A stretch of DNA of 43,350 nucleotides from Verrucomicrobiota bacterium (GTDB lineage: Bacteria; Verrucomicrobiota; Verrucomicrobiia; Verrucomicrobiales; DEV007): positions 1-43,350 of the forward strand of contig DAOUQC010000038.1 of the NCBI GenBank assembly GCA_030625775.1, in the 5' to 3' direction. Below are positions 1 to 43,350 of the stretch, piece after piece. The position numbers and the translations under genes were made by a program. Under the pieces are notes generated by a model that saw only the letters and a program-made list of their open reading frames with translations, searched no databases and was not told where the DNA came from. Within the stretch, counting starts at the first letter, position 1. Each line of letters opens with the position of its first letter.

Positions 1-1
1 G

Positions 2-628
2 CTCGATATCGAAGAAGAGAGCGAATCTCCTGTTGTTGATGAAACGGCGGAGGAAGAGGAGACCGTCAAACAAGAGGTAGCGGCTTCTTCTACACCAATG
101 TCGATTCGGGATTTGGCGAAAAAAAGCATGCAATCCCAACAAGGTGGGCAAGCTGATGATGAATTGATTGTGCACTCTCTGGAAGAAGCGGAAAGTGAGG
201 CCACTTCAGACGAAGAGGAAGTGGCTATTGTATCATTGGATTTTGAGGATGAGGATGGTAACAGTGGTGAGGAAGAGGAAGTAGAGATTATTCTTTCGGC
301 GGCAACCGGTGATGGTGGCGATCAGGAGATCACATTGAGTCGGGTTGATTCTTCCGCAGGGAATGATGAAGAACGAAGTGATGATGAAATTCCGGCGGAT
401 ACGACGGATGATTCTATATTGGCTGATTCGGGTGCCGGGGATGAGCAATCTTCTGAAGTAATCGAGGCAGAGGAGAGCAGTGCTGAGGAAGGTGGGAAGG
501 GTCCACAGAATCAAGGTGTGCTGGAACTTGAGCCCGAGGCGAAGGGGCGTTTTGCCAAATCCGAACCGACGATTGTTGAGGGACAGGATTTGGATGTGCC
601 GACTTTCCTGCGTGCGCGCAGAGATTAA
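2..628 (+). CDS. ftsZ: Cell division protein FtsZ, C-terminal part (5' end outside window)
   Basis: The reading frame is open from the first bases of the window, so only the last 208 residues are seen and the GTPase domain lies upstream. The visible part is a low-complexity, strongly acidic segment rich in Glu, Asp and Ser. It ends in DLDVPTFLRARRD, which matches the conserved C-terminal peptide of FtsZ (D-I/V-P-x-F-L-R). In FtsZ that peptide binds membrane anchors such as FtsA and other regulators, and a variable disordered linker joins it to the polymerising domain. The in-frame ATG at 98 is almost certainly internal, because the acidic sequence continues upstream of it. The identification rests on the terminal peptide and the linker character; the tubulin-like domain would have to be confirmed upstream. 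Confidence 0.82.
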   Translation, partial: LDIEEESESPVVDETAEEEETVKQEVAASSTPMSIRDLAKKSMQSQQGGQADDELIVHSLEEAESEATSDEEEVAIVSLDFEDEDGNSGEEEEVEIILSAATGDGGDQEITLSRVDSSAGNDEERSDDEIPADTTDDSILADSGAGDEQSSEVIEAEESSAEEGGKGPQNQGVLELEPEAKGRFAKSEPTIVEGQDLDVPTFLRARRD

Positions 629-687
629 TCCGGGCCCTTTTTATCAGCAGTCCAGGTTTCTCCAATTTTTAACCCCAATGAATTGAT

Positions 688-2010
688 ATGATGAAATTAC
701 TAAAAACTATCCAGGTGTTAGCGGTTTGTATACTGACTTTTACCCTTAATGTTAGCGCTGAAAATTGGCCGAATTGGCGTGGGCCAAATAATGATGGTTC
801 TTCTGGTGAAAAGGGATTGCCCGATAAATTTTCTAAATCCGAAAATCTGCTTTGGGAATCCGATTTACCAGGGGATGGGGCCTCGGCACCGGTTGTGTGG
901 GAGGATGGTGTCTATCTGACTTCGATTGATGAGTCGGTGGATGGAGTGGTGGCTTTGAAATTGGATCGTAAAACGGGAAAAATTATTTGGGAAAAACCTT
1001 TTGGTAAAGGCATGCGCCAGGATGATCGCAGTACTTACGCGGCCCCTTCGGCGGTGACCGATGGCAAGATGGTGTTTTTCTTTTCTGGAACAGGGGATTT
1101 GGTCGCTTTTGATTTGGATGGGAAGAAGATATGGGCACGCAATATTCAGAAGGACTACGGGACTTTTGCTTTTGGTTGGACTTTTTCAACCAGTCCGGTT
1201 TTGTGGGAGGGAACCCTTTACCTGCAAGTATTGCAACGTGATGTGGCGGTGGATGACAAGGGTTTTAAGGATCGCATGAACGAGTCATACATTCTCGCGA
1301 TGAATCCTGAAACCGGTAAAGAAAAATGGAGGCACATCCGTCAGACTCCGGCTTTGATGGAATCACGGGAAGCTTTTTCCACCCCCGTTCCCTGTGAGCA
1401 CAATGGCAGGAAAGAATTATTGGTAGTCGGTGGAGATTATTTGACCGCACATGATCCTCTGACGGGAAAAGAATTGTGGCGTTGGGGGACATGGAATCCG
1501 GGTAAAGAAAAATTCTGGCGCCTGGTCCCTTCACCTGTTTATGGAGAGGGCACGGTGCTGGTCTGTGGACCAAAACAAGCACAGGCTTATGGGATCAAAG
1601 CGGGAGGTTCCGGGACTTTGAGTGATGAGGCGATCGCCTGGAAAAGCGAGGGGAAAGAAGTGGCTGCCGATGTTCCCACGCCACTGTTTTACCAGGGACG
1701 TTTTTATCTGCTCAATGGCAGGAAAAAAGTAATCAGCTGCATCGAACCCAAAACAGGTAAGGTGCTGTGGAGTGAAAAACTGAATGCCAAGGTGAAGCTC
1801 GAAGCATCCCCCACCGGGGCTGATGGAAAAATTTACATTATCAGTCATTTGGGTGAGGTGTTTGTTGTAAAGGCCGGTGATACATTTGAATTGATCAGTG
1901 AGTCGAATATGGGCGTTTCCCAGAGTACGTTTATTCGCTCGCCGATAGTGGCGGCACAGGGCAATTTGTTTATTCGTGCCAATGACAAACTGTATTGTAT
2001 AGGGAAATGA
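688..2010 (+). CDS. Secreted PQQ-type beta-propeller protein (BamB/quinoprotein-like)
   Basis: A 440-residue protein with an N-terminal signal peptide (charged start, hydrophobic core, likely cleavage after NVSA) followed at once by NWPNWRGPNNDG, a motif typical of planctomycetal and verrucomicrobial PQQ-like propeller proteins. Blade repeats show the TGKxxW signature several times: TGKIIWEK, DGKKIWAR, TGKEKWRH, TGKELWRW and TGKVLWSE. The fold is a WD/PQQ-like eight-bladed propeller. Family members are either quinoprotein dehydrogenases or BamB-like scaffolds, and no catalytic residue distinguishes the two here. Its stop overlaps the next start in ATGA, so it is probably translated together with the deiodinase-like protein. 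Start alternatives at 688 and 691 are adjacent ATGs. The substrate is unknown. Confidence 0.8.
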   Translation: MMKLLKTIQVLAVCILTFTLNVSAENWPNWRGPNNDGSSGEKGLPDKFSKSENLLWESDLPGDGASAPVVWEDGVYLTSIDESVDGVVALKLDRKTGKIIWEKPFGKGMRQDDRSTYAAPSAVTDGKMVFFFSGTGDLVAFDLDGKKIWARNIQKDYGTFAFGWTFSTSPVLWEGTLYLQVLQRDVAVDDKGFKDRMNESYILAMNPETGKEKWRHIRQTPALMESREAFSTPVPCEHNGRKELLVVGGDYLTAHDPLTGKELWRWGTWNPGKEKFWRLVPSPVYGEGTVLVCGPKQAQAYGIKAGGSGTLSDEAIAWKSEGKEVAADVPTPLFYQGRFYLLNGRKKVISCIEPKTGKVLWSEKLNAKVKLEASPTGADGKIYIISHLGEVFVVKAGDTFELISESNMGVSQSTFIRSPIVAAQGNLFIRANDKLYCIGK

Positions 2011-2783
2011 GGGGTGAAAAAAGTAGGTTGGGGGGGGCATTAGGGCGAACTGCTGTTATCTTTCTGGCTGCGGGGCTTGGGCTGTGTGGTGGCACAAGTT
2101 TTGCCGAGGATGATGAAAAAAAATCAGATGCCTATGCGGGTAAGACGGTAGCAGATTTCAATTTTGGCAGGAATTTGATTGCCAATCGAATGAAGAATGC
2201 GCCGCGCCTGGGTGAGCAGGCTCCGGATTTTTTGCTGTTGGATGCGGAATCGGGCAAGGAAGTTCGCTTGAGTGAGTTGTGCAGGAAAAAGCCGGTGGTG
2301 CTGTGGTTTGGAAGTTCGACTTGCGGTGAGTCCTGTAGATCGATCAGTCCGCTGGCCGAGTTGTCGCAGCGTTATAGTGATAAAGTGCAGTTTGTATTGG
2401 TGTACATTCGCGAAGCGCATGCGAAGGATGGTTTGGGATTCGGGCCCACTGCCTACATCAATGATCCAAAAACATTTGCCCAGAGGCGAAAGGTGGCAGC
2501 CACTTGGAAAAAACGTGAAAAAATTCCGTTTCCAGTGCTGGTTGACGGCATCGAAGATTCCATGGCTGTTCGCTGGGCAGGGTGGCCGGTTCGGCTTTAT
2601 GTGATCGATGAAAAACAAAAGGTGGTGTATGCCGGCCAGCAAGGACCCTGGTATTACAATCCCGGCAAGTGGTATCAACACGAAGGAATGACCAATCTGG
2701 TGGTCGACAAGGACTGGGAAGGGATCAGCAGGGGGAGCCTTGAGGATTTTTTGGAAAGCTTTAGTAAGGCGAAAAGTGAGTAA
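2007..2783 (+). CDS. Deiodinase-like thioredoxin-fold secreted protein
   Basis: The preferred start is the ATG at 2007, which overlaps the preceding stop as ATGA (an in-frame TTG at 1995 is the alternative). This gives 258 residues with a signal peptide ending near SFAED. Residues 67-200 follow the iodothyronine deiodinase family pattern (thioredoxin superfamily): GEQAPDF, FGSSTCGESCR at 101-111, VYIREAH at 132-138, PVLVDG at 176-181 and WPVRLYVID at 193-201. The position equivalent to the selenocysteine of animal deiodinases is Cys106 (codon TGC), with a further Cys at 110. Bacterial members of this family have no settled function; redox chemistry or reductive dehalogenation is only inferred. 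A run of eight G at 2030-2037 lies in codons 8-11, before the signal-peptide core, so slippage there would shift the frame. Confidence 0.72.
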   Translation: MRGEKSRLGGALGRTAVIFLAAGLGLCGGTSFAEDDEKKSDAYAGKTVADFNFGRNLIANRMKNAPRLGEQAPDFLLLDAESGKEVRLSELCRKKPVVLWFGSSTCGESCRSISPLAELSQRYSDKVQFVLVYIREAHAKDGLGFGPTAYINDPKTFAQRRKVAATWKKREKIPFPVLVDGIEDSMAVRWAGWPVRLYVIDEKQKVVYAGQQGPWYYNPGKWYQHEGMTNLVVDKDWEGISRGSLEDFLESFSKAKSE

Positions 2784-2972
2784 AAAGGCAGGGGCTTTTA
2801 AACTTGGTGAGATCAATGCATTTGGGCTGGAGGATCCGGCACATCCGAGGAGGTGAGGAATTGGGATCGGAAGCATGAACGGCAAAGCCGCCATCGCAAA
2901 TGGTAAAACCCCCGATGCCAAAGCCGGAATTATATTGAGCCACAAAATTAAAAAGTAATAAGGTGCTCGAAG

Positions 2973-4412
2973 TTAGAAAGATAGTAGGCATTGCCAGATG
3001 TAGGTGTAGCCCAACTCCTCGATATTATTCCACTGGGTGCGAATGATTTTTTCATCCCCCAGGATTTTTGGCATCTCCTTTTTCTTTTCCTCCCATGGGA
3101 AACAGTTGCCGGGTTTGATCCGTGGATCCGGTCTTCCATACATTCCATATCCTTCTCCACCCGGGAGGTTTTTCGGATCAGGCCCCTGAATCGTGGATGC
3201 TGCCGGTGAAGAGGCGCCCGATGAATAGACTCCGTATTCCCTGGTGAAGTCGGTGAGCGCCTGCATGTTCTCGATACTGGTATCGTTCTGCATGATGGCA
3301 CTGGCATCCATGATGTATCCACCGTCCTGCGCCACATTGTCGATCACTTTTTTGGCGCTTTCACGCACCTCGTCCGGTGTTCCATAACTCAGGATCACGT
3401 TGGGGATGCCGCCACTGAGGCAGAAGCGGTCACCGAATACCTCGTGGGTCTTGAAGATATCCCCCTGGTCAACGTGATAGACGATGCATCCTTCCGGCAG
3501 CTCCCTGAACGTTTCCAGATGATACGCCCAGTCGCCTTCGGCATAAAAAAGCACCTGGTGGCCATTTGCCCACATCTCCTCGATCAGTGGTTTCAAGGTC
3601 GGCCAATAGTGCGAGCTGAATTGGTTGGGCGTGATGAAGGGGACACAGCCGCGATGCATCCAGAAACCGATGGGTACTTTCTTCTCGGGATCGGCGGTGC
3701 TCAGTGCTACGTGTAACAGATGCGGCATCAGAGCCTCGCAGGCTTTGAGAACTTTATCCGGCTGTTCGACCATGTCAATAGTTAGTCCTATATAGCCACG
3801 CAGTTTATCAGAGAGAATGTCAAAAGGTGCTTTAAAAATGCCGGCAATGGCTGAAACTGTGCCGCATTCTGACTGCAATTGGGCATTCTGTGTTCCAAAC
3901 GCACCAAAATAATCCATCATGGCCATGCCTCCTTTTACAAAGGAGAGGTTGTTGTGGTAGGTGCTGGGTTCGCCGGGGCGAATCACCTGGCTCGAAACAC
4001 GAGGGAGCCAGACATTGTAGAGATAGCCAGTGGGATCATCGATGAGCGCATCGTATTCGTCGGAGCGCATGAAGGGCTCATTTTCCGGGGGTTCGAGATA
4101 CTGGAAACCAACATCGGGTTCGGTCTGGATTCCGGGGACTCCGTAATACTTTGTGCCTATGGCTTCGGTCAGTCCGGTCCAGACATAGACCATGTTGGCG
4201 ACCACGGCGTCCCAATCGAAATCGTTGGCGCATTTGCGGACAGCGGCGAAGGCCTTCTCGTAATCATGGGTCACTTCCTGGCAACTGTAACCTGCGTACT
4301 TGGCCACAAATTCCGCGGTGAACGGTCGGATCGGAATTTTATCGGGCTTTTCGTTGCGCATTGCCGAGGTGTATCGGTTGAGCCTCTCGGTGTAGAGTTT
4401 TTCCTTGTCCAT
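2973..4412 (-). CDS. UROD/MtaA-superfamily protein lacking the zinc ligands (putative substrate-side methyltransferase)
   Basis: A 479-residue protein of the uroporphyrinogen decarboxylase superfamily (PF01208-like TIM barrel). The N-terminus (ERLNRYTSAMRNEKPDKIPI) and the late motifs GGIPNVILSYGTPDEV (334-349) and GGYIMDAS...SIENMQAL fit the family. MtaA/MtbA enzymes bind zinc with HxC plus a distant Cys. Here the HxCG position reads YAEGDW (290-295), and the later GC motif reads DAS (369-371), so all three ligands are missing. It is therefore neither a standard thiol-methylating MtbA nor an obvious haem-pathway UroD. It has an extra C-terminal tail of about 85 residues. The start at 4412 follows the amidohydrolase stop by 5 nt; an in-frame ATG at 4460 would overlap that gene. 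As last gene of the corrinoid operon it may act on the unknown methylated substrate (inference). Confidence 0.72.
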   Translation of the reverse strand: MDKEKLYTERLNRYTSAMRNEKPDKIPIRPFTAEFVAKYAGYSCQEVTHDYEKAFAAVRKCANDFDWDAVVANMVYVWTGLTEAIGTKYYGVPGIQTEPDVGFQYLEPPENEPFMRSDEYDALIDDPTGYLYNVWLPRVSSQVIRPGEPSTYHNNLSFVKGGMAMMDYFGAFGTQNAQLQSECGTVSAIAGIFKAPFDILSDKLRGYIGLTIDMVEQPDKVLKACEALMPHLLHVALSTADPEKKVPIGFWMHRGCVPFITPNQFSSHYWPTLKPLIEEMWANGHQVLFYAEGDWAYHLETFRELPEGCIVYHVDQGDIFKTHEVFGDRFCLSGGIPNVILSYGTPDEVRESAKKVIDNVAQDGGYIMDASAIMQNDTSIENMQALTDFTREYGVYSSGASSPAASTIQGPDPKNLPGGEGYGMYGRPDPRIKPGNCFPWEEKKKEMPKILGDEKIIRTQWNNIEELGYTYIWQCLLSF

Positions 4413-4417
4413 GGTTT

Positions 4418-5632
4418 TTATAGGTTGAGGGTGGGTGCTTCGGTCTGGAAAGGATGCCATGTGTGCCGGAAAATTCCCAGTGGGTGACGTATGTTTTCCA
4501 GATCTTCAAAAGGCGAGCCCTCCAGCAGGATAAGGTTGGCTTGGTTGCCAGCGACGACATCGGCCGAGGGGCAATCCCATAGCCGGCGGGGGAGGGATGT
4601 GGCCGATACCAGCACGTCGGTGACTGATCCACCGGCGGAGTGAAGGTGAAATAACTCATCGATCAGGGACTGTCCGTGAACCACACCATAACTGCCGGCA
4701 TCGGAACCGGCCACGACGGGCACACCCATTTCATAAGCCAGGGCGATGTGGATATCATGGTTCTCCAGAATGGTACGGAGCCGGTCACAAGTCTCAGGAT
4801 TCCAGCCAGCCAGTTCAGGCCTTTGCAGTTGGAGGTCCACCGGGGAATAGGTGGGCACCCAGGCAATTTGTTTGTCTGCCATGGTTTGCAGGATGTCTCT
4901 GGTCATGAAAAATCCGTGCTCGATCGAATCGATCCCGGCTTCTACAGCGATCAGGAGGCCGTCTTCGCCACTGCAATGGGCATAGGTCAGTAGTCCTAAG
5001 TCCTTTGCGGTATCGACTATCACCCGAGTTTCCTCCAGAGTGAACTGGTTGCCGCCCTTCATGGTTCCTTTTTCGAAATCGATGATTCCGGTGAGCAGGA
5101 CCTTCAACTGGCTCGCAGTGGGAGCGACCTCCCGGACGGTCTGGACGATGCTATCAATGTCGGTGACTTCCCGGCCCATGAAACTGCCGTAGCGACCGGC
5201 TTTGCGAATGGCAACACCAGGGCTGAGCAGATCGGCAACTGATTGCGGATGGTCATCGATTTCCTGCTTCAGGCGTGTGTTCACACCGTGGATGTCCCCG
5301 GCATCGCGAATCAGGGTGATTCCTGATTTGATATTTTGATCCATACTGGTGCGGGCCTGGTCCAGCATTTCCACGAAGGGAGATTTGAGGTGGGCCTTGC
5401 GCTTTTGAAAATTGAGTTCCCCGCCTTCCAGGAACAGATGACAGTGGCCCTCGACGAGACCGGGCATCACGAAAGGGGAGTGGATGACCTCCACAGACGG
5501 ATCATCGATATCCGGGCTATTCCTCGTCACTTCCTCGATCATCCCATCGCTCACCCGGATCCGATAGGGGCCTTCGCTATGGTGGGCGGCTCCGTCGAAG
5601 TAGGCATCGGTAGTGATCAGCTTGGCACCCAT
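4418..5632 (-). CDS. Metal-dependent amidohydrolase (imidazolonepropionase/prolidase-like)
   Basis: A 404-residue amidohydrolase-superfamily protein (PF01979 type). Visible metal-site elements are HCH at 63-65 after the strand PGLVEG, His219 (YAHCSGEDG), His239 (SIEHGFF) and Asp311 (AGSDAGS), with a candidate bridging Lys177 (LKVLL). The N-terminal beta-sandwich and the C-terminal NLILLEGSPFEDLENIR return strand are also present, so the protein looks complete. The start at 5632 lies 1 nt after the TGA of the preceding gene; an upstream ATG at 5686 would overlap it. These enzymes hydrolyse cyclic amides, imides, lactones or peptides, and the substrate here is unknown. Co-location with corrinoid and folate genes recalls the hutI-like gene of chloromethane-utilisation clusters, whose role is also unclear. 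It might process the demethylated product or a folate derivative (inference). Confidence 0.82.
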   Translation of the reverse strand: MGAKLITTDAYFDGAAHHSEGPYRIRVSDGMIEEVTRNSPDIDDPSVEVIHSPFVMPGLVEGHCHLFLEGGELNFQKRKAHLKSPFVEMLDQARTSMDQNIKSGITLIRDAGDIHGVNTRLKQEIDDHPQSVADLLSPGVAIRKAGRYGSFMGREVTDIDSIVQTVREVAPTASQLKVLLTGIIDFEKGTMKGGNQFTLEETRVIVDTAKDLGLLTYAHCSGEDGLLIAVEAGIDSIEHGFFMTRDILQTMADKQIAWVPTYSPVDLQLQRPELAGWNPETCDRLRTILENHDIHIALAYEMGVPVVAGSDAGSYGVVHGQSLIDELFHLHSAGGSVTDVLVSATSLPRRLWDCPSADVVAGNQANLILLEGSPFEDLENIRHPLGIFRHTWHPFQTEAPTLNL

Positions 5633-5633
5633 G

Positions 5634-6521
5634 TCAGTTGGTTTTGTAAAGCTCTTGCACCCGGAGGATGGATTTAAAGCCACCAAGTTCTAGGGCTTCC
5701 TTGAATCCGGTGTAAACGAAATTGTCCTCGTCTAGAACTTGGTAATTGCGCCCGGCTGTTCCCAGGATAGTATCCAGGCCGAGCGGCATGGCCATGGTCA
5801 AGAAAGAGGACTCGAGCTGGACTTTGAGAAGGCTGCCGTCGAGTGCCTGCTTGGGAAGCATGACTGAGAGATTGGACAGGCCGACAATGGTGTGGATGCC
5901 TTTGAGACTGGGGTCGGCACCGATCAGGCGTATCGAGTCGATTGCCTGGCGGGTTATGCTCTCGGTGTCTGCCGACAATGGCCCAAGGGCGACATCGACG
6001 AAAATGTCATCATTTTCCATGTCACCGCTGCGTTGCATCACCTGTTCGGTTAGCCGCTTCGCTGTGGTATGAACTTCTTCTGCGGTGGTATTGGCAATTT
6101 TTTCGCCATTCTCCATTCGCTCGGAGGCCATGAGCACAACTTTGCAAGGCTGGGATTCGATCAAGTCCAACATCTCCATGCGTAGTTCCGACACCGAGTT
6201 CATGATCGGTTTCCTACCCTTGGCCTTTCCCGGGTCGTAGTTCTCAAGGCAGATCTGTTGGACTTCCTTGTTGGGATAATCAAAGGATAGCGGTAGGTCA
6301 GTCGCCTCCTGAACTTTGTGGATCACATCGACCAGGAATTCCGGATCGTCTGAAGCCGCAGTGCCCACATTGATTGTCAGGTATTTTGCTCCTTTTTCTT
6401 CTTGCAAAACCGCGAGTTGCTGGATGCTGTCTAGATCCTTGGCGTCCAGCAGTGCTTTGGAGCTTTTGAACCCCGGGTTGATTCGTTCTCCGATAATGGT
6501 CAAGTTGTCGATAGAAGTCAT
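5634..6521 (-). CDS. Pterin-binding methyltransferase (MtrH/AcsE/MetH folate-module-like)
   Basis: A 295-residue single-domain protein of the pterin-binding TIM-barrel family (PF00809). Family features are IIGERINPG at 9-17, TINVGT early in the barrel, a central FVDVALGPLS strand, and GLSNLSVMLP late in the chain, which corresponds to the GxSN loop of methyltetrahydrofolate:corrinoid methyltransferases. It lacks the homocysteine and B12 domains of MetH, so it is the free-standing folate module. The expected reaction is methyl transfer between tetrahydrofolate and the Co(I)/methyl-Co(III) corrinoid protein encoded in the same operon; the direction cannot be told from sequence. It follows a 195-bp gap after the MetF-like gene and is tightly coupled to the amidohydrolase (1-nt gap). 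Dihydropteroate synthase is unlikely because of the GERIN/GLSN motifs and the context. Confidence 0.85.
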   Translation of the reverse strand: MTSIDNLTIIGERINPGFKSSKALLDAKDLDSIQQLAVLQEEKGAKYLTINVGTAASDDPEFLVDVIHKVQEATDLPLSFDYPNKEVQQICLENYDPGKAKGRKPIMNSVSELRMEMLDLIESQPCKVVLMASERMENGEKIANTTAEEVHTTAKRLTEQVMQRSGDMENDDIFVDVALGPLSADTESITRQAIDSIRLIGADPSLKGIHTIVGLSNLSVMLPKQALDGSLLKVQLESSFLTMAMPLGLDTILGTAGRNYQVLDEDNFVYTGFKEALELGGFKSILRVQELYKTN

Positions 6522-6716
6522 GGTGATGTAAAATAGGGGCGAACCCAGTTGCGGCGTCTAGGGAGCTTTCAATTAAAATTGGTATGGTTTGCGTATGGTG
6601 GACGGGGTGGCAGGAATGTATTTGGGAGGCCGATACCCGGAGAAATTATTGTGATTAACAATGTAATAGCGCTGCGGTAAGAAATTAGGACATTTATCAT
6701 GAGGGATATCTCACAA
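6522..6716. other. 195-bp gap inside the corrinoid operon
   Basis: This is the longest spacer in the minus-strand cluster and separates the MetV-MetF gene from the folate-module gene. It has no convincing reading frame. It carries a small perfect inverted repeat, CAATT-AA-AATTG at 6570-6581, and AT-rich patches near 6650-6670 that could hold an internal promoter for the last three genes. No cobalamin-riboswitch B12 box (GCCACTG-like) was seen on either strand. The regulatory role is a guess based on spacing. Confidence 0.25.
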
Positions 6717-7985
6717 TTATTCCAAGCCCTCGATGACATCGATCAAGGTGCTGTGGTCTGATCCGAATAGCATAAGATGAACCCCGGCAAGTCCCGGGAT
6801 TTGCCGAACCCGGGCGACCGTTTCACGGGCCAGGGCCACACCTTCCCGTTTCAGGTCGTCGGCTTGCTGCAAACGCCGTTGCACTTCGGCCGGGATTTTC
6901 ATCCCTGGAATGCGCGGCAGCATCCTCAGGGCGCCGGCTGAGATGATGACCGGAATTCCAGCGAGAATGAACAGGTCCCGGTCTATTCCCTCATCCCTGA
7001 CCAGACCCATGAAGTCTTCGAAACCGGGGATGTCCATGATCGCCTGTGTCTGGATGAAGTCGGCACCGGCAGCGGCTTTCTGTTTGAGCCGCCGGATGGG
7101 AATATTCGCGGGTTGGGTGTAGGGATTGATCGCTGCTCCCAGAAAGATCTTGGGAGCCTTGGGCAGAGGTTCCTGGAGGAAATGGATGACCCCTTTTTCG
7201 CGTAGGTATCGGGCTTCGTAGAGCATCAATGAGGAATCCATGTCGAAGACCTGTTTGATTTTCGGTATACTGGCGTAGGAATCCCCGGTCAGACACAGCA
7301 TGTTGTGTACGCCGTTCATTTCGTTCTGGATGAGTTCGGAAACGAATGAGGTCTTGGTGTGGTCGCGGCAAGTAGCCTGGGTGATTGGCTCCATCCCGAG
7401 CTTGGCGAGTTCCCCGGCTGCCACTGTCGAGGGAAGGGAAGGCTTGGCATTTAGATAAGCGGTGGCATTTACCGCGTCAAAATGGTCGCGAACGACTAGC
7501 GCTTCCGCCCGAAGGTGGGAAAGATCCGGACCCCGCGGTGAGCGAACCTCACAGGTTTTCACAAAACGTCCACTGCGCAGAGCCGCTTCGAATTTGGAAG
7601 CAGTTTGGGTTGGTATCTCAACCCGGTTGGTGCCGAGATCCAGATAGGGTATTGGCTCGCGGCCGGCTTTGTCCCTTCCGCTTAGCATGTTAAGGTAGGA
7701 CGATGTAAATGAGAGGCTTGGGTCTGGAGAGGGGATTAGGCTAGGAAGTGAGAACGAGCCTTTGCCCTTGCGACGGTGAATTCGCACCCAGATGCACTCG
7801 CTATCCGGGTAGACCTCGCACTTGCCTTCCAGAGTCCCGCCGCAGGGGCCGTTGCGCAAGCCTTTGGGGCAGCTCATCGGACAAATCAGTCCGGTCTGGG
7901 AAAGCACGCACTGTCCGCAGGCGCGGCAGTCGAACATCATTCCCTTGCAGAACGCTTCCGATCTGGCTATCAGTTTTGCAAACAT
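6717..7985 (-). CDS. MetV-MetF fusion: Fe-S-type methylenetetrahydrofolate reductase
   Basis: A 422-residue two-domain protein. Residues 1-70 form a Cys-rich module with C13, C20, C23, C26, C35, C39, C48, C56 and C64 and the motifs CRACGQC, CPMSCPKGLRNGPCGG and GKCEV. These match MetV, the zinc or Fe-S partner subunit of acetogen-type methylenetetrahydrofolate reductase (PF12225). A Ser/Pro-rich linker (about 76-95) leads to a MetF barrel (about 130-422, PF02219) with FVKTCEVRSPRGPD, LCLTGDS and GADFIQTQ, which places CEV and the flavin-binding region as expected. The reaction interconverts 5,10-methylene- and 5-methyl-tetrahydrofolate, here probably with a ferredoxin-like or flavin partner rather than NADH alone (inference from MetV). 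It sits 23 nt after the MtbA-like gene, linking the corrinoid methyl pool to folate redox. Confidence 0.85.
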   Translation of the reverse strand: MFAKLIARSEAFCKGMMFDCRACGQCVLSQTGLICPMSCPKGLRNGPCGGTLEGKCEVYPDSECIWVRIHRRKGKGSFSLPSLIPSPDPSLSFTSSYLNMLSGRDKAGREPIPYLDLGTNRVEIPTQTASKFEAALRSGRFVKTCEVRSPRGPDLSHLRAEALVVRDHFDAVNATAYLNAKPSLPSTVAAGELAKLGMEPITQATCRDHTKTSFVSELIQNEMNGVHNMLCLTGDSYASIPKIKQVFDMDSSLMLYEARYLREKGVIHFLQEPLPKAPKIFLGAAINPYTQPANIPIRRLKQKAAAGADFIQTQAIMDIPGFEDFMGLVRDEGIDRDLFILAGIPVIISAGALRMLPRIPGMKIPAEVQRRLQQADDLKREGVALARETVARVRQIPGLAGVHLMLFGSDHSTLIDVIEGLE

Positions 7986-8008
7986 TTTGTTAGTTTCCTA
8001 ACGGGCTT

Positions 8009-9037
8009 TTAAGAGTCGTCCAAATCCGGGCGGTGGCTTGCGGCATAATCATGCAGAGCCTGGATATTTTCCTCCGGAGTATCGTAAGGGATTTCACATC
8101 CGGCACCAACAATGTAGCGCTTCCCAGCCTGACGGTGGCATTCCGCAACAGTGGATGTGACCAATTCCGCGTTTCCGTTACGCATTACTCTAACCGGATC
8201 AATATTTCCCAACAGAACCTGGTCAGGGCCCATTTTTTTGCGTCCTTCTTCCAGGGGGGCGAGAAAGTCGAGATCGACAATATCACATTTCAGCCGAGCC
8301 ATGTCTCCGAGAATGGGACGCGTATTTCCACAGATATGAAGCCGCACCAGGGCGCCCATTTCATGAATACCATCGATGAGCTTTTTCTCAAAGGGCCACA
8401 CAAATTCCTCGTAAATCTGCGGGCCAACCAGGGAAGCTGCGGCATCTCCCAGCCCGATCGAGTCCGCTCCCGCGTCTATTTGGGCACGTGCAAAGCGGAG
8501 TTCCATCTCGATGATGAACTCGAAGAGGTCGCGGACAAAAGCGGGATCGTCATAAAAGTCCAGCATCAGCGTGTTAATACCACGGAGGTCGGCAGCTTCG
8601 GCACAGGGGCCTTCGATCCAACCTTCGACGAGTTTTTCCTTACCAACTTTCTCCACCATCAAGGCTACAGCATTGATACCGTTGTTCATCCTCCCGCCAC
8701 CCAGGGGGTCAGGAATTTTCAGGCTGGCCAAGTCTGTCTTGTCGGCAAGGCGGGCCTGATTTTCCACGATCGCCGCCGGTTGGTTGTCGAAATACTCAAT
8801 CACTGCACCACAGTCGGCGGCTTCACGTGCTGGATCGGACATAGTATTGACGTAGTCAAAATCGAATTTCTCCGCAGTAAAGATCTGTCCTTCTGCCATC
8901 ACCCGGTAGTCAGTTGCGTAATCGCGGTAGTTGGCGCCGATCTGGTCGGCGGCAAACATCATGGTTATAGGCATCAGGGGCAGCCGGTCAACCTCGCGAC
9001 CCTCCAGAAGGGCTAAAATACGCTCTCGTCCGTTCAT
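8009..9037 (-). CDS. MtbA/MtaA-like methylcobamide methyltransferase (zinc UROD family)
   Basis: A 342-residue UROD-superfamily protein close to the usual length of MtaA/MtbA (about 340). The zinc site is intact: His234-x-Cys236 in LHICGNT (233-239) and Cys314 in GAGCEIPYDTPEEN. It also has the family start GRERILALLEGREVDRLPLMP, the GLGDAA loop and GNIDPVRVM. In methanogens these enzymes move a methyl group from a methyl-corrinoid protein to the zinc-activated thiol of coenzyme M. Coenzyme M is not expected here, so the thiol acceptor, or the direction, is unknown. Its ATG overlaps the DUF1638 stop by 4 nt (ATGA), so the two are translationally coupled. Uroporphyrinogen decarboxylase is excluded by the HxC zinc motif and the context. 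Confidence 0.85.
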   Translation of the reverse strand: MNGRERILALLEGREVDRLPLMPITMMFAADQIGANYRDYATDYRVMAEGQIFTAEKFDFDYVNTMSDPAREAADCGAVIEYFDNQPAAIVENQARLADKTDLASLKIPDPLGGGRMNNGINAVALMVEKVGKEKLVEGWIEGPCAEAADLRGINTLMLDFYDDPAFVRDLFEFIIEMELRFARAQIDAGADSIGLGDAAASLVGPQIYEEFVWPFEKKLIDGIHEMGALVRLHICGNTRPILGDMARLKCDIVDLDFLAPLEEGRKKMGPDQVLLGNIDPVRVMRNGNAELVTSTVAECHRQAGKRYIVGAGCEIPYDTPEENIQALHDYAASHRPDLDDS

Positions 9038-9786
9038 TGGGATTCTCCTTCTGTTGAGGTGATGATGCCTGCATCACATTTTGGTTCAATTCGGGAACCT
9101 GGTGGTAAAACCAGGAATTCACTGTCATCCCAAATACCGTTGAGCATTCGCTGGATCATGGAAAGATCGCCCTTTACTTTTTCAAATTTCCAGCCCCGCT
9201 CGCTGGCTTTCTCGCGGGTGTGTTTTTCGAAACGGTCATCCGGCTCGATCCCCATTTCGATGTAGGTGAACTGGCCGTAATTATGGGTGAAATCGCATAG
9301 CTCCCGGTAGAGGAATTTGGCATTGTCCTCGCCGTATTTGTCCACCAGTTCATTGTAGCTTGAATTCATCCCGCTCGTCTGGGCAATTGAAAGCTGGCTC
9401 AACTCATCGCTACTACTTTCATTTTCAATCCAGCCGCTGCTTTTGAAATAGACGCCCGGGTGTTCGTTGAAATAGTCGAGGTAGCGTTCCTTGCTGCCGA
9501 GCAGCAAGGTAATGCAGTCGTGGGCGCGCGGCATGACCATCGGAATGTTACGCGTGTGGATTCCGGCCAGGCCGTTGCTGCAGAGGCCATACCCGAGCAG
9601 CAGCGCATCGTATTTGGAGTCGTCGCCCTGATCGACCACCTCCTGGATGCGATCCTGCATTTGGGAACAGGGGATTTCGTGGAGTCCTTTTGGTAAATAA
9701 TCAACATCCACCTCGTTGGGAGAGCGATCAATAGCAGTTTCCATTTCGCGTGAAAACACCTCACAACTAATTAACTTTAAGCGCAT
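9034..9786 (-). CDS. DUF1638 family protein of the corrinoid cluster
   Basis: A 250-residue protein starting at 9786, where AAGGA stands about 9 nt upstream of the ATG; a longer frame from 9879 would overlap the homocysteine methyltransferase gene. It shows hallmark motifs of DUF1638: LISCEVF (5-11), LLLGYGLCSNGLAGI (62-76) and MPRAHDCITLLLGS (85-98). Conserved-looking thiols and imidazoles (C8, C40, C69, H89, C91) could make a metal or thiolate site, but this is inference. There is no signal peptide and no membrane segment, so it is cytosolic. Members of this family are repeatedly seen beside corrinoid methyltransferase genes, and no biochemical role is established to my knowledge. The 4-nt overlap with the MtbA-like gene suggests a shared complex or reaction. 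Confidence 0.75.
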   Translation of the reverse strand: MRLKLISCEVFSREMETAIDRSPNEVDVDYLPKGLHEIPCSQMQDRIQEVVDQGDDSKYDALLLGYGLCSNGLAGIHTRNIPMVMPRAHDCITLLLGSKERYLDYFNEHPGVYFKSSGWIENESSSDELSQLSIAQTSGMNSSYNELVDKYGEDNAKFLYRELCDFTHNYGQFTYIEMGIEPDDRFEKHTREKASERGWKFEKVKGDLSMIQRMLNGIWDDSEFLVLPPGSRIEPKCDAGIITSTEGESQ

Positions 9787-9797
9787 TGAATTATTCC

Positions 9798-10688
9798 TTA
9801 TGTTGGAGGAATTAATTTTTCCAGTCTGGAAACCTCTTTTCTTAAGGCTCTGATGAATTCTGGATTGGTGCCACAACATCCACCGATAAAATTGGCTCCT
9901 GCAGCCATCAAATTACCGGCATAAGCGGCAAATTCATCAGGGCTAGTCCGGTAGACAAGCTCTCCATCGACCAACTCCGGCGTACCCGCATTCGCCTTGA
10001 TCCATATCGGACGATCAGTCGCCGAGTGGAGGCGTTCACAGATAGCGACAAATCCGGCGACTCCTTGTCCACAGTTGGCTCCGATCACATCCGCTCCCGC
10101 CTTGGTCAAAGCTTCGGCGGTTTCCTCCGGCGTCACCCCCATCATGGTGCGGTCGTTGTTTGCCCCGGAATCAAAAACCATGCAGGCAACAACCGGCAGC
10201 CCTGTCGCACGTGCGGCGCTGACAGCGATCCGCGCTTCGTCGAGCTCACTCATGGTCTCGACAACGATGGCATCGGCCTTGCTCAGCGCCTGTGCCTGTT
10301 CCTCAAACGCAGCTTGCAGATCCTCCTCCCTGGTATCGCCCATCATCAGTATTTTTCCACTGGCACCCATCGAGGCAAAGACCAGAGCCTGGTCACCGGC
10401 GGCACGGCGAGAAAGTTCCACACCTGCTTGATTGATCTCAACTGTATTTTTTGCTGCCCCGCTTTCCTCCAGTCGCAGTCGGTTTGCTCCGAAGGTGTTT
10501 GTCAGGATGATCTGGCTACCGGCATCGACGTATGCTTGTGCCACGGCAATGACCTGGTCGGGATTGGAGAGGTTCCAAGTGTCGGGGCTGTCTCCGACCG
10601 CCAGGCCCCGGGCCTGGAATTCAGTACCCCACGCTCCATCGGTTACAACTGGCCCGTCAGCGATCAGTTTCTCTATCGATAAAGGCAT
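9798..10688 (-). CDS. Homocysteine S-methyltransferase (MetH homocysteine-module-like)
   Basis: A 296-residue stand-alone homocysteine S-methyltransferase (PF02574). The N-terminus has VTDGAWGTEFQARG and ILTNTFGANR. Zinc ligands are Cys206 (GANCGQG) and Cys271-Cys272 (GGCCGTNPEFI), as in MetH and betaine-homocysteine methyltransferase. The reaction is methyl transfer to zinc-bound homocysteine, giving methionine. The donor is most simply the methylated corrinoid protein encoded just upstream (63-nt gap), because folate and B12 modules are present as separate genes in the same operon. A direct donor such as betaine or S-methylmethionine cannot be excluded. The protein is complete and has no fused B12 domain. 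Confidence 0.87.
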   Translation of the reverse strand: MPLSIEKLIADGPVVTDGAWGTEFQARGLAVGDSPDTWNLSNPDQVIAVAQAYVDAGSQIILTNTFGANRLRLEESGAAKNTVEINQAGVELSRRAAGDQALVFASMGASGKILMMGDTREEDLQAAFEEQAQALSKADAIVVETMSELDEARIAVSAARATGLPVVACMVFDSGANNDRTMMGVTPEETAEALTKAGADVIGANCGQGVAGFVAICERLHSATDRPIWIKANAGTPELVDGELVYRTSPDEFAAYAGNLMAAGANFIGGCCGTNPEFIRALRKEVSRLEKLIPPT

Positions 10689-10751
10689 TCTTTCTAGGGT
10701 GAATTAATTTCATCAGGTCACAAGATCTGTTCCAACACAGTTTTTTTTCTA

Positions 10752-11387
10752 TCAAGCTCCCACTGCTTTCCGGGCGACTGCGACCGCACCCACCGCACTG
10801 TCGCTGTATCCGTCCGCCCCGATCTCATCGGCAAAACGTTGCGTAACCGGTGCACCTCCTACCAGAATCGTTACCTTGTCTCTTACTCCGGCTGCCTCAA
10901 TGGCTTCGATAGAGGTTTTCATTGCAGGCATTGTCGTGGTAAGCAGGGCAGACAGGACAACGATCTGCACATCCTTCTCCTTGATTGTTTCGACGATTTT
11001 TTCCGGCTCCACGTTGACACCCATATCGATGACTTCAAATCCGCCCCCCTCCAGAACCGCAGCGACAAGGTTCTTTCCGATATCGTGCAGATCACCTTTG
11101 ACGGTGGCGACTATGACACGCCCCAGCAGTTCGACACCTGACTCGAGCAGGCGGGGTTGGATCAACTCCATGGCACCTTTCATTGCACGGGCCGATAGTA
11201 GCAGCTCGGGAACAAAGCATTCACTCGCTTCAAAGCGTCGCCCTATTTCATCCATCGCAGGAGTGAGGTGTTCAGAAACCAGACTCAGGGGATCGGTTTC
11301 TCCGCTGAGAGCTTCTTCGGTGATTGAGCGAGCAGTCACAGCATCACCAGTTATTACCGCTTCATAGAGCTCTTTCAAATCCTTCAT
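10752..11387 (-). CDS. Corrinoid (methyl-B12) protein, MttC/MtbC/MtaC-like
   Basis: A 211-residue protein, the standard length for methyltransferase corrinoid proteins. Residues 1-85 form the helical cap (B12-binding-2 domain). Residues 88-211 form the Rossmann B12 domain with the DxHxxG motif GDLHDIGKN (Asp99, His101 as lower cobalt ligand, Gly104), SAL at 146-148 and GG at 177-178. The start at 11387 gives the normal family start MKDLKELYEAV; a longer in-frame ATG at 11675 would run into the divergent gene. It is the first gene of the minus-strand operon and the shared methyl carrier for the encoded methyltransferases. Co(II) forms produced by oxidation would be rescued by the RACo-like protein encoded divergently. 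Confidence 0.92.
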   Translation of the reverse strand: MKDLKELYEAVITGDAVTARSITEEALSGETDPLSLVSEHLTPAMDEIGRRFEASECFVPELLLSARAMKGAMELIQPRLLESGVELLGRVIVATVKGDLHDIGKNLVAAVLEGGGFEVIDMGVNVEPEKIVETIKEKDVQIVVLSALLTTTMPAMKTSIEAIEAAGVRDKVTILVGGAPVTQRFADEIGADGYSDSAVGAVAVARKAVGA

Positions 11388-11556
11388 AGCAAGAATTATT
11401 GGGGTTAGATTTTTCTCTTTGGTGAACTTGTCAGGGTTTTGCATGGATGTCAATGAGAGCTGAGGTAGATCGAAGGTAGATTTATTTTTACAGTTGGTGG
11501 AAACGAGATAAGACTGGCAGTGCGGCAAGGCGCACTTTAAAAAACCGGAACAGACG
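11388..11556. promoter_or_regulatory. Divergent intergenic region driving corrinoid operon and activator gene
   Basis: 169 bp separate the corrinoid protein start (minus) from the RACo-like gene start (plus), so promoters in both directions are expected here. On the minus strand a TTGACA-like -35 hexamer is present (TGTCAA on plus at 11448-11453), but a good -10 partner is not obvious. A short imperfect inverted repeat, TGCG-GCAAGG-CGCA, lies near 11519-11532. No B12 riboswitch motif was recognised. The region as a whole is a reliable regulatory candidate; the individual elements are weak. Confidence 0.4.
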
Positions 11557-13191
11557 ATGGCGGTCAATTTTACTCTCGATTCACTTAGTGTCGAAGCACC
11601 TGCGGGAGCCAGGCTGTTTGACTTGGCTGAGCAACTGGGGATAAATATTCCCACTTCCTGCCGCAAGCAGGGCAAATGCCGTGAATGCCTCGTTCAGGTG
11701 ACCGAGGGCATGGAACATCTGTCTGAGCGCACGCCCGAGGAGGAATACATCCAACCTTCCTTCCGGCTTGCCTGTCGCTGCCAGGTAACAGCGGATGACG
11801 GAGATGTTTCTTGTCACACTCTGCGCCGCAGCCGGATGAGAGTGGAAACAGAGGGGAAAAGCATCACCGACACCTCGCGGAAAGATATTGCTCTTGATCC
11901 GGCGGTTGTTCGTGTAAGGGGCAACTGTATCCTGCTCGATGGCCGTGAGATTGCACGTTCCCATGAGCCGATCCACGGACTTGTTGTCGATATTGGAACC
12001 ACAACCTGTGTGGTTCGTCTGCTAAACTTGGAAAACGGGCAGATCGAAGCTGCCGCTTCATTTGAAAATCCGCAGCGATTCGGCGGATCTGATGTTATGG
12101 CGAGGATTCAATATGACAGCGAACGAAAAGACCAGTTGCTGCAGCGGACCCTGCTTGCCTATCTCAGCCACACCATTGAAGATTTCTCTGTAGATCCAAA
12201 TACGATTTATGAAACTGTAATTACCGGTAACTCTACAATGCGCGATCTTTTTTTTGGATTCGATCTTAGCACCATTGGCCAGGAACCTTTTCAATCAATC
12301 ACAGAAATTGAATACCTTGGTGGTTGTCGAACGACCACAGCTGTCGAGGTGAAGGCGGGAAAATTGGCGATTCCAATGAATCCCGAAGGGAGAATCTACG
12401 GCATGCCTTTGATCAGTGGACACGTGGGAGCTGATGCTGCCGCCTGCATGCTCGCGGTAGGAATGTGCACGGAGGAACGGACAATTGCAATCATGGATGT
12501 CGGGACTAATACTGAAGTTGTGGTGGGAAATAAGGACAAAGCCATCGCCGCTTCCTGCCCCGGCGGCCCCGCGTTTGAGGGTGGTGCGGTAAGCTGTGGA
12601 ATGCCAGGGCTGGAGGGGGCGATTGAGCGAGTTGCCATTGATGGCGAAGGCCGGATGGAGATCGGGGTGATCGGTGGTGGAGAGCCTGAAGGTATTTGTG
12701 GGTCCGGCTTGATCGATCTGCTCGGTGAACTGGTACGCACAAAACAGTTAAATGTGAAAGGTCGTTTTGAAGGGGTTGATAATCCGCTGGTCATTGACCG
12801 GGAGCACCACATTTTATTCACAGAAAGTGACGTCAATGAACTTGCACTTGCCAAGGGGGCAAATGTTGCAGGCCTCAGCATTCTTTTTAATCACATGGGT
12901 CTTGCGGCTGATGATATCGATGCTCTCTACCTTGCCGGTGCATTCGGCAGGCATCTCGACACCCAGGCTGCAGCACGGATTGGTTTCCTTCCCAGTCTGG
13001 ATGCATCCCGTTATCATCAGGTCGGAAATGCCGCTATCGAAGGTGCTACAATGGCTCTGCTTTCCCTGAATGCGAGGAAATCGCTTGAGGGACTCATTCG
13101 CAAAACTACCCATCTCCGGCTGGAAGCAGATCCCTGTTTTTTCGATATTTTTGTTGATGGCTGTCTATTTGGACCCTCTGAAAGATCCTGA
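11557..13191 (+). CDS. RACo/RamA-like reductive activator of corrinoid protein (ASKHA ATPase with 2Fe-2S domain)
   Basis: A 544-residue protein. Residues 1-90 form a ferredoxin-like [2Fe-2S] domain with C35-x5-C41-x2-C44 (SCRKQGKCREC) and a fourth ligand at C73 or C75 (LACRC). A linker (about 90-140) leads to the ASKHA-fold region (DUF4445 type) with phosphate-binding motifs VVDIGTTTC, IMDVGTNTEVVVG, CGSGLIDLLGEL and YLAGAFGRHLD. RACo-type proteins use ATP to drive one-electron reduction of inactive Co(II) corrinoid to Co(I). It is divergent from the corrinoid protein gene, its evident partner. This replaces the AdoMet-dependent reactivation domain of classical MetH. A hairpin overlapping its stop codon may end transcription. 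Confidence 0.9.
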   Translation: MAVNFTLDSLSVEAPAGARLFDLAEQLGINIPTSCRKQGKCRECLVQVTEGMEHLSERTPEEEYIQPSFRLACRCQVTADDGDVSCHTLRRSRMRVETEGKSITDTSRKDIALDPAVVRVRGNCILLDGREIARSHEPIHGLVVDIGTTTCVVRLLNLENGQIEAAASFENPQRFGGSDVMARIQYDSERKDQLLQRTLLAYLSHTIEDFSVDPNTIYETVITGNSTMRDLFFGFDLSTIGQEPFQSITEIEYLGGCRTTTAVEVKAGKLAIPMNPEGRIYGMPLISGHVGADAAACMLAVGMCTEERTIAIMDVGTNTEVVVGNKDKAIAASCPGGPAFEGGAVSCGMPGLEGAIERVAIDGEGRMEIGVIGGGEPEGICGSGLIDLLGELVRTKQLNVKGRFEGVDNPLVIDREHHILFTESDVNELALAKGANVAGLSILFNHMGLAADDIDALYLAGAFGRHLDTQAAARIGFLPSLDASRYHQVGNAAIEGATMALLSLNARKSLEGLIRKTTHLRLEADPCFFDIFVDGCLFGPSERS

Positions 13192-13221
13192 ATTTCAGCC
13201 TATTCAGGATGCTTGAATTTT
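13185..13221 (+). terminator. Candidate terminator after the RACo-like gene
   Basis: Perfect 8-bp arms ATCCTGAA (13185-13192) and TTCAGGAT (13203-13210) enclose a 10-nt loop, and a TTTTT run follows a few bases later. The stop codon of the upstream gene lies in the left arm. The T-tract is slightly offset from the stem, so intrinsic termination is plausible rather than certain. Confidence 0.45.
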
Positions 13222-13249
13222 TAAATGTGAAACAGTTGGAATGATCTGA

Positions 13250-13744
13250 CTAATTCCCGGTGGATGAAAAGCTGACTTGGGAGTCCGGTGTAATTTCGGC
13301 GCCGGGAAGTGAATGGCGGGCTGCCCAGCGTCGGTATTGCCACGATCTCCAGTCGCTATCTCCCAGCCTGTCCTGTTCGTCTCGGGAAGCGCTCAGCAGT
13401 TCTTTTTTTGCGAGACCGGCGGTAGATCCGAAGGTTGAAAAATCACTGGCCACTTGTTGCAGAATCGGCCAGGCGGCAGGTCCGAGATCAGCGAGGTAAG
13501 CGACATCGAGTTTTGTCACGCCATTTCCGGGGCACAAAGATTTTTGGTAATTGTATCGGGCTACAAAAGCCCGGTCGTTGAGAAGTTGGACAAAAAAGAA
13601 CAGTAGAAAAACGGTGAGCAGATTTGAGTTCATCAACCAGGAAAATTTTTGCTCCTGGTTGATTTTGATTGCCAGTAGGATGAACCTGACAACTTCAATG
13701 TGAAATGAGCATGAAGGTTGTGAGAAAAAATGATCAAAAATCAT
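13250..13744 (-). pseudogene. Remnant of a DUF4173/DUF4153-type membrane protein (C-terminal part only)
   Basis: The frame encodes up to 164 residues; an internal ATG at 13633 gives 127. After one hydrophobic segment come LLNDRAFVARYNY, TKLDVAYLADLGPAAWPIL and DWRSWQYRRWAAR. These resemble the extreme C-terminus of DUF4173-type multi-pass membrane proteins (N-P-D-A-x-I-A-R-Y-N, L-D-x-x-Y-L-x-x-L-S, D-W-R-S-W). The many membrane helices that normally precede this part are absent, and no coding sequence lies upstream on that strand before the divergent gene. It is therefore probably a leftover of a deleted gene, although a short functional one-helix protein is possible. The function of the full family is unknown. 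Confidence 0.5.
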
Positions 13745-13870
13745 TCACTCTACATAGCCCGCTTTACAAAAAAGAGGTAAAATTGTAATCGCACCATTTC
13801 AGCACATCAGGCATGATTATTTACGTTAGCATTAATGCATGGCGTAAAATACAGGAATCAATCAATTAAC

Positions 13871-14872
13871 ATGTCGAACCTCTCCATCGAGTATATCAAA
13901 CCGACATCCCGTGCCTTGGGTAGGATGACGACTATCCTGTTTCGCCCCTTTGATATAGGAAAGTGGTTTGTGCTTGGATTCACTGCCTGGTTGGCGACTT
14001 TGATGGATGCGGGGAATTCTGCGGGAGGCAATGCACAAGTGGGGGATTCGGGAGAATCGGGTAATTCTGCCCAGTCGCAAAGTTTCGAAGGACTTATCGA
14101 GCCCGCAAGGAATTTTTCACAGGAGAACCTTTCCTGGCTTATCCCGGTAGCGGTGGCCTTGATCATACTGGTCATTGTCATATCCCTGGTTTGTTTGTGG
14201 ATCAGTTCACGGGGAAAATTCATGTTACTCGATAATGTGGTTCATAACAGGGCTTTGGTGAAGGCTCCGTGGAGGCAGTTTCGTGCAGCGGGGAATTCGC
14301 TGTTCTGGTGGCGATTGCTTTTTGGTTTGCTGGTGCTTTTGGTTTTGGGAGGGATAGCCGGTGGAGCGGCGTTTTATCTGGTTCCGACTTTTGATGCTGA
14401 GGTTATTTCATCGATTTGGATTGCGGTGCTGGTGATTTCCGGTCTTGCATTGATTCTGGCTGTCATTGTGAGCACCTACGTGATCATGTTATTGGAAGAT
14501 TTTGTGATTCCGGTGATGTACCGCGATGCCTTGCTTACTACAGAAGCTTGGCGACAAGTGCTTGCTTTGCACAAAAATTATCCGGGGCAATTTGTAATCT
14601 ACTTCTTATGGAAAGCTCTGCTGGGGGTGGCTACCTTGATCATTTTGATGACGGCCTTTTTGATCACCTGTTGCATTGCGGCATGCTTTTTGGCTATTCC
14701 ATACATAGGGGCTGTCTTGTTATTGCCGGTGACGGTATTTTATAGATCTCTCGGACCAGAGTTTCTTCGCCAGTTTGGTGAGGAGTATGATCTGTGGCAT
14801 GGATCGGAGGATCGTTACGGTTTTGCTACTGGAACCAGACCGGGAATTGGAACCATTAATGGATACGAATAG
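13871..14872 (+). CDS. Multi-pass membrane protein of unknown function
   Basis: A 333-residue integral membrane protein starting MSNLSIEYIKPTSRALGRMT; the ATG at 13871 is preferred over 13835, whose extra residues look like leader sequence. The topology is one N-terminal hydrophobic stretch (FVLGFTAWLATLM), a Gly/Ser/Gln-rich soluble loop (about 57-90), then about five hydrophobic helices between residues 98 and 300, and a hydrophilic tail. A conserved-looking LLEDFVIPVMYRD segment lies between helices. It resembles uncharacterised DUF4013/DUF7544-like or glycerophosphodiester-phosphodiesterase membrane-domain proteins in architecture only; I do not recognise a specific family. It is monocistronic, flanked by the DUF4173-type remnant and a short repeat. 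Confidence 0.7.
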   Translation: MSNLSIEYIKPTSRALGRMTTILFRPFDIGKWFVLGFTAWLATLMDAGNSAGGNAQVGDSGESGNSAQSQSFEGLIEPARNFSQENLSWLIPVAVALIILVIVISLVCLWISSRGKFMLLDNVVHNRALVKAPWRQFRAAGNSLFWWRLLFGLLVLLVLGGIAGGAAFYLVPTFDAEVISSIWIAVLVISGLALILAVIVSTYVIMLLEDFVIPVMYRDALLTTEAWRQVLALHKNYPGQFVIYFLWKALLGVATLIILMTAFLITCCIAACFLAIPYIGAVLLLPVTVFYRSLGPEFLRQFGEEYDLWHGSEDRYGFATGTRPGIGTINGYE

Positions 14873-14911
14873 CTCTGGGTATCAGCCAAGTCATTGATGT
14901 AATAATTCCAC

Positions 14912-14940
14912 TCATCCGTGCTATCCGTGTCATCCGTGGT
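14912..14940 (+). repeat. Period-9 ATCCGTG intergenic repeat
   Basis: Three ATCCGTG units start at 14914, 14923 and 14932, a strict 9-bp period, and end in CCGTGGT. A degenerate copy in the opposite orientation lies at 33697-33718. Such ATCCGTG-rich spacers look like a dispersed intergenic repeat. Confidence 0.6.
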
Positions 14941-14973
14941 TGTTTTTAAAAGGTGCGGGGCTAGAATATCCCC

Positions 14974-16188
14974 ATGAAAATAAGCTCCCTATTCTATTCA
15001 GGTGCCATTGCTGCGATCATCGGTAGCTCACAGATCGCTACTGTAGCTGCTCCAAAGGTCAAATTGCAGCAGGTATATGAAAACCTGGTCGTTGAACGCC
15101 CTGTGTTGGTGGCGGTTCCGCCGGATGGAACGAAGCGTCAATTTTTAGTTGAGCAGACAGGGAAAATTAAAATCATGCCGGGTGATGAGAAAGGCAGTGA
15201 TACTACGGTGTTTCTCGATCTTTCGGATCGCAAGATGGCGGAGAAAGACTTTGAGGAAGGGCTGCTGGGGCTGGCCTTTCATCCGAAGTTCAAAGAAAAC
15301 GGCAAGTTTTACGTAAGCTATTCCCAGCAGGGGCCGAAGCGTACGCGCATCAGTGAATTCAAAGCCCTGGATGGGAATGTGGCGGATTTGTCGAGCGAGC
15401 GCATCCTGATGGAAATCCAGCAACCGGAATGGAATCACAATTCGGGCAACTTATTGTTCAACCCAAAGGACGGCTTTCTCTACATCTGTGTGGGGGACGG
15501 TGGTTTCAAAAACGGGATTTTCATGCTGCCTCAAAAATTGACCCGTTGGAATGGCAAGGTATTGAGGATTGATGTGGATGGAAAATCACCGGGTCTTGCA
15601 TATGGAATTCCGAAGGACAATCCCTTTGTAGATACCCCCAACGCTTGTCCGGAGATTTACGCTTTTGGTTTTCGCAATCCCTGGGGTTCGTGGATTGACC
15701 CCGATACCGGCCTGTTCTGGTTGGCTGATGTGGGGCAGGATTTGTGGGAGGAAATCGATCTGGTTGAGAAGGGGGGGAACTACGGATGGGAGTATCGTGA
15801 GGGAACTCACGAACAGACTTTCAGGAAATCTTTGATGGAACTCTTGCTGCGCAAGGCTGATCCGCCGAGGGGAACCGAGTTCATCGATCCGGTGCACGAA
15901 TATTCACACGCGGATGGCTTGAGCATAACGGGTGGTTTTGTGTATCGCGGAAAGAAGATACCCGCTTTGCAAGGATATTATATATACGGAGACTGGAAAT
16001 ATGGAACTGTCTGGGGTCTGAAGATCGATGAAAAAACGAAGAAGGTGATCGAAAATGTGGTGTTGTTTAAAGCGAAAGACAATGCCGAGGAAAAGTTCAA
16101 CTGGACCGCTTTTGGTGCGGACAAAAATGGCGAAGTGTTGATGATGTCGTGGGACGGCCGGATCTTTCGGATGACTGACGCGAAGTGA
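14974..16188 (+). CDS. Secreted PQQ-dependent sugar dehydrogenase-like protein (GSDH family)
   Basis: A 404-residue protein with a signal peptide (cleavage likely after VAA, about residue 26) and a six-bladed glucose/sorbosone dehydrogenase propeller (PF07995-like). Visible family motifs are GLLGLAFHPKFKENGKFYVSYS, WNHNSGNLLFNP with the candidate catalytic or quinone-contacting His155, LYICVGDGG, RIDVDGK, IYAFGFRNPWG and WLADVGQDLWEEID. These correspond to the conserved blades and the Asp-Val-Gly-Gln segment of soluble aldose dehydrogenases. It would oxidise a sugar or a related alcohol in the periplasm, with the substrate unknown. It directly precedes a sulfatase gene (stop at 16188, next start within about 10 nt), which suggests a shared transcript for polysaccharide breakdown. 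Confidence 0.82.
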   Translation: MKISSLFYSGAIAAIIGSSQIATVAAPKVKLQQVYENLVVERPVLVAVPPDGTKRQFLVEQTGKIKIMPGDEKGSDTTVFLDLSDRKMAEKDFEEGLLGLAFHPKFKENGKFYVSYSQQGPKRTRISEFKALDGNVADLSSERILMEIQQPEWNHNSGNLLFNPKDGFLYICVGDGGFKNGIFMLPQKLTRWNGKVLRIDVDGKSPGLAYGIPKDNPFVDTPNACPEIYAFGFRNPWGSWIDPDTGLFWLADVGQDLWEEIDLVEKGGNYGWEYREGTHEQTFRKSLMELLLRKADPPRGTEFIDPVHEYSHADGLSITGGFVYRGKKIPALQGYYIYGDWKYGTVWGLKIDEKTKKVIENVVLFKAKDNAEEKFNWTAFGADKNGEVLMMSWDGRIFRMTDAK

Positions 16189-16197
16189 GTTGTGTTG

Positions 16198-17628
16198 ATG
16201 AGGATGCAATGTCGGCGAAGATTCCTTGGTCTCGCAGTTTGTCTGGCGTCATTATTTTCGGGTTCGGTCTGGCGAGATGCGTCAGCCAAAGAATCCGAAA
16301 AGCTGAATGTTTTGTTCATCGCCATCGATGATCTGAATTGTAGGCTGGGCTGTTATGGCTTTGAGCACATTCAATCGCCGAATATCGATCGACTGGCGAA
16401 GCAGGGGCTTCGATTTGATCGGGCCTACTGCCAGTTTCCTTCTTGTGGTCCGAGCCGGGCTTCTGTGCTGACGGGGTTGCGACCGAATACCACTGGAGTT
16501 CTTCACAACTGCATTCGTTTTCGCGACGTCAGTCCGGATGTTGTCACCTTGCCGCAATTGTTTCGACAGAATGATTATCATGTGGCGCGGGTTGGAAAAA
16601 TCTTTTACCAATCGGTTCCCACTGACATCGGAACCAGTGGGCAGGATGACCCCAATTCATGGGATGAAGTGGTTAATCCCCACGGACGCGATAAGGACGA
16701 AGAGCATTTGCTGACGGTTTATACTCCGGATCTTCCGTTGCCTGATCAGATGTGTTATCTCAAGGCGGAGGGAAGTGACCTCGAACAGACAGACGGGAAG
16801 AGCATCACTGAAACGATTCGATTGCTTGAGGAAAATCAGGACCGCCCCTTCTTCATAGCGGCGGGTTTGTATCGTCCACATATTCCCTATATTGCACCGA
16901 AGAAGTATTTTGATCTTTACGATTTGAATAAAACGCAGCTTCCTGCTTTGCCTGGAAACTACCGTGATCGAGTTCCGGCTGCGGCTCTCGCGTCCACTCC
17001 GGTCTGGCCTAATTTTGGAACGACGGAACGCGAAGCCCGAGAATGCATTCTTGCTTATGATGCCTGTGTTTCTTTTGTCGATGCCCAGGTGGGTCGATTA
17101 CTTGAGGCGCTTGATCGCTTGAAGCTACGCGAACGCACCCTGATCGTTCTTTGGGGGGATCATGGCTATCATCTGGGTGAGCACGGGCTGTGGCGGAAAA
17201 ACTCGCTCTACGAAGAATCTGCGCGCACTCCGCTTATTTTCGCCGGGGCTGGGATTAAACCAAGCGCTGAAGGTTGTTTTCGCCGAGTGGAGTTTGTTGA
17301 CATTTACCCGACGATTGCCGGTCTGGCTGGTTTGAAGGCTCCAGAAAATCTCGAAGGAATCAGTCTCCAGCCACTGTTGGAAAATCCAAAAGCTGTATGG
17401 GAGCGTCCGGCCTACACCCAGGTTCAATTTCGCGAAAATCCGGGTTACTCGGTTCGTTCGGGACGCTGGAATTATGTTGAGTGGGGGAAGGGAGGTCGAG
17501 CAGGTCGTGAGCTTTACGATCAGAATATTGATCTACAGGAATTGAACAACCTGATAGACCAGCCGGATCACGCGGTCGCGCAGAAAAAATTGCAATCCTT
17601 GCTTAGGCAGAAGTTTGGTGGCGAGTAA
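16198..17628 (+). CDS. Secreted sulfatase (iduronate-2-sulfatase-like, formylglycine type)
   Basis: About 476 residues. The N-terminus has a twin-arginine-like RRRFLGLA segment and a hydrophobic core, so export is likely. The sulfatase core has metal ligands in FIAIDDL (Asp44, Asp45), the C-x-P-S-R signature CGPSRASVLTG with Cys83 as the residue converted to formylglycine, and LWGDHGYHLGEHGLW (Asp321, His322). The GYHLGEH arrangement and CGFEH...CQFPSCGPSR spacing are typical of the iduronate-2-sulfatase-like group (S1 family). Several start codons lie in frame (GTG 16192, ATG 16198, ATG 16204); 16198 is about 8 nt from GAAGTGAG. An anaerobic-type maturase or FGE is not in this window. It likely desulfates a marine or host glycan. 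Confidence 0.87.
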   Translation: MRMQCRRRFLGLAVCLASLFSGSVWRDASAKESEKLNVLFIAIDDLNCRLGCYGFEHIQSPNIDRLAKQGLRFDRAYCQFPSCGPSRASVLTGLRPNTTGVLHNCIRFRDVSPDVVTLPQLFRQNDYHVARVGKIFYQSVPTDIGTSGQDDPNSWDEVVNPHGRDKDEEHLLTVYTPDLPLPDQMCYLKAEGSDLEQTDGKSITETIRLLEENQDRPFFIAAGLYRPHIPYIAPKKYFDLYDLNKTQLPALPGNYRDRVPAAALASTPVWPNFGTTEREARECILAYDACVSFVDAQVGRLLEALDRLKLRERTLIVLWGDHGYHLGEHGLWRKNSLYEESARTPLIFAGAGIKPSAEGCFRRVEFVDIYPTIAGLAGLKAPENLEGISLQPLLENPKAVWERPAYTQVQFRENPGYSVRSGRWNYVEWGKGGRAGRELYDQNIDLQELNNLIDQPDHAVAQKKLQSLLRQKFGGE

Positions 17629-17650
17629 GAGGCCATCAAGGGGAGAAAAA

Positions 17651-18055
17651 ACGCATAAAGAGTTCGTTTACGGAATCATGACCACTCGTGGAATTAATGA
17701 TGGGTAGGACACTTTTGGTATTCGATCGGTTCGCAACGATCGCTATAAATACATCCGGAACCTGACCCCGGATATCGAGTTTCAAAATACCTGTATGAAG
17801 TCGCCCGAATTCCTCTCATGGAAAGTCAAAGCGGATGCTGGCGATTCCGATGCGGCAGATAAAATTAAACGTTATCAGGTTCGTGCAGGAGAAGAGCTGT
17901 TTGATATTAATGAAGATCCTTACGAATGGAATAATCGGGCGAATGATCCCAAGCTTGCCTCAATCAAAGCCAAGCTCGGGAAGCAGTTGGAAGCCTGGAT
18001 GAAAGCCAGTGGTGACAAGGGGCAGCAGACCGAGGTGGAGGCTTATGAATATTAG
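17651..18055 (+). pseudogene. Broken second sulfatase (C-terminal third only, in-frame TAG)
   Basis: One frame from about 17651 reads THKEFVYGIMTTRGINDG, then a TAG at 17705-17707, then DTFGIRSVRNDRYKYIRNL, ending with ELFDINEDPYEWNNRAND and a C-terminal QLEAWMKASGDKG. This is the usual end of a secreted sulfatase (FVYGxxTTRGI, YxIRSVRxDRYKYI, ELYDLxxDPxExxNLA). The catalytic N-terminal two thirds and the CxPSR site are missing, and the in-frame TAG breaks the remainder. An ATG at 17795 could start an 86-residue peptide, but that would be only the tail. The fragment is best read as a remnant of a tandem sulfatase duplicate. Confidence 0.75.
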
Positions 18056-18135
18056 GTTCGCAAAAGGCGGAAGAAAAAATAGAGGAATCAGGTGGGGGAT
18101 CGCAACTTTTGCTTTGACTGTCTGTTTTATTATTT

Positions 18136-19191
18136 ATGAAAACACCGATTCAAATTTTAGGCGCTATTTTGTTACTGGTGGGCTTCCAGCCTTGTTCGAT
18201 TGCCCAGGATGCGAAGGGGGTTGAGCGTGTGAAGCGTTTGCTTAAACGATTTCCCGAAGCGGATCTGAATAAGGATGGCAAACTTACCCGGCAAGAGCAG
18301 GAAAAATTCCAGCAGAAGCGGCGGGGCGAGCGATCGGGTAAACAGGCCCTTGCCCCCACGCATAAGGACGTCGCCTATGGGGATCACGAAAAGCAGGCTT
18401 TTGATATCTGGCTGGCCAAGTCCAAAAACGAAAAGCCGACTCCCCTGGTAATTTACATTCATGGAGGTGGATTTCGTGGCGGGGACAAACGTGGAGTGAG
18501 TGGCAAGCTGGTTCAGTCTTATCTGGATCAGGGCATATCTTTTGCTTCGATGAACTATCGGCTCAGCGACGTCGGGCCTTATCCGATCATGATGAATGAC
18601 AGTGCACGTGGCTTGCAGTTCATCCGTTCGAAAGCGAAGCAGTGGAATCTGGATTCAAAACGTGTTGCCTGTTATGGTGGATCGGCCGGGGCAGGCATCT
18701 CTCTCTGGTTGGCTTTTCATGAAGACCTCGCAGATCCGGATAGTAAAGATCCCATCGCTCGTCAGTCGACTCGCATCGTCGCTGCCGGGACTCAGAACGG
18801 GCAGTCGACTTATGATATGAGAACTTTTCGTGAGTGGTTCGGGGTTCCGAATTTGAAACCGGAATCAGCGCTGATTCCTTTTTATGCGATCAATTCGAAA
18901 GAGGACTGGGATAGCGAGCGAGTGAAAAAACTGATGACGGACGCTTCACCAATTTCGCATCTGACGAAGGACGACGTGCCGGTATTTATGACTTATGGCA
19001 AAGGGGATGTTTCGGTTGATGAGAATTCGAGTGGTGGTCTCTGGGTTCACCATGCAAGGTTAGGGATCAAACTCAAGGAGGCGATGGATAAGTTGAGTCT
19101 GGAGTGTCACGTCACCTGGCGCGATCATTCGAGTGAGGAATACAGGGATCTTCACGCTTTCCTCAGCACGAAAGTGAAAGGAGAACAATAG
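18136..19191 (+). CDS. Secreted alpha/beta-hydrolase (esterase) with EF-hand
   Basis: A 351-residue protein with a signal peptide (about 1-24, ending IAQ). Residues 43-54 form a calcium-binding EF-hand loop (DLNKDGKLTRQE, ligands at D43, N45, D47, K49 carbonyl, E54). The hydrolase domain has the oxyanion motif HGGG (109-112), the nucleophile elbow GGSAG with Ser183, a likely acid near Asp291 and a His at 331 or 340. This fits the BD-FAE/hormone-sensitive-lipase-like esterase group common in PVC bacteria, often acting on acetyl or feruloyl esters of polysaccharides. It follows the sulfatase remnant, in line with a glycan-degradation context. The substrate is not known. Confidence 0.82.
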   Translation: MKTPIQILGAILLLVGFQPCSIAQDAKGVERVKRLLKRFPEADLNKDGKLTRQEQEKFQQKRRGERSGKQALAPTHKDVAYGDHEKQAFDIWLAKSKNEKPTPLVIYIHGGGFRGGDKRGVSGKLVQSYLDQGISFASMNYRLSDVGPYPIMMNDSARGLQFIRSKAKQWNLDSKRVACYGGSAGAGISLWLAFHEDLADPDSKDPIARQSTRIVAAGTQNGQSTYDMRTFREWFGVPNLKPESALIPFYAINSKEDWDSERVKKLMTDASPISHLTKDDVPVFMTYGKGDVSVDENSSGGLWVHHARLGIKLKEAMDKLSLECHVTWRDHSSEEYRDLHAFLSTKVKGEQ

Positions 19192-19283
19192 TCGTTGTTT
19201 GTGATGTAAAACGCAATGCCATTGTGTTGGTCTTCGAGGGCAGTTGGATGGATGGACGAATTGGCAATCCATTCTATGCCGAC

Positions 19284-20174
19284 TTAAGCCAGCGTTGCTT
19301 CAAGCAAGCCATATAGCCGATCCACTTCAGCCGCTGTTTCCGCATCAAGGTGAAAACTCACCGGGCCACGAGTGAGGGTGTTTTTGAAAATACCCTGTTT
19401 TTTGAGCAGGTATTTTTCAATCGCAAGGAATCCATCGAGACTGGTTTGCAGGGAAATAAGAGAGGCAATCGGAGTGGATAGACGATAAGCGGCTGCATCG
19501 TCTCCAGCTTCGAGCGCATTCCACAGCGCGACTTGGGCTTTGATGATTTCCGCGCCCGGCATGGTGCCGGCGATGCCACGTCGGTAGCTGTCAACCAGAC
19601 AAATTCCTCCCGAGCCTTCGAAGATGACAGCCTGACCGTCAGTGGCATCACGCAGAGCCGACAGGTTTGGGCCGATGGGTGTGGCCTCGGGTTTGAAATA
19701 TACGCGGTCAGCTCCGAAGTCTTTCAACAGTTGAGCCTGGGTTTGAATTGGTAAAGGCTTGCCTACATAACCGCTCGCATCCTGCACGATGAGAGGAATC
19801 GAGATGGCTTCAATAATCGCGGTAAAATAAGCGACCACTTCTTCACTGCTGAGTGCGGTGGCGACGGGCGGAATTACCATGACGGCAGCGGCCCCCGCAG
19901 ACTCCGCGTGACGGGCATGGCGAATAGCGGTGTGGGTGGATTCGGCACCGACACTGATAACAGCGCCGCCACGATCACCGGCAAACTCACAAGCCTTGTG
20001 GGCAAGTTCGTCACGTTCCTCGCTCGAGAGGCGCAGGGTCTCCGAGACCATCGCCATGGTGATGCCCTGAACGTTATTTTCGAAAAGCCAGTCAATCTCG
20101 GTGGCAAGAGTGTCGAAATCGATTGAAAAATCGTCGTTGTAAGGAGTTTGAAATACGGGGTAGAGGCCTTTCAT
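19284..20174 (-). CDS. Dihydrodipicolinate synthase/N-acetylneuraminate lyase family protein
   Basis: A 296-residue Schiff-base TIM-barrel aldolase of the DHDPS/NAL family (PF00701). It starts MKGLYPVFQTPYNDDFSIDFD as usual. Lys161 in VYFKPEA is the catalytic lysine. The substrate loop GITMAMVSET (37-46) replaces GTTGE, and the Tyr-Asn-x-Pro segment is replaced by QDASGY (131-136). True DapA is therefore unlikely; the family also includes keto-deoxy sugar acid aldolases and dehydratases. It stands alone, convergent with the esterase gene and divergent from the sigma-factor gene. Its neighbourhood of sulfatase and sugar dehydrogenase suggests breakdown of a sugar acid (inference). Confidence 0.82.
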   Translation of the reverse strand: MKGLYPVFQTPYNDDFSIDFDTLATEIDWLFENNVQGITMAMVSETLRLSSEERDELAHKACEFAGDRGGAVISVGAESTHTAIRHARHAESAGAAAVMVIPPVATALSSEEVVAYFTAIIEAISIPLIVQDASGYVGKPLPIQTQAQLLKDFGADRVYFKPEATPIGPNLSALRDATDGQAVIFEGSGGICLVDSYRRGIAGTMPGAEIIKAQVALWNALEAGDDAAAYRLSTPIASLISLQTSLDGFLAIEKYLLKKQGIFKNTLTRGPVSFHLDAETAAEVDRLYGLLEATLA

Positions 20175-20297
20175 ATAAGCGGGAATTGACCATGGTTTGT
20201 CGGAATGTCACGCAGTCGGATGAAAAAATTGTAATTTTTTCCAAAATATGCCCTGATGGATTTGTAGTTTTGGCTATTACCCCGTGAAGAGAGCTTC

Positions 20298-20327
20298 TGT
20301 CTGTTGAAATGTCTGTTGAAAAAAAAA
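20298..20327 (+). repeat. 12-bp tandem duplication and A9 run at the sigma-factor start
   Basis: TGTCTGTTGAAA occurs twice in tandem (20298-20309 and 20310-20321), spanning the ATG at 20309, and the second copy runs into nine A (20319-20327) in codons 4-7 of the sigma-factor gene. The duplication is in frame (4 codons). The A-run could slip. Confidence 0.7.
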
Positions 20328-20851
20328 GCGAGAATGAAGAGGAATTTGTGATGCTGATCACCCGGCATCAATCTGCGCTGACGGGTTTTTTGTACAGCTT
20401 GTTGGGCAATCGCACGGCGGGGGATGAGGTGTTGCAGGAGACTAATCTGGTGTTGTGGAAGAAACGGGGAGATTTTGAGATGGGAACCAATTTTAAAGCC
20501 TGGGCGTTTCGGATTGCCCGTTTTCAGGTGCTGGCTTTTTTGAAGCGGGAAAAAAGGCGGCCGGAATTCACCTTCGATGAAGAGGTGATTGAAAAGCTGG
20601 CAATCGAGGCAGAATCCACTTTTGATAAAAATGATGACAGGGAGCAGGCATTGGACTCTTGTTTGGAAAAGCTTCCGGATGAGGACCGGGAGCTGATTCG
20701 CGATCATTATTTCAGTGGTTTGTCGATGGCTGATCATGCCGAGCAGGCGGGTCGGACGGTGGGGGCTCTACGCCAGGTTTTGTATCGGATTCGCAACGCA
20801 CTGCGTCTCTGCATAGGTAATAGTTTGGGAGCCGAGGAGGTAGAAGTATGA
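20309..20851 (+). CDS. ECF RNA polymerase sigma factor (Rhodopirellula/Verrucomicrobium type)
   Basis: A 180-residue sigma-70 family factor with regions 2 and 4 only. Region 2 shows LITRHQSALTGFLYSLLGNRTAGDEVLQETNLVLWKK-like sequence and NFKAWAFRIARFQVLAF. Region 4 shows LPDEDRELIRDHYFSGLSMADHAEQAGRTVGALRQVLYRIRNALR, a helix-turn-helix for the -35 element. This pattern (LLGNxxxADEVLQETNxVLW, KAWAFxIARFQVL) is that of the Rhodopirellula/Verrucomicrobium sigma subfamily. The stop overlaps the next start as ATGA, so it is coupled to the FecR-domain protein, its likely regulator. It presumably directs transcription of this operon or of related surface-protein operons elsewhere. Confidence 0.9.
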   Translation: MSVEKKSENEEEFVMLITRHQSALTGFLYSLLGNRTAGDEVLQETNLVLWKKRGDFEMGTNFKAWAFRIARFQVLAFLKREKRRPEFTFDEEVIEKLAIEAESTFDKNDDREQALDSCLEKLPDEDRELIRDHYFSGLSMADHAEQAGRTVGALRQVLYRIRNALRLCIGNSLGAEEVEV

Positions 20852-22419
20852 CAACTGTGGATAGAGAAGAGGTAGTGGTTTTGACTGAGGCCCTGATCGA
20901 TGGATCGATCAATGCGGGGGAGTTTGCTCGTCTTGAGCGTTGGCTGAAGGAGGATGAATTGGCCCGGACTTTGTATCTAGAGCATTGTTCGGTGGATGCT
21001 TTGTTGCATTGGCGATGGCAGTCAGAACGAAGCCCACTGGGAGTGGGTGATGCAAAAGAAAGCGAAGAAAAAGTAATTCACTTTCCGGTTTTAAATCACT
21101 TCAGTTGGGCAGGAGCGATGAAAGCGGCAGCAGCGGTTGCGGCACTGTTGTTGGTGGGGGTGTTTTTGACTAACAGGGGAGGGGGGATTGATAGTCAGTT
21201 TGCTGTGATTGAAGCAGCTGAAGGAACGCAGTGGCGGGTGGTGAGTGGTGCAGAGGATCAAACAGGACGTCAGACTTTGTTGGTGACGGAAGGTAATCTT
21301 GAAGTGGTATTTTCCAGTGGTGCACGCGCAATGGTGGAAGGGCCGTCACTGTTTGAAATCCGTGGTGGCAATGAAGCGGTGATGGAGTGGGGCAAGGGTA
21401 GTTTTCAGGTTCCTCGGAAAGCAGTCGGGTATTCGGTGAGCACGCCCTGGGGGAGGGTGATTGATCTGGGAACGGCTTTTGATCTATCAGTTACCAATGA
21501 TGGTCTGGCTGAAGTGAAGGTGACCGAGGGGAAGGTGAGGGTCATTGCGAATGGAGATCGGAAGGAACTGGTGAGTGGTGAGAGTCTGGCAATGAGCCGG
21601 TCCGGCCTGACAAAAAACAAGGGCCTGGTGATGGGCGGGGCGCAATCAGGTGAAATAGACAATCGGAGTAGCTATCAGCAATTGATCCGCAAATCAAAAC
21701 CGGTGGCCTACTGGCCCTTCAATGGCGAAGTTGACTCTTTGATCACTGAAAAGGGGATTGTTAAACTGGTTCCAGGACCGCGTCCGCCCGAGTTTCCACT
21801 GTTTGGCAAATCCAACACAGCGGCATTTTTTGGAGAACAGGGAATGCTGAGAATGCAGGATAGGGGAGAGAACAGTCCCTTTGATTTTAATAATGGTGAC
21901 GAGATATCAATCGAAGCCTGGGTGAACCCCGATAATCAAGTTCATGAGGGAGGCATTGTTTACATAGTAGGCAAAGGCCGGACGGATAACCTGACTTTTC
22001 TCAAGGAAAATCAGAATTTTTCACTGCGCTTGTGGAAGCTGGATGGCCAGATGAAAGCCACCTTTTTGTTTCGCAGTGCGCCAGACGGTGGGTGGGAGGG
22101 GGACTATCATCGCTGGACGACTTTGCAGGGGTTTGTACCCGGTGACGGATGGCATCATGTTGCGGCTACTTATCGTTACGGGGATCCATCAAGCATTAGA
22201 ACTTATCAGGATGGGGAGCTGATGCCGGGTGAATGGGATATGGGCGGAGCATCAGGCCGACGACCGGTGGTGGATGACGATGAATTGTGGTTGGGGGCGG
22301 CCAAGGGTGGAGCGCAGGGAAATAAATTTACCGGCATGGTCGATGAGGTGGCAATTTATAGAAAAGTTCTGACGCCGGAACAGATTTTGCAGCGGGTGAA
22401 GAAGAGGGAGCAAAAATAA
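20848..22419 (+). CDS. FecR-domain/LamG-domain membrane protein (sigma-factor regulator)
   Basis: A 523-residue protein. Residues 1-60 form a cytoplasmic helical part (ALIDGSINAGEFARLERWLKEDELARTLYLEH), the usual N-terminus of PVC FecR-like anti-sigma proteins. One membrane helix lies at about 91-109. A periplasmic FecR domain (about 118-250) contains LVTEGNLEVVFSSGARAMVEGP, VSTPWGRVIDLGTAFDLSV and VTEGKVRV. A LamG/concanavalin-like domain (about 280-515) has PVAYWPFNG, FDFNNGDEISIEAWV, DGWHHVAATY and FTGMVDEVAIYRKVLTPEQI. It is expected to sense a periplasmic signal and control the overlapping sigma factor. The LamG domain is strikingly similar to the one in the next gene. Confidence 0.87.
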   Translation: MTTVDREEVVVLTEALIDGSINAGEFARLERWLKEDELARTLYLEHCSVDALLHWRWQSERSPLGVGDAKESEEKVIHFPVLNHFSWAGAMKAAAAVAALLLVGVFLTNRGGGIDSQFAVIEAAEGTQWRVVSGAEDQTGRQTLLVTEGNLEVVFSSGARAMVEGPSLFEIRGGNEAVMEWGKGSFQVPRKAVGYSVSTPWGRVIDLGTAFDLSVTNDGLAEVKVTEGKVRVIANGDRKELVSGESLAMSRSGLTKNKGLVMGGAQSGEIDNRSSYQQLIRKSKPVAYWPFNGEVDSLITEKGIVKLVPGPRPPEFPLFGKSNTAAFFGEQGMLRMQDRGENSPFDFNNGDEISIEAWVNPDNQVHEGGIVYIVGKGRTDNLTFLKENQNFSLRLWKLDGQMKATFLFRSAPDGGWEGDYHRWTTLQGFVPGDGWHHVAATYRYGDPSSIRTYQDGELMPGEWDMGGASGRRPVVDDDELWLGAAKGGAQGNKFTGMVDEVAIYRKVLTPEQILQRVKKREQK

Positions 22420-22446
22420 TACAATTTAAACTGACAAAAAATCCTT

Positions 22447-25400
22447 ATGAAAAAAACAAGTATCATTATTTTGAGTCTGGGCATCAGCCTGACTCAGGCG
22501 GCTGAGAAAAAGACGCTGACTTATCATGAGCAGGTTCGCAGTGAACTTCCGGTGGCTCACTGGAGTTTTGACGGCAAGAAGCCCGTAATGGGAACAGTGC
22601 AGGGTAAAATGAAACTTGGCGAAGCAGGCCCTGGCAAGAAAGATTCCAAGATGTTTCAAGGGGAGAACAAGGCGGCCAGGTTTGAATTTTTGAAGACTGG
22701 AGCGTTTGTGCGTTTGAAGGATGTGGGGCCTGGCAGTCAGTTCGATTTTGACAACGGAGATCCGATTACGATCGAGGCCTGGGTCAAACCTGACAAAGGC
22801 GGTGGAGCGATGGTGATTCTGAGTAAGGGGCGCACGGGGAATTCCGGAGTCGCGGGCAGTAATCAGAACTATGCCTTTCGGGTGATCGGGAGTGGCAAGG
22901 GGTATCGGCTCGGGTTTCTGTTTCGCAGCCGCAAGGAAAATGACCAACCGGAAGGTTGGCACCGCTGGACTTCGACGGCGGATTTTATGCCGGACGGGAG
23001 ATGGCACCATGTGGCGCTGACTTACACTTTTGGAAAACCAAAAAGCATCCTGGGTTTTGTGGACGGAGAGGCGACGAAGGGGAAATGGGATATGGACGGT
23101 GAGACCACCCGTCCACCGGTGGTGGATAATGACGAGCTGTGGGTGGGATCTGCTCAAAAAGCGGGTGAGAGTTCAAGTTATAAAGGTTTGATGGATGAAG
23201 TGGCACTTTATCGCCGGGCTTTTACCGAGGAGCAATTGGCCACTCGTTATTCTGTGGAGCCGTATCAGCCCAAGGTGGACCGTTCGACTTTGAAGCCTGG
23301 CAAGGTGAAGGTGGAGATTGTTGAAAATCTGAGCAAGGGCAACAGCTGGCCTCGTTATTTTGCCAAGCCTGCCATGGTGTATCAGGATGACTCCTTTGCT
23401 TTTTTCCAGGTGCCGCATAAGTACAATGAAAAAGGACTGCGGGAGGATTGGAGCACACCGCTGTTATTCAGAGCGACTGCGGAGATTGTTTTAAAAGAGG
23501 GAGAAAACAATATTTTGTTGAGAACGCGTGGTGCCGGACGTTTGTGGATGGATGGCAAAAAAATTGCCGAAATTATTTTTGCCAAAGGTGGGGGAGGTGC
23601 ACACAACGAGGTGTCTGAGATGCCCAAAGCGGTGGCGGCAAACCTTCGCCGTATGGCGATGGGGGATCGTCAAAGTCTGGTGAAAATCAAAGGGGATGGA
23701 AAGCCGCACCTCTTTGTTTTAGAAATGATCGCGGGTAGCAGTGGGCGCAGGCCGACTCTGGGCGAGACATCAGTGAGTGTTTCCCATGGAGGTGAAAAAC
23801 TTGTGTTAATGTCTCCGAAAGTCAGGATGGAACTCGGGGATGAGGGGTGGAATCAATTTCGCAGGGAAAGGGATGATTTTTATCGCCAGTTGGATACAAA
23901 GAATCGGCAGGCATTGAAGGCCAACGATCAGGATTACTGGAAGCATCGCCATGATCTGGCGCAGCAGGTGATAAGCAAAAAGAAAACGGCGGATCCGGGA
24001 AACAAGGTAGGCAAGTTTCCGGTGAATAATAAAATCGATCGCTTTCTGGCATTGAGCTGGGTGAAGGAAATAGAAGCAGCTAAAAAAAGTTCAGTCGCCG
24101 GTGGAGTGGATTATATCAAGGATGTGAAACCGATACTGGCTGACCAGTGTTTCCGCTGTCACGCGAAGAAGACCAAGGGCGGCTTGCGTTTGGATGGCCG
24201 TGTGGCTGCTTTAAAAGGTGGCGATTCGGAATATCCCGCCTTTGTGCCTGGGAAGCCTGATAAAAGTTATTTGCTGGAGTTGATTGATCCGGTGATCGCC
24301 GAGGATGATATCATGCCGCCCAAGGGAGATCCATTGAGCAAGGAGCAGCGCGAGATTTTGAAGAAGTGGATTGCCCAGGGCGCCAACTATGCATCGGGAA
24401 GTGGGAAAATCGAATTGAGCAAGCGCACCACTGATCTTGAGTTTTTACGTCGGGCCAGTCTGGATACAGTGGGAGTGATTCCCTCTGCAGATGAAATCAC
24501 CGCTTATATGAAAGCCTCTGTATCTGAGCGCAGGTCTAAGGCGATCGAACGATTGCTGGCCGATGAACGCTGGGCGGATCACTGGGTTTCCTACTGGCAG
24601 GATGTGCTGGCTGAGAATCCGAATATCCTGAAAGGGAAGCTGAACAATACCGGAGCGTTTCGTTTCTGGATTCATGAAGCGCTGCAGGACAACCTGCCGA
24701 TGGATCGCTTCGTGACCGAATTGGTGATGATGGAGGGAAGTCAGATGGAAGGTGGTCCTGCCGGTTTCGGGATGGCGTCTCAGAATGACGCGCCGATGGC
24801 GGCCAAGACCCACGTGTTGGGAACGGCTTTTCTCGGAATAGAAATGAAATGCGCCCGTTGTCATGACGCGCCTTATCACGAAACCAAACAAATGCAGTTG
24901 TTCGAGATGGCGGCGATGTTGAATCGAGGAATCCTTACCTTGCCCAAAACATCCACTGTGCCTGCATCGACTTTCGCCGGGCGCAAACCATTGATTGTTT
25001 CCGCAATGAAGCCCGGGGACAAGATTGAGCCGGCGTGGTCTTTTCCTGGAGTGATGAAGGAAAAAGCTCTGGCTGATTGGGTAGTGGCTAATAAGAGTGA
25101 TCACAGGGAAAAATTGGCGGCGTTGATCACTTCACCGAGCAATGATCGTTTTGCGCAGGTGATGGTGAACCGGATGTGGAAACAGTTGATGGGAGCTGGG
25201 TTTGTAGAGCCAGTGGACGACTGGGAGGCGACTCCACCGGTGTATCCGGAACTGCTGAACTGGTTGGCGGACGAGTTTGTGTCGAGCGGTTATGATATGA
25301 AAGCTCTGACACGTTTGATTTTGAATTCGAATGCTTACCAGAGAAAGGCGCGAGTATTGAATGCCGGTGAGTCACCGAACTTCGCCGCTCCTGTTCAACG

Positions 25401-26124
25401 GCGCATGGGAGCAGAACAGGTTGTGGATTCACTGCTGGTTGCAGCTGGGAAGCACATGGATACGGAGGAAATCACCTTTGATGCCGATGGAACCCAACAG
25501 GCAAAAACCATGATCAGCCTGGGATACCCACGGCGATCATGGGAGTTCGCTTCCCTTTCCAATGAACGTGACCGTCCAAGCCTGGCTTTGCCAAGAGCCC
25601 AGGCAGTGGTGGACGTGTTGAAAAACTTCGGTTGGACGGGGGCCCGCCAGGGGCCTCACAGCGTGAGAGACAATGAGGCGAATGTCAGGCAGCCAGCGAT
25701 TCTGGCGAATGGATCGCTGGGAAAACAGGCGACGACTCTGAGTGATAATAGTGCAGTCACGACGATTGCAGTCAGGAATGGGGCGACACTGGATGAAGTA
25801 GTGGATGCCGTGTTTCTCAGGGTGCTGACACGCAAGCCGACTCCGGATGAGCGCAAGCTTTATACGGATTTTTTGAAAAAGGGATTCAAGCAACGCGTCA
25901 TTCCGGAATCTGACAGGAGGGCACAAGTGGTGAGGGAGCCTCTCGGGCATGTGTCCTGGTCGAATCACCTGTCTGCGGAAGCCAACAGTATCATGCTGGA
26001 AATGGAGAAGAGAGCGAAGGAAGGGGATCTGCCGACAGTCAAACTCCAGAAAGAGTGGCGTGAAAGAATGGAAGATATGCTGTGGGCGATGATGAATTCA
26101 CCCGAGTTTATTTTCATCCCATAG
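22447..26124 (+). CDS. LamG-PSCyt1-DUF1549-DUF1553 cytochrome-like protein
   Basis: A 1225-residue exported protein with a short signal peptide (about 1-18). Order of domains: LamG (about 25-265; VAHWSFDGKK, FDFDNGDPITIEAWV, WHHVALTYTFG, LMDEVALYRRAFTEEQL), a beta-rich region (about 270-460), a planctomycete-type cytochrome c domain PSCyt1 with CFRCH at 568-572, DUF1549 (about 650-870) including a second haem-type motif CARCH at 802-806, and DUF1553 (about 890-1220; NRMWKQLMGAGFVEPVDDW, LILNSNAYQR, LFxRVLTRKPTPDER). Such proteins are abundant in Planctomycetota and Verrucomicrobiota and tied to complex polysaccharide use; the chemistry is not established. It is cotranscribed with the sigma/FecR pair and the DUF1501 gene. 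Confidence 0.9.
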   Translation: MKKTSIIILSLGISLTQAAEKKTLTYHEQVRSELPVAHWSFDGKKPVMGTVQGKMKLGEAGPGKKDSKMFQGENKAARFEFLKTGAFVRLKDVGPGSQFDFDNGDPITIEAWVKPDKGGGAMVILSKGRTGNSGVAGSNQNYAFRVIGSGKGYRLGFLFRSRKENDQPEGWHRWTSTADFMPDGRWHHVALTYTFGKPKSILGFVDGEATKGKWDMDGETTRPPVVDNDELWVGSAQKAGESSSYKGLMDEVALYRRAFTEEQLATRYSVEPYQPKVDRSTLKPGKVKVEIVENLSKGNSWPRYFAKPAMVYQDDSFAFFQVPHKYNEKGLREDWSTPLLFRATAEIVLKEGENNILLRTRGAGRLWMDGKKIAEIIFAKGGGGAHNEVSEMPKAVAANLRRMAMGDRQSLVKIKGDGKPHLFVLEMIAGSSGRRPTLGETSVSVSHGGEKLVLMSPKVRMELGDEGWNQFRRERDDFYRQLDTKNRQALKANDQDYWKHRHDLAQQVISKKKTADPGNKVGKFPVNNKIDRFLALSWVKEIEAAKKSSVAGGVDYIKDVKPILADQCFRCHAKKTKGGLRLDGRVAALKGGDSEYPAFVPGKPDKSYLLELIDPVIAEDDIMPPKGDPLSKEQREILKKWIAQGANYASGSGKIELSKRTTDLEFLRRASLDTVGVIPSADEITAYMKASVSERRSKAIERLLADERWADHWVSYWQDVLAENPNILKGKLNNTGAFRFWIHEALQDNLPMDRFVTELVMMEGSQMEGGPAGFGMASQNDAPMAAKTHVLGTAFLGIEMKCARCHDAPYHETKQMQLFEMAAMLNRGILTLPKTSTVPASTFAGRKPLIVSAMKPGDKIEPAWSFPGVMKEKALADWVVANKSDHREKLAALITSPSNDRFAQVMVNRMWKQLMGAGFVEPVDDWEATPPVYPELLNWLADEFVSSGYDMKALTRLILNSNAYQRKARVLNAGESPNFAAPVQRRMGAEQVVDSLLVAAGKHMDTEEITFDADGTQQAKTMISLGYPRRSWEFASLSNERDRPSLALPRAQAVVDVLKNFGWTGARQGPHSVRDNEANVRQPAILANGSLGKQATTLSDNSAVTTIAVRNGATLDEVVDAVFLRVLTRKPTPDERKLYTDFLKKGFKQRVIPESDRRAQVVREPLGHVSWSNHLSAEANSIMLEMEKRAKEGDLPTVKLQKEWRERMEDMLWAMMNSPEFIFIP

Positions 26125-26173
26125 AATTTTAAAAACACACAGAGTCTGATAAAATTTAAAAAGGGAAGCAATT

Positions 26174-27472
26174 ATGAAAAGAAGACAATTTTTAAGAACA
26201 GCTGGACTGGGAGGAGTGGCAGCTAGCGTAGTGCCGCAATTATTGGGCGCTGAAAAAGGGACGACTATCCCCGTGGTATATCCCAAGGGTAAAGTAGAGC
26301 ATTGCATTCACATCTGGCTTGGAGGTGGAGCAGCTCACATTGATACATGGGATCCGAAAGCGATGGGCGATGCCAAGGCGGCCAAGAAAAAAGCGGGCTC
26401 GTATTATAAAGCGGTCGATACCGTGGTGCCGGGTGTGCAGGTTTGTGAACATTTAAGTCGCTGTGCCAAGGTGATGGATCGAATGACCGTGGTCCGGACG
26501 GTGAATCATGACGTGATCGACGAACATGCGGCGGCAGTGAACCGGATGCATACCGGGAGACCGGTGAGTGGAACGACCGTTTATCCTTCTCTGGGTTCTG
26601 TGGTGGCTCATGAAAGAGGCTCGGCTGCTGAAGATGTGCCTGCTTATGTCGTGATCGGGTATCCAAGTTCTTCGCGAGCTCCCGGTTTTCTGGGATCGAA
26701 AGCGGGTTTCCTCTATTTGCTGGATACCGATTCGGGTCCGGAAGGATTCAAACGTCCTGATGGAGTCAATTTGAAGCGGCATATGCGTCGGACTGATTTA
26801 TTGGCAAATATGCGAAATTCAGCTGCCTCGCAACGAGGCAAGGCCGTGGTGGCAGATTATGATGCAGCGGTGGAAGAGAGCCTGCGTTTGTCGGGTGAAA
26901 AATTCATGAAGGTTTTTGATCTCGCGGATGAAGAAGCCAATTTGCGTGAATCTTTTGGCGGTGAATTTGGTCAACGTTGTTTGTTGGCACGTCGATTGAT
27001 TCAACGTGGTGTGAGGTTTATCGAAGTGGCGCACAATCTGAACTTTGTGAACGGCACCGGTTGGGATACGCATAACCAGGGGCAGTTGAATCAGCATATT
27101 TTGATTGAGGAATTGGATCGTGCCGTCTCGACGATGATTCTGGATTTGGAAACACACAAATTGTTGGATAAAACGCTGATTGTGGTGGGAACCGAATTCG
27201 GACGACCAGCTGCCTTTGATGGTGGTGGTGGGCGAGGGCATCAGAGCACTGCTTTTTCGATCGCTCTGGCAGGTGGTGGATTGAACCACATGGGTGCTTA
27301 CGGAGTGACGGATGATCTGGGTAAAAAGATCGTCGAGAATCCGGTGAGTGTACCGGATTTGTTTGCCACAATTCACTGTGCCATGGGGATTGATCCTTCC
27401 AAGGAGTTGGATGACGGGGACCGCCCGGTTCCGATCACGGATATGGGCAAGCCAATCCAGGCTCTGTTTTAA
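26174..27472 (+). CDS. DUF1501 family Tat-exported protein
   Basis: A 432-residue protein with a clear twin-arginine signal ([13 protein letters not shown], cleavage after LLGA) and a good Shine-Dalgarno AGGGAAG upstream. The DUF1501 domain (PF07394, alkaline-phosphatase-superfamily related) shows [85 protein letters not shown] and [11 protein letters not shown]. These genes nearly always follow a DUF1549/DUF1553 gene, as here (49 nt), and the pair is thought to act together outside the cytoplasm, with Tat export implying folding or cofactor loading inside. Enzymatic activity is unknown. It is the last gene of the sigma-factor operon. Confidence 0.9.
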
Positions 27473-27532
27473 TTATTCCTCTTTATTAAATTGAAGGTTG
27501 ATTTCGGCACCAGAGCTTAGGAAACTGAGCGG

Positions 27533-28987
27533 GTGTGGGAATACCTGAAAGACTGGTTTGAATTAGGAGCACCCCTTTTTCTCATTGCGGAGATACTGGC
27601 AGTTGCCAGTATTGCTCATGCGGTGATGACGGTAAGGACTTCGCAGGGAACCTGGGCGTGGGCTTTGGCTCTACTTTTTTTCCCGCCCCTGACCGTTCCT
27701 TTGTATTGGGTGTTCGGACGGCGGAATTTTCATGGTTATAAACAGACGATGAAAGAGGCCGTCGAAGGGCATGTTGATCTAGTTGAGGCTGCACGAGTTG
27801 GAATTACTGCCTATCACAGCCCCTTGGTGAGCGAAGAATACGAATACGGAGCGGTGGTTGAGCAGTTGAGCCGCCACCGTTTCACCGGGGGCAATCAGGT
27901 CGATTTGCTGGTGGATGGAGAGGCGACCTTTGAAGCTATTTTTGCGAGTATTGAATCGGCACGTGAATATGTTTTGGTGCAGTTTTTTATTATCCAGGAA
28001 GATGAACTTGGCGAAAAATTGAAGCAGCTGTTATTGAAAAAAGCGAAAGAAGGGCTGCGGGTATTTTTATTGTATGATGAAATTGGCAGCCACCAGTTAA
28101 AAGCGCGATCCTATCAGAACGTGCTTCGGGCGGGAGGGGTGAAGGTGACGGCTTTTCAAACGACTCAGGGGAAAAGCAATCGCTTTCAAGTGAACTTCAG
28201 AAATCATCGCAAAATCGTGGTGGTGGACGGTCAGGTAGCTTATGTTGGTGGGCACAATGTGAGCAATACTTATCTGGGGCAGAATGAACGATTTGGTCAC
28301 TGGAGGGATACCCATGTGAAAGTGGTGGGTCCGGCGGCATTGAGCACACAATTGGTATTTCTCGCGGATTGGTATTGGGCTGAGCGGGAGTTGTTGGAAT
28401 TAAATTGGAAAATAGGTGATGCCAGTAACTATCAAGAAGGGATGACGGTGTTGTCACTGCCAACGGGGCCTGTGGGGGATCTTGAAAGCGGGACTTTGTT
28501 TTTTCTCAATGCGATCAACCGGGCACGTCACCGCTTGTGGATTGCCAGTCCCTATTTTGTTCCGGATGAACCTATCAGTTACGCTCTGCAGTTGGCGGCG
28601 CTGCGCGGCGTGGATGTGCGGATAATGATTCCCGAGAAGCCGGATCATAAGATGGTGTATCTGGCGGCTTTTTCCTATCTTCAGGATATGGATGCGGCAG
28701 GGGTTAAGATGTATCGCTACCAGGATGGATTTCTGCACCAGAAAGTGATGTTGGTAGATGATCAGTTGGGATCGGTGGGAACATCTAATCTGGACAACCG
28801 CTCACTGCGTCTTAATTTTGAAGTCAGTATTCTGGTTATCAATAAAAAGTTTTGTCGGGATCTTGAAAAAATGCTGGAGGAAGATTTTCGTCATTGCCGC
28901 CGCATCGATGGCAGGGATTATTCGGAGAAGAAGCTTCCCTTCAGAGTAGCGGTCAGGGTGGCGAGGCTGATGGCACCGGTATTGTGA
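27533..28987 (+). CDS. cls: Cardiolipin synthase (phospholipase D family)
   Basis: A 484-residue membrane enzyme beginning with GTG (MWEYLKDWFELGAPLF). Two N-terminal membrane helices (about 12-30 and 40-58) are followed by two PLD domains, each with an HKD motif: HRKIVVVDG near residue 225 and HQKVMLVDD near residue 402, followed by GGHNVSNTYLG and GTSNLDNRSLRLNFE. This is the standard ClsA-type architecture, which condenses two phosphatidylglycerols into cardiolipin and glycerol. A TAGGA sequence lies about 12 nt before the GTG. It stands apart from the DUF1501 operon (60-nt gap) and is followed by a large inverted repeat before a convergent gene. Confidence 0.92.
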   Translation: MWEYLKDWFELGAPLFLIAEILAVASIAHAVMTVRTSQGTWAWALALLFFPPLTVPLYWVFGRRNFHGYKQTMKEAVEGHVDLVEAARVGITAYHSPLVSEEYEYGAVVEQLSRHRFTGGNQVDLLVDGEATFEAIFASIESAREYVLVQFFIIQEDELGEKLKQLLLKKAKEGLRVFLLYDEIGSHQLKARSYQNVLRAGGVKVTAFQTTQGKSNRFQVNFRNHRKIVVVDGQVAYVGGHNVSNTYLGQNERFGHWRDTHVKVVGPAALSTQLVFLADWYWAERELLELNWKIGDASNYQEGMTVLSLPTGPVGDLESGTLFFLNAINRARHRLWIASPYFVPDEPISYALQLAALRGVDVRIMIPEKPDHKMVYLAAFSYLQDMDAAGVKMYRYQDGFLHQKVMLVDDQLGSVGTSNLDNRSLRLNFEVSILVINKKFCRDLEKMLEEDFRHCRRIDGRDYSEKKLPFRVAVRVARLMAPVL

Positions 28988-28995
28988 AGGCTGTA

Positions 28996-29114
28996 GCGGT
29001 TTAGGAGTTTAGCTTTTCAGGGTTATGAAAATCGCCCTTTTTTTCAAGTTGTTCGGTATTTGGTAGGCCTGAATATCTAATCCTACAAATACCTGAAAAG
29101 CTAAACCTCTCCGC
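28996..29114. terminator. Nested inverted repeat between convergent genes (bidirectional terminator candidate)
   Basis: GTTTAGCTTTTCAGG (29008-29022) pairs with CCTGAAAAGCTAAAC (29092-29106): 15 bp perfect, extended imperfectly outward to GCGG/CCGC. Inside lies a second pair, GGTATTTGGTAGG (29055-29067) with CCTACAAATACC (29082-29093), whose right arm touches the outer one. AGGG...CCCT followed by seven T (about 29020-29044) gives a weaker hairpin on the plus strand. Location between the 3' ends of cls and the DNA glycosylase gene fits a two-way terminator. Confidence 0.55.
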
Positions 29115-29115
29115 C

Positions 29116-29841
29116 CTACCAGATTTCCTGCTCGGTGAGCTGACGTTCGGCAGCTTCGCTCCAACCGCGGTTGGCAGCCGGACTGGCGGGGCTGGGATGC
29201 AGGATCTTGCCGATTTTTACTGTCAGGGATTTTTCCTTGTCGAGACGTTGCAGGCATTGTTCGGCAAAACCACCAATGCCCACGGCCCAGTCCGCTTGGA
29301 GGATCTCCAGGGCTTTACGCAGGTGGGTGTCACAGGCGGAAAAGAGCTTTTCTTTTTCCGTGGCTTTCAACTTGTCCGGGGTGACATTTTTGCCACCTTC
29401 TTCCATGAAGACCAAGGGACAATAGTTGAGTACAAAATGATCCTTGAAAAAGTTTTCAGCTTCTCCGAAGCGTTCAGCCATCAGTCCCCAGAGTCGGCGA
29501 CCGCTGACCTCGGAACGGATACACTCAAAGCCGACAACCGGGCGTTTGGGGTTTTCAAGCTTGGGTTTGCCAACCTGAGTTTCGATTTTCATCCACTCAC
29601 GAACTGCTGCGATTTCACCAAAAGGAACGCCGGTCTGGGTCATGCCGTAAGGGCCTGGGTTCATGCCGAGAAAGACAGTGCGTTTGGTGCTATTGGCATA
29701 AAGAGAGAGGAAGAGCTCATGTGATGGCCGGGCATAAATGAGAGGATTGTAAACATGCGTTACCGGTGGGGAAAACGAAAGTGCGTCCACTGTTCGGGAG
29801 AGTTTATCAGAAGCAGCGAGCAGTTGTGTGGAAACGTCCAT
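29116..29841 (-). CDS. SMUG1-type uracil-DNA glycosylase
   Basis: A 241-residue protein of the uracil-DNA glycosylase superfamily, SMUG1 branch. The water-activating motif is GMNPGPYGMTQTGVPFGE (59-76), and the DNA-intercalating motif is HPSPASPAANRGW (215-227); both match animal SMUG1 closely in pattern. RRLWGLM and FVLNYCPLVF further support the fold. It would remove uracil and oxidised pyrimidines such as 5-hydroxymethyluracil from DNA. The start at 29841 is preferred over 29895 because the family alignment begins just after it. It is monocistronic and convergent with cls. Known bacterial SMUG1-like enzymes are few compared with Ung, so presence in this lineage is notable. Confidence 0.87.
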   Translation of the reverse strand: MDVSTQLLAASDKLSRTVDALSFSPPVTHVYNPLIYARPSHELFLSLYANSTKRTVFLGMNPGPYGMTQTGVPFGEIAAVREWMKIETQVGKPKLENPKRPVVGFECIRSEVSGRRLWGLMAERFGEAENFFKDHFVLNYCPLVFMEEGGKNVTPDKLKATEKEKLFSACDTHLRKALEILQADWAVGIGGFAEQCLQRLDKEKSLTVKIGKILHPSPASPAANRGWSEAAERQLTEQEIW

Positions 29842-29974
29842 ATGGCTTCGATTGTCATAAACCCGAGGGCCAGTTTCGTCAAACTTTTGCCTCACCCGGC
29901 TTGCTGTTCATTTATTGCGATTTCCTTTGGTAAGTATTGCAGCCTGGATCATGCCTGTGCTAAGTTACATGCAG

Positions 29975-30091
29975 ATGAATAAAGGGAAAAAATCTTTATG
30001 GGAATACTTTCACCATCGGCACACTCACGTAGGGCTGTTGATTGTATTGGTGATTGTTCTGTTATGGCTTTTGTTGAAGTTTGCGACGTAA
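29975..30091 (+). CDS. Possible small single-pass membrane protein (38 aa)
   Basis: An ATG at 29975 opens a 38-codon frame. The N-terminus is basic and His-rich (MNKGKKSLWEYFHHRHTHVG), and residues 21-36 form one hydrophobic helix (LLIVLVIVLLWLLLKF) before TAA. It lies between the divergent DNA glycosylase and stress-protein genes. The composition is typical of small membrane proteins, but with no homology recognised and no clear ribosome site it remains a candidate. Confidence 0.4.
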   Translation: MNKGKKSLWEYFHHRHTHVGLLIVLVIVLLWLLLKFAT

Positions 30092-30139
30092 GCACCAGTG
30101 ATCCGTGCCGTATAATTCGTGCTGTGTAGAAAGGAGATC

Positions 30140-30976
30140 ATGATTAAGAGAATTTTGACCCCGCTCGATGTTTCTGCCTATGCCGACGCAGCAGTGTCGC
30201 GGGCTTGTAACCTGGCTGAACTGGCGGATGCGGAGATCACGGGCATGGTGGTGCTTGATACGGAAGGTATTGAAAAAAGCGTGAGGCTTCCTTTTCGAGC
30301 GGATCTCAGGAATTACCCCGGAGAAGGTGTGATTGAGAGCGAGTTGGAAGCGGCCAGGAAGCTCAAAGAAGTGGTGGAGAATTTCGAAAAAGCAGTGGGC
30401 ACACGTGGCGTTCACTCGAGATTGTCAAAATGCGAGGGCAGCCCTTACCAGCAGATTCTGGGGGCATCCTGTTTTCATGACCTCTTGATCATGGGCTTGC
30501 AGAGTTATTACCATTTTGAAACCGAGCAGGGGCCAGGGGATACCCTCGACAAGGTATTGAAAAATGCGGTGATTCCCGTCATGGCGGTTCCGGCGCGGGA
30601 ACCTGGTAAATTGGAATCGGTTTTGGTGTTGTTTGATGGCAGTCCTGCTGCCTCGCGGGCACTTCACGCTTTTGCAGAGCTGTGGCCCTATGAGCGTCCG
30701 GCGGTACGTCTGTTGGCGGCAGATGTAGACCAGACCTTTGGCGAAAATTTGCTAATAGAGGCAGAGCGTTTTTTGAGAGCGCATGGGCTTGAAGATATCG
30801 AACGGGTGGTGGAGGGGGGCGGTGTGATCCGTTCGGTGGAGGATCAGCATCTGGAGTGGTCGGACATGATTGTATTGGGGATTCACTCGGGGCATCCGAT
30901 GAAGGATCTGGTCATCGGCAGTGTGGCCCGGCATTTGATCGAGCACGGGCACCGGACCTTGCTGTTTTCGCAGTAG
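30140..30976 (+). CDS. Universal stress protein with two UspA domains
   Basis: A 278-residue tandem UspA protein; the ATG at 30140 has AAGGAG a few nt upstream and gives the family start MIKRILTPLDVSAYADAAVS. Domain 1 covers about 1-150 (LLIMGLQS, VLKNAVIPVMAVPA) and domain 2 about 155-278 (ESVLVLFDGSPAASRALHAFAEL, DMIVLGIHSG...VIGSVARHLI). The second domain has a near-match to the ATP-binding GxxGx9GS motif; the first is more degenerate. Such proteins are cytosolic stress or metabolic-state sensors. No operon partner is visible. Confidence 0.85.
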   Translation: MIKRILTPLDVSAYADAAVSRACNLAELADAEITGMVVLDTEGIEKSVRLPFRADLRNYPGEGVIESELEAARKLKEVVENFEKAVGTRGVHSRLSKCEGSPYQQILGASCFHDLLIMGLQSYYHFETEQGPGDTLDKVLKNAVIPVMAVPAREPGKLESVLVLFDGSPAASRALHAFAELWPYERPAVRLLAADVDQTFGENLLIEAERFLRAHGLEDIERVVEGGGVIRSVEDQHLEWSDMIVLGIHSGHPMKDLVIGSVARHLIEHGHRTLLFSQ

Positions 30977-31141
30977 GAGGGGAAGTGGGAAATAGTGACA
31001 GGAAAGCAACGAGGCAACCGACGGAGGTAGGTTTGCAGGTGTTCTGAGCATCATGAGTTTTGGTGTTGGGAAATGTTTGTTTTGAGGACATTATCAAAGA
31101 GGCTTTTGATAGAACGAAAATAAGCTGGTTGGAGGTGAGGT

Positions 31142-31157
31142 CTCATTATAAAATGAG
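31142..31157 (+). promoter_or_regulatory. Small inverted repeat just before the C39-like gene start
   Basis: CTCATT-ATAA-AATGAG forms 6-bp perfect arms ending 3 nt before the ATG at 31161. Another hairpin, TATCAAA (31092-31098) with TTTGATA (31105-31111), lies 50 bp upstream. Either could be an operator or occlude the ribosome site; no direct evidence. Confidence 0.3.
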
Positions 31158-31160
31158 CGT

Positions 31161-32021
31161 ATGTTTGCAATGGGACGATTGGCTGTGTTTTTGATGAGTG
31201 GTCTGATGCTCTCGCCTGCCTTTGCGGATGAATCATTTACCGGGGTGCAAGTGGATGAGGGCAAGGTGGTGAAACAGCAACTGTATGAGGGCTCGGACAA
31301 AGCTTGTGGGCCGGCGGCAATGCTCAATGTTTTGCGATTCGGGACGCCGGAGATGCAGAGAGCTTTCGCCGCTTTGGTGGGTGGTAATGATCGTCCGCGA
31401 CTGCGTTTTGTGGTTGATCGCTATTTTAACAATCGGCAATCGCTGGTATTTCCCCGGGCCAAGCGACTAGGTTTCAAGGGGGTTTTTGGCTTGGATTTAA
31501 AAAATGCCTTCAACGAGCTGTTGGAGGAAAATAAGCTGGAAGCGCTGGTCTGGATGGAATTGGATCGACGGGAGGAAGAGGGGGATCGTGATTTTCTACA
31601 GCGTGTGCATGGGGAACTGGAGAACTCTTTGAGTAATGGTGTGCCACCGATCATTCAATTGCGATCCTACGCGGCGATGCGTGAAAGTGAAGGTAATTCG
31701 AGAGTGGTGTGGCGGGTGGCGGGTAATCATTTTTTGGTGCTGACGCGACTGCCTTCTGTATTGAGAAAGCAGGATGAGGGTTTTGTGATCGATGCGATCG
31801 ACCCGAATGGAGGGCGCCTGGTTTCAGCTTATGTTTTTGGAGAGCGGCAGTTGCCTTTTCGGGCAGAAAAATCTGCCACTGGTCCCGGAGAAGTGAAATG
31901 GCTGAGTGGGCGGCCCTTTCTGCTTGTCAAAGCGCCCGGGGTGGTGTCGCTTCAGCCTCACAAGGCGACTTGGGAGGATCGCGTGATTGTGACACTGAGT
32001 GGGGTGATCGGTCAATTTTGA
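31161..32021 (+). CDS. Secreted papain-fold (peptidase C39-like) protein
   Basis: A 286-residue protein with a signal peptide (cleavage near AFA-DE, residue 22). It carries a plausible thiol-protease triad: Cys49 in KACGPAAMLNVL, His190 in GNHFLVLTRL and Asp214 in IDAIDPNGGR. The CGPAA motif followed by a helix, a NHFLV strand and a D-P-N turn are features of C39-like and related cysteine peptidases. No export ABC transporter or substrate lies nearby. It may act in the periplasm or outside the cell. It precedes trmD by 16 nt, so the two may share a transcript. The assignment is fold-level only; an ATG at 31170 is an alternative start. Confidence 0.6.
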   Translation: MFAMGRLAVFLMSGLMLSPAFADESFTGVQVDEGKVVKQQLYEGSDKACGPAAMLNVLRFGTPEMQRAFAALVGGNDRPRLRFVVDRYFNNRQSLVFPRAKRLGFKGVFGLDLKNAFNELLEENKLEALVWMELDRREEEGDRDFLQRVHGELENSLSNGVPPIIQLRSYAAMRESEGNSRVVWRVAGNHFLVLTRLPSVLRKQDEGFVIDAIDPNGGRLVSAYVFGERQLPFRAEKSATGPGEVKWLSGRPFLLVKAPGVVSLQPHKATWEDRVIVTLSGVIGQF

Positions 32022-32037
32022 GTATTTTGGAATTATA

Positions 32038-32709
32038 ATGAAAATCGACATACTTACGATTTTTCCAGAGATCTGTCGCGGACCCTTGAGCGAGAGCATC
32101 ATGGGGCGTGCGCAGGAAGCGGGGGCGGTGGATATTTGTGTGCATGATCTGCGGGACTGGACGACGGATCGTCATCGGCGGGTGGATGACGAGCCCTACG
32201 GGGGAGGGCCGGGCATGGTGATGAAGGCTGAACCGTTTTTTGCAGCAGTGGAGGATTTGCGCACGGAGCAGGCGAAGGTGGTGCTGATGACGCCGCAGGG
32301 TTCTTGTTTTGACCAGGCCACGGCGTGCGGGTTTTCCCGGGAGCAGCATTTAATTTTGTTGTGTGGGCACTATGAAGGGGTGGATCACCGGGTGGTGGAG
32401 GCACTGGTGGATGTGGAGTTGTCGATTGGGGATTACGTACTGACCAATGGAGCGATCGCGGCGACGGTGGTGGTGGATGCGATTGTCAGATTGATACCCG
32501 GGGTGCTGGGAGATGATCAATCGGTGGAGGAGGAATCGTTTTCAGACAGCAAGCTGATCGAGGGGCCGCATTATACACGGCCTTCAGAGTTCAAGGGCAT
32601 GGCGGTGCCGGAGGTTTTGTTGTCGGGGCATCACGCGAAGATTGTCGAATGGCGGCAGCAGATGGCTGAGCAGCGGACAAGGAAAAATCGTCCGGATTTG
32701 CTGAGCTGA
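32038..32709 (+). CDS. trmD: tRNA (guanine37-N1)-methyltransferase TrmD
   Basis: A 223-residue SPOUT methyltransferase. Diagnostic segments are MKIDILTIFPEI at the start, VDDEPYGGGPGMVMKAEP, the deep-knot LLCGHYEGVDHRV (about 108-120), SIGDYVLTNGAIAA and the C-terminal GPHYTRPSEFKGMAVPEVLLSGHH. It methylates N1 of G37 in tRNAs reading CNN codons, which prevents frameshifting. It is usually found with rpsP, rimM and rplS; here it is isolated behind a secreted-protein gene and followed by a convergent exonuclease gene. CGHYEG in place of CGRYEG is common outside Proteobacteria. Confidence 0.96.
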   Translation: MKIDILTIFPEICRGPLSESIMGRAQEAGAVDICVHDLRDWTTDRHRRVDDEPYGGGPGMVMKAEPFFAAVEDLRTEQAKVVLMTPQGSCFDQATACGFSREQHLILLCGHYEGVDHRVVEALVDVELSIGDYVLTNGAIAATVVVDAIVRLIPGVLGDDQSVEEESFSDSKLIEGPHYTRPSEFKGMAVPEVLLSGHHAKIVEWRQQMAEQRTRKNRPDLLS

Positions 32710-32754
32710 GGTGTGGTGTGGTGCGAATCGCCGCGAAGGTTGTCTGGAGGGTAT

Positions 32755-32780
32755 CACACGAAGATACGAAAGCACGAAGG
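32755..32780 (+). repeat. ACGAAG short repeat
   Basis: Three ACGAA(G/A) units with about 8-bp period in the spacer between trmD and the exonuclease gene. It resembles the dispersed ACACGAAG-type spacers seen in intergenic DNA of this phylum, and it is degenerate here. Confidence 0.4.
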
Positions 32781-32910
32781 GGGAGGAGATGAGAAAGCCG
32801 TGCGACCAGGGCGAACCGTCCCGGTGAGCCGTTGATTTAAGGTGGCTCGGCGGCGAGATTGATGCAGTGGCAGAATCGGAGTTTTGTCCTACGGCACTGG
32901 TCGGCGGTAG

Positions 32911-33669
32911 TTAAAAATCCAATTCGAGAACGACAGGGCAATGATCGGATCCCATGGTTTGGTGATGGATGTCTGCTTTGGCAAGAGTTGGAAGCAGGGC
33001 TGGAGAAATACAGAAGTAGTCGATGCGCCATCCGACATTATTGGCCCGGGCATTGGCGCGGTAACTCCACCAGGAGTAATGATCGGGTTCGTCCGGGTGA
33101 AGGTGGCGAAAGGTGTCGATGAATCCGGCGGCAACGATGTTGTCGAAACCACTGCGTTCTTCATCTGAAAATCCGGGGTTGCGGCGGTTTTGTTTGGGGC
33201 GGGCCAGATCAATTTCCTGATGGGCGACGTTGAGATCCCCGGTAAAGACAACGGGTTTGCTTTTTTCAAGTTTTACGAGGTGGGCCAGAAACGCAGCATC
33301 CCATGATTGGCGATAGGGCAGGCGGCGGAGTTCGTTTTGTGAATTCGGGGTGTAGACATTGACCAGATGGAAATCCGGATACTCCAGAGTCAGAACCCGG
33401 CCTTCATTGTCGTGTTCTTCGATGCCAATACCCTGGGTGCAATCGAGTGGTTCTGTTTTGCTGAAGACGGCGGTACCGGAGTAGCCTTTTTTTTGTGCGC
33501 TGTTCCAGTAGTCGTGGTAGCCGGATAAGACCGGGTGCTCGACTTGGTCTGGGTGCGCCTTGGTTTCCTGAATGCAGAGGATGTCGGGTTGTTCGTTTTC
33601 CACGTAAGCGACAAAATCTTTTTTCAGGGCGGCGCGGATGCCGTTTACGTTCCAGGAGATGAGTTTCAT
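32911..33669 (-). CDS. xthA: Exodeoxyribonuclease III (AP endonuclease)
   Basis: A 252-residue EEP-fold nuclease with the full catalytic set: SWNVNGIRA (Asn7), LCIQETKA (Glu34), the YSGTAVFSK strand, [16 protein letters not shown] (Asp/Asn pair), [10 protein letters not shown] and the terminal [14 protein letters not shown] (Asp-His). It acts on abasic sites and 3' blocked ends in base excision repair, so it could process the product of the SMUG1-type glycosylase encoded 3 kb away, although they are not in one operon. Complete and of normal length. Confidence 0.95.
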
Positions 33670-34010
33670 AGGGCGTTTTCGGAATTAGATGAAGAGACCA
33701 CGGATTTTACAGATGACAGGCATTTTCAGGTAAGAGTGAGGCGATGGGAAAAGGCGGAAGGATGGAGCACCAGCTCAACAAGAGGTAAATAGGTAAATAA
33801 CTGTGATTTTTTTTAGACAAGATAAAATGAGTCCGGCGCTCCTGTTCTGTAAGTGGGCTGTGTTGTATTTTCCAGAGATGAATTGAAGAAGATGGCTTTG
33901 TTTGGAAGAGCTTGGAGTTTTTTCTTGAATCGCTGGAGACCTGTGGCAAAAGTGACGGCTGTCCGGCTAACGAGTTACGGCGAGTCAGTTGATGATATAT
34001 TAAAAACAAG
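33670..34010. other. 341-bp gap before the ABC operon
   Basis: No convincing gene. At 33697-33718 it holds ACCACGGATTTTACAGATGA, a degenerate reverse-orientation copy of the period-9 ATCCGTG repeat at 14912. It also holds a tandem AGGTAAAT pair near 33782-33798 and an eight-T run near 33809. The AT-rich TGATATATTAAAA just before 34011 could contain a -10 element for the ABC operon. No tRNA or other RNA was recognised. Confidence 0.5.
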
Positions 34011-34973
34011 ATGATCGAAGTTCGAAATCTCAGTAAACACTTTGGTGATAAAGTGGCAGTGGATCAGCTGTCATTCACTGTTAAAAAGGGTGAAGTGCTT
34101 GGTTTTCTCGGGCCGAATGGTGCGGGGAAATCAACGACGATGCGAATGATTACCGGTTATCTTCCGATGACGGGTGGCTCGGTGAACATCGGGGGAGCCG
34201 ATGTGGTTGAGGATGAACTGGCGGCGAAAAGCCGGATTGGCTACCTGCCCGAGAATGCGCCGCTTTACAACGATATGTCAGTTGATGGGTTTTTGCGTTT
34301 TGCCGCTGAGCTGCGCCAAGTGCCCGCTGGACAAATTACCGAGGCGGTGGACAAGGCGGTAGAGACTTGTTTTTTGCAGTCGGTGAGGCAGCAGAGCATT
34401 GATACTTTGTCGAAAGGCTACCGTCACCGCACTTGTCTGGCGCAATCGATCATTCATGACCCGGATGTATTGATTCTGGATGAACCCACCGATGGTTTGG
34501 ATCCCAATCAAAAACACGAAGCGCGGGAGTTGATTCGGCGGATGGGCGAAGACAAGGCGATTGTTTTTTCCACCCACATCCTTGAAGAAGTCGAAGCGGC
34601 CTGCACCCGAGCGATCATTATTGATGAGGGACGCATCGTTGCGGACGGTACTCCGGACGAGTTAAAGAATCAGGCCACACATGCCGGGGTCGTGGTGACG
34701 AGGTTAAAGGGCTTGGCCGGTTCGGGGATCAAACAGGAATTGGAGCGCTTGAGTGAGGCCGGATCTTTGAAAATCTGCGATTCGGGTGATGACAACATTT
34801 GTGCCCGGGTGGATCCGGCCAAGGGGAAATCGAGCGAGGATTTGTCTTCGGCGATTTTTCACATGGCAGTTGATAAAAATTTGACTGTGGAAGAGCTCAG
34901 AATTGAGGAAGGACGACTGGATGATGTATTCCGACAAGTGACTCAATCTGACACAGCTACAGGAAAAGCCTGA
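34011..34973 (+). CDS. ABC transporter ATP-binding protein (GldA-like)
   Basis: A 320-residue ATPase. Walker A is GPNGAGKST (about 41-49), the signature is a diverged LSKGYRHR, Walker B with D-loop is VLILDEPTDGLDPNQ, and the switch His is in STHILEEVEAAC. A C-terminal extension of about 90 residues follows the nucleotide-binding domain, as in ABC-2 exporters and GldA-like proteins. It is the first gene of a four-gene set with permease, GldG-like and DUF4340 proteins. In Bacteroidetes GldAFG are linked to gliding; in this phylum the role is unassigned, and gliding should not be assumed. Confidence 0.9.
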   Translation: MIEVRNLSKHFGDKVAVDQLSFTVKKGEVLGFLGPNGAGKSTTMRMITGYLPMTGGSVNIGGADVVEDELAAKSRIGYLPENAPLYNDMSVDGFLRFAAELRQVPAGQITEAVDKAVETCFLQSVRQQSIDTLSKGYRHRTCLAQSIIHDPDVLILDEPTDGLDPNQKHEARELIRRMGEDKAIVFSTHILEEVEAACTRAIIIDEGRIVADGTPDELKNQATHAGVVVTRLKGLAGSGIKQELERLSEAGSLKICDSGDDNICARVDPAKGKSSEDLSSAIFHMAVDKNLTVEELRIEEGRLDDVFRQVTQSDTATGKA

Positions 34974-35010
34974 TTTTAAACAAGTATTTCATTTGAACTG
35001 ACGACAGAAA

Positions 35011-35844
35011 ATGGGAAATGCAATTACCGCCGTTCTGCTTGATTTTGCACTGCCTGCCCTAGTGGTATCGGCAGTGTTTCTAGCGCTATTGAAATTTGTG
35101 ATGCCGCCTGCGGTGCGCACGGTGTTCAAGCGTGAAGTACGCAGCTATTTCATGTCACCGATTGCCTATGTGTGCGTGGTGACCTTTTTGCTGGTTTCGA
35201 ATGGGATTTCATTTTGGTTCGGCGGTGTTCTGGAGCGTGGGGAAGCGGATTTGTACATGTCCTATTTCCAGTATTTACCGTGGTTTTTCATCGTGGTGGC
35301 TCCTGCGGTGGGTATGCGTTTGTGGTCGGAGGAACAGCGCCTGGGCACGATGGAGTTGATGTTGACGATGCCGATTGCTCCCTGGCAGGCGATTGTGGGC
35401 AAATACCTGGCGGCCTCTGTGGTTTTGTTTTCGATGTTGGTGTTGTCCTTTCCAATCGTATTGACGGTAAATTATCTAGGCAGTCCTGACAACGGCGTGA
35501 TGTTGGCTGGATTTGTAGCGAGTCTGTTGGTGGCCTTGAGTTTTTTGTCGATCACCTCTCTGGTATCGGCCTTCACCCGCAGCCAGATTGTGGCCCTGCT
35601 GATTTCGATCGGCCTGTGTCTGTTTGTGTGGTTGGTGGGCTTACAGCCAGTGTCAGATTCCTTGTTGAAGTTATTTCCGTCGATGCCTTGGATTTCGAGT
35701 TTTGTATCCGGCTTGAGTGTGCTGACTCATTTTAATGAATTGAGTAAGGGTATCCTGGTGAGCCGGGATCTTATTTTCTTTTTGAGCTTTATTGTATTCT
35801 GCCTGTTTGGAACGGCAGTGGGATTGAGACTGAACCGATCCTGA
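35011..35844 (+). CDS. ABC-2 type transporter permease (GldF-like)
   Basis: A 277-residue membrane protein with about seven hydrophobic helices: one N-terminal helix, then the permease core starting at TVFKREVRSYFMSPIAYV, the typical opening of ABC-2/GldF permeases. WSEEQRLGTMELMLTMPIAPWQAIVGKY is the conserved coupling region facing the ATPase. The extra N-terminal helix (residues 1-31) is unusual; GldF-like proteins generally begin near the FKRE segment (residue 36 here). It lies 37 nt after the ATPase gene and 32 nt before the GldG-like gene. Confidence 0.88.
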   Translation: MGNAITAVLLDFALPALVVSAVFLALLKFVMPPAVRTVFKREVRSYFMSPIAYVCVVTFLLVSNGISFWFGGVLERGEADLYMSYFQYLPWFFIVVAPAVGMRLWSEEQRLGTMELMLTMPIAPWQAIVGKYLAASVVLFSMLVLSFPIVLTVNYLGSPDNGVMLAGFVASLLVALSFLSITSLVSAFTRSQIVALLISIGLCLFVWLVGLQPVSDSLLKLFPSMPWISSFVSGLSVLTHFNELSKGILVSRDLIFFLSFIVFCLFGTAVGLRLNRS

Positions 35845-35876
35845 TAAGAGAGAAAATTGAGTAGTATTTACCTGCC

Positions 35877-37847
35877 ATGAGCGAGTCCAATGATACAGCG
35901 GTAACCAACGCAAATGAAAAACCTCGTGAGAACCGAGTCCTCTACACTTTGGTGGGTGCGGCAGTGGTTTTTGTGATTGTGGTGTTGATCAATTACATCG
36001 CCGGATTTGTAAATCTACGTCTCGATTTGACGGAGAACAAAGTTTACACTTTGTCGGATGGCACCAAACGCATTCTCGATCGCATTGATACGCCAATTAC
36101 GATTCGTTATTATGTGACCGATGATGCAGGGGTGATGAGTCCGGCTGAGCGTACCTACGCACGCCGGATCGATGACTTTTTGACGGAATACAAAAAAGCC
36201 GCCAAGGGGCAGATCACGATCAAAAAATTGAATCCCGAACCAGACACCGATGCCGAGGATTCGGCGAGATTGGATGGAGTGGGACCGGGAATGTCACGCG
36301 AGACGGGGAATCAGGTTTATCTTGGTTTGGCGGTTGAATGTGTGGATCAGGTTGAGGTGTTGCCTTTTCTGGCAGCGCGTCCCGAGACTTTGCTGGAGTA
36401 TGACTTGTCACGTGCCATTGCGCGCGTGCATGACGCAAAAAAAGCCAAGGTGGTGGTGATGACTAGTCTCAAGGTGGCGGGTAGTGGAATGATGGGCGGG
36501 ATGATGGGACAGCAACGTCCACAGGAACCGTGGTTTTTTTATTCTGATATGCTGAAGGATTACGATGTACAGACGATCCCTATCAGTAGTAAAGAGATTC
36601 CAGAGGGCACGAATGTTTTGATCGTATTGCACCCCTATGACATCACTGATGAGGGGCAGTTTGCGATTGATCAGTATTTGCTGAAAGGCGGCAAGGTGAT
36701 GATTCTGGTGGATCCCAAATTATTTGCTGCTCGTTTCTTGAGTCCACCGCCCAATCCTCAAATGCCTCAACCGGGTGGTCCGGCTCCATCCTCGAATGTG
36801 GATAAGTTGTTTGCTGCCTGGGGGATAGAATTCAAGGCCAACGAAGTGTTGTTGGATATGACCTATCAGACACAGATTCGTGGAGGTGAATACGCCCCGA
36901 CGATTCTGTCGTTTTCCACTGATGCGCTGAACGATGATGATGCGATCACCAGTCACATGAGTGATATTTTCTGCATCATGCCGGGTGCCTTTTTGGGCGA
37001 ACCCAAAGAGGGAATCAATAAGGAGGTGCTATTGCATTCTTCCCGCTTGAATCAGTTGGTGAGCAGTTTTTCAGCAGACCCCACCCAGCAGGGCAACGTG
37101 GCCAACATGCGTGAAAACTTCAAGGAATCGGGTGAGGAGAGGGCTTTGATCATGCGCCTGAGCGGGGCTTTCCCCAGTGCTTTCCCCGATGGCGATCCTG
37201 CGGTAAAAAAGGATGAAGATGATGAAAAATCCGCTGATAAGAAGGCAGAAAAGAAAGAGCCAGAACCAGCTCCGTCGCTGAAAAAGAGTAAAAAAGACGG
37301 AGTGGTGCTGTTGTTTTCGGATGCCGATATGATTTACGACCAGTTCTGTGTGCAAAAGCAGGAAATTCTTGGGCAGACTTTTGTGCAGATGAGCAATGGC
37401 AATATCAGTCTGTTCCAGAATGCGGTGGAGCAGATGGCCGGTGACCCCGAATTGATCAATGTTCGCAGTCGCTCATCAGCCCGGCGTCCTTTTACCAAGC
37501 TTAATGAGATCCTGCGAAAATCAGAATCAAAATACATGGGCAAGGTGCGGGAACTGGAAGACGAACGCAGAGCGGCTGAAGCCCGTTTAAATGAAATCCA
37601 GGCAAACAAGCCCGAGGGGCAGGAGGCGATTTTGACGGAGGAACAACAAGCTGAAATCGAAAATTTCAAGGTCAAAGCGGTGGAGGCAAATAAGGAATTG
37701 CGGCAGGTTCGCAAGGATTTGCGCAGTGAGTTTGACTCGTTGCAGGCCTTGATCAAGATCGGCAATACCTTCGGCGTGGTACTGCTGGTGATCTTGGCAG
37801 GTATTTTGTTGTCACTGATTCGACGGGCTCGTACAGCGGCACGATAG
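35877..37847 (+). CDS. GldG-like ABC accessory protein (PF09822 type)
   Basis: A 656-residue protein anchored at both ends: a membrane helix at about 23-45 (TLVGAAVVFVIVVLINYIAG) and one at about 630-648 (FGVVLLVILAGILLSLI). After the first helix comes LRLDLTENKVYTLSDGTKRILDRIDTPITIRYY, the hallmark of the GldG/ABC_transp_aux family. The large periplasmic part has a DUF4350-like Rossmann segment (VLIVLHPYDITDEGQFAIDQYLLKGGKVMILVDP). A Met/Gly/Gln-rich loop (GMMGGMMGQQ) and a charged Lys/Glu insert (about 440-470) interrupt it, and a coiled coil (about 545-625) precedes the last helix. It works with the preceding ATPase and permease; the cargo is unknown. Confidence 0.88.
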   Translation: MSESNDTAVTNANEKPRENRVLYTLVGAAVVFVIVVLINYIAGFVNLRLDLTENKVYTLSDGTKRILDRIDTPITIRYYVTDDAGVMSPAERTYARRIDDFLTEYKKAAKGQITIKKLNPEPDTDAEDSARLDGVGPGMSRETGNQVYLGLAVECVDQVEVLPFLAARPETLLEYDLSRAIARVHDAKKAKVVVMTSLKVAGSGMMGGMMGQQRPQEPWFFYSDMLKDYDVQTIPISSKEIPEGTNVLIVLHPYDITDEGQFAIDQYLLKGGKVMILVDPKLFAARFLSPPPNPQMPQPGGPAPSSNVDKLFAAWGIEFKANEVLLDMTYQTQIRGGEYAPTILSFSTDALNDDDAITSHMSDIFCIMPGAFLGEPKEGINKEVLLHSSRLNQLVSSFSADPTQQGNVANMRENFKESGEERALIMRLSGAFPSAFPDGDPAVKKDEDDEKSADKKAEKKEPEPAPSLKKSKKDGVVLLFSDADMIYDQFCVQKQEILGQTFVQMSNGNISLFQNAVEQMAGDPELINVRSRSSARRPFTKLNEILRKSESKYMGKVRELEDERRAAEARLNEIQANKPEGQEAILTEEQQAEIENFKVKAVEANKELRQVRKDLRSEFDSLQALIKIGNTFGVVLLVILAGILLSLIRRARTAAR

Positions 37848-37887
37848 TGGCTGGAGCACATTACAAACAAGCAAGCAAAAGGGCGTC

Positions 37888-39390
37888 ATGGGAAAAAAGC
37901 AGCTTAAATATCTTCTTATTTTACTCGTTGTGATGGGGGCTGCGGCCTTGGCATTGAAGATGATGCAGTCAGGCAAAGTAGAGAAGTCCAGGAGTATTAC
38001 TGACCGGGAGGATCTGATCGCGGATTTCCCTATTAACGATGTGGCTGAAGTGGAAATTGCGGACGGGGCTTCTTCCGTGACTTTAAAGAAGGGGGATGGG
38101 GATGCTGGCTGGAGGGTGCTTGAGCGAGATGCTTACACGGCAAACTCAGAAACACTGGTAAAGTTTTTAAAAATGATCTGGGGCTTGAAAATCACCCAGA
38201 ATGTTCAAGTGGGAGAATCTCAATATGGTCGTTTGCATTTGTTGCCCTCGAGTGAAGGCAAGGAGAAAAAAGAGGGAGAGGTTGAGAAGACAATCTACTT
38301 CAAGGGAAAAGATGGTAAGGTTTTGAAAACCATCTACCTCGGCAAAGCCTATGAGCGGATGGAAAATAGTTCCAGCCCCCTTGGTGGAGGCCCGCGCATG
38401 AGCAAGGTGGCGCGTTATGTGAAGATTGCCGACGAGGATGGAGTTTTTCTGGTTGCAGAAACTTTTGACGCAGCTGATGCCGATCCGGCAAGATGGTTGG
38501 AGGAGAAGTTTTTCAAGATCGAGAATATCAAAGCGGTGGAGATCAAGTCAGATAAAAAAGAGGAGGACTGGAAGCTGACACGTAACAAATCCGAGGAGGA
38601 CTTTATTTTGGTTGATGCCAAAAAAGAAGAGAAGTATGACGCGACTCGAGCCAATGCGATGAAAAATGCCTTCTCAAGTCCACGCTTTGAGGATGTGATT
38701 GTGGGTGAGGCGGCAGTGAAAAAGCCAGGTAAGACAACCTTTCTGATCGATACCTTAGCGGGTTTTCACTATGTCGTTAAAGTCGGCGAGAAGAGTGATT
38801 TGAATGAGTATTTTCTGACAGTTGATGTCAGTGCCAAGTTGGATGACAAACGAGAGGCAGTGAAGGGCGAGAGCGAGGAGGACAAAAAGAAAAATGATGA
38901 AGCCTTTGCGACGGCAGTCGAGGCGCAAAAGGAGAAACTTGCGTTTGAGAAAACCCTGTCGGGTAAAGTATTCAAGGTACGCTCTTATGTGGTCGATTCG
39001 ATCAACAAGAAGCGTGCGGATTTGATGAAACAAGACAAGCCTGCGGGCGGGGCTCCGGGAGCAGGGATGCCTGGTGGTTTGCCCGGCGGTGGGGCGGGAG
39101 GTTTGCCTCCGGGTTTTAAATTGCCACCAGGATTCAAGATGCCTGCCGGCATGCAAATGCCGGGCGGACATCCTTCGGTGAAAAAGCCAGCGGTTTCAGC
39201 TCCAACTCCAGCCCCGAAAGTCAAGGCGCCGGAAGTCAAAAAAGATGCGGTCAAGAAGCCTGAAGTGAAAGCTGCTGGAGATCAGAAACCTGCAGCTAAA
39301 AAAGAGGCGAAGCCTGCACCTCCTGAGGAGGTGAAGAAAAAAACAACGGATGGAGCGGAAAAACCTGCTCCGAAAAAGAGCGGGGAGTAA
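37888..39390 (+). CDS. DUF4340 protein with Gly/Pro/Met-rich and Lys/Ala/Pro-rich tail
   Basis: A 500-residue protein with one N-terminal membrane anchor (about 5-24) and a periplasmic DUF4340 repeat region (VAEVEIADGASSVTLKKGDGDAGWRV; IKAVEIKSDKKEEDWKLTRN; two similar beta units). It is the usual fourth partner of the GldA/F/G-like set. The last 115 residues are low complexity: first PGGLPGGGAGGLPPGFKLPP-type Gly/Pro/Met segments, then a Lys-Pro-Ala-rich tail ending KPAPKKSGE. The tail has no recognised domain and may bind cell wall or partners. There are 40 nt between it and the preceding gene. Confidence 0.85.
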   Translation: MGKKQLKYLLILLVVMGAAALALKMMQSGKVEKSRSITDREDLIADFPINDVAEVEIADGASSVTLKKGDGDAGWRVLERDAYTANSETLVKFLKMIWGLKITQNVQVGESQYGRLHLLPSSEGKEKKEGEVEKTIYFKGKDGKVLKTIYLGKAYERMENSSSPLGGGPRMSKVARYVKIADEDGVFLVAETFDAADADPARWLEEKFFKIENIKAVEIKSDKKEEDWKLTRNKSEEDFILVDAKKEEKYDATRANAMKNAFSSPRFEDVIVGEAAVKKPGKTTFLIDTLAGFHYVVKVGEKSDLNEYFLTVDVSAKLDDKREAVKGESEEDKKKNDEAFATAVEAQKEKLAFEKTLSGKVFKVRSYVVDSINKKRADLMKQDKPAGGAPGAGMPGGLPGGGAGGLPPGFKLPPGFKMPAGMQMPGGHPSVKKPAVSAPTPAPKVKAPEVKKDAVKKPEVKAAGDQKPAAKKEAKPAPPEEVKKKTTDGAEKPAPKKSGE

Positions 39391-39416
39391 GGGCGCGGGA
39401 ACCTCGTTTCACTTTC

Positions 39417-40274
39417 TTACTTGGACAGCTTGATAGCTGTTGTCGTCAGGCGTTCGCAGGCGACGGAAAGGTATTCTTCATCGATTTCGAAGCCGATGAA
39501 GTGATCAACGTTTTGCAGCTTGGCGGCCGATGCCGAGTGGCCGATGCCAAGGAAGGGGTCGAGCATGGTTGTTTGTCCGGGAGTACTGCCGTGCAGTTTG
39601 ATGCATTTCTCTGCCAGTTCGATCGGGAAGGTAGCGGGGTGGGGGCGTTCACCTTTGCGGCTTTTGATGGTTTTGTAGGGCACAAACCAGTTGTTGCCAC
39701 GGCAGCGTTTGTCTTTTCCCTCGGTGTGCCCCCAGCGGGCAATGTTGCTTTTGTGGGTGTAGGGCACACCGACAGCCAGCCGTTCGAGAGTGTTGTCACC
39801 GCTTTTGGTGAGATGAAAGAGATACTCGTGGCAGTCGGTGATATAGCGTTTGGAGTTAATGGGCTTGAAATGGCCGGCCGAAAGGTGGGGTATATCAGGG
39901 GTCTTTACCGAGATTGATTTGATCCAGTGCAGGGTATTCTGTAAAACAAAGAGATCCCGCAAACGCAATACCAGTTCGTGTGGCATGTAGGGTTGTTTAG
40001 GTGAACCTGCGACGTTGAGGAAGAGGGCTCCATCATCCTTGAGCACACGTTTTACTGCAGCGGCCCAGTCCCAGGACCAGCTGAGGTATTCCTCGGGGGT
40101 GCGCTGATCTTCATATTTGGAATACTTGATACCGAGATTGTAGGGGGGGGAGGTGACAACCAGATCAACGGATTTTTCAGGAATTTGTGAGAGTCCGACG
40201 ATGCAGTCACCGAGATACAAGTCCAGCCGGGTGGCAGAAGGTTGCGGGGGAAATAAACTGGAGTCAGGGTTCAT
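39417..40274 (-). CDS. Solitary beta-class DNA methyltransferase (N4/N6 type)
   Basis: About 285 residues from the ATG at 40274; an ATG at 40370 would add 32 residues of uncertain worth. Motif IV, VVTSPPYNLG (TSPPY at 41-45), precedes motif I, DPFLGIGHSA (239-245), so the order is beta class and the product is N6-methyladenine or N4-methylcytosine. The region before motif I (RPHPATFPIELAEKCIKLH) is the conserved HP-x-FP motif X. No restriction endonuclease or specificity gene lies nearby, so it is an orphan. An eight-base G run on the plus strand (40143-40150) is C8 in the gene and encodes the Pro-Pro of SPPY, so a slip would abolish the active site and shift the frame. Confidence 0.9.
   Translation of the reverse strand: MNPDSSLFPPQPSATRLDLYLGDCIVGLSQIPEKSVDLVVTSPPYNLGIKYSKYEDQRTPEEYLSWSWDWAAAVKRVLKDDGALFLNVAGSPKQPYMPHELVLRLRDLFVLQNTLHWIKSISVKTPDIPHLSAGHFKPINSKRYITDCHEYLFHLTKSGDNTLERLAVGVPYTHKSNIARWGHTEGKDKRCRGNNWFVPYKTIKSRKGERPHPATFPIELAEKCIKLHGSTPGQTTMLDPFLGIGHSASAAKLQNVDHFIGFEIDEEYLSVACERLTTTAIKLSK
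40143..40150. repeat. G8/C8 homopolymer in DNA methyltransferase motif IV
   Basis: Eight consecutive G on the plus strand read as T-CCCCCCCC on the coding strand, in codons TCC CCC CCC of the TSPPY motif. Confidence 0.9.
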
Positions 40275-40363
40275 CGGGTAAAAGTTGGCCGAGCCAGAAG
40301 AATCAGCAAGACAGTGGCACGGATCTGTCAAAAGGTAAGCAAAATGAGTTCCGGCATTTTTGT

Positions 40364-40412
40364 TTGACAATTAAAACAAGTGTTTTAAACGTGTAATTGA
40401 AACAACTGTTTT
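40364..40412 (+). promoter_or_regulatory. TetR promoter with two operator palindromes
   Basis: A TTGACA -35 hexamer (40364-40369) is followed by the palindrome TTAAAACA-AG-TGTTTTAA (40371-40388, 8-bp perfect arms). A second, AAACA-AC-TGTTT (40400-40411), lies 26 bp centre to centre downstream, just before the TetR start at 40421. The sites share AAACA-NN-TGTTT and would block the promoter, as expected for autoregulation. The -10 element is not clear; TTTTAA inside the first palindrome is a candidate. Confidence 0.65.
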
Positions 40413-40420
40413 ACTTATAG

Positions 40421-41104
40421 ATGGCATCACCTGAAAGCAATAGTGCGGAAGCTTCCGATACCCGGGATCGTGTGATCGATGCGGCTGAGAAGCTGTTTGC
40501 AGAGCAGGGGTTTGAGGCGGTCTCGTTGCGACAAATTACGGCCCAGGCCGACGTGAACCTGGCTGCGGTGAATTATTATTTTGGCTCGAAAGAGGGGCTG
40601 ATCGTCGAGGTGATGGCTCGTGTGGTGGGGCCGATCAATGAAAGGCGTCTGGTGATGCTGGATGAGGCCGAGTCCGAAGCTGGAGGTGAAGCGGTTGAAG
40701 TGAAACGTATTTTGGAAGCAGTGTTTTTGCCTTTGATGGCTTCGATGAATGAGTCTGAGCATTCCAGGAAGGTGATGCTGAAGCTGGCGGGTCGCTGCAT
40801 GAGTGAAACGGGTAGTGAGATGCCGGAAGTGGTAGGGCGGCTTTTTCGTGAGGTGGCGGATCGTTTTTGTGCGGCTTTGTCTCGCGCTTTGCCACATCTT
40901 GCGGAGGCTGAAGTTTACTGGCGTATGCATTTTACCATTGGAGCCATGTTGTATGCATTGAATCAGCATGAGACTTTGGTATTGCTTTCAAACGGCCGGG
41001 TGGAGGCAGACGACGCTGAGAAAGCGTTGCAGGAATTGGTAGCATTTACGGCGGGTGGTTTGTGTGCGGAAAATGTCTCGTGCGGAAAGGGGGCTGGAAA
41101 ATGA
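40421..41104 (+). CDS. TetR/AcrR family transcriptional repressor of the efflux operon
   Basis: A 227-residue regulator. The N-terminal TetR DNA-binding domain is complete: DRVIDAAEKLFAEQGFEAVSLRQITAQADVNLAAVNYYFGSKEGLI, with the helix-turn-helix at about 34-56. The C-terminal ligand domain (about 75-215) resembles the CecR-like type. The stop overlaps the next ATG (ATGA), so it is translated with the outer membrane factor gene and likely represses itself and the whole efflux operon through the two palindromes upstream. The inducer is unknown. Confidence 0.9.
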   Translation: MASPESNSAEASDTRDRVIDAAEKLFAEQGFEAVSLRQITAQADVNLAAVNYYFGSKEGLIVEVMARVVGPINERRLVMLDEAESEAGGEAVEVKRILEAVFLPLMASMNESEHSRKVMLKLAGRCMSETGSEMPEVVGRLFREVADRFCAALSRALPHLAEAEVYWRMHFTIGAMLYALNQHETLVLLSNGRVEADDAEKALQELVAFTAGGLCAENVSCGKGAGK

Positions 41105-42564
41105 AGTCTCTGAAAGGTCTAACTTTAAGTCTGGCTGTCTTTTCGGTGGCGTGTGCAGGTACTTCGCCGGATTCGAATAAAGGGAAACTCGGAGTGGATG
41201 TGGCTGATCACTATCAGGCGGGAGAGCGCCAAGGGCGACCGCTGTCTGACATTCGTTGGATTGAGACTTTTGGCGATAGCAAGCTCAACGGATTGGTTAA
41301 GGAAGCAGAGAAAAACAACCGTGATATCGCCGCGGCCGTGGCCAACATTGATATCGCCCTTGCCAGAGCCCGGGAGGCGGGCAGCGATCTGTATCCGCAT
41401 CTGCAAGGTCTGACTACCGGGCGCCGGGCCAAGCAGAATTTTATCGGTTTACCGCTAGGTCCGGGAGGGGGATCTGATTCGGTGTTGAGTAGTTTGAGCA
41501 ATGACTTTGGTGTGTCGCTGGACATGAGCTGGGAGTTGGATTTGTGGGGGCGGGTGAGAGCCGGGCAATCGGCTTCGCTGGCAGAATTGGAAGCTACGCA
41601 GGCTGACCGGGCTTCGATCGAATTGTCGATAGGCGGCCAGACCGCCAAGGCATGGTTTGCTTTGATAGAAGCCCGCCAGCAGCAGGATCTGGCAAAGCGA
41701 ACTGTTGAGATTTTTGGTAATACTGAAAAAACCTTGAGAAATCAATTTGAGTTGGGTGCGGGTGATAATCAGAAGGGGTTGGCCGCCCAGTTGCGCCTGG
41801 CGATGTCTGACCGGGCAGCCGCCCGGGAGGCCTTGGTTCGACGGGAGCAGCAGGCTGAGCAGATCAGCCGCCAATTGGAGATTTTATTGGGACGCTATCC
41901 GCGTGGTGAGGTGGACTCAGGACTGAAATTGCCTGGTATGCCCAAAACTCCACCAGCAGGGATTCCAGCATCCTTATTGGATAGGCGTCCGGATTTGGTG
42001 GCTTCCGAGCGTCGCCTGGCGGCAACGGACAAACGCATCCTTGAGGCCAAGTTGAGTTTGCTGCCGAGGATTTCGCTGACCGGATCGGCAGGGCAAACCA
42101 GTGCCGATTTGGCTAATATTCTGGACAACAATTTGAGCGTTTGGAGTTTTGCGGGCCGGGCGGCACAGCCGATTTTTCAAGGAGGGCAGATTCTGGAAGC
42201 GATCAATGTGCGCAAGGGGGAGGCCAAGCGCTCTTTGGCTGACTTTGAAAAAACGGCTTTGGTGGCTTTTCAGGAAGTTGAAGATACTCTGGCTGCAGAA
42301 CGCTTTTTGAATCAGAGGGAACAAGCTCTGGTGGAATCAGCGAGCTTGGCAAGTGATGCCTATAAAACCGCAGACGAAGAGTATGCTAATGGTGTGGGGG
42401 ATGTGCTGACGATGTTGACTTCCCAGCGTCAGATGGTGTTGCGAGAATCAGAGCGTTTGCTGATTCGTCGGCTGCGTTTGGACAATCGGGTCAACTTGCA
42501 TTTGGCTCTGGGTGGGGATTTTCGAGAGCGGCCAGTCAGGAAATCAGTAGTCAGTAGTCAGTAG
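41101..42564 (+). CDS. NodT/TolC-type outer membrane efflux lipoprotein
   Basis: A 487-residue outer membrane factor. The ATG at 41101 is embedded in the ATGA overlap. The signal sequence ends in a lipobox-like FSVAC (Cys17 or so), so it is probably a lipoprotein of the NodT group. The two TolC repeats each have long amphipathic helices and conserved segments: WIETFGDSKLNGLVKEAEKNN, ANIDIALARAREAGSDLYP, DMSWELDLWGRVRAG, SLLDRRPDLVASERRLAATDKRILEAKLSLLP and QPIFQGGQI. It forms the outer channel of a tripartite pump with the adaptor that follows. Its last codons and stop lie in a TCAGTAG tandem repeat. Confidence 0.92.
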   Translation: MKSLKGLTLSLAVFSVACAGTSPDSNKGKLGVDVADHYQAGERQGRPLSDIRWIETFGDSKLNGLVKEAEKNNRDIAAAVANIDIALARAREAGSDLYPHLQGLTTGRRAKQNFIGLPLGPGGGSDSVLSSLSNDFGVSLDMSWELDLWGRVRAGQSASLAELEATQADRASIELSIGGQTAKAWFALIEARQQQDLAKRTVEIFGNTEKTLRNQFELGAGDNQKGLAAQLRLAMSDRAAAREALVRREQQAEQISRQLEILLGRYPRGEVDSGLKLPGMPKTPPAGIPASLLDRRPDLVASERRLAATDKRILEAKLSLLPRISLTGSAGQTSADLANILDNNLSVWSFAGRAAQPIFQGGQILEAINVRKGEAKRSLADFEKTALVAFQEVEDTLAAERFLNQREQALVESASLASDAYKTADEEYANGVGDVLTMLTSQRQMVLRESERLLIRRLRLDNRVNLHLALGGDFRERPVRKSVVSSQ

Positions 42565-42589
42565 TCAGTAGTCAGTAGTCAGTAGTCAG
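42544..42589 (+). repeat. TCAGTAG heptamer tandem repeat (6.6 copies)
   Basis: Six perfect TCAGTAG units and a partial seventh span the end of the outer membrane factor gene (stop TAG at 42562-42564) and reach one base before the adaptor ATG at 42591. The unit contains TAG, so gain or loss of copies only moves the stop slightly. It replaces the usual ribosome-binding region of the next gene, so copy number could set adaptor translation. Confidence 0.9.
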
Positions 42590-42590
42590 A

Positions 42591-43350
42591 ATGAAGAAAT
42601 TTGCGAAAGTATTATTGGGTCTGGGGATTTTGGCTGCAGCCGGAGTGGCGGTCTATTTGCTTTGGTTAGGTAAACCGCAAGCAGAAGTGCTTGATCACGT
42701 GCGGGTATTGCCGGCAGTGGAAGTGGTGCAGGTGAAAGCTGAGGATCGAAAGATGGAAGTGCCGTCCCAGGGGGTCGTGGAGGCAAGAAAAAGAACCCAG
42801 GTGGCTGCTGAAGTGGCGGGTCGGGTTGTCTTTGTTTCCGAAAAATTTGATAAAGGCGGTGAGTTTGAGGAGGGGGAACTGCTGATAAAAGTGGATGCCG
42901 CTGACTATGATGCGGTCGTGTCTCAGGCGAAAGCTTCCCTGGCTGAAGTGGAGCTGGCTCTTGAAACCGAAGAAGCCAGAGCAGCCCAGGCAAAACGGGA
43001 CTGGGAAAGCCTTGGTCGCTCCGGAGTGGCGAAGGATTTGACTTTGAGGAAACCTCAGTTGGTCAGTGCCCGTGCCCGTCTGGAGGCCTCCAAAGCAGCC
43101 CTGGAGAAGGCCAAGCGGGATTTATCAAGAACGGAAATTCAAGCGCCCTTTGCGGGGAGGATCAGACAGACGAAAACCGAGCTGGGAGCCTACCTGATGC
43201 CGGGAAGCACTGTGGTGGAATACTATACTACAGAACCTTATGAATTGAGGATGCCCATATCGCTGGACGAGTTGCAATTTGTCAAAAATGTCAAACAAGG
43301 AGGGCGTGGTGCGGCAGTAGAAATTGTTACCGCAGCGGGAGGGGAACTGT
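42591..43350 (+). CDS. Efflux RND-type periplasmic adaptor (membrane fusion protein), 3' end outside window
   Basis: A start at 42591 (MKKFAKVLLGLGI) opens a frame to the window end (253 complete codons). It has an N-terminal membrane anchor (about 5-25), then the HlyD/AcrA layout: a beta-barrel/lipoyl start RTQVAAEVAGRVVFVSEKFDKGGEFEEGELLIKVD, a coiled-coil hairpin (about 105-180, Ala/Glu/Lys rich) and the lipoyl return TEIQAPFAGRIRQTKTELGAYLMPG. It joins the outer membrane factor to an inner pump that should follow to the right. The start is separated from the TCAGTAG repeat by one base. Confidence 0.88.
   Translation, partial: MKKFAKVLLGLGILAAAGVAVYLLWLGKPQAEVLDHVRVLPAVEVVQVKAEDRKMEVPSQGVVEARKRTQVAAEVAGRVVFVSEKFDKGGEFEEGELLIKVDAADYDAVVSQAKASLAEVELALETEEARAAQAKRDWESLGRSGVAKDLTLRKPQLVSARARLEASKAALEKAKRDLSRTEIQAPFAGRIRQTKTELGAYLMPGSTVVEYYTTEPYELRMPISLDELQFVKNVKQGGRGAAVEIVTAAGGEL

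Follow-up and report, generated by a model that had tools for sequence, protein, structure and literature searches.

In Acetobacterium dehalogenans, the Cdm system is made up of a methyltransferase I of the UROD fold (CdmB), a corrinoid protein (CdmC), a folate methyltransferase (CdmA) and an activating enzyme. CdmB is metal-free, has an aromatic hydrophobic cavity, and counts MtvB, OdmB, VdmB and MtoB as its closest characterised relatives (PMC13222342). Ruegeria pomeroyi uses MtgBCDE for glycine betaine demethylation and methionine synthesis, with MtgCDE found together with MetF2, RamA and DUF1638 (PMC12478193). Phaeobacter inhibens has a three-part methionine synthase of separate modules with a RamA-like reactivator and DUF1638, for which mutant data are available (PMC5764234). 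Finally, the type 1 mlp gene clusters of Kountz and Balskus lack an in-cluster folate methyltransferase and have been described from obligate anaerobes (PMC10418091).

We analysed a stretch of 43,350 nucleotides (the window) from a Verrucomicrobiota bacterium (DEV007; GCA_030625775.1, contig DAOUQC010000038.1), which holds a corrinoid methyl-transfer cluster at 2973–13191. Gene calls and Pfam/NCBIfam matches bore out the nine genes that a sequence-only reading had placed there. Eight lie on the minus strand in one tight operon, and the reactivator gene is divergent on the plus strand:

2973..4412, minus strand: UROD2, a URO-D-fold protein of 479 aa, probable substrate:corrinoid methyltransferase (PF01208)
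4418..5632, minus strand: amidohydrolase (PF01979)
5634..6521, minus strand: Pterin_bind protein, probable corrinoid protein:tetrahydrofolate methyltransferase (PF00809)
6717..7985, minus strand: MetV-MetF fusion (MetVF), methylene-tetrahydrofolate reductase (PF12225 at residues 9–73, PF02219 at residues 132–411)
8009..9037, minus strand: UROD1, MtaA/CmuA-like URO-D methyltransferase with the thiol-zinc motif HxC...C (TIGR01463 at 163.7 bits, below the cut-off of 235.4)
9034..9786, minus strand: DUF1638 accessory protein (PF07796, 127 bits)
9798..10688, minus strand: homocysteine S-methyltransferase module (HMT; PF02574, 211 bits)
10752..11387, minus strand: corrinoid protein (CP) of 211 aa, B12 cap plus B12-binding domain (PF02607, PF02310; DLHDIG motif)
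11557..13191, plus strand: RACo-type ATP-dependent corrinoid reactivator with an N-terminal 2Fe-2S domain (Fer2, PF17651, PF14574)

Every Pfam assignment exceeds its curated cut-off (URO-D twice, Amidohydro_1, Pterin_bind, DUF5981 (MetV) with MTHFR, DUF1638, S-methyl_trans, B12-binding_2 with B12-binding, and Fer2 with the RACo middle and C-terminal domains). Starts were refined to 9786 for DUF1638, 5632 for the amidohydrolase and 4412 for UROD2, and the likely start of the CP is 11387, not 11675. Within the window, no riboswitch matched Rfam, and promoter and terminator scans gave results at chance level.

The cluster shares with Cdm a URO-D-fold methyltransferase, a CP, a folate methyltransferase and an ATP-driven activator (PMC13222342), but it adds MetVF, HMT, DUF1638, UROD1 and the amidohydrolase, and the two systems come from different phyla. 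As in Mtg, one corrinoid protein serves folate and homocysteine modules, and counterparts of MetF2, RamA and DUF1638 are present (PMC12478193). However, MtgB, of the MttB family, is missing from the whole genome, its position is filled by the URO-D protein UROD2, and a separate MetH exists. The Phaeobacter arrangement is likewise matched in its separate homocysteine, pterin and B12 modules, RamA-like protein and DUF1638 (PMC5764234), although here a full MetH is present and two UROD proteins, MetVF and the amidohydrolase are added. Unlike type 1 mlp clusters (PMC10418091), this one encodes a folate methyltransferase, and its UROD2 is nearer to CdmB than to MtbA-like proteins. In relatives L115 and L123, the MtaB of bacterial methanol systems sits with a UROD1-like protein, a CP, DUF1638 and RACo, whereas this genome has no MtaB. 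The absence of MttB and MtaB from the cluster, noted from the sequence, extends to the whole genome (PF06253 and PF12176), and we thus rejected both glycine betaine via MttB and methanol via MtaB as donor routes. In our best model, the cluster is a new variant of the Cdm/Mtg-type systems.

The two URO-D proteins differ in kind. Both had been read as MtbA-like, which holds for UROD1, with its MtaA/MtbA zinc motif (VRLHICGN and GAGCEIP) and its match to 4ay7 (E 4e-23). UROD2 belongs to a different, CdmB-like family; it lacks the HxC...C thiol-zinc site of MtaA/MtbA, with which its residues YAE and A374 align. Neither is a true HemE: UROD1 fails the HemE model TIGR01464 (78 vs 303 bits), UROD2 does not match it, and the likely HemE is a separate URO-D protein at C8 (365 bits).

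By sequence, the chloromethane:corrinoid methyltransferase CdmB is the only close solved relative of UROD2 (E 3e-36, profile E 2e-46), and the predicted structure of UROD2 (pLDDT 87.5) has the URO-D fold with Z about 26. The UROD2 family is tightly conserved, at about 55–70% identity, in about eight largely uncultured bacterial phyla, among them Planctomycetota, Verrucomicrobiota, Armatimonadota, Hydrogenedentota, Omnitrophota and Bacteroidota; one scan returned 472 relatives. Our literature search found no publications on this family, which is recognised only as URO-D-fold protein, and a scan for plasmid-borne copies gave one weak match. An alignment showed H255, R256, C258, E294 and H300 to be invariant and H315 to be present in 39 of 40 sequences. 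At the aligned positions, CdmB has mostly non-polar residues or Q, a comparison of sequence positions rather than of cavities. The invariant H, C and E speak against a CdmB-like hydrophobic pocket in UROD2, and these polar residues are possibly metal-binding. The substrate methyltransferase whose absence the sequence-only reading had noted is likely to be UROD2. The cluster was said there to contain no known enzyme of this type, which is correct only in name, as UROD2 is related to a characterised one.

Gene neighbourhoods tie UROD2 to the corrinoid protein. A CP gene directly adjoins UROD2 in 11 of 80 sampled relatives, some of them related lineages, and several of these also carry DUF1638 and RACo. 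The other 69 copies have no adjoining CP, so UROD2 might have another role. In a CP tree, the window CP falls in a clade (support 99/92) that holds only UROD2-adjacent CPs, even though the two genes sit at opposite ends of the operon here; UROD2 copies are also paired with a second CP lineage. The partner that stays constant in the window CP clade is UROD2, not UROD1. The CP fails the MtgC models (179 bits vs a cut-off of 370, and 163 vs 310). TIGR02370 was set aside as non-discriminating across the phylum, as MetH matches it too. The RACo is 52–57% identical to those of amidohydrolase-type clusters, compared to 25–34% for the other RACo proteins sampled. DUF1638 adjoins CPs and RACo in many relatives, and it occurs in 9 of 12 genomes with a close UROD2 vs 89 of 376 others (Fisher p 3e-4, uncorrected for shared ancestry).

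The acceptor modules are recognisable by family. HMT matches the homocysteine domain of Thermotoga MetH (E 5e-48) and has the GANCGQG and GGCCGT motifs. The Pterin_bind protein scores 119.7 bits against NCBIfam PRK07535, below the cut-off of 259. Its nearest solved chains are 4o0q, 4o1e and 4o1f, deposited as DHPS; 4o1e and 4o1f are folate complexes that served as the CdmA template (PMC13222342). MetVF, the folate methyltransferase and the amidohydrolase form a recurring cassette, to which other genomes add CP, URO-D and RACo, and in the phylum sample a Pterin_bind gene is found near each of the six other homologues of the amidohydrolase (E<=1e-60). The nearest solved chains to the amidohydrolase are amide hydrolases and Xaa-Pro dipeptidases. 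An essential role as methenyl-folate cyclohydrolase was rejected: FolD is present in the genome, so nothing forces this role on the amidohydrolase.

We consider it probable that the cluster works as an accessory module for corrinoid-based demethylation, in which UROD2 methylates the CP and the CP feeds folate or homocysteine. We infer the individual catalytic steps, the direction of flow and the substrate as follows. UROD2 would bind a methylated donor, whose methyl group it would transfer to the CP cobalt in the Co(I) state. The Pterin_bind protein would then pass it to tetrahydrofolate, and MetVF would oxidise the resulting methyl-tetrahydrofolate to methylene-tetrahydrofolate. HMT would provide a second outlet, from the CP to homocysteine and thereby methionine. 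RACo, aided by DUF1638, would reduce oxidised cobalt with ATP. UROD1 has a thiol-zinc site and may either act as a second methyltransferase, with a methylthio compound as donor, or transfer methyl groups to a thiol. This reading retains several elements of the earlier proposal: an ATP-reactivated corrinoid hub, methyl transfer to homocysteine or tetrahydrofolate, oxidation by MetVF and an unnamed donor.

A normal methionine synthase is encoded elsewhere (MetH with its Met_synt_B12 activation domain at C20 and its N-terminus on C14), which makes the cluster an add-on pathway. The genome also has a second, housekeeping-like MetF (G000:C123). HMT is redundant with the full MetH, and this counts against the accessory module. 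A normal MetH elsewhere, combined with lack of conservation in relatives, had been named as evidence against the hub. The MetH was found; lack of conservation was not seen, with UROD2–CP pairs and the amidohydrolase cassette recurring in relatives. The most complete relative, L202, has a near-complete gene set.

As for its substrate, UROD2 may use zinc to O-demethylate methoxylated aromatics or O-methyl sugars, a reading that we advance tentatively. The nearest characterised relatives of CdmB, namely MtvB, OdmB, VdmB and MtoB, point this way. O-demethylase methyltransferases I such as VdmB and OdmB carry the zinc motif E-x14-E-x20-H. The E294-x20-H315 pair of UROD2 resembles this motif, but its first glutamate lies at x12/x13 instead of x14. 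Sugar isomerase and Gfo/Idh/MocA genes occur near several CP–UROD2 pairs; however, these phyla are rich in sugar genes, and the nearness may therefore be background. As substrate clues, the Gfo/Idh/MocA (24 of 92 loci) and DUF1080-like (11 of 92 loci) neighbours of UROD2 were set aside, as we estimate both to be near the phyla background.

It is unlikely that the cluster serves mainly as a second methionine synthase, split as in Phaeobacter and reserved for special conditions, with the UROD genes as passengers. The homocysteine, folate and B12 modules, the RamA-like protein and DUF1638 do match the five Phaeobacter methionine genes, and the mutant data contradict the earlier claim that methionine synthesis does not require DUF1638 (PMC5764234). 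Relative L199 also keeps the CP-HMT-DUF1638 block. Yet those five genes include neither UROD nor MetVF, and in L202 UROD2–CP is kept while HMT was not found. We rejected the split synthase as the main identity of the locus, given that the genome encodes a full MetH, activation domain included, and another MetF.

Slightly less likely still, UROD1 is the substrate methyltransferase, CmuA/MtsA-like and acting on a methylthio or halide donor, with UROD2 in a side role. Its HxC...C motif and MtaA/CmuA similarity fit this, but a 61% identical homologue sits with MtaB, CP, DUF1638 and RACo in L115, which suggests a shared, not substrate-specific, role, and the CP clade is partnered by UROD2. UROD1 could nonetheless be the real substrate enzyme, which also counts against the accessory module. 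Least probable is that UROD2 is a CdmB-like haloalkane dehalogenase and the cluster degrades chloromethane: CdmB is its one solved relative and the four-part logic is common to Cdm (PMC13222342), but the differing pocket residues led us to reject plain homology as grounds for this substrate.

In conclusion, linking UROD2 to a corrinoid protein makes it a testable demethylase and suggests B12-dependent methyl removal in widespread environmental bacteria. The cluster is a natural parts set of donor enzyme, carrier, two acceptor enzymes, reductase and reactivator, useful for finding the roles of DUF1638 and the amidohydrolase. UROD2 may, as a tentative proposal, represent a class of metal-dependent corrinoid demethylases acting on a methylated compound, e.g., O-methyl sugars or methoxylated material from plants or algae, for which a B12 route of demethylation would be new in these bacteria.

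All nine genes that the sequence-only reading had described were recovered by gene and domain searches of the window, which is the entire 43,350-base contig C135 of a 4.88 Mb draft genome. After re-reading of the gene starts, they lie as follows:

11387-10752, minus strand, corrinoid protein
10688-9798, minus strand, homocysteine module (HMT)
9786-9034, minus strand, DUF1638
9037-8009, minus strand, UROD1
7985-6717, minus strand, MetVF
6521-5634, minus strand, Pterin_bind
5632-4418, minus strand, amidohydrolase
4412-2973, minus strand, UROD2
11557-13191, RACo, divergent from the minus-strand operon

Within this operon, intergenic distances are mostly below 65 bases or the genes overlap; a 195-base gap comes after MetVF.

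The cluster had been taken for a methionine synthase in pieces. We found a normal MetH elsewhere in the genome: a 1187-residue open frame at the end of contig C20 carries the AdoMet-binding activation domain (380 bits) with the other MetH domains, and the N-terminal part matches at the end of contig C14, so that one gene is divided over two contigs. The genome also holds a second MetF (307 bits, versus 83 for that of the window), FolD and a 365-bit URO-D protein that is likely HemE; neither MttB nor MtaB was found in it, in agreement with the sequence-only reading. With MetH and a second MetF elsewhere, the cluster is additional to ordinary methionine synthesis. DUF1638 had been denied a place in methionine synthesis, but in Phaeobacter inhibens mutant fitness data contradict this, showing that DUF1638 and a RamA-like protein are required alongside a three-part methionine synthase (PMC5764234).

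The cluster had also been thought to lack a known substrate methyltransferase, and UROD2 is a likely candidate for this role. A scan gave 472 relatives, and UROD2 is a separate family. The best 80 (63-70% identity over the best segment, nearly all full length) come from Planctomycetota, Verrucomicrobiota, KSB1, Acidobacteria, Armatimonadota, Hydrogenedentota, Omnitrophota and Bacteroidota. A corrinoid protein adjoins UROD2 in 11 of these 80, several also with DUF1638, RACo or UROD1; assuming a handful of such corrinoid proteins per genome, we estimate that far fewer than one such pairing would arise by chance. In one relative's locus, L202, one side has amidohydrolase, Pterin_bind and MetVF (60-64% identical to the window's), and the other has UROD2, corrinoid protein, another URO-D, UROD1 (69%) and RACo; the locus also carries DUF1638, and the homocysteine module was not found within the fetched stretch. 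In another, L199, the genes for corrinoid protein, homocysteine module and DUF1638 are ordered as in the window and RACo comes next, with UROD2 alongside. When 27 corrinoid proteins were placed in a tree, that of the window grouped in a clade of nine (support 99/92) whose members are all UROD2-linked, although its gene lies at the opposite operon end from UROD2; a separate lineage (L156, L185) is likewise paired with UROD2. Of the 12 genomes that have a close UROD2, 9 carry DUF1638, compared to 89 of 376 others (p 3e-4, uncorrected for kinship). Together, these observations link UROD2 with the corrinoid protein, for which it is probably the substrate methyltransferase.

Several UROD2 loci carry further genes. 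In genome G304, which has no DUF1638 match, a shortened corrinoid protein of 140 residues directly follows UROD2 (L047:8625-9047), and the two look like a decaying pair. A PAS-like regulator gene, possibly a sensor of UROD2's substrate, lies nearby in five loci (L047, L052, L054, L128, L178). A stand-alone protein after UROD2 at L156:11411-12133 resembles 1j6r, a MetH activation domain protein (E 1e-6), as does, judged by its near-identical start, that at L185:11411-12133. A longer form (27% identical) lies near RACo in amidohydrolase-type clusters (L216:14363-15586, L217:7124-7711 and L218:4396-5628). In loci that lack DUF1638, such a protein may serve as a further reactivation partner.

UROD1 is similar to MtaA, MtbA and CmuA and carries their HxC...C zinc motif. 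In a profile alignment, UROD2 has Y-A-E at the H-I-C of UROD1 and alanine for the second cysteine, replacements identical in 40 of 40 sequences. Its sole clear solved relative by sequence (E 3e-36, profile 2e-46) is CdmB, a recently described chloromethane:corrinoid methyltransferase with an aromatic, metal-free cavity (PMC13222342). A confident model built from 40 homologues (pLDDT 87.5, pTM 0.89) adopts the URO-D fold (Z about 26, rmsd 3.1-3.5 across about 320 residues) with an additional C-terminal part beyond about residue 401. Numbered from the start of window:2976-4418, H255, R256, C258, E294 and H300 are invariant in the 40-sequence alignment and H315 is present in 39, where CdmB has mostly non-polar residues or Q. 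The zinc motif of O-demethylase methyltransferases I includes E-x20-H, which the spacing of E294 and H315 reproduces, with the motif's first glutamate displaced by one or two residues. From these residues, the UROD2 site appears polar and perhaps metal-bearing, which would speak against a haloalkane donor and for a methoxy or similar compound.

On the folate side, the amidohydrolase is no stray gene, since all six other homologues (E<=1e-60, 388 genomes of the phylum) lie near a Pterin_bind gene read in the same direction, with gaps of 0-1370 bases between aligned parts. MetVF is present in four of the six loci, and corrinoid protein, RACo and a URO-D gene in four. The RACo proteins of those latter four are 52-57% identical to the window's, compared to 25-34% for the remaining sampled ones, including that of L202. 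The cluster thus appears to be a mosaic in which RACo, MetVF, Pterin_bind and the amidohydrolase make up a folate-oxidation module, and the corrinoid protein, UROD2, UROD1 and DUF1638 a donor module, alongside the homocysteine module. Its URO-D partner varies from one amidohydrolase-type cluster to another, as expected if it sets the substrate. MetV comes first in the window's MetVF and MTHFR first in L218, and the closest solved chains to the amidohydrolase are amide hydrolases and Xaa-Pro dipeptidases. Two electron-transfer flavoprotein genes immediately precede Pterin_bind and amidohydrolase in G187 (L220:1666-5424), a hint of a partner for the cassette. An 819-residue protein fusing MTHFR, MetV and Pterin_bind (L101:15582-18041) lies near corrinoid protein, RACo and DUF1638.

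In the pathway we propose, UROD2 would transfer the donor's methyl group to the Co(I) protein, giving CH3-Co(III), and the Pterin_bind protein, whose relatives catalyse this reaction, would pass it to tetrahydrofolate. MetVF would then oxidise methyl- to methylene-tetrahydrofolate, as proposed for MetF2 of Ruegeria (PMC12478193); HMT would provide an outlet to homocysteine, and RACo with DUF1638 would serve reactivation. The chloromethane (Cdm) and Ruegeria glycine betaine (Mtg) systems follow the same logic. MtaB, the methanol:corrinoid methyltransferase, occurs (>530 bits) at L115:6946-8361 and L123:5600-6979, within the class to which the window's genome belongs. Its neighbours there are UROD1-like, corrinoid protein, DUF1638 and RACo genes, probably a methanol system in this phylum. 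In the literature searched, the amidohydrolase cassette and a set that unites a CdmB-like enzyme with HMT, MetVF and DUF1638 are new, as is the UROD2 family in its likely role of corrinoid demethylase in these phyla.
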